From NCBI GenBank assembly GCA_949291125.1, contig CASEUJ010000033.1, positions 62,001 through 126,000 on the forward strand: DNA of 64,000 nt, read 5' to 3'. Below are positions 1 to 64,000 of this stretch, one piece after another. Source of the stretch: an uncultured Ruminococcus sp. (GTDB taxonomy: Bacteria; Bacillota; Clostridia; Oscillospirales; Ruminococcaceae). A program made the translations under genes and the position numbers. Under the pieces are notes generated by a model. It did not search any database. It was not told the DNA's origin and saw only the letters and a program-made list of their open reading frames with translations. How positions within the stretch are numbered: the first letter of the stretch is position 1; each line of letters begins with the position of its first letter.

Positions 1-1133
1 AAATTCAACGGTCGGTTGTCAAAGGCACTGGGCAGACGAAAGCCATAGTCCACCAGCGTCTGTTTCCGGGCACGATCACCAGCATACATCGCACGCACCT
101 GCGGCAGCGTTACATGGCTCTCGTCCACCACCAAGAGAAAATCCTCCGGGAAGTGGTCGAGCAGTGTATATGGCACGCTTCCCGGCGGACGTCCAGCAAG
201 GACACGCGAATAATTTTCAATGCCGCTGCAAAAGCCGATTTCTTCGAGCATCTCTATATCATGTTCGGTACGCTGCTGAATGCGCTGCGCCTCGATGAGC
301 TTGTGATTCTCCGTGAACCACGCCACGCGCTCGAGCATCTCTTGGCGAATTTCTTTCACTGCTTTTGTCACCTTTTCGCTGCCGACCACATAGTGTGATG
401 CCGGCATAATTGCCGCATACTGCATGGTTGCAGTGATTTCTCCAGTGACCACATTGATTTCGCAGATCCGATCGATCTCATCGCCGAAATATTCGACACG
501 AATTGCCTTATCCGTCGAAGACGCCGGAAAAATCTCCACCACATCACCGCGCACGCGGAATTTATTGCGGACAAAATTGATGTCGTTACGTTCATACTGG
601 ATGGACACCAACTCATCGATGAGCTGTTCCATGGGCTTTTCCATGCCAGGGCGAATGGATACGATCATGGAACGATACTCCTCAGGGCTGCCAAGAGAGT
701 AAATGCACGAGACACTTGCCACAATGATTACATCCCGGCGTTCTGCCAGAGCCGCTGTGGCACTATGGCGCATTTTATCGATCTCATCATTGATCGAAGA
801 ATCCTTTTCGATATAGCTATCAGTACTGGGAATATACGCCTCTGGCTGGTAATAGTCGTAGTATGACACAAAATATTCTACTGCATTATTGGGAAAAAAT
901 TCCCGGAATTCTGAACAGAGCTGTGCTGCCAGAATTTTATTATGTGCCAGAACGAGTGTCGGTTTATTCACTTGAGCGATCACATTGGCGATCGTATACG
1001 TCTTACCTGAACCGGTTACGCCCAAAAGCGTCTGTTCCCGATCGCCACTCTGAATGCCCTGTACCAGTTGTGCGATCGCCTCTGGCTGATCTCCGGTAGG
1101 CGAAAATGGGGCATGCAATTCAAAATGATCCAT
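1..1133 (-). CDS. uvrB: UvrABC system protein B, N-terminal part (runs off window)
   Basis: UvrB is the damage-verifying helicase-like subunit of nucleotide excision repair; UvrA delivers it to damaged DNA and it recruits UvrC. 377 complete codons are visible out of a usual ~660; the C-terminal helicase motifs and UVR domain lie beyond the window edge, so this is truncation by the window, not a broken gene. Seen in order: Walker A GVTGSGKT (about residues 38-45), the beta-hairpin region [12 protein letters not shown] (from about 91), and a Walker B-like VVDESH (about 335-340). The ATG at 1133 has GGAGGG six bases upstream. It lies 33 bp after radC on the same strand, so both may be cotranscribed as a repair pair. 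Confidence 0.97.
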
Positions 1134-1166
1134 TCCAATCCCTCCGAAAAAAGATGTGTTCCACGC

Positions 1167-1925
1167 TCATCCCATTAGACCGTGTTCTTTCATGGAAAAA
1201 GCATCGCCGTATTTCCCGATGATGATATGATCCATCAGATCGACCTGTACATCACACAGCGTACGCTTCAGACGTTTTGTGGCAAATATATCTGCATCCG
1301 TCGCATCTGCCTCAGCATGCGGATGATTGTGGGAAAGTACGACGCGGGAGCTGTGCCATCGCAGTGCGCATTCTGTAATGCGATGTACATCGAGAATAGA
1401 GGATCTGGTTGTCCCCTCCGAAATAGTTTCGCTATGCAGCAATTGCAGCGATTCATCCAGACATAAGAGCAAGATCTGTTCCTGCGTTGCACTGCAAAAT
1501 CTGATCCTGAGATATTCACAAATCTCCTTTGTCGAATGAAATGCTTCCCGATCGCGCATTTTATCCAGCTGATATATTTCACACAGCTGCGGCAACATTT
1601 TCAAGTACACCGCCGCATTGTCACTAATGCCCTTTACCCGTTTCAGATCCTCAGCATCTGCATCTAAAACACCAGAAATCGAATGAAAGCGTTCGATCAG
1701 TTCATGTGCAATCCCATTGGTATCGCAACAAGGCAATACATAAAACAGCGCCAGTTCGAGCACTTCATGCGGCTGAAAACTATTCAGCCCGCCCTTCTTA
1801 AAACGCTCTCGCATACGCGCACGGTGACCATAATGGGCATGTTTTTGTGTTTGTTTTTCTTTTTGCATGGCTTTAGTTTCAGCCCCAACACTTTGTTTTT
1901 GCTTCGTTGCATTATCTTTCATCAT
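1167..1925 (-). CDS. radC: RadC family JAB1/MPN metalloprotein
   Basis: RadC-family protein: an N-terminal helix-hairpin-helix-like region followed by a JAB1/MPN metalloprotease-like domain. The zinc-binding signature is visible as SHNHP followed by a downstream TDAD, matching the family HxH...D pattern. The name RadC is historical; a direct repair function is not established for the family. I chose the ATG at 1925 because GAGGAG lies a few bases upstream; the ATG at 1922 is almost equally good. An in-frame start 36 bases further upstream would lack that site. The product is 252 aa, slightly longer than the usual ~225 because of a charged Lys/Gln-rich N-terminal tail. Divergent from the pseudouridine synthase and upstream of uvrB. 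Confidence 0.93.
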   Translation of the reverse strand: MMKDNATKQKQSVGAETKAMQKEKQTQKHAHYGHRARMRERFKKGGLNSFQPHEVLELALFYVLPCCDTNGIAHELIERFHSISGVLDADAEDLKRVKGISDNAAVYLKMLPQLCEIYQLDKMRDREAFHSTKEICEYLRIRFCSATQEQILLLCLDESLQLLHSETISEGTTRSSILDVHRITECALRWHSSRVVLSHNHPHAEADATDADIFATKRLKRTLCDVQVDLMDHIIIGKYGDAFSMKEHGLMG

Positions 1926-1954
1926 GCAGCTCCTCAAAAAATTGGGAAAAGCGC

Positions 1955-1983
1955 TTTTCAATTGCGCAAAAATATGTTATACT
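1955..1983 (+). promoter_or_regulatory. Putative sigma-A promoter for the pseudouridine synthase
   Basis: TTTTCA (1955-1960), 17-bp spacer, TATACT (1978-1983). The -35 matches 4/6 and the -10 matches 5/6 of the consensus. Confidence 0.55.
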
Positions 1984-2040
1984 GATAATAATCACGCAGA
2001 AAGGAGTGCTGTCCGCGGCAGAACGGTAACAGCAAATGAA

Positions 2041-3030
2041 ATGAAACAAATAGTTATTCAAGAAAATGACAGCGGCCAACGGCTCGATCGTTTTTTGCAA
2101 AAAATATTTCCATATATTCCTAAAAGTGCTTATTATAAATGGATTCGTACCAAACACATCAAAGTCAACCGCAAGCGCTGTATGCCCGACCAACGGCTCT
2201 GTCCTGGAGATGAGATAACTCTCTTCATATCGGATGAACAACTCACACCGACACAAAATCCAGTCAAAACATCCGAACCAGATTTCCTTCATGCGCCAAA
2301 TGCACTGGACATTCTCTTTGAAAACGACCAGCTACTTATTATCAATAAGCCGGTAGGACTCGTCGTACACTGTGATAATCGCCAGACGCCAGACACACTG
2401 ATCAACCGCGTGCTACACTATCTCTACCGCAGCGGTTCATACAATCCGGCAAAAGAGCAAAGCTTTACGCCGGCGCTTTGTAACCGTTTGGATCGCAACA
2501 CCGGCGGTATTGTCATCGCCGCAAAGACAGCGGCAGCGCTTCGGGAGGTCAATCGCCTAATCCGAGTCAACCGCGTTCACAAAACTTATCTCTGTATTAC
2601 CGTTGGCACACCGCATCCCAAACGTGCGACACTTACCGCGTGGCATAAAAAGTCCGACACGCACAATACTGTCACCATTCGGGACACTCCGGCCAAAGGA
2701 TTTCAAAAAATCATCACGGGCTATCGCGTTTTGGAAGAAAACCAGAAATACGCCCTCGTGTCCGTCGATCTGATCACCGGACGCACCCACCAGATCCGTG
2801 CACACCTCGCGCACATCGGCACACCCATTCTCGGCGACAACAAGTATGGCAGTGGCAAAGAAAACCGCCATGCACACTGTCAATATCAGCAGCTCTGGGC
2901 ATATACGATCCGATTTGATCCCGAACCGGGCAGCAGTCTTTCTGACCTTGCTGGTACGACGATCCGGACAAAATTGCCCGAATTTGTCGCGCGCTATGTT
3001 CCATCCTATCGTGAGAATAGCGAAACATGA
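2041..3030 (+). CDS. RluA-family 23S rRNA-type pseudouridine synthase with S4 domain
   Basis: Isomerises uridine to pseudouridine in RNA, probably 23S rRNA. An N-terminal S4 RNA-binding domain (about residues 1-60, containing GQRLDRFLQK) is followed by the RluA catalytic core with NRLDRNTGG; the Asp of RLD is the catalytic nucleophile in the family. A second conserved block, TGRTHQIRAHL, is present near residue 245. 329 aa, normal for RluC/RluD-type enzymes. The ATG at 2041 is the first in-frame ATG giving an intact S4 domain. Its ribosome binding site is weak: a good AAAGGAG lies about 35 bases upstream but no start codon is suitably placed after it. Which rRNA position is modified cannot be told from sequence. 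Confidence 0.9.
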   Translation: MKQIVIQENDSGQRLDRFLQKIFPYIPKSAYYKWIRTKHIKVNRKRCMPDQRLCPGDEITLFISDEQLTPTQNPVKTSEPDFLHAPNALDILFENDQLLIINKPVGLVVHCDNRQTPDTLINRVLHYLYRSGSYNPAKEQSFTPALCNRLDRNTGGIVIAAKTAAALREVNRLIRVNRVHKTYLCITVGTPHPKRATLTAWHKKSDTHNTVTIRDTPAKGFQKIITGYRVLEENQKYALVSVDLITGRTHQIRAHLAHIGTPILGDNKYGSGKENRHAHCQYQQLWAYTIRFDPEPGSSLSDLAGTTIRTKLPEFVARYVPSYRENSET

Positions 3031-3068
3031 CAATTACTTGCCATGTTTCCCAAACTTATATCTTTTCC

Positions 3069-3111
3069 CAACACCACAGAAATGCTCGACAGTCCTGTGG
3101 TGTTGTTTTTT
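3069..3111 (+). terminator. Intrinsic terminator after the pseudouridine synthase gene
   Basis: Perfect 11-bp stem (3069-3079 with 3095-3105) followed by six T on the + strand. It ends at the convergent stop codon of gatB. Confidence 0.88.
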
Positions 3112-4543
3112 ATTCGGACAACATCCGTGTGACAATTTCCTTAACAATTCCCGGATTTGCCTTGCCCTTCGATGCCTTCATGCACTGCCCCACAAGATAG
3201 CCGAGCGCATTGGTCTTACCATTCTTATAGTCATTGACCGACTTTTCATTAGCCGCCAATACATCCTTTGCCAACTGCTCTAAAAAGCCGGTGTCGGAGT
3301 TCTGCTTCATACCCTTTTCTTCGATAATCGCAATTGGGTCTTTGTCCTCTTCCACAATCACGGCGAACACTTTCTTCGCCGATGCGTTAGAAATCACGCC
3401 CTTTTCCACCTGTTCAATCAGCGCCGTCAGATGCTCTGGTGTAAGTGCGGTCTCCGGAATGGTCTTACCGGTTTCGTTGGTATACTTGGCAATATCTGAA
3501 AGGATCCAGTTGCTAATGCTCTTGGGTTTGCAAGTGCCGATCTCTACACATGCATCAAACAAAGCCGAGCGGCAAATATCCTCTGAAATAAGCGTTGCAT
3601 CCATCTGCGACAGGCCAAAGTCGAACACATAGCGCTGGAGCTTGACATTGGGCAGTTCCGGGATGCTATCCTTGAGTACCTGTACCTTTTCCTCCGGCAC
3701 CACAATGGTTAGAAGATCCGGCTCCGGGAAATAGCGGTAATCCTGAGCATCTTCCTTCGAGCGCATCACAATGCTCTCCCCCTTAGCATCATCCCAGCGG
3801 CGAGTTTCCTGTACCACAGTGCCGCCGGCTTCCAACACTTCAATCTGACGCTTTGCCTCGTATTCAATGCCCCGGACTGCGGCGCTAAAGCTGTTGACAT
3901 TTTTCATCTCACAACGTGTGCCAAAGGGCGTACCTTTCTCGTGGACAGAGACATTGACATCACAACGAATTGAACCCTCCTGCATCTTACAGTCGGAGAT
4001 ATTCAAATATTGCAAAATCGATTTGATGGTTTCCAGATATGCTTTTGCCTCAGCACTACTGCGGATATCCGGCTTGGAAACAATCTCAATCAGCGGTACA
4101 CCGCAGCGATTGAAATCCACCAGCGACCCGGAAAACGATTCATCGTGTAAAAGCTTTCCAGCATCTTCTTCGATATGGATGCGCTCCACGCCAATGCGCT
4201 TTATCTGACCGCCCACCATCACATCGAGATAGCCTTCTCCGCAAAGCGGCACTTCAGCCTGGGAGATCTGATATGCCTTCGGCAAGTCTGGGTAGAAGTA
4301 GTTCTTTCTGTCCTGCTTGCAGACATTATGGATTTCACAGTGCATGGCATGTCCCATGCGAATGGCATATTCCACTACCTTTTCATTCAGCGTCGGCAAT
4401 GTACCTGGCATCCCCATACAGATCGGGCACACCTGAGTGTTTACTTCCAGACCGAACGCATTGCGGCAGTTACAATAAATCTTTGATTTGGTATTGAGTT
4501 CAGCGTGAACCTCAAGTCCTACGACAATTTCATAATCCTTCAT
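3110..4543 (-). CDS. gatB: Asp/Glu-tRNA amidotransferase subunit B
   Basis: GatB activates the side-chain carboxyl of misacylated Glu-tRNA(Gln) or Asp-tRNA(Asn) with ATP and receives ammonia from GatA. 477 aa, the usual length. The N-terminus reads YEIVVGLEVHAEL, the family hallmark; CNCRNAFG and CPICMG contribute the zinc-site Cys residues, and the C-terminal YqeY/tail domain is complete. The ATG at 4543 has GGAGGG eight or nine bases upstream; an upstream in-frame ATG at 4564 lacks this. The start overlaps the gatA stop by 4 bp (ATGA), so translation is probably coupled in ligA-gatC-gatA-gatB. Confidence 0.97.
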   Translation of the reverse strand: MKDYEIVVGLEVHAELNTKSKIYCNCRNAFGLEVNTQVCPICMGMPGTLPTLNEKVVEYAIRMGHAMHCEIHNVCKQDRKNYFYPDLPKAYQISQAEVPLCGEGYLDVMVGGQIKRIGVERIHIEEDAGKLLHDESFSGSLVDFNRCGVPLIEIVSKPDIRSSAEAKAYLETIKSILQYLNISDCKMQEGSIRCDVNVSVHEKGTPFGTRCEMKNVNSFSAAVRGIEYEAKRQIEVLEAGGTVVQETRRWDDAKGESIVMRSKEDAQDYRYFPEPDLLTIVVPEEKVQVLKDSIPELPNVKLQRYVFDFGLSQMDATLISEDICRSALFDACVEIGTCKPKSISNWILSDIAKYTNETGKTIPETALTPEHLTALIEQVEKGVISNASAKKVFAVIVEEDKDPIAIIEEKGMKQNSDTGFLEQLAKDVLAANEKSVNDYKNGKTNALGYLVGQCMKASKGKANPGIVKEIVTRMLSE

Positions 4544-6021
4544 GCGTTTGTCCCTCCTGCGCAATAAGCCTCTGGAATTATCGAAAAGCCACCCACCATT
4601 GTCTCATATGCATAAGCGGCATTCAAAATGGTCTGCTCCGCAAATGCGTTGCCGATCAGCTGCATTCCCATCGGCAGACCGTCCGCCGATTTACCACACG
4701 GCACGCTCACCGCCGGAAGTCCAGCAATATTCACCGTGACCGTGCAGACGTCGTTGTAGTACATCTTCAGCGGATCGTTGATATTTTCGCCGATGCGGAA
4801 TGCTGGCGACGGCGCCGTCGGTGTAATAATCACATCACAAGACGCAAATGCCTGCTGGAATTCCTGTGCGATCCGGCGCTGTACCAGTTTTGCCTTCTTG
4901 TAATAAGCGTCATAAAATCCAGAGCTTAACACAAATGTGCCAAGCATAATGCGGCGCTTGACTTCGTCGCCAAAGCCTTCGCTGCGAGTCTTTTCGTACA
5001 TATCTGTCAGGCTGTCGTACTGTGCCGTACGATAACCATACTTCACGCCGTCAAAACGTGCAAGGTTCGACGACGCTTCTGCCGATGCAATGATATAATA
5101 GGTATTGATTGCATATTCCGTACTGGGCAGTGAGATCTCCTGCACCTGTGCGCCGTTCTCTTCAAACTTGTGGATAGCAGTATACACGGCTTCCTTGACC
5201 GTTGCATCCACACCGTCTCCGAAGTACTCCTTCGGCACACCGATGCGCAATCCCTGAACATTGGCATCTAGATTGGCGTAAAGGTCGCCATAGGTGCGAT
5301 AGCTGGAGGTGGCATCCATCTTATCATAGCCCTGAATCAAGCTCTGGAGCATTGCTACGTCCTTTACTGATTTCCCGAGTGGACCGATCTGATCAAGAGA
5401 AGAAGCAAACGCCACCAGACCGTACCTGGAAACGCTGCCATAGGTCGGTTTTAATCCGACAACACCGCAAAGCGCTGCCGGCTGGCGAATCGAGCCGCCA
5501 GTATCCGAACCCAAAGTCAGAATTGCCTCTCCTGCTGCCACGGCCGCCGCGCTGCCGCCAGAAGATCCACCCGGAACACAGTCCAAATTATGCGGATTGT
5601 GAGTCTTGTGAAAATAAGAAGTTTCCGTAGAAGAACCCATGGCAAATTCATCCATATTCATCTTGCCGGTAATAACCATCTTCGCATCACGCACAGCATG
5701 CATAATCGTTGCATCAAACGGCGGCACATAGTTCTCCAGCATTCTGGAGGAACAAGTGGTACGAATGCCCTTCGTAGAAATATTATCCTTGATCCCAATG
5801 GGGATGCCGGCAAGAGGATGGAGCTTTTCTCCAGCAGCGCGTGCCGCATCCACCTGCTTTGCCTGTTCGAGTGCGTCTTCACACTGGGTGACATATGCCC
5901 CGACCTTTGGCTCTACCGCCTTGATCTGGTCAAGAACATCCTGTGTCAATTCAACTGCACTGCACTCTTTATTCTGGAGCATCGCCGACAACGCGGCAGC
6001 ATTTTTCTCATACAGCTTCAT
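4540..6021 (-). CDS. gatA: Asp/Glu-tRNA amidotransferase subunit A
   Basis: GatA is the glutaminase (amidase-signature) subunit of GatCAB that frees ammonia for transamidation of Glu-tRNA(Gln)/Asp-tRNA(Asn). The amidase Ser-cisSer-Lys triad is in place: Lys in GIPIGIKDN, then PGGSSGGSAAAVAAGE and GSDTGGSIRQPAA. 493 aa, typical. GGAGG precedes the ATG with good spacing. It lies between gatC (15 bp upstream) and gatB (4-bp overlap). GatCAB presence suggests the organism makes Gln-tRNA(Gln) and/or Asn-tRNA(Asn) indirectly, as is common in Clostridia. Confidence 0.97.
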   Translation of the reverse strand: MKLYEKNAAALSAMLQNKECSAVELTQDVLDQIKAVEPKVGAYVTQCEDALEQAKQVDAARAAGEKLHPLAGIPIGIKDNISTKGIRTTCSSRMLENYVPPFDATIMHAVRDAKMVITGKMNMDEFAMGSSTETSYFHKTHNPHNLDCVPGGSSGGSAAAVAAGEAILTLGSDTGGSIRQPAALCGVVGLKPTYGSVSRYGLVAFASSLDQIGPLGKSVKDVAMLQSLIQGYDKMDATSSYRTYGDLYANLDANVQGLRIGVPKEYFGDGVDATVKEAVYTAIHKFEENGAQVQEISLPSTEYAINTYYIIASAEASSNLARFDGVKYGYRTAQYDSLTDMYEKTRSEGFGDEVKRRIMLGTFVLSSGFYDAYYKKAKLVQRRIAQEFQQAFASCDVIITPTAPSPAFRIGENINDPLKMYYNDVCTVTVNIAGLPAVSVPCGKSADGLPMGMQLIGNAFAEQTILNAAYAYETMVGGFSIIPEAYCAGGTNA

Positions 6022-6036
6022 TTCGTGTTTGCCTCC

Positions 6037-8314
<2,278 letters not shown>

Positions 8315-8358
8315 CTAACTCCTCATTGCAATTGATGCCGTCATAAACAGCCTTTGTT

Positions 8359-8387
8359 ATTATAGCATATTTTTGGCTGATGTGCAA
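8359..8387 (-). promoter_or_regulatory. Sigma-A promoter of ligA-gatCAB
   Basis: On the minus strand: TTGCAC, 17-bp spacer, TATAAT (-10 at 8359-8364, -35 at 8382-8387). It lies about 50 bp upstream of the ligA ATG. Confidence 0.85.
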
Positions 8388-8541
8388 GGGCTAAACAGAA
8401 TTTTGAATATTTTTCGAAGTCTGCATTTCCCACCTGACATAGACATGTTTCTACAGCAAGAGTACCGTTACTCATTTATACAATACCCTGCTTTCTTTAG
8501 TCTTTTTTTGAAGACAAAACACAATTTTAACAAACAAATCA

Positions 8542-8570
8542 TTTTCAAACCCACAGAAATATGATATACT
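8542..8570 (+). promoter_or_regulatory. Putative sigma-A promoter of the PAP2 phosphatase gene
   Basis: TTTTCA, 17-bp spacer, TATACT: the same hexamers and spacing as the promoter at 1955. The region 8309-8637 contains this and the divergent ligA promoter and nothing else recognised. Confidence 0.65.
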
Positions 8571-8637
8571 ATAAGCATTATACATCTCCCCAAAAAACTA
8601 CCCACTCAAACGGGCAAAATTGCAAAGAGGCGATTTC

Positions 8638-9204
8638 ATGAAAGCAAAGGATATCGAAGCTGTAGAATTTGTCCTGCTGGAACAGCTAAAAAAACATATC
8701 TCATGCGAATTCCTTGACAAAGCCATGCCTAAAATTACTTTGCTCGGCAGCGGCGGCGCACTCTGGATCGCATCAGCCGGCGCAATGTTCGTTTCCAAAC
8801 GTTATCGCAACACCGCTTGTACACTCGGTGCAGGACTAATCACTGGATCTGTCGTCTGCAATGCCCTGTTAAAAAAATTGATCAAAAGACCTCGGCCATG
8901 TTGGATCCGCGTACCGGATGGCATGCTGATCGAAATTCCACACGACTATTCATTTCCATCGGGACACACCATGTCTTCATTTCTGGCTGCTACGATCATT
9001 GCGCACGCCAATCGAGAACTGGGCATGGCGGCATATGGTGTGGCATCTGCAATTGCATTTTCAAGATTGTATCTCTATGTACACTTTCCCTCTGATATTT
9101 TCGCTGGAATCGGATTTGGCATCGGGCTTGGCAAGCTCTGCTGTGCCATTTCAGACCATGCAACAGAAAAGCGCACAGCACTGCGCCGAGGGAATCGGAC
9201 ATAA
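8638..9204 (+). CDS. PAP2-superfamily membrane phosphatase
   Basis: Membrane phosphatase of the PAP2 (type 2 phosphatidic acid phosphatase) superfamily, acting on a lipid pyrophosphate such as undecaprenyl-PP or on phosphatidic acid/PGP. The three signature blocks are KRPRP, SFPSGHTMSSF and SRLYLYVHFPSDIFAG, giving the catalytic His/Arg/His set. 188 aa with several hydrophobic helices. The ATG at 8638 has AGAGG about 8 bases upstream; an in-frame TTG at 8620 has no ribosome binding site. Substrate cannot be decided from sequence. Single-gene unit. Confidence 0.88.
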   Translation: MKAKDIEAVEFVLLEQLKKHISCEFLDKAMPKITLLGSGGALWIASAGAMFVSKRYRNTACTLGAGLITGSVVCNALLKKLIKRPRPCWIRVPDGMLIEIPHDYSFPSGHTMSSFLAATIIAHANRELGMAAYGVASAIAFSRLYLYVHFPSDIFAGIGFGIGLGKLCCAISDHATEKRTALRRGNRT

Positions 9205-9230
9205 CCTGTTTCAGTACTGCACAAACGCAC

Positions 9231-9264
9231 AAAAATCCGGCACAGAAGACCTCTGAGCCGGATT
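9231..9264 (-). terminator. Intrinsic terminator of the large RNA (possibly bidirectional)
   Basis: On the minus strand an AATCCGGC...GCCGGATT stem, extended by CAGA/TCTG past one mismatch, followed by TTTTT. On the + strand the run after the stem is weaker (TTCTATTT) but could also end the PAP2 transcript. Confidence 0.75.
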
Positions 9265-9331
9265 CTATTTATCCATATTCAATTTTTATCACCAAATTTA
9301 ATTTGAAAGAATTTTCATTCTTTCGCCGCAA

Positions 9332-9564
9332 TTTCGATGGGACTCACCCCTTGTTAGAATTTCATCATTTGATATCGATTCAAAAGCACTTTCATTGGAA
9401 ACGCCCCCTTACAGTATATACAATGGAGCAAATGAACTGATGCTTTTTCACATTGCGATCTTGGAGATTCGCCTATCCACATATTTCCATGGGACTCATT
9501 CCTTACATACTTAGATTAAGAAATATATTGTTCCATTTTACTTCTTCATGGGAATCACCTAAAA
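9332..9564 (-). repeat. Four degenerate repeats in the 3' half of the large RNA
   Basis: Copies at 9332-9353, 9389-9412, 9484-9506 and 9541-9564. Minus-strand cores: GAGTCCCATCGAAA, CGTTTCCAATGAAAG, GAGTCCCATGGAAA, GATTCCCATGAAG, each preceded by an AGG/GGG purine run. Centre spacing is about 57, 95 and 58 nt, so copies 1-2 and 3-4 form similar pairs. Confidence 0.5.
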
Positions 9565-9785
9565 TGTTACTCAACTTATCAGCATATATATAAAGACATT
9601 TCTGTCGGAGATCCGATGCCGTCATCGCATCGGATTGGAAAAATCCATATGCTGTCCATTCAAATAACAGATTTGATTGTAACGCAAACAGTTGCTTACG
9701 TCATTCATGCGGATTTTCGGGTGCACATCATCTTATCATTACCTTCGTGCGCTCGGCTGATCGGTGTCAGCTTCTCACTACGCCT

Positions 9786-9854
9786 TTATTCTTGTGCATC
9801 CAGCGAAACATCCGATGCTGACAGCATATGCAGCTGTGATTCTTCTATTGCCAT
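9786..9854 (-). CDS. Possible 22-codon ORF inside the large RNA
   Basis: ATG at 9854 lies nine bases after AAAAAGGAGGG (GGAGGG = 9864-9869), as good a ribosome binding site as any in the window. The peptide starts MAIEESQLHML and is acidic and soluble. The start codon is also part of the TCCGATG/CATCGGA stem, so it may be sequestered, or the SD match may simply be a structured purine run. I do not recognise the peptide. Confidence 0.25.
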   Translation of the reverse strand: MAIEESQLHMLSASDVSLDAQE

Positions 9855-9992
9855 CGGACCTCGCCCTCCTTTTTGATATAGAATCGCCTTATAAGAGGAA
9901 AACCCTCAGACCTTATAAAGCACATCGCTTGGGAACCTCTCCACCAGAGCCTCTCGCCAGCCCTTTGCTTCTGTTCCCCTTTCGTTGTATAT

Positions 9993-10021
9993 ATCATACC
10001 ACAGAATCAGGTTAAAGTCAA
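9993..10021 (-). promoter_or_regulatory. Strong sigma-A promoter of the large RNA
   Basis: Minus strand TTGACT (10016-10021), 17-bp spacer, TATGAT (9993-9998). No ORF of normal size follows in that direction. Confidence 0.82.
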
Positions 10022-10259
10022 CAGTTTTTTCTATTATTTTTTAGGGTTTTGTTCATTTTTTACAAAAAAAAGAAAAAAGCACGTTTGATATTTCATTTTT
10101 AATCTGATACTTATGAATCAACAGTAATAGTCAACTAAATTTTTATTTTATATGTTGATTCAATTTAAATGAGAATCTTAAAATCAAATTAGCATTAGTT
10201 ACATAAGTAATTTCATTGAGATACGCCCGGATGCGTGGAACAAACTGATATAAATTCAA
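10022..10259. other. AT-rich intergenic stretch with a 10-bp inverted repeat
   Basis: No gene seen. Very AT-rich. A perfect 10-bp inverted repeat TGAATCAACA / TGTTGATTCA lies at 10114-10123 and 10153-10162, 29 bp apart. It could be upstream DNA for the RNA promoter at 9993-10021 or a regulator site; nothing decides. Confidence 0.4.
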
Positions 10260-10299
10260 CAAAAAAGCAGCAGACCCCTTGTACCTTTGGGATCTGCTG
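10260..10299 (-). terminator. Intrinsic terminator of the pseudokinase gene
   Basis: Minus strand: 11-bp stem with one mismatch (10289-10299 with 10268-10278) followed by a run of six T. Confidence 0.85.
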
Positions 10300-10329
10300 A
10301 AATTCTTACTTTAGCTTGACTAAGTCAGG

Positions 10330-12279
10330 TCATTCGCCCTGTACCGGGTCCCCGATATTGTCCTGCGGTGCAGGCTGCCCTCCTGCAGGAGCTTCCGTAG
10401 GTGCCTGTGTCGGCGCTTGCGTTGCCGCTTCTGTCGGTGCCTCAGTTGGTGCTTCTGTCGTAGGAGGTTCTGTGGTTTCCGGTTCCGGATTATAGGCATA
10501 ATATACCACAACCTGATAATTATCATTCAGATTAATCTGATCACCGGCATCCACATCTACTTCCTGCCCATTACGTGTCACCAAAATTCCGATCACACTG
10601 CCGTTGCTATAACTGCTGGTAGTCTGCGATTGCGTTGTATATGAAATATGCAACGCATCCAGTTCGCTTGAATAAGAACTGATACCATAACCATAGTAAG
10701 ACGGGATCTCGACCGTTGCCGGCCCAATGCAGACTTGAATCCGCACCGGTTTTGAGGAGTCGAATGTTTCTCCGGCATCATATTCCTGCCAACATATCTG
10801 CCCCGCCGCATATGTATCATCAAAGACTTCTTCTACATCGAATGTGATCCATGAGGCATATTGTTCCCGCTGGTTCTCATAATTTTTCCCCAAAAGATTT
10901 GGCATAATACTATCTCCGGCGGGTGCTGTTGTCGCCTCTGTAGCCTCTTGCGTTGCTTCTGCATTGTCATCCGAAACACCAGTCACTTGCATTGAAGTAT
11001 CTGAAGTCGAGGAAATCGACGAATTATCATTGCCGCCCATCCAATCGCCGGCAAACACAAACACACAAATTAAAAGAACAAGCAGCAGCACAATGCCTAC
11101 AATAATCGGCACTTTCAGACGATCAATCGCCCCCGCCTTTTCGCGGCCATCGTCATATCCGTCCTCGCCATATGTATCATACGCATAATCATCCGAATAA
11201 CCTGTGTCATAATCCGGATACTCCGTTTCTTCATACGACGGATAATCTTCCTGCGGATAATCGTCGGCATAGTCATTCTGCGAAAAATCATAGCCGCCGA
11301 GCGGGATCTCATCCTCTGCCGCATGTTCATCAAAAAGATTTGTTACAAGCTGCGTCACAGTCTGAATCCGTTCTTCACTGTTCAAGTGCATACCGCGCAT
11401 AATCACGTTGGAAACATGCCGCGGCACATTCGGATTCAGAACCGACGGTGCGACCAAATTGTCATTTTCCAAGCGACTAATAGCCGACGGCGGCATGCTG
11501 CCGGTCAGGACACGATAGATCACCGCACAGACCGCATAGACATCCGTCCACGTTCCCTGCCGCTCGTTTGCTGCATATTGTTCAGGTGCAGCATAACCAT
11601 TATAAATTTCGCATGTCAGCTCTGTATTCGCCGTCCGCACCGCAGCGATCGAAAATGCCGACAAAATAAATTCGCCCTTATTTGTCACATAGATCGTATC
11701 CGGCGAAATAGCGCGATGTACGACGCCGGAATTATGCAACAGACTCAGTGTTGTCATTAGTGGCGGCAGCATGTGCGAAAGCTGTCCCCACGTCAATTCT
11801 CCGGCATTTTCCTTCAGATAGTCTACAAAGCGGATACTTTCGACATATTCATCCACAACATAAGTGGTATTGTTTTCTGCAAACAGATCCACAACTGTGT
11901 AAATATGCACCTGTCCGCGCAGACGCGCCAAGGACTTATGCAGCTCTGTGAATTCCGCCATCAGCGCTTTGTACTGCGCCAGACGTGCCGGGATCACACG
12001 GATCACCGGCGAACCGGTCACACGTGTACAGAGATTCTGCGGCATATATTCGCGCAGCAGTACCTTACAGCCGATGGACTGGTCGTATGCCAGATAGGTC
12101 ACGCCTTCGCCGTTCACCGACTGCACTACGCCAACAATATATCGATCATGCAGATGCGTTCCCGGTTGAATAAAAGATGGGTCACTCGGAGACTGGTCAT
12201 AATATCCGCAATGCGGACAAACGCCGCCGGAAAATTCCGTGCGTTCCATACAGCCATAGCATAACTTCCGTTCTCCCAA
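10330..12279 (-). CDS. Membrane-anchored Ser/Thr pseudokinase with zinc ribbon and PASTA-like repeats
   Basis: Looks like a PASTA-type Ser/Thr kinase sensor but probably lacks catalysis. Order: N-terminal zinc ribbon (Cys7, Cys10, Cys21, Cys24); kinase fold (about 45-310); acidic Tyr/Asp-rich linker (about 325-380); one membrane helix (about 390-410); two PASTA-like modules outside; and a Pro/Thr/Glu-rich C-terminal tail. The catalytic HRD is HRA (His188), the DFG position reads SAF, and the VAIK Lys position appears to be Arg (VLLR, about 76). APE is kept. The start is a TTG at 12279 because AGGAGG lies seven bases upstream; longer in-frame starts have no such site. Product 649 aa. A role in binding cell-wall fragments or scaffolding a signalling complex is inferred. 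It has its own promoter (12421-12449) and terminator. Confidence 0.85.
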   Translation of the reverse strand: MGERKLCYGCMERTEFSGGVCPHCGYYDQSPSDPSFIQPGTHLHDRYIVGVVQSVNGEGVTYLAYDQSIGCKVLLREYMPQNLCTRVTGSPVIRVIPARLAQYKALMAEFTELHKSLARLRGQVHIYTVVDLFAENNTTYVVDEYVESIRFVDYLKENAGELTWGQLSHMLPPLMTTLSLLHNSGVVHRAISPDTIYVTNKGEFILSAFSIAAVRTANTELTCEIYNGYAAPEQYAANERQGTWTDVYAVCAVIYRVLTGSMPPSAISRLENDNLVAPSVLNPNVPRHVSNVIMRGMHLNSEERIQTVTQLVTNLFDEHAAEDEIPLGGYDFSQNDYADDYPQEDYPSYEETEYPDYDTGYSDDYAYDTYGEDGYDDGREKAGAIDRLKVPIIVGIVLLLVLLICVFVFAGDWMGGNDNSSISSTSDTSMQVTGVSDDNAEATQEATEATTAPAGDSIMPNLLGKNYENQREQYASWITFDVEEVFDDTYAAGQICWQEYDAGETFDSSKPVRIQVCIGPATVEIPSYYGYGISSYSSELDALHISYTTQSQTTSSYSNGSVIGILVTRNGQEVDVDAGDQINLNDNYQVVVYYAYNPEPETTEPPTTEAPTEAPTEAATQAPTQAPTEAPAGGQPAPQDNIGDPVQGE

Positions 12280-12420
12280 AGCGATACCTCCTATCGTTTC
12301 TGTTCCGATATCCCAAGTCAAAACATTTCAGCGCCGCGTACATCTTACGCGCACGCATCCGGTTTTATGCGTTGCAAAAAGCCAGATGCCAGAGACATCC
12401 GACGCTTTCTGCCCTTATAT

Positions 12421-12449
12421 ATTCTATCAGCAACCGCCCGTGTTGTCAA
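12421..12449 (-). promoter_or_regulatory. Sigma-A promoter of the pseudokinase gene
   Basis: Minus strand TTGACA (12444-12449), 17-bp spacer, TAGAAT (12421-12426). The ~135-nt leader carries a short hairpin (GTCGGATG with CATCTGGC) followed by TTTTT near 12375-12400, a possible weak attenuator. Confidence 0.8.
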
Positions 12450-12518
12450 CTATTTTTCTGAAATTGCAATCTGATTCCGCACAAATTGTAGCCATTTGTA
12501 ACAGTTCTGATACCAGTG

Positions 12519-13802
12519 TTAACTGCTGATCAGCCCTTTTTCCAAGAGTCTTTGGGCGCCAAAAAGTACGCCAATCTTGCCGCTGGTATAGGTAATGCCA
12601 CCTTGCATCCACACGGCAAACGGTTCGCGGATTGGCGCGTCGGCGGAAAGTTCAATCGATGCGCCCATGGTAAAGGCTCCTGCCGCCATGATCACCTGAT
12701 TCTGATATCCCGGCATATCCCATGCTTCCGGCGTAACAAAAGAATCAATGGGAGATCCATGCTGGATTCCCTGACAAAAGGCCGTAAGGCGTGCTTCGTC
12801 ACCAAGCTGGATTGCTTCGACGATATCGCCGCGCGGCTGAGAAACCGCCGGGTAACACGAAAAGCCGAAAGAGCCAAACAGTGCAGCCGCAAAATCTGCC
12901 GTTTTTAGGGCGCTTGCAGTTGTATCCGGCGCATGAAAAAAGCCAAGATAGAGTTCGCGATTCATCTCCAGCGTGCAGCCAACCTCTTTACCCATCCCAA
13001 TACAAGTCAGACGCTCAGCACACTGTTGTACCAGTTCCCTTTTTCCGGCAATATAGCCGCCGGTGCGTGCAATACCGCCGCCAACATTTTTGATCATTGA
13101 GCCGATCATGATATCACACCCAACCTGTACCGGCTCTCTGGTTTCCACAAATTCCCCATAACAGTTATCGACCATAATGATCGCATCTGGATTGGCGTGC
13201 CGCACTTGTTCCGCCAAGGATTCGATTTGCGCAATGGTGAGCGCCGGACGCAGCGAATACCCGCGTGAGCGCTGGATATATGCAACCTTTACACCGCGCA
13301 CGGCTTCCGGCACGCCAAAATAATCAGGCGTACCATCCGGCAAAAGGGGCAGCTCAGCATACTCGATCCCAAAATTTTTCAGCGAACCGCTTATTTTGCT
13401 GCCGTCCAGCCCGATGACTTCAGTTAGCGTATCATAAGGTCTGCCAGTCAAGGACACCATCTTATCTCCGGTACGCAATACACCGAACAGCGCCACCGTC
13501 AGCGCATGCGTTCCAGAAACGAAATTATGGCGCACCAGCGCATCTTCCGCACCAAATGTTTTGGCAACAACACGATCGAGCGTATCTCTGCCCTGATCAT
13601 CATAGCCATATCCCGTAGTACCGGACAGGCACGGTGCACTAACCCGGCAATCCCGAAACGCCGCCAGCACTTTTGCACCGTTATAGGCGGCATTTGCCTC
13701 AAAATGGGCAAAATCTTCACGGCATGCCGCTTCTGCACGTTCTGCCGCATCCAAAAGACACGGATCGATCTCAAAAAAATCCTGAATTTCACTATTTCCC
13801 AT
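12519..13802 (-). CDS. ynbB: YnbB/aluminium-resistance family PLP protein (methionine gamma-lyase-like)
   Basis: PLP-dependent fold-type I protein of the family annotated as methionine gamma-lyase-related or 'aluminium resistance protein'. Supporting motifs are SGTTGYGYDDQGRDTLD, RHNFVSGTHAL, the PLP region IIMVDNCYGEFVE and the Schiff-base Lys in GSMIKNVGGGIARTGGYIAGK. 427 aa, the usual length. Physiological substrate is unsettled for the family. Follows the acetyltransferase with a 3-bp gap; its AGGAG lies inside the end of that gene. Probably the last gene of the murD-M42-M42-GNAT-ynbB run. Confidence 0.88.
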   Translation of the reverse strand: MGNSEIQDFFEIDPCLLDAAERAEAACREDFAHFEANAAYNGAKVLAAFRDCRVSAPCLSGTTGYGYDDQGRDTLDRVVAKTFGAEDALVRHNFVSGTHALTVALFGVLRTGDKMVSLTGRPYDTLTEVIGLDGSKISGSLKNFGIEYAELPLLPDGTPDYFGVPEAVRGVKVAYIQRSRGYSLRPALTIAQIESLAEQVRHANPDAIIMVDNCYGEFVETREPVQVGCDIMIGSMIKNVGGGIARTGGYIAGKRELVQQCAERLTCIGMGKEVGCTLEMNRELYLGFFHAPDTTASALKTADFAAALFGSFGFSCYPAVSQPRGDIVEAIQLGDEARLTAFCQGIQHGSPIDSFVTPEAWDMPGYQNQVIMAAGAFTMGASIELSADAPIREPFAVWMQGGITYTSGKIGVLFGAQRLLEKGLISS

Positions 13803-13805
13803 GGA

Positions 13806-14591
13806 TCACAATGCTCCTTTTTCCTGCTGTTCTTTCGGCACATCCTGCCGTTCTAACACATATTCTGAATCAATCTCACGAAAGCCAATCTCACGGTAAA
13901 AACTTTTCCGGATATCAAGCGCATAGAGCGCCGCATGTTTCCCGGCTGCATCAAGCTGTGATGCGATCCACCGTAAAAAATCTCTGGCATAGCCGCTGCC
14001 GCGTTGTGCCGCTTTTGTGGCAACCTGCCCTACCAGTACCGCATCGTGGTCATCGTAGATAAGCGTCAGCGTCGAGCTGTCCCGGTATGTCAGAACGCGG
14101 CTTACGCCATGGCGCAGACGATGGGAAGTATCGGTCAGCCAGAGCGAATGCTCCATGAGGTTCGGAAATCCCTCATGGAGAATCTCATAGACGGTGTCAA
14201 GATCCGGCGATTCATTGATATCTTCCGGATCAAACTGATCCGATGGTGCAGATGGTGTCAGAGCAAAGGTCGTGCGATGCAACTTCTGATAATTCGAAAG
14301 CTGTTCCAGACCCGGTAAGAGTGTCTGGGCGCACTCAATACGAAACGGGAGATGCATTGCCACGAAACTACAGAGCTCTTCTGTCGGTAGCACATCAGGC
14401 GTACAGATCAGAAGCGTAGAATTGAACAACAGCATCCAACCGCCGCCCTCAGAATACGACAAACGAAAAAACCGACAAAAATCATAGACGCCGCCATAAG
14501 CTCGGTAATACGCTAAGATCTGTCTGCCACGCCAAGTGGATTCCAAAACAGCAGTTTCGTTCAAAGTAAAGGATTGAATTTGTTGTATCAT
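13806..14591 (-). CDS. GNAT-family N-acetyltransferase
   Basis: GNAT acetyltransferase: the C-terminal ~120 residues carry the acetyl-CoA loop region (VGQVATKAAQRGSGYARD, motif A Q/RxxGxA/G) and the final beta-alpha unit SFYREIGFREI typical of GNAT ends. The N-terminal half (~130 residues) has no feature I recognise and may be a divergent GNAT domain or substrate-binding part. 261 aa. The start overlaps the upstream M42 peptidase by 4 bp (ATGA). Substrate unknown. Confidence 0.78.
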   Translation of the reverse strand: MIQQIQSFTLNETAVLESTWRGRQILAYYRAYGGVYDFCRFFRLSYSEGGGWMLLFNSTLLICTPDVLPTEELCSFVAMHLPFRIECAQTLLPGLEQLSNYQKLHRTTFALTPSAPSDQFDPEDINESPDLDTVYEILHEGFPNLMEHSLWLTDTSHRLRHGVSRVLTYRDSSTLTLIYDDHDAVLVGQVATKAAQRGSGYARDFLRWIASQLDAAGKHAALYALDIRKSFYREIGFREIDSEYVLERQDVPKEQQEKGAL

Positions 14592-15625
14592 GCGTCCATA
14601 TTCTCCATGATTTCCGTGATAAGCAGCGGCAAGAGCTTTTCACAGTTTTCCGCGTCTGTCAAATCTGCCAAGCTCGTCGGTGCATGGAGATAGCGGCAGG
14701 GCAGCGACACCGACAATGTACGGACTCCGTTTCGGCTCACATGGATCGCACCACTGTCATTGCCGCCGGTAATGCGTGATTTGGTCTGACAGAAGATCTG
14801 ATGCTGTCTGCACAGCGAAAACGCTGCCTGTACCATCTCGCGGTCATAGATCGTCGCCCGATCCATAATGGAAATGACGGGACCATTACCTAAACTGCAA
14901 ACCTTTGCGTCGCCCTCCGCTCCGGCAAGATCGGCAGCAGTAGTGGCCTCTAAGACAATGGCAAACTCCGGTGATTCGGCGAATGCTGCCGTTTTTGCAC
15001 CACGCAGTCCAATCTCTTCCTGCACAAGAAATGCAGCTGTAAAATCATACTGTGCCGGCTGTTCCAAAAGCCGCAGCAATGCCGCACAGCCAAAGCGGTC
15101 ATCGATCGCCTTACTCATAATACGGCGATCGGGCGTGATATAGAAATTCGGCATAAAATAAACAAATGTTCCCGGCGGCGCGTATTGTGCTGCCTGTGCT
15201 TCACTTTGCGCACCAATGCCTAGTACCAATGCACCAAACTGTGGCAGCTGGTCCTTTTCCTCTTTTGACATAAGATGCACCGGTTTTGCACCAATGACGC
15301 CTATGCACTTTTTTTCACCAACCAACACTTGCCGTCCGATGACAACAGAGGCATCGATGCCGCCGACCGGTGCGATACAAAGCGTCCCATCAGCGTTGAT
15401 ATGCGTCACGATCAAACCGACTTCATCCATATGGGCACTAATCATGAGCTTGTGCGGCGCACGGTTTATGCCACGTTTTTGCACCAAAAGATTGCCAAGC
15501 GCATCTACATGCCATGATACATGATCAAAGTGGCTGATTTTTTCGATCAGAAATCCGCGTACAGTCCCCTCATCTCCGGAAGTGCTGCAAAGGTTACAAA
15601 GCGGTTCGAGATATGGATTCAGCAC
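14588..15625 (-). CDS. M42 family metallo-aminopeptidase (copy 1)
   Basis: M42 di-metal aminopeptidase (glutamyl aminopeptidase/FrvX/YsdC type), a cytosolic tetrahedral peptidase that trims peptides in characterised homologues. Metal and catalytic residues visible: ISAHMDEVG, KAIDDRFG, VQEEIGLRGAK, the Glu-for-Asp variant LEATTAAD, and the terminal His in YLHAPTS. 345 aa, normal. Overlaps copy 2 upstream by 7 bp and the GNAT gene downstream by 4 bp. Confidence 0.9.
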   Translation of the reverse strand: MLNPYLEPLCNLCSTSGDEGTVRGFLIEKISHFDHVSWHVDALGNLLVQKRGINRAPHKLMISAHMDEVGLIVTHINADGTLCIAPVGGIDASVVIGRQVLVGEKKCIGVIGAKPVHLMSKEEKDQLPQFGALVLGIGAQSEAQAAQYAPPGTFVYFMPNFYITPDRRIMSKAIDDRFGCAALLRLLEQPAQYDFTAAFLVQEEIGLRGAKTAAFAESPEFAIVLEATTAADLAGAEGDAKVCSLGNGPVISIMDRATIYDREMVQAAFSLCRQHQIFCQTKSRITGGNDSGAIHVSRNGVRTLSVSLPCRYLHAPTSLADLTDAENCEKLLPLLITEIMENMDA

Positions 15626-16701
15626 GATGCATGCACCTCCTTTTCCGCAAACGGCGGAATATCCTGTGCCATCGGCGTATCGCCGTCAAACACAGCATTC
15701 TCTAAGTATGCCGCCAATAATCTTCCGGTCGCTTCGACATCAGCGATCGCGATCAGTTCTGACGGCGTATGCATATAGCGCAGCGGGATCGAAACCGTCG
15801 CCGCCGCCACACCACAGCGTGTCACAGAAAAGCGATCTGCATTGGTGCCGGTCATCCCTGGCATCACTTCTGGCTGCCATGCAATGGCATTCTGACGAGC
15901 AGTATAAATCAGCGTTTTGGACAGTGTGCGCGACAGTGAAGGAGAGATCCCAATCATAGGGCCTTTGCCAAGCTTGCCACATTTTTTGGGATCATCGCCG
16001 TGTCCCAGTGCAAAGGTCACATCTACTGCAATGGCGATATCTGGGTCGATGGCGAATGCGCCGATCATAGCACCACGTTCACCGACCTCCTCCTGTGTGG
16101 AAAAGAGCACACTGATCGTACAGGGAAGCTCTTTCCCTTTCACTTGTTCCAGTGCATATAAGATCGCCGCCATTCCACAACGATCATCGAGTGAAGCACC
16201 CGTTACAGTGTCATTCAAAAGTGTCTGCAACGGCATATCGAAAGACACGCTGTCTCCGGGCTGAATGCGAGCTTCAAGCGTTTCCTTAGAAAGCCCGGTG
16301 TCAATGGCAAGCTCCTCGATAGAAACCACTTGTTCTTTTCCATTCTGCAAATGCGGCGGCACGCAGCAGACAACGCCGGGAATTTCTGTACATCCATGCA
16401 GGATTACACGCTGATCCGGCAGAAGTCGTCTATCAAGGCCTCCGACATTCCCCACCCGGATAAAGCCCTCATCTGTGATGGCAGTGACATAAAAGCCCAC
16501 CTGATCCATGTGGGCATCGAGCAGGACATGCGGCTTTGCCGGCGTGCGCATGCCGATAGTACCGATCACATTGCCATGACTAACTTCTACTGTATCACAA
16601 TACGGCGCAAGGAGCACTTTTGCCGTCTGTGCAATGTTGCCCTCACACCCGGAAACACCGTACGCAGCAGTGAGTTGCTGCAATAATTTCATCAAATCCA
16701 T
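15619..16701 (-). CDS. M42 family metallo-aminopeptidase (copy 2)
   Basis: Second M42 peptidase, clearly divergent from its neighbour: LDAHMDQVGFYV, GASLDDRCGM, FSTQEEVGERGA, AVDVTFALGHG and YMHTPSE supply the two-metal site and catalytic Glu. 360 aa. The tandem pair may have different specificities, or form mixed oligomers; the sequence does not decide. It lies 4 bp after murD's stop, on the same strand. Confidence 0.9.
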   Translation of the reverse strand: MDLMKLLQQLTAAYGVSGCEGNIAQTAKVLLAPYCDTVEVSHGNVIGTIGMRTPAKPHVLLDAHMDQVGFYVTAITDEGFIRVGNVGGLDRRLLPDQRVILHGCTEIPGVVCCVPPHLQNGKEQVVSIEELAIDTGLSKETLEARIQPGDSVSFDMPLQTLLNDTVTGASLDDRCGMAAILYALEQVKGKELPCTISVLFSTQEEVGERGAMIGAFAIDPDIAIAVDVTFALGHGDDPKKCGKLGKGPMIGISPSLSRTLSKTLIYTARQNAIAWQPEVMPGMTGTNADRFSVTRCGVAAATVSIPLRYMHTPSELIAIADVEATGRLLAAYLENAVFDGDTPMAQDIPPFAEKEVHASC

Positions 16702-16705
16702 CGCG

Positions 16706-18100
16706 TCAGCTCAGCTCCTTCACAAGGGTTTTGAAATGGTTGCCACGTGCTTCAAAATTCGGATAGAGGTCAAAGCTTGCACATGCCGGGGACAGCGTTA
16801 CGATATCGCCGGGCTGTGCCAGACGGCGCGCAGTTGCAACAGCTTCTTCCATGGAAGATACGTGTCTGAATTCCGGCGTACCGGGTGCATAATACTGACT
16901 ACTGCGAATAGCCGCTTCGATCTTATCGGCAGTGACACCCATCAGGATCACCAACTTTACCTGCTGACAAACCGTATCCGCCATGGGTTCAAAGGGGATC
17001 TTTTTATCATAGCCACCCATGATCACAATCAACTTCTGAGAAAAGGAACGCAGTCCGGCGAGAACGCGTGTCGGGCTTGTTGCAATGCTGTCATTATACC
17101 ACTTTACACCGTCCAGCTCCCGGACAAATTCAATGCGGTGTTCCACGCCTCCGAAGTGTTCTGCAACATATACAATATCTTCCGTAGATACAGCACCCCA
17201 AACAGCACTGATCGCAGCAAGATAGTTTTCCACGTTATGCATACCCGGAATGCGAATCTGGTCTTTGTGTACGACCGAGATCAAATTTCCCTTGCCATCC
17301 GCATAACAGAGCGTGCCATCTTCCCGCAAAAACGCACCGCGTTTGGGCGTATTCTGAATAGAAAACGTCGAAAGTGTGCCACGCACCATGGATGCAAGTT
17401 CCATTGTCGGTGCATTGTCAAGGTTCAATACGGTACGCGAAAAGGCATCCTGATGTGCGATCAGATTGGTCTTTGCCCAGATATATTCCTCCATCGTGCC
17501 ATGTACATCCAAATGATTCGGTGCAATATTGGTGATCACAGCCACATCTGGCGACTGGCGCATGGACAACAACTGAAAGCTCGAAAGTTCCACCACTGCC
17601 ACATCCTCCGGCCGGATGTCCTCAATGATCGGCAATAGTGCGCGGCCAATGTTGCCCCCCTTATGTACACGATAACCGGCACGGGTGAGAAACTCAGAGA
17701 TCAGCGTTGTGGTTGTCGTTTTGCCATCCGATCCGGTGACAGCATAGATCCTGCATGGGCACAGCGAGAAGAACACTTCCATTTCCGATGTGATCACAAC
17801 GCCTTCGTTGCGTGCTTCCTGCAATTTTTCATGATGATAATACACACCTGGCGAACGGAATACCACATCGAAATCCGTCAGACTGTCGAGATAGCTATCT
17901 CCCAACCGGAACTCCACACCAATGGACGCAAATTCATCGTATACATCGTTAAGCTGCTCTTTTGACTTACGATCAAGCAGAGTGACAGCGATTCCTTTTT
18001 TGCGGAACAAGCGAATGATATCTCCGTTTGTTACGCCAGTGCCGATAAATGCCACACGACTTTGTTTCATGTGGTCAAAAAATTCTTGTATATGACGCAT
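16706..18100 (-). CDS. murD: UDP-N-acetylmuramoyl-L-alanine:D-glutamate ligase
   Basis: Adds D-Glu to UDP-MurNAc-L-Ala in the cytosolic phase of peptidoglycan synthesis. The ATP loop GSDGKTTTTTL, the Mur-ligase block NIAPNHLDVHGTMEEY, and the late VKWYNDSIATSPTRVLAGL and TLSPACASFDLYPNFEARG segments are all present and specific for MurD. 464 aa. The ATG at 18100 has GGAGGAG upstream with good spacing; an in-frame start 24 bases earlier lacks it. It sits outside a dcw cluster, with peptidases downstream and a cyclophilin upstream. Confidence 0.96.
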   Translation of the reverse strand: MRHIQEFFDHMKQSRVAFIGTGVTNGDIIRLFRKKGIAVTLLDRKSKEQLNDVYDEFASIGVEFRLGDSYLDSLTDFDVVFRSPGVYYHHEKLQEARNEGVVITSEMEVFFSLCPCRIYAVTGSDGKTTTTTLISEFLTRAGYRVHKGGNIGRALLPIIEDIRPEDVAVVELSSFQLLSMRQSPDVAVITNIAPNHLDVHGTMEEYIWAKTNLIAHQDAFSRTVLNLDNAPTMELASMVRGTLSTFSIQNTPKRGAFLREDGTLCYADGKGNLISVVHKDQIRIPGMHNVENYLAAISAVWGAVSTEDIVYVAEHFGGVEHRIEFVRELDGVKWYNDSIATSPTRVLAGLRSFSQKLIVIMGGYDKKIPFEPMADTVCQQVKLVILMGVTADKIEAAIRSSQYYAPGTPEFRHVSSMEEAVATARRLAQPGDIVTLSPACASFDLYPNFEARGNHFKTLVKELS

Positions 18101-18139
18101 TTTTCTCCTCCAGACTCTGTCCATCTATGGACAGCATAG

Positions 18140-18171
18140 CAGGCACGCGGTAATGAATCGACGTGCCTGCA
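18140..18171 (-). other. Intercistronic hairpin between cyclophilin gene and murD
   Basis: Perfect 9-bp stem GCAGGCACG/CGTGCCTGC with a 14-nt loop, no T run on either side, so not a standard terminator; it may protect or process the mRNA. Confidence 0.5.
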
Positions 18172-18208
18172 TGTTGTGCTTTGATTTTCTTTCGAAATAA
18201 ATTAATAT

Positions 18209-18895
18209 TTAATCTAAAAAGTCATTCATGGTGATCTGTACACGAGGATTGCCATCTGCGTCATCCTCAATCATCTTTACTTCTTCCATGACAATCGGCG
18301 TATTCGGAGATGAGATCGCACCGTCACTGCCCATCGAGCGTTCCACTTCGAGGAAGGAATCTACCACTTCCATTCCCTCGGTCACTTTGCCAAATGCCGC
18401 ATAGGAACCATCAAGGAATGTGCAATCACCATAACAGATGAAGAACTGGCTCGATGCGCTATTGTAATCGGTAGAGCGAGCCATAGATACCACACCTCTG
18501 GTGTGAGACAGATCATTTTCCACGCCGTTTTCTGCAAATTCTCCCTTGATGTTTTCATCGCTCCCACCGGTGCCGTTCCCATTCGGATCACCGCCTTGCG
18601 CCATAAAATCATCGACCACACGGTGAAAAGTCAGACCATTATAAAAGCCCTCTTCTACCAGATTTTCAAAGTTTTCACAGGTGATCGGCGCTATATCTGG
18701 ATAGAGCGTAATGACAAAGGTATCTCCCACTTCGCCGGATGTTATTTCTGCTGAAGAATTGTCAACATCCTCAAGCTTTCCTGCCTCTTCCGAAGTTGAA
18801 CTGCTGTTATCATTACCGCATCCACCGAATGCGCCCAGCATCAACACGGCGCTACAAGCCAGCGCAAAATATTTCAGGGTATTTCTTTTTTTCAT
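18209..18895 (-). CDS. Cyclophilin-type peptidyl-prolyl isomerase lipoprotein
   Basis: Extracytoplasmic cyclophilin that probably assists folding of exported proteins. A lipoprotein signal ([10 protein letters not shown]..., lipobox LGAFGGC) is followed by a Ser-rich linker and a cyclophilin domain with [40 protein letters not shown] and [12 protein letters not shown], i.e. the usual active-site Arg/Phe/Met/Gln set. 228 aa. The ATG at 18895 has GGAAAGGA upstream. A strong promoter at 19018-19046 gives a ~110-nt leader with a CAGACG/CGTCTG stem. Confidence 0.93.
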
Positions 18896-19017
18896 ATAAA
18901 ACGTTCCTTTCCTGCAAATCCACTGTATCTGCCGCAGCGTCTGCAATTTCTCATTTGCAATTCCGGTCAGACGTCTACATCAAAATACAGTCGACGTCGT
19001 TTCGTCTGAATGCATTT

Positions 19018-19046
19018 ATTATATCATATATTCATGGGAAATGCAA
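19018..19046 (-). promoter_or_regulatory. Sigma-A promoter of the cyclophilin gene
   Basis: Minus strand TTGCAT (19041-19046), 17-bp spacer, TATAAT (19018-19023). The rest of 19047-19473 is AT-rich; the only structure seen is an ACACCTTGAT...ATCAAGGCGTTTT inverted repeat across about 19361-19435. Confidence 0.82.
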
Positions 19047-19473
19047 GGATTTTTTTCTCCCTGCAGCAGAGCGCATCGCTTTACCGGACTTTCCCATGCA
19101 GCCATAAAAAAATGCGTAAACACGTGCCTAAAAGGGATCCGCTGATGCATCTTTCAAATGTGGTCTGTGACTAAAATAAATGAATGTGAGATTTAATTTT
19201 ATATGTCATGAAATTAATCTATTTAATAAAAACTTGTATATGTTTTCCAAATGCACCTGCTTTCACAACATCATGTTCAACGCCGTAGACTGAAGAATGG
19301 TTTGAACGTATAAAAGCACATAAAAGTAGTTTCACTTATTCTCAAAAGTATGTTCATATAACACCTTGATCCGAGAGAGAATACATCATTTATCCGATGA
19401 GTTTTTTCAATGAAGTATATATCAAGGCGTTTTGGGAAAAGATAAAAATAAAAATCCAGTTAGGAGTATGAAC

Positions 19474-19725
19474 ATGAAACGCGATGAATTAATTCGACAA
19501 GTAAAAGAAAAATACGCAGGTATTGCATCCGCTGAAAGTCAGCAACATTTTCATGACACCACGACAAACGTCACAGCGGAAGCTTACTATGAAAAACTGC
19601 TTCAATCTGTGATCAATGAGATTTCCAACGGAACCTTTGACAATGTACGTTCTGCCGATGAGATAATTAATAAGGTCGCCGCTGATAAATCTATACTTTC
19701 TGATTGGAAGCAAACAAATGCATAA
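19474..19725 (+). CDS. Small hypothetical protein (83 aa)
   Basis: Not recognised. A soluble, mostly helical, mixed-charge protein beginning MKRDELIRQVKEKYAG, with no signal peptide, membrane segment or Cys pairs. Reality is supported by AGGAG seven bases before the ATG at 19474 and a clean terminator right after the stop. No clear promoter was seen. It lies at the edge of the AT-richer patch carrying Ku and LigD-like ligase, convergent with yyaL. Confidence 0.6.
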   Translation: MKRDELIRQVKEKYAGIASAESQQHFHDTTTNVTAEAYYEKLLQSVINEISNGTFDNVRSADEIINKVAADKSILSDWKQTNA

Positions 19726-19726
19726 C

Positions 19727-19768
19727 AAAAAGGAGTGCCTTACCGTGATTGTAATCGCACTCCTTTTT
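19727..19768. terminator. Bidirectional intrinsic terminator
   Basis: Perfect 12-bp stem AAAAAGGAGTGC/GCACTCCTTTTT (19727-19738 with 19757-19768) between convergent genes, with T runs on both strands. Confidence 0.85.
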
Positions 19769-19801
19769 ATGTTGTTCATCGCTTGGACTTTTTGTTTAAT
19801 A

Positions 19802-21736
19802 TTAAGACAGTTTATTTGTTGGCGGCAGACATGCACGGTTTTTGCAGATATAATAGGTAGTTCGATCGTTTATCAAAGGGTATTCTTTGCTTTCGGTTAC
19901 TACCGATATATTTGACAGAAATGAAATATCAGAAATTATATGCTTTAAATCCGATTCATCTTTCAAAACTATGGTAATATGCTCCGGCGGATTTCTATAC
20001 ATAAGCATCGCAAGAAGAAACATACTGTGTCCCGCCGGATCATCCTGCGCCTGAACGGACAGAAATGCGATTTGGTTTTCAGCAGCTTTTTTGTATGCTT
20101 CATTCTCCGTAATCTGATACAGTCTTACCAAGTTATATGCCATAACTGAATTTCCGCTTGGTAACGCGCCGTCGTAGGTTTCCTTCGGATTCATAAACAG
20201 TTCGGCATCTCCAGCTTTATTCAGAAAATATCCTTCGTTTTTACGATCCGTAAATTGTTTTTCCGCTTCGCTGTTAATCTGCTGCGCTTTATCAAGATAA
20301 CCATTATCCAAGGTTGAATTGTAAAGTTCGATCAAAGCGGCGATATAAAATGCATAATCATCCAAAAATACATTCTCCGAACGCTTTCCGTTACAATAAC
20401 TTGTATAAAGCCGGGTACCGCAGCACATTTTTCTTTCAATGAAATCCTGCGCTCTTTTTGCCGCTTGCAGATATTTTTCATTATGTGAAACTCTGTAAAG
20501 CATAGACAACGCTGCAATCATCAAAGCATTCCAAGAAAGCAGTATCTTATCATCAAGATGAAGCTTTGTACGATTTTTACGGTAATCGTACAGCTTTTGA
20601 ATTTCCTGGCTGAAATCTGTACTTAAATCATTGCTTTTCAGCAGATTCGGAATATTTGCTCGCTCAAAGTTACCGCTTGCGGTAATATCAAAGGTATGTG
20701 CAAACTCTTTTCCTTTTTCTTCTCCCAAAACGTCAAGTATTTCACATAATGTGAAAGTATAGAACTTTCCTTCGATCCCTTCGCTGTCGGCATCCTGTGC
20801 GCTGTAAAAACCTCCATCTGAGGAAGTCATTTCACGAAGAATATATTGCGCCGTTTTCTCGGCAGTATCAAGATACAAATGGTTCTTTGTTACGCTGTAA
20901 ACCGCCGAATATGCCATGATAAGCAGAGCATTGTCATACAGCATTTTTTCAAAGTGCGGCGCAAGAAAATATTGATCCGTTGAGTATCTGGAAAAGCCGT
21001 AACCGATTTGATCGAAGATACCGCCCTTTCTCATTTGCGTAAGTGTTTTCTCGACCATTTTCAGAACAGAAATATCGTCATTCATCTTCGCATACAGCGT
21101 TAAAAACAGTAGATTATGCGGAGTAGGAAACTTCGGAGCAGAGCCGAAGCCACCGTTAATGCTGTCAAAGCTTTTTGAAAATATTTTGACTGCATTTTCG
21201 ATAAAATTTTCATTACCTGCATTCCTGTTATCCGATCTTGTATTTTTCAGATGTGCAATCATCTTATCCGCCGACTGCAGAAGCTTGACACGTTCGTTAT
21301 TCCACTGGTTTGCAACAGCATTGAGCAAGTCGGAAAAGCTAGGCATTCCATAATGCGGGTGCGGCGGAAAATATGTGCCCGCAAAAAAAGGCTTTTTATC
21401 CGCAGTCATAAAAATGCTCATGGGCCAGCCGCCGCTCCCTGTGAATGCCTGACATACCGACATATATACGCTGTCAATATCGGGACGTTCCTCACGGTCT
21501 ACTTTTATCGAAACAAAATATTGATTGAGAATTTCCGCTGTTTTCATATCCTCAAAGCTTTCATGTGCCATAACATGACACCAATGACAGGTGCTGTAGC
21601 CAATACTCAGAAAAATCGGTTTATCCTCATTTTTTGCTTTCAAAAAAGCTTCTTCGCACCATGGATACCAATTCACGGGGTTTTCTGCGTGCTGTAACAG
21701 ATATGGGCTTGTTTCATTTTTTAGCTGATTACTCAT
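19802..21736 (-). CDS. yyaL: YyaL/DUF255 thioredoxin-like and glycan-barrel domain protein
   Basis: Protein of the YyaL/spermatogenesis-associated-20 family: an N-terminal thioredoxin-like DUF255 domain with the CHWCHVM motif, then an (alpha/alpha)6-barrel resembling sugar epimerases ([31 protein letters not shown]). Family openings [15 protein letters not shown] and GGWPMSIF are exact matches to memory. Biochemical role is not established. 644 aa, somewhat short at the C-terminus versus ~680 for many homologues. Six bp downstream of the ligase gene, so cotranscribed with ku and ligase. Confidence 0.9.
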
Positions 21737-21742
21737 TTTCGA

Positions 21743-22681
21743 TTACCTTTCTATGCATTCCTCCGGCGGTTTATCCTCCCTGAGTCCTTTAAACACAGGC
21801 TGCCGCATACCGCCGCTTTCGGTTTTCATCATATATTTGACTGTACATACAAGTTCGGGTTTTACCCATACGGCATTTTCATTGCCTTTCGGAATTTCCG
21901 AAAACGGACAGCTTGTTTTGTCTAAAGCCTTTTTTCTTCTGAACGGCTCGCCGCCAACTCCCAGAGTAACATGACCTTTGTAAACAAGCCGACCGTTCCT
22001 GTACTGTCCGAGGATAATGCTGTTCATGCTGTTTTCTTTCGGAACATAACCCAAAACTACGAAATCATCGTCCTGCAAATACTTAATTTTGATCCAGTCC
22101 TTAGTTCGCTTATCAAAGTAATACTTGCTGTCCTTACGTTTCGCAACGATACCCTCCAATTCCCGCTGTTCTGCAAGATTATAGAATTGGATACCGTTTT
22201 TCTCAATAAACCTCGATACTGCGAATCTGGCGTTTTCAGATATTACCGCTTTCTGCAAAAGTTCCTTTCTTTCTGTAAGCGGCAAATCCGTGACCTGTCT
22301 GTCCTCGCAGTACAAAATATCAAAGGCAGTAAAACAGGCAGGATATTTCTTCGCTGCCATATCTATCTTTACGGGATTGCTCATCATACTGCGTTTCTGT
22401 ATTTCAAAAAAATCCGGTTTGCCGTCCTTGATAACAGCAAGTTCTCCGTCCAGAATACAGCGGACATTGACATTTTCATGGATGTTTTTTAATTCGGGCA
22501 CTTTCGGCAGCATCAACATACTCCGCTTGTTTTTCAGAATCGTTTTGTCAATGTCAAGGTATGCGATGCAGCGTTCGCCATCAAGCTTTAATTCATAGAT
22601 ATATTCCTCGCTGTCAAAGGGCTGTCCCTCTGTACCGATCAGCATTGGCTTGATACTTTTTGTTTCCCAGATATCAGCCAT
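21743..22681 (-). CDS. LigD-type ATP-dependent DNA ligase (ligase domain only)
   Basis: ATP-dependent DNA ligase of the bacterial NHEJ family. Motif I KLDGER gives the adenylated Lys32; GELAV (motif III), FDILY (motif IIIa), EGIVAKRKDSKY (motif IV) and WIKIKYL (motif V) follow, then an OB-fold. 312 aa: it contains only the ligase, without the polymerase and 3'-phosphoesterase domains of full LigD. It overlaps ku by 8 bp, supporting a Ku-dependent end-joining pair. Base composition is AT-richer than flanking housekeeping genes. Confidence 0.93.
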   Translation of the reverse strand: MADIWETKSIKPMLIGTEGQPFDSEEYIYELKLDGERCIAYLDIDKTILKNKRSMLMLPKVPELKNIHENVNVRCILDGELAVIKDGKPDFFEIQKRSMMSNPVKIDMAAKKYPACFTAFDILYCEDRQVTDLPLTERKELLQKAVISENARFAVSRFIEKNGIQFYNLAEQRELEGIVAKRKDSKYYFDKRTKDWIKIKYLQDDDFVVLGYVPKENSMNSIILGQYRNGRLVYKGHVTLGVGGEPFRRKKALDKTSCPFSEIPKGNENAVWVKPELVCTVKYMMKTESGGMRQPVFKGLREDKPPEECIER

Positions 22682-23444
22682 TCTTTACGCCTGCCTGTGC
22701 AATACTCTGCTTGAGAGCCTCCATAATGTCGATGACATTGACCTGAACGTCGGGAGTGGAGGCAACAATATCCTTGCCTGCGATCTTCTGTTCAATGATC
22801 TCACGCAGACGCACCTGATATTCGTCCTTGTATAAACTCGGCTCAAAATCCTTGACCATTGTGTTGATCAGCGTTTTCGCCATAGTTAGCTCCGCTTCAT
22901 TTACTTCGGGATGCGCAGGCTCTTTCGGAGCTTGCTTTACTTCGTCTGCGAAAAACATGGTTTCAATCAGTATACCGTCGTCTGTAGGAATAAGGGTCAA
23001 TAGCTTTTCTTTTGTTCCCATAACTGTTTTAGCGACAGCGACCTTGTTCTCGTCTTTCATTGCTTTACGAAGTAATTCAAATGCTTTATCTCCTCCGGCT
23101 TCGGGAACAGCATGATAGGTTTTATCATAATAAATGGGTCGAATCGAATTTAAGTCTGTAAAATGCAGGATATGGATAGTCTTATCCTTTTCGGACTTGG
23201 CTTTTTCAAAATCTTCATCTGTCATGATCACGAACTTATCCTTGTCGTACTCAAAACCTTTTACAATATCCTTTGATGAGATTTCTTTTCCGCAGGATGC
23301 GCAGACCTTTTTGTACTTTACTCTGCTGCCGTCCTCTCTGCAAAGCTGATTGAAGTGTATATCGTTATCCTGCGTTGCCGTATACAGGCCGACAGGAATA
23401 TGGACTAAACCAAATGAAATTGCGCCTCTGTGTGATACTGCCAT
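22674..23444 (-). CDS. ku: Ku DNA end-binding protein
   Basis: Bacterial Ku homodimer subunit that rings double-strand ends and recruits the ligase. The N-terminus HRGAISFGLVHIPVGLYTAT is diagnostic, followed by CREDGSRVKYKKVCASCGKE and YDKTYHAVPE. The C-terminal extension is short, without the Lys-rich tail of some Ku. 256 aa. I take the ATG at 23444 (GGAAGG eight bases upstream); the GTG at 23453 is too close to that site. First gene of ku-ligase-yyaL. A TATACT box with no good -35 lies just upstream, flanked by TAGTAT/ATACTA inverted halves. Confidence 0.95.
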   Translation of the reverse strand: MAVSHRGAISFGLVHIPVGLYTATQDNDIHFNQLCREDGSRVKYKKVCASCGKEISSKDIVKGFEYDKDKFVIMTDEDFEKAKSEKDKTIHILHFTDLNSIRPIYYDKTYHAVPEAGGDKAFELLRKAMKDENKVAVAKTVMGTKEKLLTLIPTDDGILIETMFFADEVKQAPKEPAHPEVNEAELTMAKTLINTMVKDFEPSLYKDEYQVRLREIIEQKIAGKDIVASTPDVQVNVIDIMEALKQSIAQAGVKNG

Positions 23445-23510
23445 TGTGAACACCTTCCTTTTTGTTTAGTATATCCGCTGCGTATCCTGAAATACTAAAA
23501 CGGGTGATAT

Positions 23511-23539
23511 TTGACAACTTAGTTATTTTGTAGTATAAT
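23511..23539 (+). promoter_or_regulatory. Perfect sigma-A promoter driving only gene remnants
   Basis: TTGACA, 17-bp spacer, TATAAT on the + strand. Downstream lie only two short gene remnants (23554-23947), so it is either an orphan promoter left by rearrangement or drives an unrecognised short RNA. Confidence 0.75.
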
Positions 23540-23553
23540 AAAAATACATATTT

Positions 23554-23715
23554 TTGAGCAATACCAATATTACGTTTGAGGTTATTTCTGAAAATGCTTT
23601 CCCGGATAATGTGATTCTGAATATCATTAACGGTTCCGGTGAAATCGGTTACGGTATGGAAGAAGTTGCGCAAGCCACAGGCGCAGATGTTTATAACGCT
23701 GTAAGTGCAAGCTAA
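23554..23715 (+). pseudogene. C-terminal remnant of an unknown protein
   Basis: Open for 53 codons from a TTG at 23554 to TAA at 23713-23715, reading ...FPDNVILNIINGSGEIGYG... It has protein-like composition but no plausible start or ribosome binding site, and lies only ~15 bases after the -10 box at 23534. I read it as the tail of a lost gene. Family not recognised. Confidence 0.45.
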
Positions 23716-23761
23716 CATGGTGGATATCAAAGTTAGTTTGTCTTCTGTGAATATATAGGTA

Positions 23762-23947
23762 ATGAAATCATTTTTTAGTCAAACATCAACTGGATATAAA
23801 GTATCTAGTTATGGCTGTGGTTTCATTGCGCTTGCAGATATGTTTTTGTATTTAACAATAGGCAATGCATCGTATAACCCAACTTATAGACCTGCCACTA
23901 ATATTCTAATTGATCATTTTTTGCATGAAAATGCCCTTTTTGTTTGA
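23762..23947 (+). pseudogene. N-terminal remnant resembling a C39-like peptidase/unknown gene
   Basis: 61-codon ORF beginning MKSFFSQTSTGYKV with the segment SSYGCGFIALADMFLYL. A Gly-Cys-Gly-aliphatic stretch like this opens papain-like C39-type domains, but the ORF stops long before such a domain could be complete. Weak ribosome binding site (AGGT). Most likely the start of a truncated gene; the peptidase idea is a guess. Confidence 0.4.
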
Positions 23948-23999
23948 CTTTTGTTGGTATATTTCTATTATGCCACATTGTCTAAACAAAAGGGGCGCT

Positions 24000-24218
24000 T
24001 TATTTATCCATCTCAATTGTATCGAACATTTTTTTAAGAATTCTTGCCAAGTCCTCCAGTTGCTGATCATTCGTTAACCCAAAGTACAGAAATTTACCAA
24101 AATCACAACCAACAGAATTATTCCGCCGCAGCTGCAGATTATGATAAAATTTCAAATGCTCCAAAAGCTTGATGTATGCTCTCATATTTTCGGATAGATA
24201 TAGGTTTTCAATTATCAC
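24000..24218 (-). CDS. Small hypothetical protein or gene fragment (72 aa)
   Basis: Not recognised. Reads from a GTG at 24218, or an ATG at 24185, and ends LARILKKMFDTIEMDK; no ribosome binding site precedes either start. Soluble, helical appearance. In the AT-rich patch next to two gene remnants, so it may be another fragment. Confidence 0.3.
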   Translation of the reverse strand: MIIENLYLSENMRAYIKLLEHLKFYHNLQLRRNNSVGCDFGKFLYFGLTNDQQLEDLARILKKMFDTIEMDK

Positions 24219-24268
24219 ACTCTATTTCTTCGCATAAAAATGCAGTCTAATTACTTGACTGCCCGATA

Positions 24269-24697
24269 TCAAATTGTCGTATGATAATCTTCGATGATAT
24301 CTTTCAATGTTATAGATCCCAGACTTGTTTTTAATTCATTACGAATTTTTGCATATTGTTTGTCTAAAATAGTGTGAATATTCTTTCCTACTGGACAAAA
24401 AGGCGAGGGCATTGAATGAATACCTATCAACTTTTCAAGTGCATTGGGTTCTACAGCCGTATAAACCCGATATAAATTGATATCTTTCAACGGACAGTTT
24501 ATTTTTGCTCCGCCTGTACCTGATTTTACAGTCAAGATGTTTTCCTTTTTCAAAGCACTTAAAATACTACGGATAGTAACTGGATTACATCCTGTTGTAA
24601 GGGAAAGCAGCTCGCTTGTTACTCTTTTGACATCGCCATATTCGTTTATAAATATAAGACAATGAATGGCAATTGAGCATTTTGTACTGATATGCAT
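24269..24697 (-). CDS. Rrf2-family transcriptional regulator
   Basis: Rrf2-type winged-helix repressor. The N-terminal helix-turn-helix reads TSELLSLTTGCNPVTIRSILSAL with the wing GTGGAKI, and the C-terminal dimer helix ends IRNELKTSLGSITLKDII. Only one Cys lies in the sensor loop region (PSPFCPVGK), so a [2Fe-2S] cluster as in IscR is unlikely; it resembles the YwnA-like branch. ATG at 24697 chosen; a GTG at 24706 is possible. Divergent from the ferredoxin/flavodoxin gene at 24821 with 123 bp between, so it probably controls that gene. Confidence 0.85.
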   Translation of the reverse strand: MHISTKCSIAIHCLIFINEYGDVKRVTSELLSLTTGCNPVTIRSILSALKKENILTVKSGTGGAKINCPLKDINLYRVYTAVEPNALEKLIGIHSMPSPFCPVGKNIHTILDKQYAKIRNELKTSLGSITLKDIIEDYHTTI

Positions 24698-24746
24698 ATA
24701 CGACACACCCGATTCTGGTTGAGATCTGAGATTTTAATATTACATA

Positions 24747-24775
24747 TTGACTTTTTACCTTTCCAATGCTATATT
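24747..24775 (+). promoter_or_regulatory. Sigma-A promoter of the ferredoxin/flavodoxin gene
   Basis: TTGACT, 17-bp spacer, TATATT. It lies in the divergent gap with the Rrf2 gene, a natural place for the repressor to bind. Confidence 0.78.
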
Positions 24776-24820
24776 ATTTCATATGTGTAATTCTAAATTT
24801 TACAACAAGGAGACAGGTAT

Positions 24821-25585
24821 ATGAAATTTGTTCAAATAATTTTTAGTCCCACAGGAGGTACTAAAAAAGCGGCAGAAGCTATCACTTCGGAATGGAGCGG
24901 ATCAGTTGAAACTATTGATTTGTGCGATCCGTTCGTTGATTTTACAAAATTCTCTTTTAACAAAAACGATGTGACTCTGATAGCCTTACCCTCATACGGA
25001 GGACGTGTCCCAGCTCTTGCGGCTAAAAGACTTTCACAAATAAAAGGAAATTCAGCAGACTGCGTGCTACTGTGTGTATACGGTAATCGTGCTTATGAGG
25101 ACACACTTGTAGAAATGGAGGATATTGCAAAGACTTGTGGATTTAATATTATCGCAGCAGTATCGGCAATTGCAGAGCACTCCATTATGCGCCAATATGC
25201 AACAGGCAGACCTGATAAACAGGATATCCAAAAGCTTAGAACTTATGCTAAAACAATCCTTGATAAAATCAAATCTAAAACATCGAATGCCCCGATAAAC
25301 ATACCGGGTAATCGACCATACAAAAAAGCCGGAGGAGCAGGATTAGTTCCAAAAGCGTCAAAGGATTGTGTGGGCTGCGGAGTATGCGCAAAAAATTGTC
25401 CCGCGCAGGCCATCAATCGTAAAAATTTAAAAATTGCCGATTCAAAAAAATGCATTTCATGTATGCGCTGTGTATCGAGATGTCCTCATTCGGCGCGAAA
25501 AGTCAATGATACATTAGTCTCTATTGCAGCAGTGACAATAAAAAAAGCGTGTTCGATAAGAAAAGACTGCGAACTCTTTATCTGA
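24821..25585 (+). CDS. EFR1-type flavodoxin-ferredoxin fusion protein
   Basis: Electron-transfer protein: an N-terminal flavodoxin-like domain (FMN loop FSPTGGTKKAAEA, residues ~8-20; LPSYGGRVPALA) joined to a C-terminal double [4Fe-4S] ferredoxin (CVGCGVCAKNCP and CISCMRCVSRCP, about residues 185-225). 254 aa. AAGGAG eight bases before the ATG. These EFR1-like proteins are common in anaerobic Clostridia; partners are generally unknown. Adjacent divergent Rrf2 regulator suggests redox or stress control. Followed by its own terminator. Confidence 0.9.
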   Translation: MKFVQIIFSPTGGTKKAAEAITSEWSGSVETIDLCDPFVDFTKFSFNKNDVTLIALPSYGGRVPALAAKRLSQIKGNSADCVLLCVYGNRAYEDTLVEMEDIAKTCGFNIIAAVSAIAEHSIMRQYATGRPDKQDIQKLRTYAKTILDKIKSKTSNAPINIPGNRPYKKAGGAGLVPKASKDCVGCGVCAKNCPAQAINRKNLKIADSKKCISCMRCVSRCPHSARKVNDTLVSIAAVTIKKACSIRKDCELFI

Positions 25586-25598
25586 ATAATTCATTTTT

Positions 25599-25629
25599 GC
25601 GTCTGTCGAAAACAGGCGCTTTTCTTTTT
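25599..25629 (+). terminator. Intrinsic terminator after EFR1-type gene
   Basis: GCGTCTGT/ACAGGCGC stem with one wobble, followed by a T-rich run TTTTCTTTTT. Confidence 0.75.
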
Positions 25630-25697
25630 ATCCCATAAACTGGCAAACGATAAAATTCATCAACCAACATCTTTTTACAGTTTTTGCCTCTAAAGCG

Positions 25698-25730
25698 CAA
25701 GAAAACCGCGTAAATACGCGGCTTTCTTGG
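25698..25730 (-). terminator. Intrinsic terminator of tRNA-Arg(CCG)
   Basis: Minus strand CCGCG TATTTA CGCGG core extended by AAGAAAG/TTTTCTT pairing, T-rich at the 3' side. Confidence 0.65.
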
Positions 25731-25756
25731 CGCACATCTATTTCATTGCACCAATA

Positions 25757-25833
25757 TGGTACGCCTGATGCGATTCGAACGCACGACCTTCAGAGTCGGA
25801 GTCTGACACTCTATCCAGCTGAGCTACAGGCGC
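25757..25833 (-). tRNA. tRNA-Arg (anticodon CCG)
   Basis: Full cloverleaf: acceptor GCGCCTG/CAGGCGT, D arm GCTC...GAGT, anticodon stem TCAGA/TCTGA with loop CTCCGAC, T arm with TTCGAAT. The CCA end is encoded. 77 nt. Confidence 0.95.
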
Positions 25834-25889
25834 ATTTTCTGGATCTACACATGCATTCCGAAATCTATGAAGCATATGCATTGTTTATT

Positions 25890-25918
25890 ATTTTACCACA
25901 TCTATTTTCAAAATGCAA
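25890..25918 (-). promoter_or_regulatory. Sigma-A promoter of tRNA-Arg(CCG)
   Basis: Minus strand TTGCAT (25913-25918), 17-bp spacer, TAAAAT (25890-25895). Confidence 0.75.
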
Positions 25919-25981
25919 GGGGGTACAGAAGAAGAATTGCGGATATTCAAGAAAAATTTACATTTGCATTCCATGAGCGGT

Positions 25982-26287
25982 TCATTCATCCTGCTCCCAT
26001 AACAACTGCCATATTGCAAATGTCATATCCATCTCTGCACCCGGAAACGTCCCCAAAATCACGTATGCTTGATCAGAGATCGCCGGATATTCCCACACCA
26101 ATTCTTCGTTTGCCAGAGATAATGCTGCACTATCTGGCTGAATTGTCATATGTGCCATTGTGACAGGTTCATGTGATAAGCGATTATAAGACCGCACATA
26201 TACCAGCAAAAATGCCAATACAAAGCTCCAGAGAAATGCATAACATAACAAGATCATAATGCTTCTTCTTACCCATCGTTTCATCAT
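25982..26287 (-). CDS. Small single-span membrane protein next to spoIIP (101 aa)
   Basis: Not recognised. Basic N-terminus (MMKRWVRRS), one membrane helix at about residues 9-31, then a ~70-residue domain probably outside the membrane. AGGAG precedes the ATG. It follows spoIIP by 8 bp, so it is cotranscribed; a sporulation role is suggested by context only. Confidence 0.65.
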   Translation of the reverse strand: MMKRWVRRSIMILLCYAFLWSFVLAFLLVYVRSYNRLSHEPVTMAHMTIQPDSAALSLANEELVWEYPAISDQAYVILGTFPGAEMDMTFAIWQLLWEQDE

Positions 26288-26295
26288 AAGTTCTC

Positions 26296-27432
26296 CTATT
26301 CCTGCAGTTTCAACAGCGTCTGCGCCAAAGCTTTCCCGATCAGTTCCCCGGAATACTGCACCTGTTCGAGCGTATTTCCATGTGTACCAACTTCAATCAA
26401 AAGGCTGCCGGTTGTAAGATCCTGATTGTACTTACGATAGTCAAAGAGAATTGGCCGCGTTAAACCAGGATAATTCTGTTCCATAGAAGTCTGGAGTCGA
26501 CATGCAAAATGAAAGTTTTGCAGATAGTCAGGCATACCCATCGTGCCGTCGTCACAACCGGAGATGATCATGACCTGTGCCGCCTCTTTGCCATCAATTT
26601 CTACCACAGGCTGCAGCAGGGTGTTCCCATCTTGAATGGCATCCCGATGAATATCAAGTACGACACGAATTGAAGGGTATTGTTCTAGGATTGCCTTTAC
26701 TGTTTCAGCGCTTCGCTCATACGAGCCATTATAGGACGGATAGTCATGAATCGTGGTGTCATGGATCGTCGCGATCCCCGCATTTTCCAGCTGCTGCGTA
26801 ATAGTATCCCCGACAGAAACAACATTATACGCCGAATCGGTGGTACGGTAGTTAAAGCTCGGGTCAAACGTATTGCGCACATAGGGTTCAAAAGATTCCG
26901 TGGTATGCGTATGCATGATCAGAACTTGTGGTTCATCACTATCTACATCAATAGTAAATGCCGGGGCAAGTCTCGACTCTGCAAGAAGCGCGGCATTTGT
27001 CAAGGAGGTTTTATTTTGCACCTGTCCGGCGATATCAAGGTCGAAAAACCGCGTGCCGGAATATGTTCCATAAAATGTCCGGCGCACGAGCGTATCAAGA
27101 CTCAGATTCCATTCAGTGGGATACGGCTTTTCACCGGGATCAGAAGACGGCGTGGTTTCTATCAGTGCATCCTGTACCTCATCCTCGCCTTGCTGTGGCG
27201 ATCCCGATTCTTCCTGCCAGCCATAGCCGTCTGAAAGCACATTCCAGGCGGCATGATCCTCCTGATTATACCATGCATCTGTATCAGCAGTTTGGGTTTC
27301 TGTCGGAAATGCCGCAGAGATTCGCGCAGAATTTTCATCAGCCGAAAACACATTTGTGATGGGGATAATCGCCATTACACCAAGAAAGCACAGTGCCCAG
27401 CCATAATTTCGACGTCGGTGTCTTCTGCGCAT
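26296..27432 (-). CDS. spoIIP: Stage II sporulation protein P
   Basis: SpoIIP is the amidase/endopeptidase that, with SpoIID and SpoIIM, thins septal peptidoglycan for engulfment of the forespore. An N-terminal membrane anchor (after a very basic MRRRHRRR) precedes a low-complexity linker and the amidase domain with MHTHTTESFEPY, VLDIHRDA and LLIEVGTHGNTLEQV, the zinc and catalytic positions. 378 aa. ATG at 27432 chosen because AGGAG lies ten bases upstream; a GTG at 27441 is too close. Evidence that the organism is, or descends from, an endospore former. Confidence 0.95.
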   Translation of the reverse strand: MRRRHRRRNYGWALCFLGVMAIIPITNVFSADENSARISAAFPTETQTADTDAWYNQEDHAAWNVLSDGYGWQEESGSPQQGEDEVQDALIETTPSSDPGEKPYPTEWNLSLDTLVRRTFYGTYSGTRFFDLDIAGQVQNKTSLTNAALLAESRLAPAFTIDVDSDEPQVLIMHTHTTESFEPYVRNTFDPSFNYRTTDSAYNVVSVGDTITQQLENAGIATIHDTTIHDYPSYNGSYERSAETVKAILEQYPSIRVVLDIHRDAIQDGNTLLQPVVEIDGKEAAQVMIISGCDDGTMGMPDYLQNFHFACRLQTSMEQNYPGLTRPILFDYRKYNQDLTTGSLLIEVGTHGNTLEQVQYSGELIGKALAQTLLKLQE

Positions 27433-27470
27433 CTTCCACACACTCCTCTCATCGTAAAATCAAACAATTA

Positions 27471-28355
27471 TTATTTTGCCGCGTCTGATAACGCATTTGT
27501 CATATACACCTCTGTTGAGATATCGCCAGAGCGATTGTAACGGCCCAATCCATAAAGACACGCCGGATCACGCGTGATATAATTCGGTCGTTCCAGACTC
27601 GTTAGTGTCACCTGAAACCCCGCCTCACGCAGCACCGGAACGCTCTCATCACACACAAACCCATATGGATAGGCAAACACAACCGGTCGTAATTCCATTT
27701 CCTCCGAAAAACGCGTCTGAAGCCGCATCAGATCCTCTAACAGGAATCGATGATAATTTTCTTCGGATTCTCCCTCCATAATCCGACATCCCTGACGAAT
27801 GTCGTTTTTATGCAGATCGTATGTATGACTGGCAAATGTAATCCGATCAGACTCGGAAAGTGTCCGTAGATCATCCCACGTAAGATAAGAATAGGCCTCC
27901 TGATGCGGTGAATCCGGCGCAAACACGTCGGCATATGCCCCTACCACCGAAATCGTCGCGCACATATCATATTGCTCAAGCAGCGGCAGAACAATACTCA
28001 GATTGTTATACAGCCCATCGTCAAAAGTCAGCATCACCGGATTCGGCGGCAGAGACGCATCCCCGGCAGTATAGCCAATGAGATCTTCCGGTGAAACAGT
28101 ATGATACCCATTTTCCTGCAAATACCGCAGGTCTTCTTCCAGTGTTTCGGGAGTAATACAAAAATCCGTTTCCGGCAGATCTGTTACACTATGATACAAC
28201 AACACCGGCAGACATATACCTCCCGTATCCATGCGGTTTGCCGCCATGAAATGCTGCCTTCCGAAATGCGTCAGAATCACTGCTGCTAGGATCAGCGCCA
28301 GATCAAATGCCGCATATCGTATCAATTTACGCAGATTCACACTTTTATATCGCAT
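27471..28355 (-). CDS. Membrane-anchored polysaccharide deacetylase
   Basis: NodB-fold carbohydrate esterase (CE4). An N-terminal membrane anchor (about residues 15-33) precedes the catalytic domain with LLYHSV, TFDDG (metal Asp and general base), FASHTYDLH (metal His pair) and FAYPYG. The presumed target is N-acetylated cell-surface glycan, e.g. peptidoglycan. 294 aa. The ATG at 28355 sits eight bases after GGAGG; the GTG at 28364 overlaps that site. Upstream of spoIIP, possibly one unit active in spore or wall remodelling. Confidence 0.9.
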   Translation of the reverse strand: MRYKSVNLRKLIRYAAFDLALILAAVILTHFGRQHFMAANRMDTGGICLPVLLYHSVTDLPETDFCITPETLEEDLRYLQENGYHTVSPEDLIGYTAGDASLPPNPVMLTFDDGLYNNLSIVLPLLEQYDMCATISVVGAYADVFAPDSPHQEAYSYLTWDDLRTLSESDRITFASHTYDLHKNDIRQGCRIMEGESEENYHRFLLEDLMRLQTRFSEEMELRPVVFAYPYGFVCDESVPVLREAGFQVTLTSLERPNYITRDPACLYGLGRYNRSGDISTEVYMTNALSDAAK

Positions 28356-28529
28356 CAGGCGCACCTCCTTACGGCTTCATCCTATGCAAATGCAGACGCA
28401 GTTAGAACGAAAATGGTGAGAGAATCTTACAGCGTTCAGTCTGATCGCCTTGCAATCACCCTAACGTTTCGAAAAATCCAAATTTTTTATGATGCATCAA
28501 TTTATCTCAATAATTTTTTTCAAAAGGGG

Positions 28530-28558
28530 TTGCATTGATGCATACAATATGCTATAAT
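28530..28558 (+). promoter_or_regulatory. Sigma-A promoter of the EF-G-like gene
   Basis: TTGCAT, 17-bp spacer, TATAAT. The ~100-nt leader to 28668 shows no clear structure. Nothing else was recognised in 28356-28667. Confidence 0.82.
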
Positions 28559-28667
28559 TATATTACTTCGTTGAAAAAATATTAGTCATTATAACCACAT
28601 ATCACATACTTTGAAGGGAACCGGCATCATTTGCCACCCTTCCTCAAATGAAATGGAGCGAATACTT

Positions 28668-30716
28668 ATGATCACAAAAAATATTACACTTGCAGGTCAC
28701 GCCGGAACAGGAAAAACAACGCTGATGGAAGCGCTGCTCTATCAGGGTGGCAAAATAGAACGTATGGGTACAGTTGCAAGCGGAAACACCATTTCGGACT
28801 ATACACCAGAAGAGATCAAGCGACAGTCTTCGGTCTATACCGCGATAGGCAGCATCACAATAGGAGAGCAGAAAATCAATCTGCTTGACACCCCGGGGAT
28901 GTTCGATTTTGCCGGTAGTATGGTACAGGGTATTGCAGCGGCAGACTGTGTCATGATCACAGTTTCCGGTAAATCCGGTGTACGCGTCGGCACGAAAAAA
29001 GCATATCGCGCGGCACAAGGCAAGCCACGAATGTTTGTGGTAACAAAACTTGATGATGATAACGCCAATTTCTATAATGTTCTCACCGATCTGAAATCGA
29101 CATTTGGTCCATCAGTTTGCCCGGTTGTCGTACCGGTTATCGTCGATCGAAAGGTGGATTCCTATATCAACCTAATCGAAATGAAGGCATATCGCTATGA
29201 CAATAGCGGCAAGGCAATGGAAATTCCAATGCCGACAGCTGAAGTTTCTGAAAAGCTCAGCTATCGTGTCGATGGCCTGATCCAAGCGTTTTCCGAAGCA
29301 GTGGCTGAAACAGATGAGGCACTGTTTGAAAAATTCTTCTCCGGTGAAGAGTTTACCCAGAAAGAACGCATCGATGGCATACACAAGGGCATGCAGGACG
29401 GCACCATTACACCAGTGGCATGCGTTTCAGCGCAGAACTTAGAAGGCATTGACCTGCTTTGTAAGGAAATGGAATTGCTCGTTCCTCAGCCAGCAGCAGA
29501 AATTCTGGCAGAGAACGCAGAGGGTGAGCCGGTAGAACTGCATCCGGATGAAACAGAGCCGGTGTGTGTACAGGTGTTCCAGACGCTTGCTGATCCGTTC
29601 GTTGGGAAGCTTTCCATGATACGCGTCATTTCAGGTACGTTGACAACTGGTTCTGAGCTCATCAATGCTTCCACAGGCGATACAGAAAAGATCAGTAAGC
29701 TCTATTTCCTCTGCGGTAAAAAGCAGCTGGAAACTGCATTGTGTAAAGCAGGCGATATTGTGGCTGCCACAAAGCTTGGAGCAAAGACCGGCGATACCTT
29801 GTGCGACAGTTCACGCGTTGTCAGTCTGCCAAAACCAGAATTCCCGAAGCCATGTTATCGCGTTGCGGTTCGTCCGGCATCCAGAGGGGACGAAAGCAAA
29901 GTATCCTCGGCGATGCAGAGATTATTGGAAGAGGATCAGACGATCACATACACGCAGGATCCACTGACAAAAGAAATGATCCTGTCAGGACTCGGCGAAC
30001 AGCATCTAATGGCTGTTGTATCCAAATTAAAAAATGACTTTGGCGTCGATGTTGAGCTAACCGCCCCGAAGATTCCATATCGCGAAACTATCCGCAAAAA
30101 GGTAAAAGTACAGGGCAAGCACAAGAAACAATCCGGGGGTCATGGACAATATGGTGATGTCTGGATCGAATTTGAACCGTATCCATCTGACGAACTTGTA
30201 TTTGAGGAACGTGTATTCGGCGGTGCTGTACCGAAAAACTTCTTCCCGGCAGTCGAAAAAGGATTGCAGGAATCTGTAACAAAAGGCGTTTTAGCCGGAT
30301 TCCCGGTCGTAGGCGTCAAGGCGATTCTAGTGGATGGCTCATATCATCCGGTCGATTCGTCTGAAATGGCGTTCAAAACTGCAACTTCTATTGCATATAA
30401 AGAAGGCATGAAGCAGGCTGAACCGACACTACTTGAGCCGATCGGCGCACTGGCAGTCACGATTCCGGACAGCAATACCGGTGATATCATGGGTGAACTC
30501 AACAAGCGCCGCGGCAGAGTGCTCGGCATGAATCCATCTGAAGAAGCCGGCGTGACAATCATCTTGGCGGAAGTCCCGATCCGTGAAATGACCGATTTTG
30601 CGACCCAGCTGCGGCAGATCACACAGGGCGAAGGCACATTCACATTAGAGCCCGTGCGCTATGAACAACTTCCGGCGAATCTGACAACAGAAGTAATTGC
30701 AGCTGCATCCGAATGA
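28668..30716 (+). CDS. EF-G-like translational GTPase (EF-G paralogue)
   Basis: Ribosome-associated GTPase of the EF-G-like paralogue group, not the canonical fusA (no rps/tuf neighbours, divergent G domain). P-loop AGHAGTGKTT, switch II DTPGMFDF, and TKLD as the NKxD motif; domains II-V follow, including SGLGEQHL and the domain IV signature SGGHGQYGDVWIEFEP, with the C-terminal PVRYEQLPANL. 682 aa. The ATG at 28668 has GGAG ten bases upstream; a longer in-frame start at 28611 has none. Function of these paralogues is poorly defined. Confidence 0.88.
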   Translation: MITKNITLAGHAGTGKTTLMEALLYQGGKIERMGTVASGNTISDYTPEEIKRQSSVYTAIGSITIGEQKINLLDTPGMFDFAGSMVQGIAAADCVMITVSGKSGVRVGTKKAYRAAQGKPRMFVVTKLDDDNANFYNVLTDLKSTFGPSVCPVVVPVIVDRKVDSYINLIEMKAYRYDNSGKAMEIPMPTAEVSEKLSYRVDGLIQAFSEAVAETDEALFEKFFSGEEFTQKERIDGIHKGMQDGTITPVACVSAQNLEGIDLLCKEMELLVPQPAAEILAENAEGEPVELHPDETEPVCVQVFQTLADPFVGKLSMIRVISGTLTTGSELINASTGDTEKISKLYFLCGKKQLETALCKAGDIVAATKLGAKTGDTLCDSSRVVSLPKPEFPKPCYRVAVRPASRGDESKVSSAMQRLLEEDQTITYTQDPLTKEMILSGLGEQHLMAVVSKLKNDFGVDVELTAPKIPYRETIRKKVKVQGKHKKQSGGHGQYGDVWIEFEPYPSDELVFEERVFGGAVPKNFFPAVEKGLQESVTKGVLAGFPVVGVKAILVDGSYHPVDSSEMAFKTATSIAYKEGMKQAEPTLLEPIGALAVTIPDSNTGDIMGELNKRRGRVLGMNPSEEAGVTIILAEVPIREMTDFATQLRQITQGEGTFTLEPVRYEQLPANLTTEVIAAASE

Positions 30717-30773
30717 TCCACTGAATGAAAGATATCTGAAATTATTGCTGCCATTTCCAAAAAAGTAAAGCAA

Positions 30774-30818
30774 CGAGTCTCCGTGGCATACCAAATTGCC
30801 ACGGAGACTCGCTTTATT
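30774..30818 (+). terminator. Intrinsic terminator after the EF-G-like gene
   Basis: Perfect 15-bp stem (30774-30788 with 30797-30811) with an 8-nt loop and a modest T run (CTTTATT). May also serve the convergent MATE gene. Confidence 0.8.
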
Positions 30819-30897
30819 GTACAGTTTCAAAAATACATATATGCATTTTCGCGCACGATGTTCGACAATAGAAAAATGTGAGCCATGCGAATCTATT

Positions 30898-32256
30898 CTA
30901 TTTCTGCCGCACACCTGTGCAGAATTTCCGCATCAGCACCAAATAGATCGGCAGGATTACCATGAAACCCATCAAAAATGTTACGCTCTCACTTACGCAT
31001 ACCGCAATATAGCCATAAGTCGGGATAAAGAAAATCGCAAAGATTACACGCGCCAGCATTTCTGCTGCGCCGGAACAGAGCGAGAGAACACTCTTTCCCA
31101 CACCCTGTACGGCATAGCGAATAGGCAAAAGGATTGCCAGTTCAAAGTAACAGAAACTCAGCCAGTGCAGAAGCTGTTCAGAATATGCGACCACCTGCGA
31201 TTCCCCACGCTCTACAAATAAAAGCGACAACGGATGACTTCCCAACAGAAAAACTGCCATCACCACAGCAGCATACGCAAAACTGACAAACAGTGTCTGA
31301 CGAACGCCCTTCCGGATACGATCATAGAATCCGGCGCCGAAATTCTGACCGGCATAAGTGGCGAGTGCTGTACCGATCGCCTGGATCGGACAGAGAAACA
31401 ATCCCTTGATTTTATACGCTGCACTGAATCCGGCAACCGCAAGAGTGCCGATACCATTGACACCAGATTGCAACATCACGGCGCCAAATGCTGTGATGGA
31501 ATATTGCAGCCCCATAGGCACACCCATACGCGCCACATATCCAAGGGTCGGCAGGTGTAAGCGACATTCGCTGCGGCTCGGGAGAAACATGGGATAACGT
31601 TTAAGTAAATAGAAGAGGCTGCAAATACCACTGATGAGCTGTGACAATATGGTTGCCAATGCAGCACCCGCCACGCCCATATGCAGCGGAACGATAAACA
31701 GCACATCGAATACCAGATTCAGCATCGTGGACACTGCCATAAAGATCGACGGCACTTTGCTGTCGCCGACCGCCATCAGAATGCCGAAACAGAAATTCAT
31801 CAGGAACGTACACGGCAGTCCGGCAAGGATCACTACCAAATAGTGGTATGCCAGATCGAGAATATCAAAAGGCGTTTGTGTCAGAATCTGCATCGGGCGG
31901 CAAAGCCATACTGTCAATGCCGTAATTGCGACTGCAAACCCAATGATCAGATAAACCGCGTGGATAAAACAGCTTTTGAGACGCTGCATATTCCCTGCAC
32001 CATACTGCTGTGCCACCGGGATCCCTACGCCGTAGCAGATGCCAGTGCAGAAATAGACGATCAGATAATTCAGCGCCCAGGTGGATCCCACGGCCGCCAG
32101 AGCATCTACTCCGAGAAGCCGCCCGACAATCATCGTATCAGCGGTATTGTAGAATTGCTGTAACAGTTGGCTGAAAAAGATGGGAATGGAAAACCGCAAA
32201 ATGACAGGCAGCGGCTTTCCGGTGGTCATAGAACGTGCGTGTAATGCTGTTGTCAT
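30898..32256 (-). CDS. MATE-family efflux transporter
   Basis: Twelve-helix Na+ or H+ coupled multidrug/organic-cation exporter of the MATE superfamily (VILRFSIPIFFSQLLQQFYNTADTMIVGR-type opening, then two six-helix bundles). 452 aa. The ATG at 32256 follows GGAGG at nine bases; the open frame extends 67 codons further, but over a hairpin and without a ribosome binding site. Last gene of the AraC-APC-OCD-MATE run, so export of an amine or toxic intermediate is plausible. A CCTGCC/GGCAGG hairpin with TTTT lies 30-70 bp upstream and may reduce its expression. Confidence 0.88.
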   Translation of the reverse strand: MTTALHARSMTTGKPLPVILRFSIPIFFSQLLQQFYNTADTMIVGRLLGVDALAAVGSTWALNYLIVYFCTGICYGVGIPVAQQYGAGNMQRLKSCFIHAVYLIIGFAVAITALTVWLCRPMQILTQTPFDILDLAYHYLVVILAGLPCTFLMNFCFGILMAVGDSKVPSIFMAVSTMLNLVFDVLFIVPLHMGVAGAALATILSQLISGICSLFYLLKRYPMFLPSRSECRLHLPTLGYVARMGVPMGLQYSITAFGAVMLQSGVNGIGTLAVAGFSAAYKIKGLFLCPIQAIGTALATYAGQNFGAGFYDRIRKGVRQTLFVSFAYAAVVMAVFLLGSHPLSLLFVERGESQVVAYSEQLLHWLSFCYFELAILLPIRYAVQGVGKSVLSLCSGAAEMLARVIFAIFFIPTYGYIAVCVSESVTFLMGFMVILPIYLVLMRKFCTGVRQK

Positions 32257-32344
32257 AAGACTGTTCCTCCACGAAAACCTGCCGCTATGGGAAAATCCAC
32301 AAGTGGCAGGCTCTATTACGTTGTTAATATTAACTTTTGCGTAA

Positions 32345-33487
32345 TCAATAGAGATATGGTGTCTTCCAGAGGTTAAGCTTTGTGCCGATGTCATGTGCCA
32401 TAGCATATTCATAAACATCGTGACCCCAAGCAACATCTTCAACCGGCATACCGCCAACAGAATAAAGAATGATCTGATCGTCTGATTCTCTGCCCGGCAC
32501 TTTGCCGTTCAGGATCGCACCAAGGTCGTGGATTTTTGATTTATCCAGCTTGCCCTCGTGTGCCAGATCCATGAACTTCGAGCCCAGAATGTAGATCATA
32601 TCAAAGGTCGGATATGGATACTCCTCTGCCCATGCTTCATAGAGCTTGATGTTGTCTACGACCAGCTTAGTCTTTTCATCGAGCAGTAAGGAATCATCAA
32701 AGCTTGCCGCACCCGGCAGACAGAACAGCGCGCCCGGCTTGATCCATTCGGTCTTGACATACGGATATGCAGCAGCGCCATTCCCCATCGGGGTAGAAGT
32801 CGCAAAGCTCAGGATATCACTATCTCTCACACATTCTTCGATGGTATCACAAACAATGAAATTCTTGAACTGTGGGCATTTTTCCTTGACATATTCGATA
32901 CAGCGATCAATAGATGCTTGTCCTCTTCCCTTGATCTTCAAAGTATCTAACGAAGGACGCAGCGCTGCAAACGTTTCTACTGTAATCGTGTTAATGACGC
33001 CAGGGCCAACGATGCCCAGCACCTTTGCATCCTTTGGTGCCAGATTCTTAACGCCAACACCCGGAATACCTGCGGTACGATAGGCACTCAGCAAGTTTGC
33101 CGACATCAGCGCCAGCGGCGCCCCTGTCTCCTTATCATTGAGCATCATCATCAGAATGGAACGAGGCAGTCCTTTATCCCGGTTTGCGACATTAGAACCA
33201 TACCACTTCATGCCTGCCATGTCGAATCTACCGCCGACATATGCCGGCATTGCCATAAAGCGTCTGTCCGGACCGTTTGCCGGCATATTCGGGAACTCCG
33301 GCTTTTCCGGAAATGTAACCATACAGCCATGAGAATTTCCGTTATCGCCGCCCATGCGGTAATCTCCCATATCCAGAATTTTCAACAGTTCTTCCATACA
33401 ATCGGTACAGCGTACCACATCGCCTACACCAGCCTTGATCATGTCCTCTTCGTTCAGAAACAGCATATCAATGTTCGGATAACTCAT
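32345..33487 (-). CDS. Ornithine cyclodeaminase/mu-crystallin family protein
   Basis: NAD(P)-dependent enzyme of the ornithine cyclodeaminase/mu-crystallin family, whose members are cyclodeaminases, alanine dehydrogenases or imine reductases. Family signs: DMAGMKWYGSN substrate loop, MSANLLSAYRTAG, and the Rossmann stretch KVLGIVGPGVIN (GxGxxx variant GPGVIN). 380 aa, longer than the usual ~325. GGAGG before the ATG. Adjacent APC permease, Rid and amine-oxidising redox genes suggest it handles an imine or amino acid of that pathway. Some related clostridial proteins are labelled tyramine oxidase subunit B in databases; I cannot verify that name here. Confidence 0.8.
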   Translation of the reverse strand: MSYPNIDMLFLNEEDMIKAGVGDVVRCTDCMEELLKILDMGDYRMGGDNGNSHGCMVTFPEKPEFPNMPANGPDRRFMAMPAYVGGRFDMAGMKWYGSNVANRDKGLPRSILMMMLNDKETGAPLALMSANLLSAYRTAGIPGVGVKNLAPKDAKVLGIVGPGVINTITVETFAALRPSLDTLKIKGRGQASIDRCIEYVKEKCPQFKNFIVCDTIEECVRDSDILSFATSTPMGNGAAAYPYVKTEWIKPGALFCLPGAASFDDSLLLDEKTKLVVDNIKLYEAWAEEYPYPTFDMIYILGSKFMDLAHEGKLDKSKIHDLGAILNGKVPGRESDDQIILYSVGGMPVEDVAWGHDVYEYAMAHDIGTKLNLWKTPYLY

Positions 33488-33526
33488 GATAAATTCCTCC
33501 TAAAAATGTTTTTTAAGACTTAAATT

Positions 33527-34978
33527 CTACTTCGTACTTACGCCTACAGCAGTTTTATTCGCCTCAAGTCTTGCTTCTTCTGCAACGGCTTCTTCAAAGC
33601 TCAGGTTTTTATTGATGGTTTCTACAGAAATCGCCTTAAACGGCTTTGCCTTTAATACACCGCACACCCAGATGAATGCATAAATCGTCAGAACCACAAA
33701 AATCACACCAAAGATTGCAAGGATCTGGAATCGGGTTTTTCCGGCTTCGATGTTCCAGATCATATAGATATTACCGAGAATACCCACGATCTGTGGAATG
33801 CCAGCAAGGGTCAGCCACTTTTTACGCGGATGATTCGGATATTTTTTCCGCAGCCGCAATGTCGCAATATGGATCATGCAATAAGTCGTCAGCCAGAAGC
33901 ATGATGCTGCCAGCACGATAAAGGTAATGCCGTTGGTTGCAGCGAAGTTTGTCAACAGCATGATCAAAATGCTGATTCCCATTAGCGACAGACCAACTAC
34001 GCCCGTACCATGTTTGTTCGTTTTTGAAAAGAACTTCGGCAGCATGCCAGACTCTCCCATGCCCTGCATAATACGAGAAGTTGATGCAAAACATGTGTTC
34101 ATAGTAGAAACAGCAGCCAGAATTGTAACCAGACCCATCCAATACTTACCGACATTGCCCAGCATGTTGACAGCAAATGTCATATGCGGCATGCCATCCG
34201 GATCGTTCGCCAATGTATCCAGGTTAACATAGTTCGTCATCGCCCAGCCGAGAACTGCTTGTACGACAAACAGTAGAATCAAACCTAACATCATAGAAAG
34301 AAGCACATCTCGTTTCGGATTTTTCATATCCTTCGCCACTGGAATGACAAACTCTACGCCAATGTACAGCCAGAATGCCACTGCCGCCATACCGAACATG
34401 CCGCTCATACCACCGATATCACCAAAGCTTGGTGCAGTTGCAGCATAATCAACTACCTCGCCGCTGCCTGCTTTTGCAACACCCAAGATCCCAAGTATGA
34501 TCATAGAACCGATCAGTAAAATAACAACAAGATTCTGTACAAATGAATATGCCTCCAGTCCGAAATAATTCACAATATAGAAGGCAATCAGAATAATGAT
34601 CGAAATGATACGATAGTCAACACTCGGGAAAAACAGACTGCTCAGCACCATGCCGCTCATTGCAATTTCGCCTGTTGCCGCCAGTGCCATAGTTACATAG
34701 TATGCGGCAATATTTCCGACGACTGAAGGCACAGAGCCAAGTCCGGCAAGCAGATATTGTCCGGTACCGCCATTGACATTCGGCATCAGACTATGCAGCT
34801 CTGAAAATGAAATTGCTACAAACATATTCAGAAACATAACTGCAAACAGCGGTATGATGAACCATCGTCCGATCGAGCCCATACCGGTACCCAAAGATAC
34901 CAGACAGCTTGTTGCAACAATCAGACCAACAACAACAGCAATTGAACTAAAAAGTCCCAGTTTTTTCTGTTCTCTCAT
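33527..34978 (-). CDS. APC-family amino acid/amine permease
   Basis: Twelve-helix amino acid-polyamine-organocation transporter. It opens LGLFSSIAVVVGLIVATS (helix 1 with the unwound Gly-rich segment) and includes FSELHSLMPNVNGGTGQYL, the APC E-P-Gly signature. 483 aa. The ATG at 34978 has AAGGAG nine bases upstream; the frame extends further upstream, overlapping araC, without a site. Position between araC and the OCD-like gene makes it the likely substrate importer of this locus. Substrate not predictable. Confidence 0.88.
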   Translation of the reverse strand: MREQKKLGLFSSIAVVVGLIVATSCLVSLGTGMGSIGRWFIIPLFAVMFLNMFVAISFSELHSLMPNVNGGTGQYLLAGLGSVPSVVGNIAAYYVTMALAATGEIAMSGMVLSSLFFPSVDYRIISIIILIAFYIVNYFGLEAYSFVQNLVVILLIGSMIILGILGVAKAGSGEVVDYAATAPSFGDIGGMSGMFGMAAVAFWLYIGVEFVIPVAKDMKNPKRDVLLSMMLGLILLFVVQAVLGWAMTNYVNLDTLANDPDGMPHMTFAVNMLGNVGKYWMGLVTILAAVSTMNTCFASTSRIMQGMGESGMLPKFFSKTNKHGTGVVGLSLMGISILIMLLTNFAATNGITFIVLAASCFWLTTYCMIHIATLRLRKKYPNHPRKKWLTLAGIPQIVGILGNIYMIWNIEAGKTRFQILAIFGVIFVVLTIYAFIWVCGVLKAKPFKAISVETINKNLSFEEAVAEEARLEANKTAVGVSTK

Positions 34979-34998
34979 TGCGAAACACTCCTTTTCCA

Positions 34999-35934
34999 TC
35001 AAACTTGATGCGGATCGAAGACAGCATAATCCTTGCCGCCCGGTTCGCATGATACAGACAGGATATGCGACGCCGACATTTGTTTGATATGCAGCGTCTG
35101 ATGTTGTACTGTCTGTTTTCGCTTCCGGAGATATTCCTTCGGACTGATCCCCAGAAAGCTCTTGTATTCTTTTAGCATATGAGATTGATCATAATAGCCT
35201 GCTTCGATCGCCGCATCGGAAATTCGGGAACAGTGTTCCACGATCGAAAGGCTGTTCTGGAATCGTACGATCCTCTCGAATTCCTTCGGCGAAAGTCCAT
35301 AAGTTGAGCGGAACAGTTCGTTTAAGTGTCGCACAGAATATGCTGCACGTTCTGCAAGCGCCTTAATCCGAATCTCGCCACCGGAAGTCACAATACTTTG
35401 CAGCGTATGATACACAATCTCATTGCTCCCGGCAATCTTCTGCCGATACAATTCATATTCCGGCAAATAAGCTTGAAGAAAGATACGGATTTGTTCATGG
35501 AAATCATTGCATTGAAAAATTTTTTCCATGAGCATTTCCTGCATATTGCTGACTTCCTTGAATGGAAGCGCCTGATCCAGAAGATCGTGTGCACTACACT
35601 TGTTCATCCATGTCAGGTTACCCTGCAAAAATCGGACGCCGAACACCTCGTCTCCCTTCTGGAAGTAGTGATAGTGCTCGATCGGTTTCGAATCGAGGGG
35701 CGTTCCGACATAGGTGGCGTATCTTCGCTCTTTGCTGCGGACGAACATAATATCATTGCATCCATCCGGCACAACTCTTGCCAGATCAAAATCTGCACCA
35801 TTTGCCTGAAACGTGTAAAAGTGGGAGATGCCGTGCTGCATCATTTCAATTTTTTGATAATTCTCTGTCACAAGTAGAAACAGCGGCTGACGCAAGACGC
35901 GTTTCCCGATATTGCAGTATAATTCTTTTTGCAT
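34999..35934 (-). CDS. AraC-family transcriptional regulator
   Basis: AraC/XylS activator with an N-terminal sensing domain (~1-180) and two C-terminal helix-turn-helix motifs (IKALAERAAYSVRHLNELFR and ISDAAIEAGYYDQSHMLKEY) with the family FLGISPKEYLRKR ending. 311 aa. Starts after GGAAG. It heads araC-APC-OCD-MATE, so it is the likely local regulator. Its leader carries an intrinsic terminator only ~30 bp before the ATG, leaving no room for another promoter between, which implies readthrough or attenuation. Confidence 0.9.
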   Translation of the reverse strand: MQKELYCNIGKRVLRQPLFLLVTENYQKIEMMQHGISHFYTFQANGADFDLARVVPDGCNDIMFVRSKERRYATYVGTPLDSKPIEHYHYFQKGDEVFGVRFLQGNLTWMNKCSAHDLLDQALPFKEVSNMQEMLMEKIFQCNDFHEQIRIFLQAYLPEYELYRQKIAGSNEIVYHTLQSIVTSGGEIRIKALAERAAYSVRHLNELFRSTYGLSPKEFERIVRFQNSLSIVEHCSRISDAAIEAGYYDQSHMLKEYKSFLGISPKEYLRKRKQTVQHQTLHIKQMSASHILSVSCEPGGKDYAVFDPHQV

Positions 35935-35964
35935 ATTTCAATCGCTTCCTTTTTCAAGATCATC

Positions 35965-36014
35965 AAAAAAGCGCCTTGTGGGATGAATTCATCCACACAA
36001 GACGCCATTGTCTT
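35965..36014 (-). promoter_or_regulatory. Transcription attenuator in the araC leader
   Basis: Minus strand: AAGACAATGGCGTCT (36000-36014) runs into a near-perfect long hairpin (35971-36005) followed by six T (35965-35970). The 5' half of the hairpin (GCGTCT) can instead pair with AGAC just upstream, giving two exclusive folds. The motif is repeated before the redox operon at 40210-40224. Confidence 0.65.
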
Positions 36015-36049
36015 TTCTCGAAGGTATTGCTGTAAAAAACCTCTTCCCA

Positions 36050-36078
36050 ATTATACCGCAGTCTGCTTGCAATTTCCA
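36050..36078 (-). promoter_or_regulatory. Promoter of araC-APC-OCD-MATE
   Basis: Minus strand TGGAAA (36073-36078), 17-bp spacer, TATAAT (36050-36055). Gives a ~110-nt leader containing the attenuator. The remaining bases to 36182 are AT-rich with nothing recognised. Confidence 0.6.
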
Positions 36079-36182
36079 GTCTTTTCACTAGTTTTCGAAA
36101 AAAGACAAGGAAGTTTGCTGCATCATCAAAAAAAAACAAAATTCAGGTTCTCCCACACATTTCAAAATCAAATCACATGCCA

Positions 36183-36581
36183 TTACGCAAGCGTTGTACC
36201 CAGCATAGCTTCCATCTCGATCTCTACGATCTGAGTCGGACGATTCAATGCTGTTGTACCAACGACGGTGCAGAGCGGCTTATAGTCATGGAAAATTTCT
36301 GAATAAGCACGGCAGATCTCTCCGCCAGCCTTCATATCTGTGGCGTAGACCTTAACGCGGAATACATCCTTTGCTGTGCCACCTGCCTGTTCAATCAGCT
36401 TGATCTGCTTTTCCAGCACATACTTAGTCTGGGCGTAGGCATCATTCTCGCCATACACACTGCCGTCCGGCTGTACTGCCGTTGTGCCGCCCACAGCAAC
36501 ATAATCTCCAAGCTTTACCATGCGACTGTATCCGACTTTTTCTTCCAGTGGTGCGCCGGAACTAAAACTCACTCTTTCCAT
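36183..36581 (-). CDS. Rid-family (RidA/YjgF) enamine/imine deaminase
   Basis: Rid proteins hydrolyse reactive enamine/imine intermediates released by PLP enzymes or amino acid oxidases. 132 aa, slightly longer than RidA. Characteristic YVAVGGTTAVQPDGS, AQTKYVLEKQIKLIEQAGGTAKDVFRVKVYATD and the end EIEMEAML are present. The Arg usually seen in RidA's CRVQV-like strand is present as FRVKVY, but a non-RidA subgroup is possible. GAGGAGG before the ATG. It lies between the redox operon and araC and has its own leader (36603-36638). Confidence 0.9.
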   Translation of the reverse strand: MERVSFSSGAPLEEKVGYSRMVKLGDYVAVGGTTAVQPDGSVYGENDAYAQTKYVLEKQIKLIEQAGGTAKDVFRVKVYATDMKAGGEICRAYSEIFHDYKPLCTVVGTTALNRPTQIVEIEMEAMLGTTLA

Positions 36582-36602
36582 TGTGAAAACACCTCCTCAA
36601 TT

Positions 36603-36638
36603 ATAGAGAAAACAGTGCGCGCAAGTTGTTTTCTCTAT
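36603..36638 (-). promoter_or_regulatory. 12-bp inverted repeat in the Rid gene leader
   Basis: ATAGAGAAAACA / TGTTTTCTCTAT, perfect 12-bp arms around a 12-nt loop, ending just before GAGGAGG. A TATAAT box lies upstream near 36645. No T run, so a leader hairpin or operator rather than a terminator. Confidence 0.5.
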
Positions 36639-36709
36639 ATGATTATTATACCATAAATGCCCTCGAAAAAATAGTAAAAATGAGAGATGTTGTCAAACGG
36701 TGCAGGCGT

Positions 36710-37843
36710 TCAGACAACCGGACGGAAGCGGTCATACCGCAGCGGCGAAAGATCCACAGATGTTTCTTGCCCCAACGCCATCTGGGATAACAGCTTGCCC
36801 ACCGCAGGACCGATGCCAAAGCCATGCCCTGTAAAGCCACAGGCGATGATAAGTCCTGGCGCCTCTTCCGTTTCACTGATCACCGGCACGCCGTCGCTGC
36901 ACATATCAATCCATCCTGCCCAACTACGGACAATTTTGGTGTCCTTCAGCGCCGGGAAATAGCCCATGATTCCACGACAGCATGCAGAGGCAGCCAGGCT
37001 TGAATTGATTGGCGTACCATTGTCAAGGTTGGTCATTTCATAGCCGGAATGTGCACCAAAGACAAAGGAACCATGTTTGGTTTGGTGACCATAAAAATCT
37101 GCGGCTGCTGTTCCCAACATCTGATAGAACATGGGTGGCTGTGCCTCTGTGACGATCGCCTCTTCCAGCAGGGTATACAGCGGTACATCCAAGCCAATAG
37201 TTCCCAGAATCAAACGGCTGGCAAAGCCTGCGGCGAGGATGATTTTGTCCGCCTCATAGACCGTTCCATCTGCAGCGATCGCCTGACGGACAACGCCTCG
37301 AATTTTTTTCAATGAAACAATCTCTTCACCGCTGATACAGTGTACGCCAAGCTGACGTGCCTTACGGAAAAACGCCAGGGTCGTTGCCATGGGATTGGCG
37401 TGACCATCAGTAGGACACCAGCTTGCACCAATGACTTCCTCTGATAGATACGGACAGATCGCTCTGGCATCATCGCCGGAGATCATGCGCACATCGAGTC
37501 CGCACGCCATCGCTTTGTCCGTCAGTCCCTGTAAGGTCTTCAGGTGGGCTTCAGTTTTGCCCAGACGCAGATTACCCTCCTGGTAATACTCACAGTCGAA
37601 TTCCAGCTCATCCGACAGCGTCGGCCAGATCGTCTGAATGCCCCACATGGCGATAGGCAGTTCTCGTGGATCACGCCCCGATTGTCGCACACCACCGCCG
37701 TTACGGGATGAACCACCGTTTCCGAAATAGCTGCTCTTTTCCAGCAATGTGACACTGCATCCTTGCTTTGCAAGGTAATACGCCGCCGCACCGCCGATAA
37801 TGCCGCCACCAATGATCAGGATCTCATCTCCTTTTGTCATCAC
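36710..37843 (-). CDS. FAD-dependent amine/amino acid dehydrogenase (DadA/HcnC-like subunit)
   Basis: Glycine/D-amino-acid oxidase superfamily flavoprotein that would oxidise a C-N bond to an imine. N-terminal Rossmann motif IIGGGIIGGAAAYYLAKQG, SSRNGGGVRQSGRD covalent/FAD loop region, and the C-terminal FAD contact CGFTGHGFGIGPAVGKLL. 377 aa. Overlaps the BFD-like gene by 4 bp. Together with the three upstream genes it forms a set matching the heteromeric opine oxidase, HcnABC and hydroxyproline-dehydrogenase type complexes; substrate unknown. Confidence 0.85.
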   Translation of the reverse strand: MMTKGDEILIIGGGIIGGAAAYYLAKQGCSVTLLEKSSYFGNGGSSRNGGGVRQSGRDPRELPIAMWGIQTIWPTLSDELEFDCEYYQEGNLRLGKTEAHLKTLQGLTDKAMACGLDVRMISGDDARAICPYLSEEVIGASWCPTDGHANPMATTLAFFRKARQLGVHCISGEEIVSLKKIRGVVRQAIAADGTVYEADKIILAAGFASRLILGTIGLDVPLYTLLEEAIVTEAQPPMFYQMLGTAAADFYGHQTKHGSFVFGAHSGYEMTNLDNGTPINSSLAASACCRGIMGYFPALKDTKIVRSWAGWIDMCSDGVPVISETEEAPGLIIACGFTGHGFGIGPAVGKLLSQMALGQETSVDLSPLRYDRFRPVV

Positions 37844-38187
37844 TTTCCACCTCCATGCACATTCTCATTGCCGATGATCTCATTGCCCAATACTTCCATC
37901 TCCACCGGCCGCATGGGAGCTCGGGGTGTGGCATGATCGACTTGAGATACCGGTACGCCTAGCTCTTTGGCGATAATGCCGCGCACCAGTCTGCCGCAGG
38001 TCTGTCCTTGACATAATCCCATACCGGATCGAAAAAAGCGGCGAACTTCAGTCAGCGTATACATGCCGTCATGTACCGCACGGCGGATCTCACCTTTTGT
38101 GATTTCTTCACAACGACAGATAATCATATCATCGTCCTCCTCGGGTACATATGCACCGATAGAAACATTGCGATCTAACTTTTTCAT
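37840..38187 (-). CDS. BFD-like [2Fe-2S] protein (redox complex subunit)
   Basis: 115 aa with a BFD-type [2Fe-2S] site: ICRCEE near residue 24 and GLCQGQTC about 35 residues later (pattern CxC...CxxxxC). In related complexes this module is often fused to the NAD/FAD subunit; here it is a separate gene. Four-bp overlaps with both neighbours indicate tight coupling of the four-gene operon. Confidence 0.85.
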   Translation of the reverse strand: MKKLDRNVSIGAYVPEEDDDMIICRCEEITKGEIRRAVHDGMYTLTEVRRFFRSGMGLCQGQTCGRLVRGIIAKELGVPVSQVDHATPRAPMRPVEMEVLGNEIIGNENVHGGGK

Positions 38188-39767
38188 CCTGACGTCACCT
38201 CTGCTTTCTGATAGAATCTCGCCTGCATCGCCATTTCTTTCGGAACGCGGATGGTAAGCAAATGAGTCTGGTCAAATGCCTTCGCCGAACGCACAGAAAC
38301 CACTTCGGCATCACAGACCGGCTCGCCGCTTCGGCTTAGTGCTATTCCTTTTTCACCCACTTCCGGCAGCGGCAGAAACTCATAAGGCATTGTCACCGTT
38401 GCCATGCCATCTCCTGCGTCCTCATTGACTAAAAAAATGGCTTGTCCTGAACAAGACGCAACGCACATGCCGCAGCCCGTACAAGATGAAGATTCATCCA
38501 CAACCGGCAGCGCCGTAATATCACTTCCCACACGGATACAGCCGCGTGGGCAGGCATCCTGACAAGGATTACAAGGAATGTTCTGGGTACATTCAATGAC
38601 GGGATGCACACCCTGGATGTGCTTCACGCCGGGATAGCGCTCAATTTCAGACTCTGCCACAAATCCATGCTGTAACAGATTCATAGAATTCTCAATACCT
38701 TCTTCCGTGTGTGTCAGGATCTTGCCGCGATTTTCTGGTGCAAACATACCCTTGCGCAAGGCACACAGTGCCTGCTCTTCGGCTTCAACTGCCGTCTGCA
38801 TTTGCGCTTCGGAAATATAGCCACTACGACAACATGCTGCAATGCCGGCGATCCGCCCCTCAATCATGGCAGAGCTCGCCTCTTCAATTCCGGAAACATC
38901 GCCAGCAGCATAGATGCCCGGAATTGAAGTTTCTCCTACGGCATTGATCTCCGGGACAAGACCGCCCCGATCGATCATGTGACAGCCAGCCATTTCACAC
39001 AGCTGGGACATCGGTGAAAGACCCACTGCAAGGCAGATTGTATCCACATCGAAGTGCTTTTCTGTGCCTTCAATTTTCTTCCAGTTTTCATCCAATTGTG
39101 CAATCACAACGCCTGTCACACATTCCGTACCCTCTGCTTTTGTGATCGTATGCCGCAGATAAAACGGAACGCCGCAGCGTGCCACTTTCGAAGCATGTAC
39201 ACCATAGCCCCCAACACGCGATGCTGCGTCAACCATTGCGACGACTTCACAGCCCGCCTGCATCAGCTGGAAGCTGACAACCAGCCCGACATTTCCGGTT
39301 CCAAGCATCAGGACACGCTTGCCCGGCTGGATGGAATGGAGATTCATCATGGTCTGTGCCGCACCTGCACCAATGACACCAGGCAGCGTCCAACCGTCGA
39401 ATGTCACCATATTTTCACTGGCACCAGTGGCAATGACCACATTATCTGCTTTATAGTGACAGACCTTGTCACCAATGCGAACGACAACTTCCTTGTCCAG
39501 ATAAAGCCCTGTAACCACTGCGTTGAGCGTGATCTCCGCACCGCTCTGCTGTGCCTGTTCCAAAAGTTCCTGTCCAATCCGGAAGCCGCGTACTTTTGCC
39601 TTATGTTCTTTTGAACCAAAGAATTTATGGATCTGCTTGAACAGCTGTCCGCCAGGTTTTGCATTTTCGTCAAAGACCCGAACGGACATGCCGCGTTTTG
39701 CCGCTTCAATCGCCGCAGAGAGCCCTGCCGGACCTGCACCGACGACAATCAGATCATATCGTTTCAT
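38184..39767 (-). CDS. FAD/NAD(P)-dependent oxidoreductase with [4Fe-4S] ferredoxin domain (HcnB/opine oxidase A-like)
   Basis: Electron-transfer subunit. N-terminal FAD Rossmann motif VVGAGPAGLSAAIEAAKRG, NAD-binding LMLGTGNVGLVVS near 175, and GIYAAGDVSGIEEASSAMIEG near 285 closing the FAD site. The C-terminal third adds ferredoxin-like clusters CNPCQDACP and CTGCGMCVASC (about 405-450). 527 aa; the fused [4Fe-4S] domain distinguishes it from aerobic HcnB and suits ferredoxin-linked anaerobic metabolism. 4-bp overlaps on both sides. Confidence 0.86.
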   Translation of the reverse strand: MKRYDLIVVGAGPAGLSAAIEAAKRGMSVRVFDENAKPGGQLFKQIHKFFGSKEHKAKVRGFRIGQELLEQAQQSGAEITLNAVVTGLYLDKEVVVRIGDKVCHYKADNVVIATGASENMVTFDGWTLPGVIGAGAAQTMMNLHSIQPGKRVLMLGTGNVGLVVSFQLMQAGCEVVAMVDAASRVGGYGVHASKVARCGVPFYLRHTITKAEGTECVTGVVIAQLDENWKKIEGTEKHFDVDTICLAVGLSPMSQLCEMAGCHMIDRGGLVPEINAVGETSIPGIYAAGDVSGIEEASSAMIEGRIAGIAACCRSGYISEAQMQTAVEAEEQALCALRKGMFAPENRGKILTHTEEGIENSMNLLQHGFVAESEIERYPGVKHIQGVHPVIECTQNIPCNPCQDACPRGCIRVGSDITALPVVDESSSCTGCGMCVASCSGQAIFLVNEDAGDGMATVTMPYEFLPLPEVGEKGIALSRSGEPVCDAEVVSVRSAKAFDQTHLLTIRVPKEMAMQARFYQKAEVTSG

Positions 39768-40087
39768 GCCTGTTCCGTCCTTTCTGCGCTGACGCCATAT
39801 TGTGTGCGTACATCCATACCTGCCTCAAGTGGAGTTATGCAAGTACGTACATTAGGTTTCCCATTAACCACCATGACACAGTCTGTACACCGTCCAATGG
39901 CACAAAAAATCCCACGGGGGCGATGCTGTTTTCTGGTATACCGATGTGCCATGACGCCGGCTGCTTTGAGTGCAACTGCGATCGGTTCGCCGGCATAGCC
40001 TGTAAGCGGTTTCCCATTATAAAAAAATGTCACCGTTTCTTTCGGCTCCGGCGTGCCAAGAATCGGATGCTCCGTGATTCTTGCCAT
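39764..40087 (-). CDS. [2Fe-2S] ferredoxin-fold small subunit (HcnA/SoxA N-like)
   Basis: 107-aa plant-type [2Fe-2S] subunit: FCAIGRCTDC supplies three ligands and VRTCITP the fourth; FYNGKPLTGYAGEPIAVAL is the usual N-terminal beta-grasp start. First gene of the four-gene redox operon. It is preceded by a ~140-nt leader with an attenuator-like hairpin. AAGGAGG precedes the ATG. Confidence 0.87.
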   Translation of the reverse strand: MARITEHPILGTPEPKETVTFFYNGKPLTGYAGEPIAVALKAAGVMAHRYTRKQHRPRGIFCAIGRCTDCVMVVNGKPNVRTCITPLEAGMDVRTQYGVSAERTEQA

Positions 40088-40172
40088 ATGCGAGTTCCTC
40101 CTTTTTGATCTTTCTTACCACAACTTGATTACGAGCAAATGCCTTTTATATCATTGTAGTCGCGGCAATGCC

Positions 40173-40224
40173 AAAAGAAAAGGCATCTGAAACCGCAACA
40201 AGCTCGTTCAGACGCCTTTGTCTT
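40173..40224 (-). promoter_or_regulatory. Transcription attenuator in the redox operon leader
   Basis: Minus strand: AAGACAAAGGCGTCT (40210-40224) feeds into a 14-bp stem (40206-40219 with 40179-40193, one mismatch plus a bulged base) followed by TTTTCTTTT. Same motif and design as the araC leader. A TATAAT box at 40234-40239 would start the RNA just upstream; its -35 is poor, so the promoter may need an activator such as the AraC protein. Confidence 0.62.
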
Positions 40225-40376
40225 ACGTTGTCTATTATAGTACTTCGATCCCACAAAATATAGTAAAAATCGGAGCACTTATACTTTATGATATTGCGTG
40301 ATTACTTCGCTATTTTTGTTGATTTTTGATGATAAGCCAAATTTTATTAGAAAAATCAAAAGCTCAAAAAAACAGC

Positions 40377-40405
40377 TTGACAAAGTTTCAGAAACATGAT
40401 ATAAT
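40377..40405 (+). promoter_or_regulatory. Sigma-A promoter of tRNA-Leu(CAG)
   Basis: Perfect TTGACA, 17-bp spacer, TATAAT. Confidence 0.88.
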
Positions 40406-40435
40406 AAATATCGCTTCAAATGAAGTGATTCAGAT

Positions 40436-40522
40436 GCGGATATGGCGGAATTGGCAGACGCGCTAGCTTCAGGTGCTAGTCTTCGCAAGGAGGTGGAGGT
40501 TCAAGTCCTCTTATCCGCACCA
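40436..40522 (+). tRNA. tRNA-Leu (anticodon CAG)
   Basis: Class II tRNA, 87 nt with CCA: acceptor GCGGATA/TATCCGC, anticodon stem CTAGC/GCTAG with loop TTCAGGT, long variable arm, T loop TTCAAGT. Confidence 0.95.
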
Positions 40523-40537
40523 GATAGAAAGTGAGAG

Positions 40538-40578
40538 CACCGGTTTTGACAGGTTTCCTGTAAAAGCCGGTGTTTTTT
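40538..40578 (+). terminator. Intrinsic terminator of tRNA-Leu(CAG)
   Basis: CACCGG(T)TTTTGACAGG paired with CCTGTAAAAGCCGGTG, then six T. Confidence 0.85.
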
Positions 40579-40611
40579 ATTCGGAAGCCAGCAGAAATAT
40601 CTCATAAATCC

Positions 40612-40640
40612 TTGACATGTGTCGGATAAATTGCTAAAAT
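40612..40640 (+). promoter_or_regulatory. Sigma-A promoter of the dockerin protein gene
   Basis: TTGACA, 17-bp spacer, TAAAAT, 135 bp upstream of the start codon. Confidence 0.8.
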
Positions 40641-40774
40641 AATAGTGTAACATATTGTGCAAGCGCAAATCAGTTTTGTGCTGCAATCGCCAGAACCTGC
40701 ACTGTCGCATTTGCCGATGCGACCTCGTGTAAATAAATAGATACGGGTATACCCCAAGAAAGGACATGATCATC

Positions 40775-41554
40775 ATGAAAAAAACAGTTGCTGTATTCTT
40801 TGCCGCAACCCTGATGGCAAACATAATCGCAGCTCTGCCTACATCTGCGGCTGAAACAGTGATCAACATAGAAGAAAGTGCATACTTATCAGACACAGCC
40901 GGTCAGATCACAATTCAAACAAATGGATCGCGCAATGTCCATGTCACCATTACAAAAGATACTCTTGACGGTGCGATTCTGTACTATGATACCTGCTTAG
41001 AAAGCGATGGGGCATATTGCTTTGCACTTGACAGCTGTGAATTTGATATCAATACAAAAGCATATGTTTCTTCATTCACAGTGACTGTCTGCGACGAAGC
41101 AGATCCTGCATGCAGCTACACCGAAACCGGACTGACCGTGCTCGATCCTGGTTTCTCACTCGGTGTCACGAACTCGGAGTTTGTCTGGAATATTATTCTG
41201 ACGGAAAGCGAAACACGCGACGTCACAGCATCTGTAAGCGATGCGCAAATCACAAACAGTGTTTGGAGCGGCGCAAGTGAGATCGCAATGAACTATATCG
41301 ACTTCACGCTAGGCGATGTTGATGGCGATGGTACCGTTTCCATTCAAGACTCTTTTTCTGTTCTGCTCTATTATGCAAGCCACGCTGCTGGACTCCCCTA
41401 TCAATTTACTGACCAGATTAGTTCGCAGTCCGAAGACGCAGCCTTTTCTGCCGCTGACGTCGACCGGGATCTGAATATTTCCATCAAAGACGCGTTCAAG
41501 ATCTTGACATATTATGCACAGCAAAACGCAGGGCTTGCGCCCTCATGGGATTGA
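40775..41554 (+). CDS. Secreted protein with C-terminal type I dockerin
   Basis: 259 aa. A Sec signal peptide (MKKTVAVFFAATLMA..., cleavage near TSAAE) is followed by a ~145-residue beta-rich domain I do not recognise, with two Cys pairs, and a dockerin of two Ca2+-binding repeats: DVDGDGTVSIQD (about 180-191) and DVDRDLNISIKD (about 230-241), each followed by an amphipathic helix. Dockerins dock to scaffoldin cohesins, so this is probably a cell-surface or cellulosome/amylosome component. No catalytic domain is evident. ATG at 40775 chosen (AAGGA ten bases upstream); a start at 40766 is possible. Confidence 0.85.
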   Translation: MKKTVAVFFAATLMANIIAALPTSAAETVINIEESAYLSDTAGQITIQTNGSRNVHVTITKDTLDGAILYYDTCLESDGAYCFALDSCEFDINTKAYVSSFTVTVCDEADPACSYTETGLTVLDPGFSLGVTNSEFVWNIILTESETRDVTASVSDAQITNSVWSGASEIAMNYIDFTLGDVDGDGTVSIQDSFSVLLYYASHAAGLPYQFTDQISSQSEDAAFSAADVDRDLNISIKDAFKILTYYAQQNAGLAPSWD

Positions 41555-41614
41555 ACGCAAATCTCATACGAAATAAAAAATCAGACCGAAAAAATTCAGT
41601 TAGTTGCGCTACCC

Positions 41615-41643
41615 TTGACATCCCCCTTAAAATGCGATATAAT
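41615..41643 (+). promoter_or_regulatory. Sigma-A promoter of pyrE
   Basis: Perfect TTGACA, 17-bp spacer, TATAAT; ~85-nt leader to the TTG start. Confidence 0.88.
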
Positions 41644-41734
41644 AAAAAAGAACTTTTTACATCGGTTCTGCACGGATTATTTTTCACAAAACCGGATCGC
41701 TTAACCATGTTGCTTCAGAGAGGATGACGTTATT

Positions 41735-42388
41735 TTGACATATCAGGAATCTTTCATTCGCTTTATGGTGGACTGTGGCGTTTTGACCTTTGGCGAATTC
41801 ACATTGAAAAGCGGCAGAAAAGCGCCGTATTTCATCAACGCCGGAAAATATGATAACGGCACCCAGCTATTACAGCTAGGCAGATATTATGCCGCTTGCA
41901 TTGAAACACACAAAATTCCGGTCGAAACGCTGTTTGGTCCGGCATATAAGGGTATTCCGCTAGCGGCGGCAGCTGCGATTGCCATGGCAGATCAATATCA
42001 AAAAACCATAAACTTCTGTTTCGACCGTAAGGAACAGAAAGATCACGGAGAAGGCGGCATGTTTGTCGGTAAGCAGCTCAAAGACGGCGAAAAGGTTGTT
42101 ATTATCGAGGACGTCATGACTTCCGGTAAGGCAATGGCAGAAGTTTATCCTAAGCTGATGCAGGAGGCCAAAGTGAATATTACCGGTATGGTAATCACAG
42201 TCGATCGTAAGGAACGTGCGCTGGAGGGCGAAAAATCGGCAGTCGATGCCGTCTATGAAAAATATGGCGTACCTGTGTATTCCATCGTCACTATCGATGA
42301 TATCATCCAGGCAATCCAAGAAGAAAAAATTTCCGGAAAGGAACATCTGCCAGCAATGCTGGCATATCGCGAACAATACGGCGCGTAA
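41735..42388 (+). CDS. pyrE: Orotate phosphoribosyltransferase
   Basis: Transfers phosphoribose from PRPP to orotate to form OMP in pyrimidine synthesis. SGRKAPYFINAG near the N-terminus, FGPAYKGIPLA, FDRKEQKDHGEGGMFVG (flexible catalytic loop) and the PRPP motif VVIIEDVMTSGKAM are all present. 217 aa. The start is TTG with GAGGA about ten bases upstream; no in-frame ATG lies near. Stand-alone, away from other pyr genes; tRNA-Arg(CCT) follows 44 bp downstream and may share the transcript. Confidence 0.95.
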   Translation: MTYQESFIRFMVDCGVLTFGEFTLKSGRKAPYFINAGKYDNGTQLLQLGRYYAACIETHKIPVETLFGPAYKGIPLAAAAAIAMADQYQKTINFCFDRKEQKDHGEGGMFVGKQLKDGEKVVIIEDVMTSGKAMAEVYPKLMQEAKVNITGMVITVDRKERALEGEKSAVDAVYEKYGVPVYSIVTIDDIIQAIQEEKISGKEHLPAMLAYREQYGA

Positions 42389-42432
42389 AGACAGCACGAT
42401 CCCGGTAAAAAAGCGATGGAGTTTTCTTTTCT

Positions 42433-42509
42433 GTCGTTATAGCTCAGTTGGATAGAGCGACCGCCTCCTAAGCGGTAGGCCGGAGGTTCGAATCCTCTTA
42501 ACGACGCCA
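42433..42509 (+). tRNA. tRNA-Arg (anticodon CCT)
   Basis: Acceptor GTCGTTA/TAACGAC, anticodon stem ACCGC/GCGGT with loop CTCCTAA, T loop TTCGAAT, encoded CCA. 77 nt. No separate promoter seen between pyrE and this gene. An AACAGGT/ACCTGTT hairpin (42512-42542) follows. Confidence 0.95.
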
Positions 42510-42603
42510 AAAACAGGTCATGTATTCCGCATAACCTGTTTCCAACAAGAGCTCCGGCTTTTCCCGGATATTTTGTATAGCTATACCATAGAATAAAAAA
42601 TAG

Positions 42604-42632
42604 AGGGGTACGCTTTCACGTGCCCCTTCTTT
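42604..42632 (+). terminator. Probable terminator after pyrE/tRNA-Arg(CCT)
   Basis: AGGGGTACG/CGTGCCCCT stem with one G-T pair and a 6-nt loop, then TTCTTTC. Confidence 0.6.
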
Positions 42633-42685
42633 CATCTTATATCATAATTCCAATTTGACCATTTCCTGAGGAGGTAAAACAATCC

Positions 42686-43462
42686 ATGGTTCTTGCAATT
42701 GATATCGGAAACACAAATATTGTCATCGGCGGATTTCAGGAGCAGGAGATCCTGTTCGTTGAACGCATTTCAACCAACCAGAACGCAACACCGCTTGAGT
42801 TCGCCATTTCTATCAAAAGTATCTTAGAGCTCTATCACATCGATGCGGCAGAGATCGAGGGCAGTATCATTTCATCGGTCGTGCCCTCTGTCAACAACGC
42901 AATGCAAGCAGCAATCGATAAAACTGCACACTGTCCGGTCATGCTCGTAGGTCCTGGCATCAAGACTGGTCTGCACATTGGCATTGATAACCCGGCACAG
43001 CTCGGAAGCGACCGCGTTGCAGATGCAGTTGCCGCATTGCAGGAATATGAGCCTCCAATCGTCATCATTGATATGGGCACAGCCACAACGCTCTCTGTCA
43101 TTGATGCACACCGCCAGCACATTGGTGGTATCATCGCACCAGGCGTCAGAATCTCACTTCAGGCACTGACGGAAAAGACCGCACAGCTGCCGAAGATCTC
43201 CCTTGATCCACCGAAAAAATGTATCGGCAGCAACACCATTGAATGCATGAAAAGCGGCATCCTCTATGGTGCAGCCGGCTGTATCGACGGACTGCTCGAT
43301 CGAATCACGCAAGAACTCGGCACAACGCCAATCTTTCTGGCGACCGGCGGTATGGCGGAATTCATCATTCCCCACTGTCGGCACGAAATTCGAATCGATC
43401 AACAGCTTCTTCTCAAAGGGCTACAGGCAATCTATCAGAAAAACAAGGATATGCTGTCATGA
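42686..43462 (+). CDS. coaX: Type III pantothenate kinase
   Basis: Phosphorylates pantothenate, the first step of CoA synthesis; type III enzymes are not feedback inhibited by CoA. ASKHA-fold motifs: phosphate 1 LAIDIGNTNIVIG at the N-terminus, LGSDRVADA, and IIDMGTATTLSVID, with GGIIAPGVRISLQAL after. 258 aa. GAGGAGG upstream. Overlaps the downstream gene by 4 bp. Confidence 0.95.
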   Translation: MVLAIDIGNTNIVIGGFQEQEILFVERISTNQNATPLEFAISIKSILELYHIDAAEIEGSIISSVVPSVNNAMQAAIDKTAHCPVMLVGPGIKTGLHIGIDNPAQLGSDRVADAVAALQEYEPPIVIIDMGTATTLSVIDAHRQHIGGIIAPGVRISLQALTEKTAQLPKISLDPPKKCIGSNTIECMKSGILYGAAGCIDGLLDRITQELGTTPIFLATGGMAEFIIPHCRHEIRIDQQLLLKGLQAIYQKNKDMLS

Positions 43463-44598
43463 AAACGCCACACTTCCATCTCCCAGCGCTGAAAAAAAGT
43501 ACTTGGATCATACTGGCTCTGATGGTGGGCATGATACTGCTGAATCTCCTGGCATGGTGCAACAGCGCTTTTTCCAACTGGTATGCGGAATTCTGTTTTC
43601 CGCATCTCAGCCGCGTCTTTTCACATCTATACGGCTGGATTCCATTTTCTGTCGGTGAAGTTTGGATTGCAATCGCCATTCTCATCGGAGTTGGCGGTCT
43701 AATTTCCTATCCAATCTGCATGATTATCTGCAAAGGGAAACGCAAAGGCATCAGCTTTCTCTTTGGACGCATCTATGGATGGATTGTGACCGCGATCTTT
43801 GTAACAGAAACATGCTGCTGTTTTCTGCTCTATCATGCAACGCCGTTTGCACAACGATATTATCAGGCACGTACATTCACTGGACAGGATCTGTTGGCAC
43901 TTTATAGTGAGCTAATCGATACCGCAAACGAACTCGCGCCACAAGTCGCACGCGATGCAGACGGATACTTTGTCCTACAGGATGATCTCGTCGAAACAGC
44001 TCACGCTGCCATGCAAAAATTAGGTGAAACCTATCCACAGTTTCGCGGTAGCTATCCCCTGCCCAAACCCATTCATGCCTCATATCTGATGAGTCAAATG
44101 AATCTTACAGGCATTTATTTTCCTTTCACGCTTGAATCAAACTATAACCGCGATATGCTCGACATCAACCTTCCGAACACCGTCTGTCATGAATTTACAC
44201 ATCTGCGCGGCACAATCCAGGAAGATGAAGCCGGATTTCTGGCATATTTAGCGTGTATCCAAAGCGACAGCATTGATTTCCAATATAGCGGTGTAATCTC
44301 TGCGCTGGAGTATGTACAAAACGCTGTCTGGATGCATGACATCACCGGCGCAGATGCAGCGTCTGACCGGCTCTCTGAAGCGGCAAGACACGATATGTAT
44401 ACCTTCTTACCCGACGGATACTGGGAAGAAAAACAAGAAACCATCCCCGTCATTGTGGCGACGAAAACGGTTCAGGAAGCTACTACTAACGCAATGGACA
44501 CCACGCTAAAACTCAATGGTGTCGACGACGGCACACAAAGCTATTCTCGTATTGTAACGCTCTTACTATACGACTGGAATAGCCGTGTTCGCGATTGA
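43459..44598 (+). CDS. DUF3810 membrane protein with HExxH motif
   Basis: 379 aa. Three predicted membrane helices in the first ~120 residues, then a domain containing CHEFTHLRG, a zinc-metallopeptidase-like HExxH, and a later Glu in EDEAGFLAYLAC that could be the third ligand. Matches the DUF3810 family; substrate and function unknown. The ATG at 43459 overlaps the coaX stop (ATGA), so it is translationally coupled to coaX. Its TGA directly abuts the stop of the convergent DUF4250 gene. Confidence 0.85.
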   Translation: MKTPHFHLPALKKSTWIILALMVGMILLNLLAWCNSAFSNWYAEFCFPHLSRVFSHLYGWIPFSVGEVWIAIAILIGVGGLISYPICMIICKGKRKGISFLFGRIYGWIVTAIFVTETCCCFLLYHATPFAQRYYQARTFTGQDLLALYSELIDTANELAPQVARDADGYFVLQDDLVETAHAAMQKLGETYPQFRGSYPLPKPIHASYLMSQMNLTGIYFPFTLESNYNRDMLDINLPNTVCHEFTHLRGTIQEDEAGFLAYLACIQSDSIDFQYSGVISALEYVQNAVWMHDITGADAASDRLSEAARHDMYTFLPDGYWEEKQETIPVIVATKTVQEATTNAMDTTLKLNGVDDGTQSYSRIVTLLLYDWNSRVRD

Positions 44599-44778
44599 TC
44601 ATAGACAAAACTGATTGCGTTCAGCATTGTATACATAGCCGATCATTCGAAGCTTTCGCTCGATCTCATCGCGATCGATACACATAGAACGGCAGAGCTC
44701 GTCCAGGCTCGAATAGTGATCGCGCAGCTGCGTGTTCAGATAACTCATCAGGATCACGGGATCATTCGGGATTGCCAT
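44599..44778 (-). CDS. DUF4250 small protein
   Basis: 59 aa, matching DUF4250: DPVILMSYLNTQLRDHYSSL and a short C-terminal winged-helix-like part ending NAERNQF. Function unknown. Its ATG shares one base with the aroK stop (TAATG), so it is coupled to aroK. GAGGGG lies upstream inside aroK. Confidence 0.85.
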   Translation of the reverse strand: MAIPNDPVILMSYLNTQLRDHYSSLDELCRSMCIDRDEIERKLRMIGYVYNAERNQFCL

Positions 44779-45323
44779 TATACACACCCCTCTTCTCTAT
44801 AATCATTACACTGTGTTCCGAGACATCCTTTGACTGCGTTGATGAGTCGCTCATTGCACTGACGCACCGAACAACCCGACAGATCCACGGTAAGATCCGC
44901 ATATTTCTCATACAGCGGACGACGCTCTGCGTAAATATCCCGCAACGTCAGGCATCCACTGCGGCAGATGACACCACGGGTCACCATATTTCCCACACGC
45001 GATGCAATATCCGAGATCGCATGGTGTAGATAAACCACCATCCCTGTCGATTTCAGATATTGCATCGCTTTTTCATGATACACAGCGCTACCGCCTGTAG
45101 AGATCACAGCTCGATTGGTATGAATCGACTGGATCACATTCCCTTCCAGTTCAATAAAGCCCTCTGTCCCATTTGCTTCGATTAGCTGCATTAAATTTTT
45201 GTGATAGGTTTCCATAATCACATCGTCTGTATCGATAAAGTGATAAGATAATGCTTTCGCGAGTGTACGACCAAGCGTACTTTTTCCCGATCCAGGCATT
45301 CCAACTAAAATGATATTCTGCAT
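44778..45323 (-). CDS. aroK: Shikimate kinase (AroK family)
   Basis: P-loop kinase that phosphorylates shikimate in the aromatic pathway. Walker A GMPGSGKST, the DTDD substrate motif, and STGGSAV in place of the usual STGGG. The lid Arg region reads VTRGVI rather than the common RPLL. 181 aa. These differences fit a clostridial subgroup, but another small-substrate kinase cannot be excluded. ATG at 45323 chosen (AGGGAT about ten bases upstream). First of the pair aroK-DUF4250. Confidence 0.8.
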   Translation of the reverse strand: MQNIILVGMPGSGKSTLGRTLAKALSYHFIDTDDVIMETYHKNLMQLIEANGTEGFIELEGNVIQSIHTNRAVISTGGSAVYHEKAMQYLKSTGMVVYLHHAISDIASRVGNMVTRGVICRSGCLTLRDIYAERRPLYEKYADLTVDLSGCSVRQCNERLINAVKGCLGTQCNDYREEGCV

Positions 45324-45456
45324 GGTTTCCACATCCCTTTCCCTTTTCGATTCCATTGCGTCCGATCACCAGACGCCACAACGAAAGTTACGGTATATAT
45401 TGTATCATATCAGAAGAGAAAATGCAAGAGCGTTTGCAACAGCGGATCAAATACAC

Positions 45457-45489
45457 AAAAAAGCAGATCTGCAACAAATACAGATCTGC
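45457..45489 (-). terminator. Intrinsic terminator of tRNA-Lys
   Basis: Minus strand GCAGATCTG/CAGATCTGC perfect 9-bp stem and six T. Confidence 0.85.
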
Positions 45490-45513
45490 ACACTTATCCG
45501 GAAACCATCCGGC

Positions 45514-45589
45514 TGGTGAGATATGAGGGATTTGAACCCTCGACCCTACGCTTAAAAGGCGTATGCTCTGCCAACTGAGCTAATATCTC
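45514..45589 (-). tRNA. tRNA-Lys (anticodon TTT)
   Basis: Acceptor GAGATAT/ATATCTC, anticodon stem TACGC/GCGTA with loop CTTTTAA, T loop TTCAAAT, encoded CCA. 76 nt. Confidence 0.95.
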
Positions 45590-45617
45590 ATATGTTTTGC
45601 CATAAGCAACGTTTAAT

Positions 45618-45646
45618 ATTTTAGCACACTTTCTGTCGCTTGTCAA
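45618..45646 (-). promoter_or_regulatory. Sigma-A promoter of tRNA-Lys
   Basis: Minus strand TTGACA (45641-45646), 17-bp spacer, TAAAAT (45618-45623). Confidence 0.82.
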
Positions 45647-45749
45647 GAGCTTTTTTCAAAATTTTCTCCCATTTTATATTCAAAAAAATTATAATAGCAT
45701 TATTTATAATTATAATTATGAAATAATTATGAAAAATGAATTCCGCAGG

Positions 45750-45778
45750 TTGACATCACGCGTTAAATGGTGTATAAT
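45750..45778 (+). promoter_or_regulatory. Sigma-A promoter of the AbrB-type regulator
   Basis: Perfect TTGACA, 17-bp spacer, TATAAT. The leader to 45945 is ~160 nt, long for an 81-aa gene; no known riboswitch recognised. Confidence 0.88.
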
Positions 45779-45944
45779 GGCAACTGAAATCACGCCAGAA
45801 ATCATGCGCTTTTTCGGGGAAATTCGATTCTTATCGATCCATTACTGGCATCGCACAAAGTGATTTTCAATCATTCGGCATTCTAATGATGCTGAAATCA
45901 AAATAATGTTATGCGAAAAAGCAGACAGAAAGGAAGCGTCACAC

Positions 45945-46190
45945 ATGAAAGATTCAGGAATTATGCGCCGCGTGGACACATTAGGACGTTTTGTACTTCC
46001 AAAAGAACTGCGCCGTCAGCTTCAGATCGAATGCAACGACTACCTGCAAATCTACACAGAAGGTGAAAAAATCATTATCCAGAAAGCACAACGTAGCTGT
46101 GCACTGTGTGCTCGTACAGAGGATCTGATCGATTTCAACGACAAGAAAGTTTGCAAGTCTTGTGTCAATCTGATCAAAGATTATCTTTGA
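45945..46190 (+). CDS. AbrB-family transition-state regulator with Cys pairs
   Basis: 81 aa. N-terminal SpoVT/AbrB swapped-hairpin DNA-binding domain (GIMRRVDTLGRFVLPKELRR, then YLQIYTEGEKIIIQK). The C-terminal part carries CALCAR...CKSC, two CxxC pairs that could bind zinc or act as a redox switch, as in related clostridial AbrB proteins. GGAAG precedes the ATG at 45945. Probably a global stationary-phase/sporulation regulator; targets not deducible. Confidence 0.9.
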   Translation: MKDSGIMRRVDTLGRFVLPKELRRQLQIECNDYLQIYTEGEKIIIQKAQRSCALCARTEDLIDFNDKKVCKSCVNLIKDYL

Positions 46191-46244
46191 TCTGGTATAG
46201 GGTATGAAAAAGAAGCAATTGAATAGAGGATGAATTGCAATAAG

Positions 46245-46296
46245 ACGATTCCGGAAATCAAAACACGATACTGGTTCCGGAATCGTATTTTATTTA
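46245..46296 (+). terminator. Intrinsic terminator of the AbrB gene
   Basis: Perfect 12-bp stem ACGATTCCGGAA/TTCCGGAATCGT (46245-46256 with 46275-46286), then ATTTTATTT. Confidence 0.82.
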
Positions 46297-46392
46297 TCGG
46301 GTCTTTTCATTCGCTTTTTTTGTTTATCCGGCTTATTTTTCTTCGTTATAAAGCATCTCGAATTTCGATTTATAAAAAATAGAAAAATATGC

Positions 46393-46421
46393 TTGACAAG
46401 CATCTGGCGTTATGCTATAAT
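46393..46421 (+). promoter_or_regulatory. Sigma-A promoter of tRNA-Arg(ACG)
   Basis: Perfect TTGACA, 17-bp spacer, TATAAT. Confidence 0.88.
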
Positions 46422-46464
46422 ATATAACGTTGTGAGGCGTTACAGCGCCTGCTCGATACAATAT

Positions 46465-46541
46465 GTGCCCATAGCTCAGCTGGATAGAGTGACTGGCTAC
46501 GAACCAGTAGGTCGGGGGTTCGAATCCCTCTGGGCACGCCA
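46465..46541 (+). tRNA. tRNA-Arg (anticodon ACG)
   Basis: Acceptor GTGCCCA/TGGGCAC, anticodon stem ACTGG/CCAGT with loop CTACGAA, T loop TTCGAAT, encoded CCA. A34 is presumably deaminated to inosine to read CGU/CGC/CGA. 77 nt. Confidence 0.95.
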
Positions 46542-46572
46542 ATTTTCTCAATAAAAAGTAAGGAAGGAAATC

Positions 46573-46608
46573 CCTGTGTTACATGTTTGTGTAGCATGGG
46601 CTTTTTTT
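46573..46608 (+). terminator. Intrinsic terminator of tRNA-Arg(ACG)
   Basis: Ten-bp stem including several G-T pairs (CCTGTGTTAC with GTAGCATGGG), then seven T. Confidence 0.72.
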
Positions 46609-46715
46609 CTATTCACTTCTTTATCGAACGGTGTAAAGGCGTTTCGCACGAAACTACAAAAATGCTTAATATAAGATCGTACATCAGCATGGGTAATATA
46701 GAGTATCAGTGCAAT

Positions 46716-47503
46716 TTATGCAAATCCCCTGTTCCGAATCCAATCGACAGACAGTTTTAATCCTTCGATAGTTTTTGTTTCTAAAACGATCCGACAATTT
46801 TGTGCTTTTGCAAGCGCCAGATATTTCGCGAGATCCAGTGTGCCTGTGCCGAGCGCCAAATGGCAGCTTTGTTTCAGAGCATCATGCATGTGCATATGAT
46901 GAAGATGCGTCTGATTCTCTATCATATAGGTTTCATCTGATCCACCGCAGCTATGGCTATGCCCGATGTCAAAAGTCAGGCCGAATACTGGTGACTCCAG
47001 AAGAATGTCGATCGCTTCTTTCTGAAATGCAAGATATCCATCGCAGTTTTCGATACAAATCATTATGTTCGCATTGCTGATTGCATTTTCACACATCATT
47101 CGAAAATCCATTATGCTTTTCAAGTACTGCTCTTTATACACGGAGAAAAGATATACTTTTTGATCTGGCAGTGTAAAATAAACACCTCGAGATAAATGCA
47201 GATTGACAATAGGTGCCCCGAGTGATTTTGCCAGCATGATCGTTTCCGCAACTGTACGCCGATATCCATCAGCAATAAAGGGATTGAAATCACTGACATT
47301 TAGATTTTCATCCAGATGAATTGTGTAAAAGATCTCATATTGATCTGCGACTTTTCTAAGATCAGAAGGATCTATGTTGTCAAGTTGGTACTGCAGCATA
47401 TTCATGTTCAACTCGATAAAACACAGATGAAGGTCATACAAAGCGCCGCGCATGCATGTAACGAATTCGTTTCAATTAAAGTTGGCATACCGAATGCAAG
47501 CAT
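46716..47503 (-). pseudogene. Sugar phosphate isomerase/epimerase (xylose isomerase-like TIM barrel), frameshifted
   Basis: TIM-barrel protein of the xylose isomerase-like/AP endonuclease 2 superfamily: VNLHLSRG, MICIENCDG, GLTFDIGHSHSCGG, HMHMHDA and IVLETKT supply the metal-site His/Glu/Asp. The true N-terminus is in another frame: an ATG at 47503 after AAAGGAG reads MLAFGMPTLIETNSL...CAALC, the normal family start. At about 47433-47438 this frame must switch to continue DLHLCFIELNMN. The joined span is 788 nt, one base short of 263 codons, so a single-base deletion fits. A shorter product from an ATG at 47453 would lack the first beta strand. Either a recent inactivation or a sequence error. 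Confidence 0.8.
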
Positions 47504-47548
47504 ATGACAGACTTCTCCTTTCTGTTTCATGCAAATATATAAAAAAAC

Positions 47549-47598
47549 AAAAAAGCACCAAATTTGAATACATAATGCAATGTATCAAAACTGGTGCC
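47549..47598 (-). terminator. Intrinsic terminator of tRNA-Leu(CAA)
   Basis: Minus strand GGCACCA...TGGTGC outer stem with an inner GATACAT/ATGTATTC helix, then six T. Confidence 0.75.
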
Positions 47599-47605
47599 AA
47601 AAATA

Positions 47606-47692
47606 TGGTGCCGACAGTGGGACTTGAACCCACACGCCATCGCTGGCAACGGATTTTGAGTCCGTCTCGTCTGCCAATTCCAACATGTCGGC
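47606..47692 (-). tRNA. tRNA-Leu (anticodon CAA)
   Basis: Class II tRNA, 87 nt with CCA: acceptor GCCGACA/TGTCGGC, anticodon stem ACGGA/TCCGT with loop CTCAAAA, long variable arm, T loop TTCAAGT. Confidence 0.95.
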
Positions 47693-47704
47693 GATTACTT
47701 GTTA

Positions 47705-47733
47705 AGTATATCATAGTTTCGGATATTTGTCAA
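47705..47733 (-). promoter_or_regulatory. Sigma-A promoter of tRNA-Leu(CAA)
   Basis: Minus strand TTGACA (47728-47733), 17-bp spacer, TATACT (47705-47710). It lies within 35 bp of the divergent dnaD start. Confidence 0.85.
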
Positions 47734-47764
47734 GTCTTTTTTCAAATTTTTTGGAGGATTTTTT

Positions 47765-48751
47765 ATGGAGCTTACAGTTCATATCGGCGGATTCGGACAG
47801 ATGTTCGGCGTTCCAAACAGAGTAGTCGACCAATATCTCAAACTTGCCACACCATCCCAATTAAAAATACTGCTTTACATACTGCGTCATAGCGATCAGC
47901 CAATCGATACACAGGAGATCGCAAATGCACTCTCTATTTCTGAAGAGCTGATCGAAGAGGCACTGATGTTCTGGGAACAAACCGATCTGTTTCAAAAACC
48001 TGAATTCAGCGAAAAAACAGCAACGAAAAAAACAGCAAAGTCAGCATCAACGACGATCAAATCCAGTACACAAGTAGCCACACTCGCCGGATCCAAACAT
48101 GGTGAGCTAAGCCCCGCAGAAATTGCGACTGCACTAGAAAAATCAGACGATCTAAAAATGCTGTTCCGCATGTCAGAACAGCAAATGGGCAGACCGCTGC
48201 GCCATGTAGAGCAGAAAGCGCTTGTCTGGATGCATGACTATAACAACATCGGAAGCGATATTATTCTAACTGTGCTATTGTACTGCAAATCCATTGATAA
48301 ATGTAGCGTTTCTTATGCCGAATCCATCGTTACTGCATGGTGGAACGAGGGAATCCAGACCCTCGCGCAGGTAAATGAAGCGATTAATGAAATGGAACGC
48401 CGCCGGAGCTTTACCGGACACATCCGAAAAGCGTTTGAGATGCACCGCAATCCCACGCCAAAACAGCAGGAATTCATCGATCAATGGCGAGAGAAAAATA
48501 TCCCCATAGAGCTGATCACATATGCCTATGAAAAGACGATTGAGGGTGCGGACAAATTGTCCTTTCCCTATTTGAACACCATTCTGATGCGTTGGATGGA
48601 CGCCGGATATCGCACCAGAACAGATGTCGATACCAAAGACCGCCCGCCGGCCGGAGGAGCGGAGTCCAAAAAAGCCATCAACCAAAAGAAAGTGCCAGAA
48701 AGCGAAAATGCACAGGCATATAAATCATTCATCTTTAATATTGACGAATAA
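47765..48751 (+). CDS. dnaD: DnaD/DnaB-type replication initiation protein
   Basis: Firmicutes primosome protein that acts with DnaA at the origin and recruits the helicase-loader complex. N-terminal winged-helix part (about 15-80: VVDQYLKLATPSQLKILLYILRH-type), a Lys/Thr-rich linker, then two DnaB_2/DnaD C-terminal modules, each with the YxxxIxxW-like signature (YAESIVTAWWNEGI and FPYLNTILMRWMDAGY). 328 aa; two modules make it longer than B. subtilis DnaD, as in many Clostridia. GGAGG before the ATG. 18 bp upstream of the dnaC/dnaI-like loader. Confidence 0.9.
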   Translation: MELTVHIGGFGQMFGVPNRVVDQYLKLATPSQLKILLYILRHSDQPIDTQEIANALSISEELIEEALMFWEQTDLFQKPEFSEKTATKKTAKSASTTIKSSTQVATLAGSKHGELSPAEIATALEKSDDLKMLFRMSEQQMGRPLRHVEQKALVWMHDYNNIGSDIILTVLLYCKSIDKCSVSYAESIVTAWWNEGIQTLAQVNEAINEMERRRSFTGHIRKAFEMHRNPTPKQQEFIDQWREKNIPIELITYAYEKTIEGADKLSFPYLNTILMRWMDAGYRTRTDVDTKDRPPAGGAESKKAINQKKVPESENAQAYKSFIFNIDE

Positions 48752-48769
48752 CAGAAAGGGTATCATGCC

Positions 48770-49762
48770 ATGAATGAAACAGAACATGCATTACAACTCA
48801 TTTCAGACAGACGCAATGCAGCGATCGCACAGAATCAAGAACGCATCCAGGAAATTGAAAGGCGTATCCCTGAAATCGTCGAGATCAACCATCAACTTTA
48901 CAGCACCAGCCGCGAACTGATGCGTATTATCCAGAAGGGAGAAGATGTTACCGCAAAGGTACAGAATTTGCAGCAAAATAACCAGCAAGCACAGCAGATG
49001 ATTCGCAATCTTCTTGTACAGAATGGATATCCGGAAGATTACCTCGAAATGCACTATACTTGTGAAAAATGCCAAGACACCGGCTATTCCGGCGGCAAAT
49101 TCTGTACATGCCTAACAGAACTCTCGGCGAAGTTGGCTGCGGAAAAACTGAACCGCAGCGTACAATTCACCTCATGTAGCTTTTCATCATTTTCACTTTC
49201 CTATTACGCCAATCAGCATACCGCAAGCGGTAAAAGCTGTTATGCAGCAATGGAATGCGTCTATCTCTTCTGCCAAGAATATGCACGACAATTCTCTCTT
49301 GATTCACCGAGTATCTTGATGTATGGCAAAACTGGGCTTGGCAAAACACACCTGTCACTTGCAATTGCAAATGAAGTGCTGAAAAAAGGATTCAGCGTTT
49401 TATATGATTCTGTGATCAATTTTTTGCGTCAGGTGGAAAAAGAACACTTCGGCAGAGAAACTCGTGAAATGGACACATTAGAACTTCTGCTCTCTTGCGA
49501 CTTATTGATCCTCGATGATCTTGGTACAGAGTTCCATTCACAGTTTTATCAATCCACCATCTATAACATCATCAACACCCGCATGAACCGCCACAAGCCA
49601 ACCATCATCAGCACCAATCTCAATTACGACGAGATCTCACATCTCTATGATGAACGCATTACTTCACGCCTATTTACAACATATACCATTCACCATTTTG
49701 TCGGCATGGATGTCCGTATTCTGAAAAAGCAGAAGGAACAGCAGAGCCAACGCAACATTTGA
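48770..49762 (+). CDS. dnaI: DnaC/DnaI-type helicase loader ATPase
   Basis: Loads the replicative helicase DnaB/DnaC at the origin. Long N-terminal helical region (about 1-85), a zinc-binding segment CEKCQDTGY...CTC (about 95-115), then an AAA+ domain with Walker A YGKTGLGKTHL, Walker B LLILDDLG, sensor 1 IISTN and the Arg finger region ITSRLF. 330 aa. Directly follows dnaD. The downstream gene has its own promoter overlapping this stop codon. Confidence 0.93.
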   Translation: MNETEHALQLISDRRNAAIAQNQERIQEIERRIPEIVEINHQLYSTSRELMRIIQKGEDVTAKVQNLQQNNQQAQQMIRNLLVQNGYPEDYLEMHYTCEKCQDTGYSGGKFCTCLTELSAKLAAEKLNRSVQFTSCSFSSFSLSYYANQHTASGKSCYAAMECVYLFCQEYARQFSLDSPSILMYGKTGLGKTHLSLAIANEVLKKGFSVLYDSVINFLRQVEKEHFGRETREMDTLELLLSCDLLILDDLGTEFHSQFYQSTIYNIINTRMNRHKPTIISTNLNYDEISHLYDERITSRLFTTYTIHHFVGMDVRILKKQKEQQSQRNI

Positions 49763-49787
49763 CAAAATCCAAAGTGTGTGTTATACT
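49759..49787 (+). promoter_or_regulatory. Sigma-A promoter overlapping the end of dnaI
   Basis: Perfect TTGACA, 17-bp spacer, TATACT. The TGA stop of dnaI lies inside the -35 hexamer. Confidence 0.82.
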
Positions 49788-49823
49788 GAAAATAGAGATA
49801 CAACAGAAATGGAGGAACATGAG

Positions 49824-50333
49824 ATGAAAATATGTGATACATGCGGCAAGGCTCTACCCGATCAGACAAAATTCTGTCCGAACTGCGGCACGCCAATCCA
49901 TGATCCGCCGCCATTTGTTTCACAGCAGGATACGCTCGGCAGCATAATCCAATTTGAACCGCCGCATCAATCCGCACCCTCACCGGAACAAAAACAAACA
50001 TATTATGGTCAGCCGCATCCAGGTTATCCGCCGATTGCCCCGGCATATGTTCCACAACAAACCCAGTCGAACGGGAAAAGCGTCGCAAGCCTAATTCTTG
50101 GAGTACTCTCCTTAATTATGCCTGCAATTGGTCTTCTGTTTGCGATCATTGGACTATGCTTAGCAATCTCTGCACGCAGAGAATCCAATCAACAACAGCC
50201 CTATGCTTATGCTGGAAACAATCGCGGTCTTGCGAAAGCCGGAATGGTCTGTTCTATCATCGGGATCTTTCTTTCCATTCTGTCCGCCATTTACTTTTTC
50301 GTATGTTTCGCCGTGATATTTGCATCAGTTTGA
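49824..50333 (+). CDS. Zinc-ribbon and DUF4190 membrane protein
   Basis: 169 aa. N-terminal zinc ribbon (CDTCGKALPDQTKFCPNCG), a Pro/Gln/Tyr-rich linker, then two membrane helices in a DUF4190 arrangement (SLILGVLSLIMPAIGLLFAIIG and AGMVCSIIGIFLSILSAI). Function unknown; such proteins are common in Clostridia. GGAGG eight bases before the ATG at 49824. Confidence 0.85.
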   Translation: MKICDTCGKALPDQTKFCPNCGTPIHDPPPFVSQQDTLGSIIQFEPPHQSAPSPEQKQTYYGQPHPGYPPIAPAYVPQQTQSNGKSVASLILGVLSLIMPAIGLLFAIIGLCLAISARRESNQQQPYAYAGNNRGLAKAGMVCSIIGIFLSILSAIYFFVCFAVIFASV

Positions 50334-50355
50334 TGCATTGAGGAGAGCAGCAATT

Positions 50356-50733
50356 ATGATGGAAAAATTATTACTGTTCGGCACTTCTGAATCCGACCAC
50401 ATTTTGCAGATCGCATCCCGGATGCATCTGCGCACTATGATCGTTTCTCCAGAACAATACCACACGCCGCTCGGCACACTCGCAGGCTATACAGAGGTTC
50501 ACACAAAAGAAATGACGGTTCCGGAATCAGATGCGCTCCTACCAGAAGGGATCATCGTTCTATGCGGTCTGAAAAATAACCAGATCGACCGTCTTCTGAA
50601 CCAGCTACGGCAAGCCGGACTCCAACAGCTTTATAAGGCGATCCTTACGCCAACCAATGCCGCATGGAATGTGTTTCAGCTTTCATATGAGCTTGGTCGA
50701 GAACGTACACAATGGAATCAACCAAATCCATAA
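50356..50733 (+). CDS. DUF3783 domain protein
   Basis: 125 aa, DUF3783-like: LLLFG at the N-terminus and VLCGLKNNQIDRLLNQLRQAGLQQLYKAILTPTN-type C-terminal core, ending WNVFQLSYEL. Soluble, no known function. GGAGAG precedes the paired ATGs at 50356. 22 bp after the zinc-ribbon gene, same transcript. Confidence 0.78.
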   Translation: MMEKLLLFGTSESDHILQIASRMHLRTMIVSPEQYHTPLGTLAGYTEVHTKEMTVPESDALLPEGIIVLCGLKNNQIDRLLNQLRQAGLQQLYKAILTPTNAAWNVFQLSYELGRERTQWNQPNP

Positions 50734-50801
50734 TCTCAAAATTGGCTTTCATATTATTGTGGATTGCTTTTTTATCATAAAATCAAGGTTTCTCAAATTT
50801 C

Positions 50802-50829
50802 TTGACATCCCAAGGCAAATCTGTATAAT
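50802..50829 (+). promoter_or_regulatory. Sigma-A promoter of a short leader RNA
   Basis: TTGACA, 16-bp spacer, TATAAT; predicted start near 50836. Confidence 0.78.
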
Positions 50830-50851
50830 CCCATCATACAAACCGATTCAG

Positions 50852-50897
50852 AAAAGGCGCTTTCTTTCGAGGATTTTTCGGAAGAAGGCGCCTTTTT
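50852..50897 (+). terminator. Leader hairpin/terminator (possible attenuator)
   Basis: AAAAGGCGC / GCGCCTTTTT outer stem with an inner CTTTCTTTCGA / TCGGAAGAAG helix and a T run. It would end a ~60-nt RNA beginning at the promoter just upstream. Confidence 0.7.
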
Positions 50898-50923
50898 CTC
50901 AATATAACTCAGGATTCGAGAAA

Positions 50924-51082
50924 GTGAACTGCTATGCAGACATTACAATCAAACACAATATCTCACGTGATCTGGCTGCACGTGCAGCAGAGATCAACCA
51001 ACTTTTGTTGCACCGGTATCTTGCCCATCGCAAACCATTGATCCGCGCAAGTATCGTATGCATCAAAATTATACACAGTTGA
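50924..51082 (+). CDS. Possible small protein (52 aa) behind an attenuator
   Basis: Not recognised. GTG start at 50924 with AGGA nine bases upstream; the central part (SRDLAARAAEINQLLLHRYL) looks like an amphipathic helix and codon use resembles that of the genome. It sits between a promoter-hairpin unit and a stem terminator, so the span has the shape of a small gene under attenuation. The GTG start and weak site keep confidence low. Also the only candidate gene in the 400-bp gap before phoR. Confidence 0.35.
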   Translation: MNCYADITIKHNISRDLAARAAEINQLLLHRYLAHRKPLIRASIVCIKIIHS

Positions 51083-51095
51083 CCACTTTGCCAAT

Positions 51096-51136
51096 AAAGG
51101 GCAGTGGCGAATTGATCTTCCGCACACTGCCCTTTT
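51096..51136. terminator. Stem terminator between small ORF and phoR
   Basis: AAAGGGCAGTG paired with CACTGCCCTTTT, usable from both directions. Confidence 0.65.
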
Positions 51137-51139
51137 GGT

Positions 51140-52816
51140 CTATACTTTTGCATTTTTCGGAAACTTTAGTGTGATCTTCGTCCCCTCTTGTACTTTGCTT
51201 TCCAGTTTGATTTCTGCATGATGCAGCGCCGCACCATGCTTGACAATCGAAAGCCCGAGTCCCGTGCCGCCGACTGCTTTGGAATGGCTCTTGTCCACAC
51301 GAAAAAATCGCTCAAATACACGCGATTGGTCTTCAACAGGAATGCCGATCCCGGTATCACAAACCGTCAGGATCACAACATCCGGTTTTTGCTCCACTTC
51401 GATCCAGACGCGACCGTCTTCATAATTATACTTGATGGCATTTTCACAGAGATTATAGATCATCTCTGACAACACCTGACGCACGCCATAGATCACACCA
51501 TGTGTACCTTTTGTCACAACGGTGACATTTGCTTTGCGTGCAACCTGTGTCAATTGCTTTACCACATCCCGCGAAAGATCCATCAAATCCACCTGCTCAC
51601 GCTCTAGTGTCACTGCATTTTCATCGAGTCGGGACAATTTAATGATATCACCAATAAGCGTGATCAGACGCTGCGACTCTTCATAAATCTTCCCGGCAAA
51701 ATGCGGGATATCCTCTTGCCGCACAATTCCGCCGCGAATGATCTCTGCGATCCCCGAGATAGAAGTCAGGGGTGTTTTCAGCTCATGCGAAACATTCGCT
51801 GTAAATTCGCGCCGATAGCGTTCCTGTTCTTCCTTTTCGGTGATATCTAAAACGAGAATCACAGCACCGGCAAGAGCATCAGATGCATCTGGATCACAAA
51901 CCGCATTGGCAATCAGTTGATAGATCCTACCATTCAATTCCAGATTCTGTTGCGCATGTCTTCCATGCAATGCACTTTCTACAACACTACGAAAACTTTC
52001 ACTGCGATTAACAGACAGCAAATTTCGATATGTGGCGTGAGGATCGAGTGAAAAGATCTGCATTGCACTCTTATTATAAGATAAGATCTGATAATCGCGG
52101 TCGATCACAAACAATCCTTCACTCATATTCTCAGTAATCATAGAAAATTCCTGCTGCTGCTTTTGCAGTTCTTCCATCGTTCTGGTGATCTCACGATTCT
52201 GCGCGGCAATGCGCTGTAAAAACGGAGAAAGTTCATCATACGTATCCACCTGTTCCGGATGACGCAGATCAATTTCACTGAGTGGCTTTACAATCTTTTT
52301 TGAAACACGATACGAAAGCAGTCCGGCAAACACACCGGATACCAACACAATAAACGCAAACGGTGTCAACATACCGCCAAGCAACGCCCAGACAGAGCTT
52401 TGCGCCACTGCAATTCGCAGTACCGTTTCATCATCAAGACGCATTGCATAATAGATCGTACTTTCTGAAAGCGTAGAGGAATGTCGGACGCTGACGCCAG
52501 ATCGGTTTTCCATTGCCTCCTGGATCTCTTCACGATCCGCATGATTCTCCATTTCCGCTGCGTTCTGTGTATTATCATATAACACAGTCCCATCTGTATC
52601 AATCCAAGTGATGCGGCAATGTTCATTTTCCAGATTTTCCAGATACGAAATACCATTTTGTTCAATCCCCTGCGAAATGATCGAGCCTGTTGTTTCCAAT
52701 TCATCCACGCGGACTTTTTCAAAATGTTCATATAAAACGCCTGTAATCAACAAAATGCTGAGCAGAAGGGATGATATTACTACAACAATGGTAGACAGAA
52801 AAATACGTCTGGTCAT
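51140..52816 (-). CDS. phoR: Phosphate sensor histidine kinase PhoR
   Basis: Membrane histidine kinase of the PhoR/WalK type controlling the Pho regulon. Two N-terminal membrane helices (about 6-28 and 145-168) flank an extracytoplasmic sensor; then HAMP-like linker, PAS domain (FVIDRDYQILSYNKSAM), HisKA with ANVSHELKTPLTSISG, and HATPase_c with NLCENAIKYN, DTGIGI and GTGLGLSIV. 558 aa. Its ATG overlaps the phoP stop by 4 bp. The Pho assignment rests on its position after pst-phoU. Confidence 0.9.
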   Translation of the reverse strand: MTRRIFLSTIVVVISSLLLSILLITGVLYEHFEKVRVDELETTGSIISQGIEQNGISYLENLENEHCRITWIDTDGTVLYDNTQNAAEMENHADREEIQEAMENRSGVSVRHSSTLSESTIYYAMRLDDETVLRIAVAQSSVWALLGGMLTPFAFIVLVSGVFAGLLSYRVSKKIVKPLSEIDLRHPEQVDTYDELSPFLQRIAAQNREITRTMEELQKQQQEFSMITENMSEGLFVIDRDYQILSYNKSAMQIFSLDPHATYRNLLSVNRSESFRSVVESALHGRHAQQNLELNGRIYQLIANAVCDPDASDALAGAVILVLDITEKEEQERYRREFTANVSHELKTPLTSISGIAEIIRGGIVRQEDIPHFAGKIYEESQRLITLIGDIIKLSRLDENAVTLEREQVDLMDLSRDVVKQLTQVARKANVTVVTKGTHGVIYGVRQVLSEMIYNLCENAIKYNYEDGRVWIEVEQKPDVVILTVCDTGIGIPVEDQSRVFERFFRVDKSHSKAVGGTGLGLSIVKHGAALHHAEIKLESKVQEGTKITLKFPKNAKV

Positions 52817-53490
52817 GCCCTACCATCTCCCACGCGATAGCCAATGCCGCGTACTGTTTCAATGTACTTTCCACAATCCCCTAGCTTTTGGCGTAGATGA
52901 CGGACATGGACATCAACTGTGCGGCTTTCTCCGTCAAAGGCATATCCCCAGATCTGATTCAAAAGCTGATCACGCGTAAATACCACTCCGGGATTTTCCA
53001 ACAACAAACAAAGCAATTCAAATTCCTTGAGTGTCAAGCTGACTGATTCACCGGCAACATGCACTGTATGACGCGTCGAATTGACGATCAAACTTCCCAT
53101 CTCCAGCACTTTTTCCGGCGATGCCTTTTCGCTGCGACGTAAAACAGCTTTGATCCGCGCAACAAGTGCCATCATTCCAAAGGGCTTAGGGATATAGTCA
53201 TCTGCACCGCAATCAAGCCCTACAACCTGATCATACTCCGTCCCCTTTGCCGTTAACATAATGACCGGAACAGACTTTGTTTTTGAATTTTTCCGAATCT
53301 TTTTCAGAATCTCCAGTCCGTCTTCTTCCGGCAGCATAATATCTAGCAGTATCAGCTCTGGCAGCTTTTTCTCCATCGCACTCCAAAATTCAGCTGGCGT
53401 AGAAAATCCTTTTGCTTCCATCCCTGTACTACGCAATGTATATGTGACAAGCTCCCGGATGCTGTCATCGTCTTCTACCAAATATATCAT
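52813..53490 (-). CDS. phoP: Phosphate response regulator PhoP/PhoB
   Basis: OmpR-family response regulator. Receiver domain with acidic pocket EDDD, phosphoacceptor Asp50 (LILLDIMLP), switch Thr and Lys (IMLTAKG, ADDYIPKPF), and a winged-helix output domain ending VRGIGYRVG. 225 aa. Start taken at 53490 (GGGCAGG upstream). Probably binds the Pho-box-like repeats upstream of pstS. Confidence 0.92.
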   Translation of the reverse strand: MIYLVEDDDSIRELVTYTLRSTGMEAKGFSTPAEFWSAMEKKLPELILLDIMLPEEDGLEILKKIRKNSKTKSVPVIMLTAKGTEYDQVVGLDCGADDYIPKPFGMMALVARIKAVLRRSEKASPEKVLEMGSLIVNSTRHTVHVAGESVSLTLKEFELLCLLLENPGVVFTRDQLLNQIWGYAFDGESRTVDVHVRHLRQKLGDCGKYIETVRGIGYRVGDGRA

Positions 53491-53536
53491 ATTCCTGCCC
53501 TTTCTATGCATATTTTTCTGTTCCGCAATGAATGCA

Positions 53537-53585
53537 GAAAAGGAACATCGCCGTAAAACTTTCGGGTTTTCCGGATGCTCCTTCT
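53537..53585 (-). terminator. Terminator-like stem between phoU and phoP
   Basis: Minus strand AAGGAGCATC / GATGTTCCTT with inner GAAAAC/GTTTTAC, then TTTTC. It would separate the pst-phoU message from phoPR, or reduce readthrough into it. Confidence 0.6.
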
Positions 53586-53661
53586 GCGCGTTTGTGTCAG
53601 ATCTGATAAATCTGTCTATATTGCAACCAACTTTCTCATTTCAGACGGAAACATGTGACAT

Positions 53662-54300
53662 TCAAACGTGGTCTCCGGTGATCGCGTAAATTACCCATTC
53701 TGAAACATTCACGGCATGATCCCCGATACGTTCTAAATACTTCGCGATCATCAAAAGATCAAATGCGTCTTCCGAATCGACCGAGTCCTTCCGGATGAGT
53801 TCCAACAGTTCTGCGCGCACCCGCAGAAACAGTTCATCTACACGATCATCTTCCTTCGCCACCTTTTTAGCAAGTTCGAGATCCTGTTTGACATAAGAGT
53901 CGACGCTGTCGGTTACCATCCCAATTGTCGCTTTTGCCATTTCCTTGATGTCCAGCTTTCCTCCGTAATCCCGAAACGAATTGTTTTTTGTGATATCTGC
54001 AATATCATATGCCTGGTCGCCGATTCTCTCAAGGTCTGAAATCATCTTGAGTGCAGAAGAAACGACACGCAGATCTGTTGCAACAGGCTGCTGCATCAGC
54101 AATAGCCGCATGCAAAGCCGTTCGATATCGCGTTCGAACTGGTCGATCTCCATTTCTATATCGGAAACTTTTTTTGCAATTTCCGGATCGTTTTCTAAAA
54201 ACCCCTGGATTGCGGAAGAAATTGCATCCTCGCAAAGTGCACCCATCTGAATCAAGCTTGTATTGAGTGTCGAAAGCTGTGCCGCATAATATTTTCTCAT
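53662..54300 (-). CDS. phoU: Phosphate signalling regulator PhoU
   Basis: PhoU links PstB transport state to PhoR and represses the regulon when phosphate is ample. Two three-helix repeats with metal-binding acidic motifs: DLERIGDQAYDIADI and YLERIGDHAVNVSEW. 212 aa. Its ATG shares one base with the pstB stop (TAATG). Confidence 0.96.
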   Translation of the reverse strand: MRKYYAAQLSTLNTSLIQMGALCEDAISSAIQGFLENDPEIAKKVSDIEMEIDQFERDIERLCMRLLLMQQPVATDLRVVSSALKMISDLERIGDQAYDIADITKNNSFRDYGGKLDIKEMAKATIGMVTDSVDSYVKQDLELAKKVAKEDDRVDELFLRVRAELLELIRKDSVDSEDAFDLLMIAKYLERIGDHAVNVSEWVIYAITGDHV

Positions 54301-55049
54301 TATCCGAACCTCCCTGAAATATAATCTTCTGTCCGCTTATCGCTCGGCTTCGAGAAGAGCTGTTCCGTTTCCGCATATTCAATGACTTCTCCAAGCAAGA
54401 AAAATGCTGTGCGGTCAGAAACACGAGTCGCCTGCTGCATATTATGTGTGACGATAATAATAGTATACTCCTTTTTCAGGGAAATGACAAGATCTTCGAC
54501 CTTAGAAGTTGAAATTGGATCCAGTGCACTTGTCGGTTCGTCCATCAGAAGCACTTCCGGATGTATGGCAAGTGCACGCGCAATACAAAGGCGCTGCTGC
54601 TGTCCACCAGACATTCCGAGTGCACTCTTATTCAGGCGGTCTTTGACCTCGTCCCAGATTGCTGCATCCCGAAGGGACTGTTCCACGATCTCATCGAGCT
54701 TTGCCTTCGAACGAATACCGTGCGTACGTGGACCATAGGCGATGTTATCATAAATGCTCATGGGAAAGGGATTTGCCTTCTGAAACACCATACCAACACG
54801 CTTGCGAAGTAAATTGACGTCCATATCGCCATAGATATCTTCGCCATCCAGACGGATATCGCCGGTGATCTTACAGCCTTCTACCAGATCATTCATTCGG
54901 TTGAGCGATTTTAAGAGCGTGGATTTTCCGCAACCGGACGGTCCGATAAATGCGCTTACTTCATGTTCCGGCAGATCCAGATTGATGTTTTTCAGCGCAT
55001 GGAACGAACCGTAATATAAGTCCATATCATGAATTTCAAATTTTGCCAT
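54300..55049 (-). CDS. pstB: Phosphate ABC transporter ATP-binding protein
   Basis: ATPase of the PstSCAB high-affinity phosphate importer. Walker [11 protein letters not shown]-loop [22 protein letters not shown] (PstB-specific), signature [12 protein letters not shown], Walker [14 protein letters not shown] and H-loop THNMQQA. 249 aa. ATG at 55049 follows AGAGGA. Confidence 0.97.
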
Positions 55050-55062
55050 ATTCGTTCCTCTT

Positions 55063-55977
55063 TTACTTTTTCGTGAGCTTCTTTGCGACAAACGCCGAAA
55101 GCACATTGATCAGAATGACCAGCACCAACAGCACGACTGCCGTTGCATAAGCTTCATTCATATATTTTCCTTCACAGAGCAGCTGATACATATGCACTGC
55201 CAGCGTTCGACACGGTTTCAAAAATCCCGAACAGACATCTGTCGAAGTTCCGGCGGTATACATCAGCGCCGCAGTTTCCCCGACAATGCGTCCGATCGCC
55301 AAAATGACACCGGCGAGAATCCCGGGCACAGCGCTCGGCAATACGATTCGGAAGATCGTGCGCAGACGTCCTGCGCCCAGTCCGAAGCTGCCTTCGCGAA
55401 ACGAATCCGGTACGCTGAGCAGTGCCTCTTCTGTTGTTCGCATGATCAGCGGCAATACCATCAGTGCCATGGTAATTGCGCCACCCAAAAGCGAATAGCT
55501 GAACTGAAATGTTACAACAAACGCCAAAAAGCCGAACAAACCAAAGACGATGGACGGAATTCCCTGTAAGGTCTCGGTCGTCATACGGATGATCTTGACC
55601 AGCTTCATCTGGAACTTACTGCCGCGGTTTGAATACTCGACCAGATAAATTGCAGAGAACACGCCGATCGGCACAGCAATAATCAGCGTCAGCAGCGTCA
55701 TCAGAATCGTGTTGATGATCGCCGGCATCATAGAGCAGTTCTCAGTAGTGTATTTCCACTCAAACAGTGAAAGGCGAATATTCGGCACACCCTTTGCCAG
55801 AATGTAGATGATCAGACTCAACAGGACTCCAATGGTAATTGCCGCTGCCAAAAGCGTGACAATCAAAACAGCAAAGGACCCAGGGTGACGCTTATAAGCT
55901 GCAAGCTTTTGCCGGAAGGTCTGCTGGTTGATCCCTACAATTGATTCTACATTGATTTCTTGTTTTGCTTCGTTCAT
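55063..55977 (-). CDS. pstA: Phosphate ABC transporter permease PstA
   Basis: Membrane permease of PstSCAB with six helices and the EAA-type loop [34 protein letters not shown] is the conserved PstA/PstC segment. 304 aa from the ATG at 55977 (GAAGGAG upstream). Its start overlaps pstC by 4 bp. Confidence 0.95.
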
Positions 55978-56822
55978 TTTTGCTCCTTCTTCTTCACAAG
56001 TGAGAAGCAAACATTGATGAGCAGGATGAAGACGAAGAGTACAACACCTGTACCAATGAGTGCGCCTCGGTGCAGACCTGTCGCATAGCCCATTTCCATG
56101 ACGATATTCGCCGTCATCGTACGGGCACCTTGCAGGATACTTGTTGGCAATACCGGCTGGTTTCCGGCGATCATGACAACTGCCATAGTTTCGCCGATTG
56201 CACGACCGATGCCCAGAATAATCCCGGCCATGATACCAGATTTCGCCGCTGGCAGGATCGCACGGTATACGCTGCGCTCATGGGTTGCGCCCAGTGCGAG
56301 AGAGCCTTCATAATAGCTGCTCGGCACTGCACGGATCGACGATTCGGAAATTTCAATAATCGTCGGCAATATCATAATGCCGAGCAAAATTCCAGCGGTC
56401 AGGATCGACTTTCCCGTACCAAAAATGCTCTGCATCATCGGAACAAGCACCACAAGTCCGAAAAAGCCATAGACGATCGACGGGATTCCGGCAAGCAGGG
56501 AGATTGCCGGCTTTAAGATTTTATAGAGTTTTTTCGGACAGAAATGTGCCATAAATACGGCACACAACAGTCCGATCGGTACGCCAACGATTATGGCAAT
56601 TGCCGTTGCATAAATACTTCCAATAATCATCGGAAGGATGCCATACTGATCCGCCTGCGGTTTCCAGATCAAGCCACCGAGGAACTCAAGCGGACCGATC
56701 TCGGCAATTGCCGGAAAGCCGTTGACAAATAAAAAGCCACAAATCATGACAACTGCCACAATGGAAATACAAGCTGCGATCAGGAATACCACCTTCATGA
56801 TGGATTCACGATATTTTTTCAT
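55974..56822 (-). CDS. pstC: Phosphate ABC transporter permease PstC
   Basis: Partner permease of PstA. Six membrane helices, LLAGIPSIVYGFFGLVVLVP, and the cytoplasmic loop AVPSSYYEGSLALGATHERSVYRAILPAA that contacts PstB. 282 aa. 19 bp after pstS. Confidence 0.95.
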   Translation of the reverse strand: MKKYRESIMKVVFLIAACISIVAVVMICGFLFVNGFPAIAEIGPLEFLGGLIWKPQADQYGILPMIIGSIYATAIAIIVGVPIGLLCAVFMAHFCPKKLYKILKPAISLLAGIPSIVYGFFGLVVLVPMMQSIFGTGKSILTAGILLGIMILPTIIEISESSIRAVPSSYYEGSLALGATHERSVYRAILPAAKSGIMAGIILGIGRAIGETMAVVMIAGNQPVLPTSILQGARTMTANIVMEMGYATGLHRGALIGTGVVLFVFILLINVCFSLVKKKEQK

Positions 56823-56841
56823 GCACGATTCCCTCCTGAGA

Positions 56842-57690
56842 TCATTCTGCGCTCAGGCTATCCCATTCGGTAATTTCGCCGGTATAAATCTGTCTTACCT
56901 GTTCCAGCGTCAACCCACTGATCTCATTTTCAGTATTTACGATGACTGCAATGCCGTCCATTGCCATAACTGTGCTGACAACACCAGTTTCGCTTTCATC
57001 CAATTCACGTGATGCCATGCCAATATCGCAAATCCCTTCCTGTGTAGAAGTGATACCAGTGGTCGAGTCGCTCTGCTGAACATCGATGGTTACACCAGAA
57101 TTGATCGCCTCATAGGATTCTTTGAGCTTTGTCATAACCGGAGTCACAGACGAAGAACCAGCTACGACAACGTTACCGGTTGCACCATTGGATGCATAGC
57201 TTTCTGTTCCCACCGGGATATAGCCCTCTTCTGTAATGACTTCTGCGGCATCCGCACTCATGATATAATTGAAGAAATCCTGCGCTGCATCGCTCATGCC
57301 ACTTTCTGGAGTCACCAAGTTAAACGGACGAGAAATCGGATAGCTGCCATTCTCCACATTTTCTGTTGTTGCTTCCACACCCTCAATCGTCAATGCCTTT
57401 ACAGAATTATCCAAAGAGCCCATCGAAACATAACCGATTGCTGAAGCATTCCCTGCAACAGTAGTCAGCATAACTGCCGTACTGTTTGTGACTTCTGCGC
57501 TCTGCGTGGTGTTGTCTGTACCATCTACATCGATGCCGCAAAGCTCTGTAAACGCTCCCCTTGTACCAGAACCATCTTCTCTTGTAACTACATAGATCGA
57601 GCCACTTACGCCGCCGCATCCAGTCAGTCCTGTACCTAACATTGCTACTGCTGCAGCCACTGCTGCCAAACGAATACCTTTTTTCATCAT
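56842..57690 (-). CDS. pstS: Phosphate-binding lipoprotein PstS with permuted lobe order
   Basis: Extracellular phosphate-binding component of PstSCAB. Lipobox LTGC (Cys25). The phosphate-binding blocks are in reversed order relative to ordinary PstS: TREDGSGTRGAFTEL and the SRPFNLV...FFNYIM half come first (about 30-155), while AGSSSVTPVMTKLKESYE, the QQSDSTTG segment, GMASREL and VRQIYTGEITEW, usually N-terminal, come last (about 170-280). All ligand-loop motifs are kept, so it should bind phosphate. 282 aa. GGAATGG lies upstream of the start; the second ATG at 57687 is equally possible. Confidence 0.9.
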   Translation of the reverse strand: MMKKGIRLAAVAAAVAMLGTGLTGCGGVSGSIYVVTREDGSGTRGAFTELCGIDVDGTDNTTQSAEVTNSTAVMLTTVAGNASAIGYVSMGSLDNSVKALTIEGVEATTENVENGSYPISRPFNLVTPESGMSDAAQDFFNYIMSADAAEVITEEGYIPVGTESYASNGATGNVVVAGSSSVTPVMTKLKESYEAINSGVTIDVQQSDSTTGITSTQEGICDIGMASRELDESETGVVSTVMAMDGIAVIVNTENEISGLTLEQVRQIYTGEITEWDSLSAE

Positions 57691-57740
57691 AATCGCACCA
57701 TTCCTTTTTCATTATTTTATTTGTTCCATTGAACAAAGTT

Positions 57741-57802
57741 ATTATACCACCCTTTTGTAAAATACAACATCCCGTCAATGTTAAATCTATGCTAAATGTT
57801 AA
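57741..57802 (-). promoter_or_regulatory. pstS: pst promoter with Pho-box-like repeats
   Basis: Minus strand TATAAT -10 (57741-57746) with no good -35. Upstream are TTAACA (57779-57784), TTAGCA (57790-57795) and TTAACA (57797-57802); the first two have the 11-bp period known for Bacillus PhoP boxes (TT[A/T/C]ACA repeats). Consistent with an activator-dependent pst promoter. Confidence 0.68.
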
Positions 57803-57910
57803 GTATTCCCCGATTTACTTTGTTAACTGCGTAAAACATCGCAATTTTGGGGATTTATCGTATTTGCACAGTAAAGCGCAGAGAAAAAGATGAAAAAATC
57901 TGCATCTATA

Positions 57911-57939
57911 TTGCTTTTTCGAAAAAAACATGCTATACT
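57911..57939 (+). promoter_or_regulatory. Sigma-A promoter of the nitroreductase gene
   Basis: TTGCTT, 17-bp spacer, TATACT. Confidence 0.72.
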
Positions 57940-57985
57940 AATTTTATCAAAAGTATTGTCTGAATCAGAAAGGAAGTAACATATT

Positions 57986-58522
57986 ATGAATTTTATGGAA
58001 CTCGCCAAAAAGCGCTGCTCGATCCGTTCATATCAGGACAAGCCGATAGAGCCGGAAAAGCTTGAGGCAATTTTAGAGGCTGGCCGCATTGCACCGACCG
58101 GCGTGAATGCACAGGAGCAGCGTCTTCTGGTCGTACAATCCCCGGAAGGTATTGCAAAAATGGCAGAGGCTGTCGTAAAACCGGAAGCGTATACCGCAAA
58201 GGCATTTATCGTTGTCTGTGCCGAAAAGGATGCCGCATGGACACGCAAATTCGATGGGCATAACATCTACGAGATTGACGCTTCCATTGTCACCACTTAT
58301 ATGATGCTGGAAGCAACTGCACAGGGTCTTGGTTCTCTTTGGGTCTGCCGGTTCAAGACAGATGTGCTGCGTGAAGCTTTCCACATTCCAGATGGATTTA
58401 TTCCAGTGAATGTGCTGTGCCTTGGTTATGCAAACCCAGAGGCACAAAAGCCGACAGACCGCTATGACACCGACCGTAAGCCGCTTGATGAAATCGTCTG
58501 GTACGAAACATTTAACGCATGA
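57986..58522 (+). CDS. Nitroreductase-family FMN oxidoreductase
   Basis: FMN-dependent, NAD(P)H-using nitroreductase-superfamily homodimer. RCSIRSYQDKPIE at the N-terminus (FMN phosphate Arg/Ser), LEAGRIAPTGVNAQEQR, and GLGSLWVCRF near residue 117. 178 aa, a compact version. Natural substrate unknown. Good AAAGGAAG before the ATG; single-gene unit between its promoter and a terminator. Confidence 0.9.
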   Translation: MNFMELAKKRCSIRSYQDKPIEPEKLEAILEAGRIAPTGVNAQEQRLLVVQSPEGIAKMAEAVVKPEAYTAKAFIVVCAEKDAAWTRKFDGHNIYEIDASIVTTYMMLEATAQGLGSLWVCRFKTDVLREAFHIPDGFIPVNVLCLGYANPEAQKPTDRYDTDRKPLDEIVWYETFNA

Positions 58523-58545
58523 GCATAAAACCAATATACTTACTG

Positions 58546-58587
58546 AAAAAGCAGCTGGGATTCCTCAAGGGAATTCCTGCTGCTTTT
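58546..58587. terminator. Terminator between nitroreductase and cls
   Basis: Long imperfect stem (AAAAGCAGC...GCTGCTTTT with inner GGGATTCC/GGGAATTCC) between convergent genes, T run on + strand, A run giving T run on - strand. Confidence 0.8.
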
Positions 58588-58592
58588 CTGAT

Positions 58593-60128
58593 TTATAGTA
58601 GCGGACTAATCGTGCGCAGGATTGCCTGCCAAATCAGGCTATGTCTGCGCTGTTTACACTCTTGCAGTGTCACCCGGTGACTCTGTTCCATGGTAATAAT
58701 ACAATCAATCTTTAACTTTTCTAAGGCGCTGCATTGCACCATCAGCGCCGCACATTCAAAATGCAGATAAAGGCTGCGGTAGTCCATATTGATCGTTCCG
58801 ACAATGCCGACCTCATCATCCACCAGATAACTTTTTGCATGGATAAAGCCCGGCGTATACTCATAGATCCGTACCCCAGCACGAATCAATGGTTCGTAAT
58901 AAGAGCGCGTCAGAGAATATACTACGCGTTTATCCGGAATCCCCGGAGTTACGATCCGCACATCGATTCCCCGCTTTGCCGCCATACAGAGCGCATGCTG
59001 CATTTCATCATCAATCGCCAGATATGGTGTAAAAATATAAACATAGCGTTTTGCCTGGGAGATCAAATTCAAATAGACATCCTGTGCCAGTGTTTCATTT
59101 TCAAAGGGTGAGTTATAATATGGCTGTACAAACCCGTCAGACGGAAATGCATTCGCATGATAGCGATAGGGAATAAAGTCTTCACATCGATCCTTTGTAT
59201 CGTGAAAAGCATTCCAGAGCTCCAGACTCATCTGCGTAAACGAATACGCCGCTTCACCATAGAGCCGTAGTGCGGTATCCTTCCAATGTCCGAAGCGCTG
59301 TTTCTGGTTGATATATTCATCAGCTAGATTAATGCCGCCGGTATAGGCAATATAGCCATCGATCACAGTGATTTTACGGTGATTGCGATTATTCATGACC
59401 GCAGAAAGTGCAGGGCGAAATGGATTGAACGCCATGATGTGGATCCCTGCCTCAACAAGTTCTTTCCGAAAATTCGGAGGCAGGCAGCTAATGCATCCCA
59501 GATCATCATAGACAAACCGGACTTCTACGCCCTCCGCCGCCTTTTTCTTCAGAATTTTCTTAATGGTACCCCACATATTCCCATCTGAAACAATGAAATA
59601 CTCCATAAAAATATAGTGCTTTGCATGATGAAGGTCTTCGATTAGACGCGGATACATCTCATCTCCGACAGGGAAATATTCTGTCTGTGTATTCTGGTAC
59701 AACGAAAATCCACATGTTTCCAGATAGCTGCAAAGCTGCGAGATGTGTATAGGAAGGTGACAATCGACATCAGTCATAGGCGACCGGATCCCGATCACAT
59801 GTTTCCCATGATGCAGCTGGCGCCGCATACGCCGCGACGGGCGCTTATCTCCAAAAAACAGATACATCAGTCCACCGATCACCGGAGAAGCCCCGATAAA
59901 CAACAGCCATAAAATTTTATAGGATGGATTGCCGGATTTACTCACAATATAAAGTTCAATGACAATGCTAATGACCAGAAAACCGATGTTAACCCAGTTG
60001 GCATACTGCACCAGCTGGAGCATCAGCATCACCAGCCATACAAACTGCAATACGATCAAGAGTCCGATGACAACCAGGCGACTTGTCAAAACTCGCGTGA
60101 TCTTTCTCAAAAAGTTTCTCACATACAT
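58593..60128 (-). CDS. cls: Cardiolipin synthase (PLD family)
   Basis: Condenses two phosphatidylglycerols to cardiolipin at the membrane. Two N-terminal membrane helices, then two phospholipase D HKD motifs: NHRKITVIDG with GGINLADEY, and HAKSYLVDDE with GTINMDYRS. 511 aa. Start uncertain: the ATG at 60128 lies only two bases from GGAGG (though AGGA is further up), while a GTG two codons later has ideal spacing. Confidence 0.92.
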   Translation of the reverse strand: MYVRNFLRKITRVLTSRLVVIGLLIVLQFVWLVMLMLQLVQYANWVNIGFLVISIVIELYIVSKSGNPSYKILWLLFIGASPVIGGLMYLFFGDKRPSRRMRRQLHHGKHVIGIRSPMTDVDCHLPIHISQLCSYLETCGFSLYQNTQTEYFPVGDEMYPRLIEDLHHAKHYIFMEYFIVSDGNMWGTIKKILKKKAAEGVEVRFVYDDLGCISCLPPNFRKELVEAGIHIMAFNPFRPALSAVMNNRNHRKITVIDGYIAYTGGINLADEYINQKQRFGHWKDTALRLYGEAAYSFTQMSLELWNAFHDTKDRCEDFIPYRYHANAFPSDGFVQPYYNSPFENETLAQDVYLNLISQAKRYVYIFTPYLAIDDEMQHALCMAAKRGIDVRIVTPGIPDKRVVYSLTRSYYEPLIRAGVRIYEYTPGFIHAKSYLVDDEVGIVGTINMDYRSLYLHFECAALMVQCSALEKLKIDCIITMEQSHRVTLQECKQRRHSLIWQAILRTISPLL

Positions 60129-60230
60129 GTCCTCCTTCCTGTCTAGATAAAGGCAATACAATAGAAGAACATCTCTTCTGTCCCTTTCTCCTTTTCATAT
60201 GATATATCATTCTTGCTGTAAATGCAGCGC

Positions 60231-60953
60231 TTATTCACTGCGGTGCGAGATCTCATGAAATTCAAAATATTTTGGGCTGTGGCGGGACTGCGTGAATTCA
60301 AACATTACGCCATCACTATTATAAGTCGAATTATTAACTGTTGCCACACAGTTACAGCCATCAAGCTGTAAATATGTTTCATCATGTTCTGTGATCGGTT
60401 CTACCCGGATAATCCGCTTTGTCGTCGTGATCGTTACCCCGAGTTCTTGTTCGAGATAGGCATAGATTGACCCCTGCGCCAATTCTTTTGTCAAACCGAT
60501 GGCAATATCTTTCCGGAAATAATTATGATCCATAATCAGTGGAACGTCTTCGATATATCGCAAGCGCTGAATATAATAGATCTCACAGCCGATCGGGAAA
60601 CCAGTTCGACGATGGATATGAGAATCTGTTGTCAACTCTGAAAACAAAAGGATCCTTGTCTTATAATTGCGCTTATTGCGTGTAGAAGCTTCTGTAAAAG
60701 ATTCAATCCGGTTCAAGGAAAACACCGATTGCCTTCCCGATTCATAGATCACCACAACACCTTTGCCACGCACAGACTGAACAAATCCTTCTGCCGACAA
60801 CATCCGAATCGCACGACGCACCGTATTCCGGGAACAAGCGAATTCATTTGTCAGATGTGCCTCCGACGGCAAAAGCTGCTGCAGCGCATATGTTCCGTTT
60901 TCAATTCGCTCACGCAATACCTGATAAATCGTATCATATTTGCTTTTTGGCAT
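60231..60953 (-). CDS. treR: GntR-family trehalose operon repressor
   Basis: TreR-type repressor responding to trehalose-6-phosphate. N-terminal GntR winged helix (PSEAHLTNEFACSRNTVRRAIRMLSAEGFVQSVRGKG pattern, here about residues 28-65) and a C-terminal UTRA effector domain (EIYYIQRLRYIEDVPLIMDHNYF). 240 aa. Divergent from treP with promoter and operator-like sites in between; probably autoregulated. Confidence 0.9.
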   Translation of the reverse strand: MPKSKYDTIYQVLRERIENGTYALQQLLPSEAHLTNEFACSRNTVRRAIRMLSAEGFVQSVRGKGVVVIYESGRQSVFSLNRIESFTEASTRNKRNYKTRILLFSELTTDSHIHRRTGFPIGCEIYYIQRLRYIEDVPLIMDHNYFRKDIAIGLTKELAQGSIYAYLEQELGVTITTTKRIIRVEPITEHDETYLQLDGCNCVATVNNSTYNSDGVMFEFTQSRHSPKYFEFHEISHRSE

Positions 60954-61019
60954 AGATCATTACTCCTTGTCGCATAATATATCAACCATTTGCCGGAATA
61001 TCCGGTGTCAGCCTAACGC

Positions 61020-61031
61020 CTGTGTATACAA
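61020..61031. promoter_or_regulatory. TreR operator-like site 1
   Basis: CTGTGTATACAA, 10/12 matching the palindrome TTGTATATACAA; lies just downstream of the treR -10, i.e. placed for autorepression. Confidence 0.6.
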
Positions 61032-61041
61032 GTTCAATAAA

Positions 61042-61070
61042 ATTATAGCAGAGAATTTGTGCTTTGTCAA
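61042..61070 (-). promoter_or_regulatory. Sigma-A promoter of treR
   Basis: Minus strand TTGACA (61065-61070), 17-bp spacer, TATAAT (61042-61047). Confidence 0.86.
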
Positions 61071-61079
61071 CAAAAACTG

Positions 61080-61110
61080 CAAATTTCTCAAAAAAGTTTT
61101 GAGAAATTTG
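61080..61110. repeat. 14-bp perfect inverted repeat between treR and treP promoters
   Basis: CAAATTTCTCAAAA / TTTTGAGAAATTTG around a 3-bp centre. It covers the treP -35 (61099-61104) and touches operator 2. May be a second regulator's site or a cruciform/terminator-like element. Confidence 0.7.
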
Positions 61111-61127
61111 TTTATACAAGTTATAAT
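61099..61127 (+). promoter_or_regulatory. Sigma-A promoter of treP-treC with embedded operator
   Basis: TTGAGA, 17-bp spacer, TATAAT. Operator-like TTGTTTATACAA (61108-61119) fills the spacer, so TreR binding would block polymerase. The ~190-nt leader has a CCGGAAACTTCCGG hairpin with a T run ~10 bases after it. Confidence 0.8.
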
Positions 61128-61321
61128 AAAGACAATGAAAGCCGCCATAAGCGGAACGTTTCAAAGGTCTTCAGTTCAAACATCCGAAAAGCCAGAACGC
61201 CGGAAACTTCCGGAAAATCCATCTTTTTTTGGTACAATAATCTGGCAGATATCAGACAACAACGCATCAGGTGGCGTGGATTCTGCGGTGTTGTTTGCAA
61301 TCAGAAAGGAAGGTAATCTAA

Positions 61322-63280
61322 ATGGGAAAATTTCAAAATGATGCGGCAAAACTGCTCGATCTGATCGGTGGAAAGAGCAATATCAGCGCCGTAACGCACT
61401 GTATGACCAGAATGCGCTTTGTTCTCGGCGACCCGAAGAAGGTAGACATCAAGACAATCGAAGCGCTTTCTTCTGTCAAAGGTACATTTACACAGGCCGG
61501 ACAGTTTCAGGTCATCATTGGAAACGATGTTTCCGAATTTTTCAAAGAATTCACTGCAATTGCCGGCATTGAAGGCGTCAACAAAGAAGCGGCAAAAGAA
61601 GCAGCAAGGGGTAACCAGAACTGGATCCAACGCCTAATGAGCAATCTCGGCGAGATCTTTGCGCCGCTGATCTCGGCGCTGATCTGTGGTGGTTTAATTC
61701 TGGGCGTGCGCAATATCATTGGTGAGATCAACTTTTTCAACGACGGCACGCAAAGTCTTGCGGATATTTCCCAGTTCTGGTCAGGTGTCTATAGCTTCTT
61801 ATGGCTGATTGGTGAGGCCGTATTCCATCTATTGCCCGTCGGGATCGTCTGGTCGATCACAAAGAAAATGGGCACAACACAGATCCTCGGCATTATCCTT
61901 GGTCTAACGCTTGTATCCGCACAGCTCTTAAATGGCTTTTCCGTTGCCGATACGCCTGCGGCGGATATTCCCGTATGGGACTTCGGCTTTGCGAAAGTGG
62001 AAATGATCGGCTATCAGGGACAGGTCATTGCGGCAATGATGGCTGGATTCGTGCTCGTCTATCTCGAAAAATTCTTCCGGAAAATCTGTCCCGCAGTCAT
62101 CAGCATGATCGTCGTACCCTTCTGTTCTCTCGTTCCTGCCGTTGTCATTGCACACACTGTTGTCGGCCCAATCGGATGGAAAATCGGCGATGCGATCGCA
62201 TCAGTCGTATATAATGGATTGATGTCTCCGTATGGTGTGATTTTTGCCGGTGTATTCGGCTTACTCTATGCGCCTCTTGTTATGACGGGTCTCCACCATA
62301 TGACAAACGCAATCGACACCACGCTTTCCAACACATATGGCGGCACAATCCTTTGGCCGATGATTGCACTAAGTAATATCGCACAGGGTTCGGCGGTTCT
62401 CGGCATGGCTGTCCTTCAGCGTAAGAATAATCGCGCAAAGCAGGTCAACATCCCGGCTCTCATCTCATGTTATCTTGGCGTAACAGAGCCGGCGCTGTTC
62501 GGTGTCAATCTGAAATATGGCTTCCCGCTGGTATGTGGTATGATCGGCTCTTCGATCGCGGCAATTGTTTCGGTCGGATTCGGCGTACAGGCCTTCAGTA
62601 TTGGTGTCGGCGGCATTCCGGGAATCCTCTCGATTAAAACTGAATTCTGGGTCATTTTCTTACTCTGTATGCTGATTGCGATTGTTGTGCCGTTTGTGTT
62701 GACTCTGATTGTCGGCAAGAAAAAGCTTTCTGCAGAAGATATAGCTTCAGATGAACCAAAACCGACTGAAGCGATCGCATCCACAGATGCACCAACGGCA
62801 ATCACAGAAGAAACTATACCCACAACAGATGCAGTCTATGCGCCGGTTTCAGGCAAGGTGATCCCAATCGCCGATGTCCCAGATGATGTTTTCTCACAGA
62901 AGGTCCTTGGCGACGGACTCGCCATTGAACCGACCGGAGACACGATCACTGCTCCTTGTGATGCGGAGGTCACCGTTGTAATGGAAGGTAGCAACCATGC
63001 CTGCGGCTTAAAGCTCAGCAATGAATTGGAACTATTGATCCATGTGGGGATCAACACGGTTGACATGAACGGCGATGGTTTTACGATGTTTGTCAAAACT
63101 GGCGACCATGTGAAGAAGGGCGACAAGCTCATCCAGTTCTCGCCGGAAAAGATCCGTGCAGCAGGTCACCCGACCACAACCGTTGTCTGCGTTACCGATG
63201 AAGGCAACGCTTCCGATATTCAATTTGAAACTGGCATAAATTGTCAGATTGGAATGACAAAACTAATCACATGGAGCTAA
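61322..63280 (+). CDS. treP: PTS trehalose transporter, EIIBC-EIIA fusion
   Basis: Imports and phosphorylates trehalose to trehalose-6-phosphate. EIIB with the phosphocysteine Cys27 (AVTHCMTRMRF), EIIC membrane domain (about 110-470), a Thr/Pro/Glu-rich linker, then a glucose-type EIIA with His near 574 (LELLIHVGINTV). 652 aa. A fused EIIA means it does not need a separate EIIAGlc. GGAAGG precedes the ATG. 16 bp upstream of treC. Confidence 0.93.
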   Translation: MGKFQNDAAKLLDLIGGKSNISAVTHCMTRMRFVLGDPKKVDIKTIEALSSVKGTFTQAGQFQVIIGNDVSEFFKEFTAIAGIEGVNKEAAKEAARGNQNWIQRLMSNLGEIFAPLISALICGGLILGVRNIIGEINFFNDGTQSLADISQFWSGVYSFLWLIGEAVFHLLPVGIVWSITKKMGTTQILGIILGLTLVSAQLLNGFSVADTPAADIPVWDFGFAKVEMIGYQGQVIAAMMAGFVLVYLEKFFRKICPAVISMIVVPFCSLVPAVVIAHTVVGPIGWKIGDAIASVVYNGLMSPYGVIFAGVFGLLYAPLVMTGLHHMTNAIDTTLSNTYGGTILWPMIALSNIAQGSAVLGMAVLQRKNNRAKQVNIPALISCYLGVTEPALFGVNLKYGFPLVCGMIGSSIAAIVSVGFGVQAFSIGVGGIPGILSIKTEFWVIFLLCMLIAIVVPFVLTLIVGKKKLSAEDIASDEPKPTEAIASTDAPTAITEETIPTTDAVYAPVSGKVIPIADVPDDVFSQKVLGDGLAIEPTGDTITAPCDAEVTVVMEGSNHACGLKLSNELELLIHVGINTVDMNGDGFTMFVKTGDHVKKGDKLIQFSPEKIRAAGHPTTTVVCVTDEGNASDIQFETGINCQIGMTKLITWS

Positions 63281-63296
63281 AAGCGGAGGGATGACA

Positions 63297-64000
63297 ATGA
63301 AACAATTTCAAAACAGCACAGTCTATCAGATCTATCCGAAGTCATTTTGCGACACCAACGGCGACGGGATCGGTGATCTGCGCGGCATCACCGAAAAGCT
63401 CGACTATCTCCACGACCTCGGTGTCGATTATCTCTGGATCACCCCATTTTTCCGTTCACCACAGCGCGACAACGGCTATGACATCTCGAATTACCGAGAA
63501 ATCGAGCCAATGTATGGCTCGATGCAGGATCTCGATGTACTGATTGCACGTGCAGATTCGCTTGGGATCGGTCTGATGTTCGATATGGTGTTTAATCATA
63601 CGTCGACCGAACATGAGTGGTTTCAGAAGGCGCTACAAGGCGATAAGCGCTATATGAACTATTATATCTTCCGCGATGGCGACCCGGAAACACCGCCGAC
63701 CAATTGGATCTCTAAATTCGGTGGAAGCGCATGGGAATATGTGCCGCATCTGAAAAAATGGTATCTCCACCTTTTCGATAAAACGCAGGCAGATCTGAAC
63801 TGGGAAAACCCAGAAGTCCGCGAAGAACTCAAAGAAATCCTGCGCTTTTGGAAAAATAAAGGTGTCAAGGGTTTCCGCTTTGATGTCATTAATCTGATTT
63901 CTAAACCAGAACAATTTGAAGATGATCACATCGGCGACGGCAGGCGCTTTTATACGGATGGCAGAAATGTACACGCATATTTGCAGGAGCTGCACCGCGA
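63297..64000 (+). CDS. treC: Alpha,alpha-phosphotrehalase, N-terminal part (runs off window)
   Basis: GH13 enzyme that splits trehalose-6-phosphate into glucose and glucose-6-phosphate. Visible 234 codons: YQIYPKSFCDTNGDGIGDL at the start, FDMVFNHTS (conserved region I), and GFRFDVINLI with the nucleophile Asp near residue 196. The C-terminal acid/base region lies beyond the window. Start at 63297 because GGAGGG is six bases upstream; the ATG at 63291 abuts that site. Phosphotrehalase rather than oligo-1,6-glucosidase by its treP-treR context. Confidence 0.9.
   Translation, partial: MKQFQNSTVYQIYPKSFCDTNGDGIGDLRGITEKLDYLHDLGVDYLWITPFFRSPQRDNGYDISNYREIEPMYGSMQDLDVLIARADSLGIGLMFDMVFNHTSTEHEWFQKALQGDKRYMNYYIFRDGDPETPPTNWISKFGGSAWEYVPHLKKWYLHLFDKTQADLNWENPEVREELKEILRFWKNKGVKGFRFDVINLISKPEQFEDDHIGDGRRFYTDGRNVHAYLQELHR

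Follow-up and report, generated by a model that had tools for sequence, protein, structure and literature searches.

A stand-alone Ruminococcus RNA gene with an array of Shine-Dalgarno sites and ultrashort ORFs, a candidate trans-acting RNA for initiating ribosomes

The window analyzed here is the whole 64,000-nucleotide stretch of Ruminococcus DNA. On its minus strand, a region at 9231 to 9986 lies downstream of a PASTA-domain kinase gene (10330 to 12321, minus strand) and faces a convergent PAP2 gene (8620 to 9204, plus strand) on its terminator side. The longest minus-strand ORF listed inside the region has 50 codons, the listing minimum being 40. The sequence-only reading had taken this region for a dedicated RNA gene of unassigned family, and our analysis agrees, as the region has its own promoter and terminator, no match in Rfam 15 at the gathering score, homologues in the genus and covarying helices.

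The promoter proposed at 9993 to 10021 on the minus strand is present, reading TTGACT-17-TATGAT with an extended −10, in which TG precedes the second hexamer. Its hexamers are kept among relatives: of the 12 aligned genus loci that cover the promoter, 11 have TTGACA at −35, where the window has TTGACT, and 11 have TATNAT at −10, the exception being L013 with TACAAT. A scan found 11 promoter-like sites versus 5.2 ± 2.7 in shuffled sequences, so the promoter taken by itself is weak evidence. The intrinsic terminator (9231 to 9264, minus strand) likewise has the expected stem, 13 nt long, at 9234 to 9264. A simple terminator scan did not list this stem, perhaps because the stem extends into the T tract. 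Around a similar terminator loop, several relatives carry another stem sequence, as judged by eye from the alignment. By eye we also noticed a Shine-Dalgarno-like GAGGTCT in the terminator loop of the window (9247 to 9253) and of L003, L004, L006 and L011.

The promoter and terminator, together with the kinase gene upstream and the convergent PAP2 gene, indicate a separate transcription unit. A further hairpin with a T tract at 10262 to 10306 on the minus strand looks by eye like the terminator of the kinase gene, parting it from the RNA gene. The minus strand folded with z = −3.8, none of 20 shuffles being as good, and the plus strand with z = −1.7 (2 of 20). When the phage and plasmid collections were searched with the RNA gene, no match was obtained, in line with the chromosomal placement suggested earlier. 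Taken together, the sequence features support a structured, chromosomal RNA of about 750 nt that is transcribed as a unit of its own.

At the DNA level, homologues were found in 12 of 16 genomes of the genus and matches in 17 of 60 genomes of relatives, the window's own being counted in both. One of them is a named isolate of the genus, Ruminococcus callidus ATCC 27760 (G004), with a clear copy at L134. We rejected G033, G040 and G044 as homologues, since their match covers the promoter end only and their loci have no mini-ORF array. From the relatives, a usual order could be read: promoter, 5′ hairpin, ribosome-binding site (RBS) with a leader ORF, middle hairpin, mini-ORFs, short peptide ORF, terminal element and terminator. 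Within this plan, the short peptide ORF is often present and the terminal element occurs in many loci.

The 5′ hairpin (9886 to 9921, minus strand) consists of an outer stem, a conserved GGNYT bulge and an inner stem. With its arms anchored by hand, 137 of 144 cells were paired across the 12 genus loci; for the outer stem, 89 of 96 cells were kept, compared with 43 to 61 of 96 when the hand-anchored arms were slid. RNAalifold predicted no pairs in the 5′ hairpin because the 3′ arms were misaligned. The hairpin is followed by the RBS AAAGGAGGGCGAGGTCCG and the ATG (9852 to 9872, minus strand) of leader ORF1, which has 22 codons (9786 to 9854, minus strand; MAIEESQLHMLSASDVSLDAQE) and is open with equal length in the six closest species compared. 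We saw no amino-acid selection in ORF1: differences at the three codon positions were 49/93/90, with position 2 varying as much as position 3. In 27 hand-picked loci, the leader ORFs have 11 to 22 codons and a strong RBS of their own, and many begin with MA or M[E/D] and carry acidic residues. By eye, no leader ORF was seen before the first unit in L063, L113 and L120. A PP motif, possibly a pause site, is common to the leader ORFs of L040, L055, L103, L109 and L104 (MKEATPP..., MKMEAPPAQFKEF, MKDIPPESYLK), those of L040 and L103 being read by eye with TTG starts.

Inside ORF1 lies arm A (9820 to 9830, minus strand), which is complementary to arm B (9646 to 9656, minus strand): all 11 of the genus loci compared can form at least 10 of the 11 pairs. 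Arm B can pair either with arm A or with arm C (9579 to 9588, minus strand), an alternative partner whose 6-bp core is likewise present in all 11. Because the three arms are nearly invariant, most of their letters having been fixed by the scan itself, covariation offers no test of these pairings. The middle hairpin (9609 to 9636, minus strand) has an invariant GATGACG loop, and all 90 of 90 cells were paired in ten sequences, with seven of nine pairs changed on both sides; these come from 10 of the 12 loci with the hairpin, selected by the loop and by flanking letters that fix two of the nine pairs. The scan left out L004 and L005, where the hairpin is visible by eye. The sequence-only reading had pointed to two GCATCGGA stems among its strong hairpins: one GCATCGGA belongs to this local covarying hairpin, and the other sits inside leader ORF1. 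Compensatory base changes, the check named for a structured RNA, were found in the middle hairpin and in the helix of the terminal element described below.

The sequence-only reading had missed the leader ORF and a 3′ half built of Shine-Dalgarno and mini-ORF units. In the window, unit 1 is AGGTGATTCCC-ATG-AAG-AAG-TAA, a 3-codon mini-ORF (9538 to 9560, minus strand). Unit 2, AAGGAATGAGTCCC-ATG, opens a 5-codon ORF, MEICG (9473 to 9504, minus strand), and unit 3 is a 13-codon ORF, MKVLLNRYQMMKF (9354 to 9410, minus strand), in the place of the short peptide ORF that precedes the terminal element in relatives. The window copy is less regular, with one strict motif followed by ATG and with 5 and 13 codons in units 2 and 3. 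In several relatives, AAAGGTGAGTCCcATGG repeats every ~50 to 57 nt, and L056 has six mini-ORFs. The motif is an extended Shine-Dalgarno sequence, GGTGAnwCCnATG, usually followed by a stop after one to three codons. Read by eye, the loci of several genera have an ORF for a short basic peptide ahead of the terminal element. L063, L113 and L120 (also L041, L043 and L084) follow a second architecture, built of units such as ATG-TAC-AGG-TAA or ATG-AAC-AGG-TAA; in the first three, the last ORF, read by eye, has nine codons (MLDIKSEQK or similar) just before the terminator, and L120 has arrays on both strands.

We then counted stops at codons 2 to 4 after the motif. With taxon groups assigned by hand from record titles, an in-frame stop was found at 86 of 136 Clostridia sites but at only 9 of 147 sites in other taxa, where most motif ORFs are long. 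In frame +2, such stops occurred at 7 of 136 Clostridia sites; the frame +1 count (45 of 136 in Clostridia and 62 of 147 in other taxa) is inflated because ATG followed by A reads TGA. TAA, TGA and TAG all serve as mini-ORF stops. As the search pattern is silent on stops, their enrichment is independent evidence for ultrashort ORFs. At the level of loci, at least one motif ORF exceeds 11 codons in 13 of 55 Clostridia loci, and all ORFs have 11 codons or fewer in 8 of 61 other loci.

In 29 transcripts (20.9 kb) whose limits were set by hand and which, like the loci hand-chosen for the pairing and last-codon counts below, include near-identical genomes (L057/L058, L164/L165), we found 107 motifs, 74 of them with a start codon. 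Fifty-four of these 74 open ORFs of at most three codons, 20 open ORFs of 4 to 24 codons, and none is longer; among the 33 startless motifs, 19 have a hairpin and 14 have neither start nor hairpin. Outside these transcripts, the loci gave 51 motifs in 274 kb (both strands), five with a start. These five are likewise short (1, 3, 3, 3 and 8 codons), and some lie in the opposite-strand array of L120.

The predicted pairing with the 16S 3′ end (GGATCACCTCCTTTCT, from R. callidus) averaged −14.0 kcal/mol at 82 array sites, compared with −9.5 kcal/mol ahead of 45 window ORFs (200 codons or longer) and −5.9 kcal/mol in shuffles. This comparison is descriptive, since the motif itself had served to pick the array sites, and some of the 45 ORFs, each taken from its first ATG, are probably false. 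Among 111 ORFs of two or three codons, 52 have Lys or Arg as their last sense codon, against a background of 10.8%, with matching sites taken anywhere in the loci; this bias may come partly from A-rich sequence after AUG and from shared ancestry. L114 (Lachnospiraceae), which had been among the loci of both counts, was rejected as an array because it resembles a coding repeat. Between genera, the Shine-Dalgarno sequence, the start and the early stop persist, while the peptides vary.

The terminal element (9305 to 9352, minus strand) has GGTGAGTCC without ATG, a 16-nt spacer and a hairpin with a GAAA tetraloop. Its consensus is GTGAnwCC, exactly 16 nt and a 7-bp hairpin closed by the same tetraloop. 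When spacings of 4 to 40 were scanned, 39 of 43 matches had a spacing of 16 (some re-fetched genome copies being included, with 20 distinct sequences listed), and five shuffles gave six matches, none at 16. In the helix, 97.9% of 140 cells were paired and six of seven pairs had changed on both sides; the rows used had been chosen for having six or more of the seven pairs, and 12 of the 20 come from one genus. L174 has three tandem terminal elements. If the missing AUG were in its usual place, the hairpin would start at +16, close to the leading edge of an initiating 30S subunit. The existence of this AUG-less motif shows that initiation is not needed at every unit.

To trace the RNA beyond the genus, we used a double-motif pattern, two motif copies 25 to 55 nt apart, which is insensitive, the window's own genome failing it. 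The pattern was found in at least 116 stretches of the species-genome collection. It occurred in 10 of 297 genomes of the family (7 of 126 genera), with 0 of 297 for a reversed-pattern control, and in 0 of 391 class genomes and 0 of 299 phylum genomes. In one of the ten family genomes, G032, the match resembles coding sequence. A model of the terminal element matched 13 of 148 family genomes (11 of 123 genera), several near the threshold and at least four (G000, G006, G010 and G155) being sources of the model; among the 197 order genomes drawn, it matched only the window's own. Judging from these matches, the RNA belongs to a family found in Ruminococcus and other genera of its taxonomic family, and its sparse record (10 of 297 by pattern, 13 of 148 by model) indicates that it is patchy or fast evolving. 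A candidate second array in the window's genome, L153, proved to be one GGTGAGTCCCATGTAA site with no array around it. Viral contigs gave 10 pattern matches, mostly long ORFs or close tandem repeats. One viral contig (L146:2923-2999) has two tandem GGTGATTCCAATG sites with 3-codon ORFs (MNY and MDY), possibly a phage-borne version.

Within the genus (L134, L036), the kinase gene and a radical-SAM gene flank the RNA. The neighbors at other loci differ (rpoD, DUF1292, melibiase-like, argG, MatE, RarA/MgsA-like and others, from 20 proteins at 14 loci), and no conserved same-strand downstream gene was found among these proteins and the window. As the neighbors differ between genera, the RNA probably acts in trans. 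A DUF1292 gene lies beside the array in L056, L103, L109 and L012. In an Rfam search of 37 array loci, only tRNA, 6S, Gut-1 and T-box were matched, never on an array. A 6S RNA gene shares the 8-kb stretch with the array in 12 of these 37 (L109, L033, L103, L050, L040, L055, L056, L093, L029, L065, L058 and L057), always upstream of the array and divergent on the other strand, a count in which locus ends are arbitrary and some loci are close relatives. The 6S gene of the window's genome is on another contig.

How might such an RNA work? We propose, at a probability of roughly 45%, that it acts in trans, engaging ribosomes at initiation and/or bringing about the release of peptidyl-tRNA, and that translation of its leader may switch it. 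The anatomy is well supported by the comparison of relatives; for the mechanism, titration or cycling of initiating ribosomes together with peptidyl-tRNA release is the best that we infer from it. At each unit, the 16S 3′ end would base-pair with the RNA and so bring in a 30S subunit, initiation would follow, and the ribosome on the mini-ORF would terminate or drop off almost at once. The array would thus titrate initiating ribosomes and/or convert the Lys/Arg-rich two- and three-codon ORFs to peptidyl-tRNA and free subunits. The terminal element, with its hairpin at about +16, would hold a 30S subunit unable to start. We further infer that translation of the leader ORF may switch the arm pairings: ribosomes on ORF1 would cover arm A and free arm B for arm C, so that the array would sense the state of translation. 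Weighing against the proposal are the irregular window copy, the patchy or fast-evolving record of the RNA, the AUG-less motif, the softness of the pairing comparison and the other possible sources of the Lys/Arg bias.

The behavior of known minigenes bears on this proposal from both sides. According to the available text of PMC8708949, expressing a minigene can set free short peptidyl-tRNA and deplete the tRNA that reads the last codon; in the axe-txe minigenes tested there, the effect was in cis and not in trans, which counts against a trans reading of the array RNA. In the part of PMC10192219 consulted, AAA and AAG are among the codons enriched at miscoded drop-off sites, whereas cognate sites are enriched in codons starting with C, so drop-off cannot be judged from the codon alone. 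A more tentative extension, which we think could well be wrong, is that the RNA is a ribosome counterpart of 6S, a many-fold mimic of translation start sites that would hold or cycle initiating 30S subunits while depleting the pools of charged initiator and Lys/Arg tRNAs, with translation of the leader ORF as its gate.

Other explanations were weighed against the same evidence. The sequence-only reading had suggested a large ornate structured noncoding RNA of the ROOL, GOLLD or OLE kind. Such an RNA would suit the size, the separate promoter and terminator and the fold energy (z = −3.8), but none of these families was found on either strand of 9200 to 10350 even at E ≤ 10, where the sub-threshold matches (SpF39, greA leader and others) were dismissed as chance. 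What the relatives have in common is a series of initiation sites that open ultrashort ORFs, not one large folded domain, and we now regard the ornate RNA as very improbable. Since the RNA is probably translated, the label "noncoding" is itself doubtful. Translation could instead be the purpose of a micro-operon, in which an acidic leader and short basic peptides (e.g., MKINVVFRLFNP) have signaling or regulatory roles, with the mini-ORFs left as spacers or remnants. The acidic leader ORFs of 11 to 22 codons in the 27 picked loci, many with MA or M[E/D] starts, and the basic ORFs ahead of the terminal element in several genera are what it would predict, and the leader and penultimate ORFs might encode working peptides. 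ORF1, however, has no purifying signature (49/93/90), two- and three-codon ORFs cannot make specific proteins, the peptides differ between genera where Shine-Dalgarno sites and stops stay, and the L063, L113 and L120 arrays have no such leader before the first unit; we consider the micro-operon unlikely.

A sponge that soaks up CsrA or a similar RNA-binding protein would account for a motif that recurs, whether or not AUG follows, in an RNA that otherwise varies; 6 of 18 array genomes encode CsrA. The other 12 of the 18 genomes tested, several of them incomplete and the window's own (87% complete) among them, have no CsrA, and the core of the motif is GGUGA, while CsrA recognizes GGA in a loop; a CsrA sponge is thus a poor prospect, though some other protein might bind the motif. 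Somewhat better, yet still quite unlikely, is a regulatory RNA that base-pairs or binds protein, with ribosomes on the mini-ORFs merely shielding it from nucleases. The covarying helices accord with this, as does the protection of espADB mRNA by mini-ORF ribosome occupancy described in the available text of PMC8708949, but such an RNA needs no exact 16-nt spacing, Lys/Arg bias or AUG-less copy. Least credible is a cis-acting leader or attenuator of the next gene: a leader ORF with alternative pairings is what one would look for, but a terminator follows, the next gene (PAP2, 8620 to 9204) is on the opposite strand, and the neighbors vary between genera.

If our proposal of a trans-acting, ribosome-engaging RNA is true, bacterial RNAs would have a new means of controlling protein synthesis, and global control of translation in gut bacteria would be tied to a free-standing RNA. 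Minigene-type peptidyl-tRNA release, so far described as a toxic or cis effect, would become testable as a natural system. As far as our searches of the literature reach, no such RNA family or precedent has been described, the available parts of PMC2864571 and PMC13009471 adding none for the RNA, and this would be the first RNA with a series of start-stop ORFs as a conserved feature of its own transcript.

Among known systems, ROOL, GOLLD and OLE share with the array RNA the size class, a structured nature and an own transcription unit, going by the available text of PMC12286853; they differ in that the array RNA has no Rfam match and no common architecture was seen. With 6S RNA the likeness would be one of principle, in that the array RNA would also mimic the start site of a core machine and titrate that machine, and 12 of 37 array loci have a divergent 6S gene. 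6S RNA mimics a start site and titrates RNA polymerase, the enzyme it binds, whereas the array RNA has no Rfam match to 6S. The CsrB and RsmZ sponges carry repeated translation-initiation-like motifs in one RNA. The array RNA resembles them in its repeated motifs but has GGUGA instead of GGA, contains mini-ORFs, and in 12 of 18 genomes occurs without CsrA. Lambda bar is a minigene with a two-codon ORF. In bacterial minigenes such as LEE1 and axe-txe mg2, as described in the part of PMC8708949 consulted, a Shine-Dalgarno sequence and AUG are followed by one or a few sense codons and a stop. The same succession is found at the 86 of 136 Clostridia sites, and in the window copy as one 3-codon ORF along with longer ones. 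The minigenes in that part of PMC8708949 are single or paired and lie in cis, before or inside a gene, whereas the array RNA carries many of them and is free-standing: it has a promoter and a terminator of its own, and no gene follows on its strand. In the window, the terminator and a convergent gene come next. Dual-function RNAs such as VcdRP also hold a small ORF inside a regulatory RNA; going by the available text of PMC8672173, VcdRP has one small-protein ORF, compared with the many ultrashort ORFs of the array RNA.
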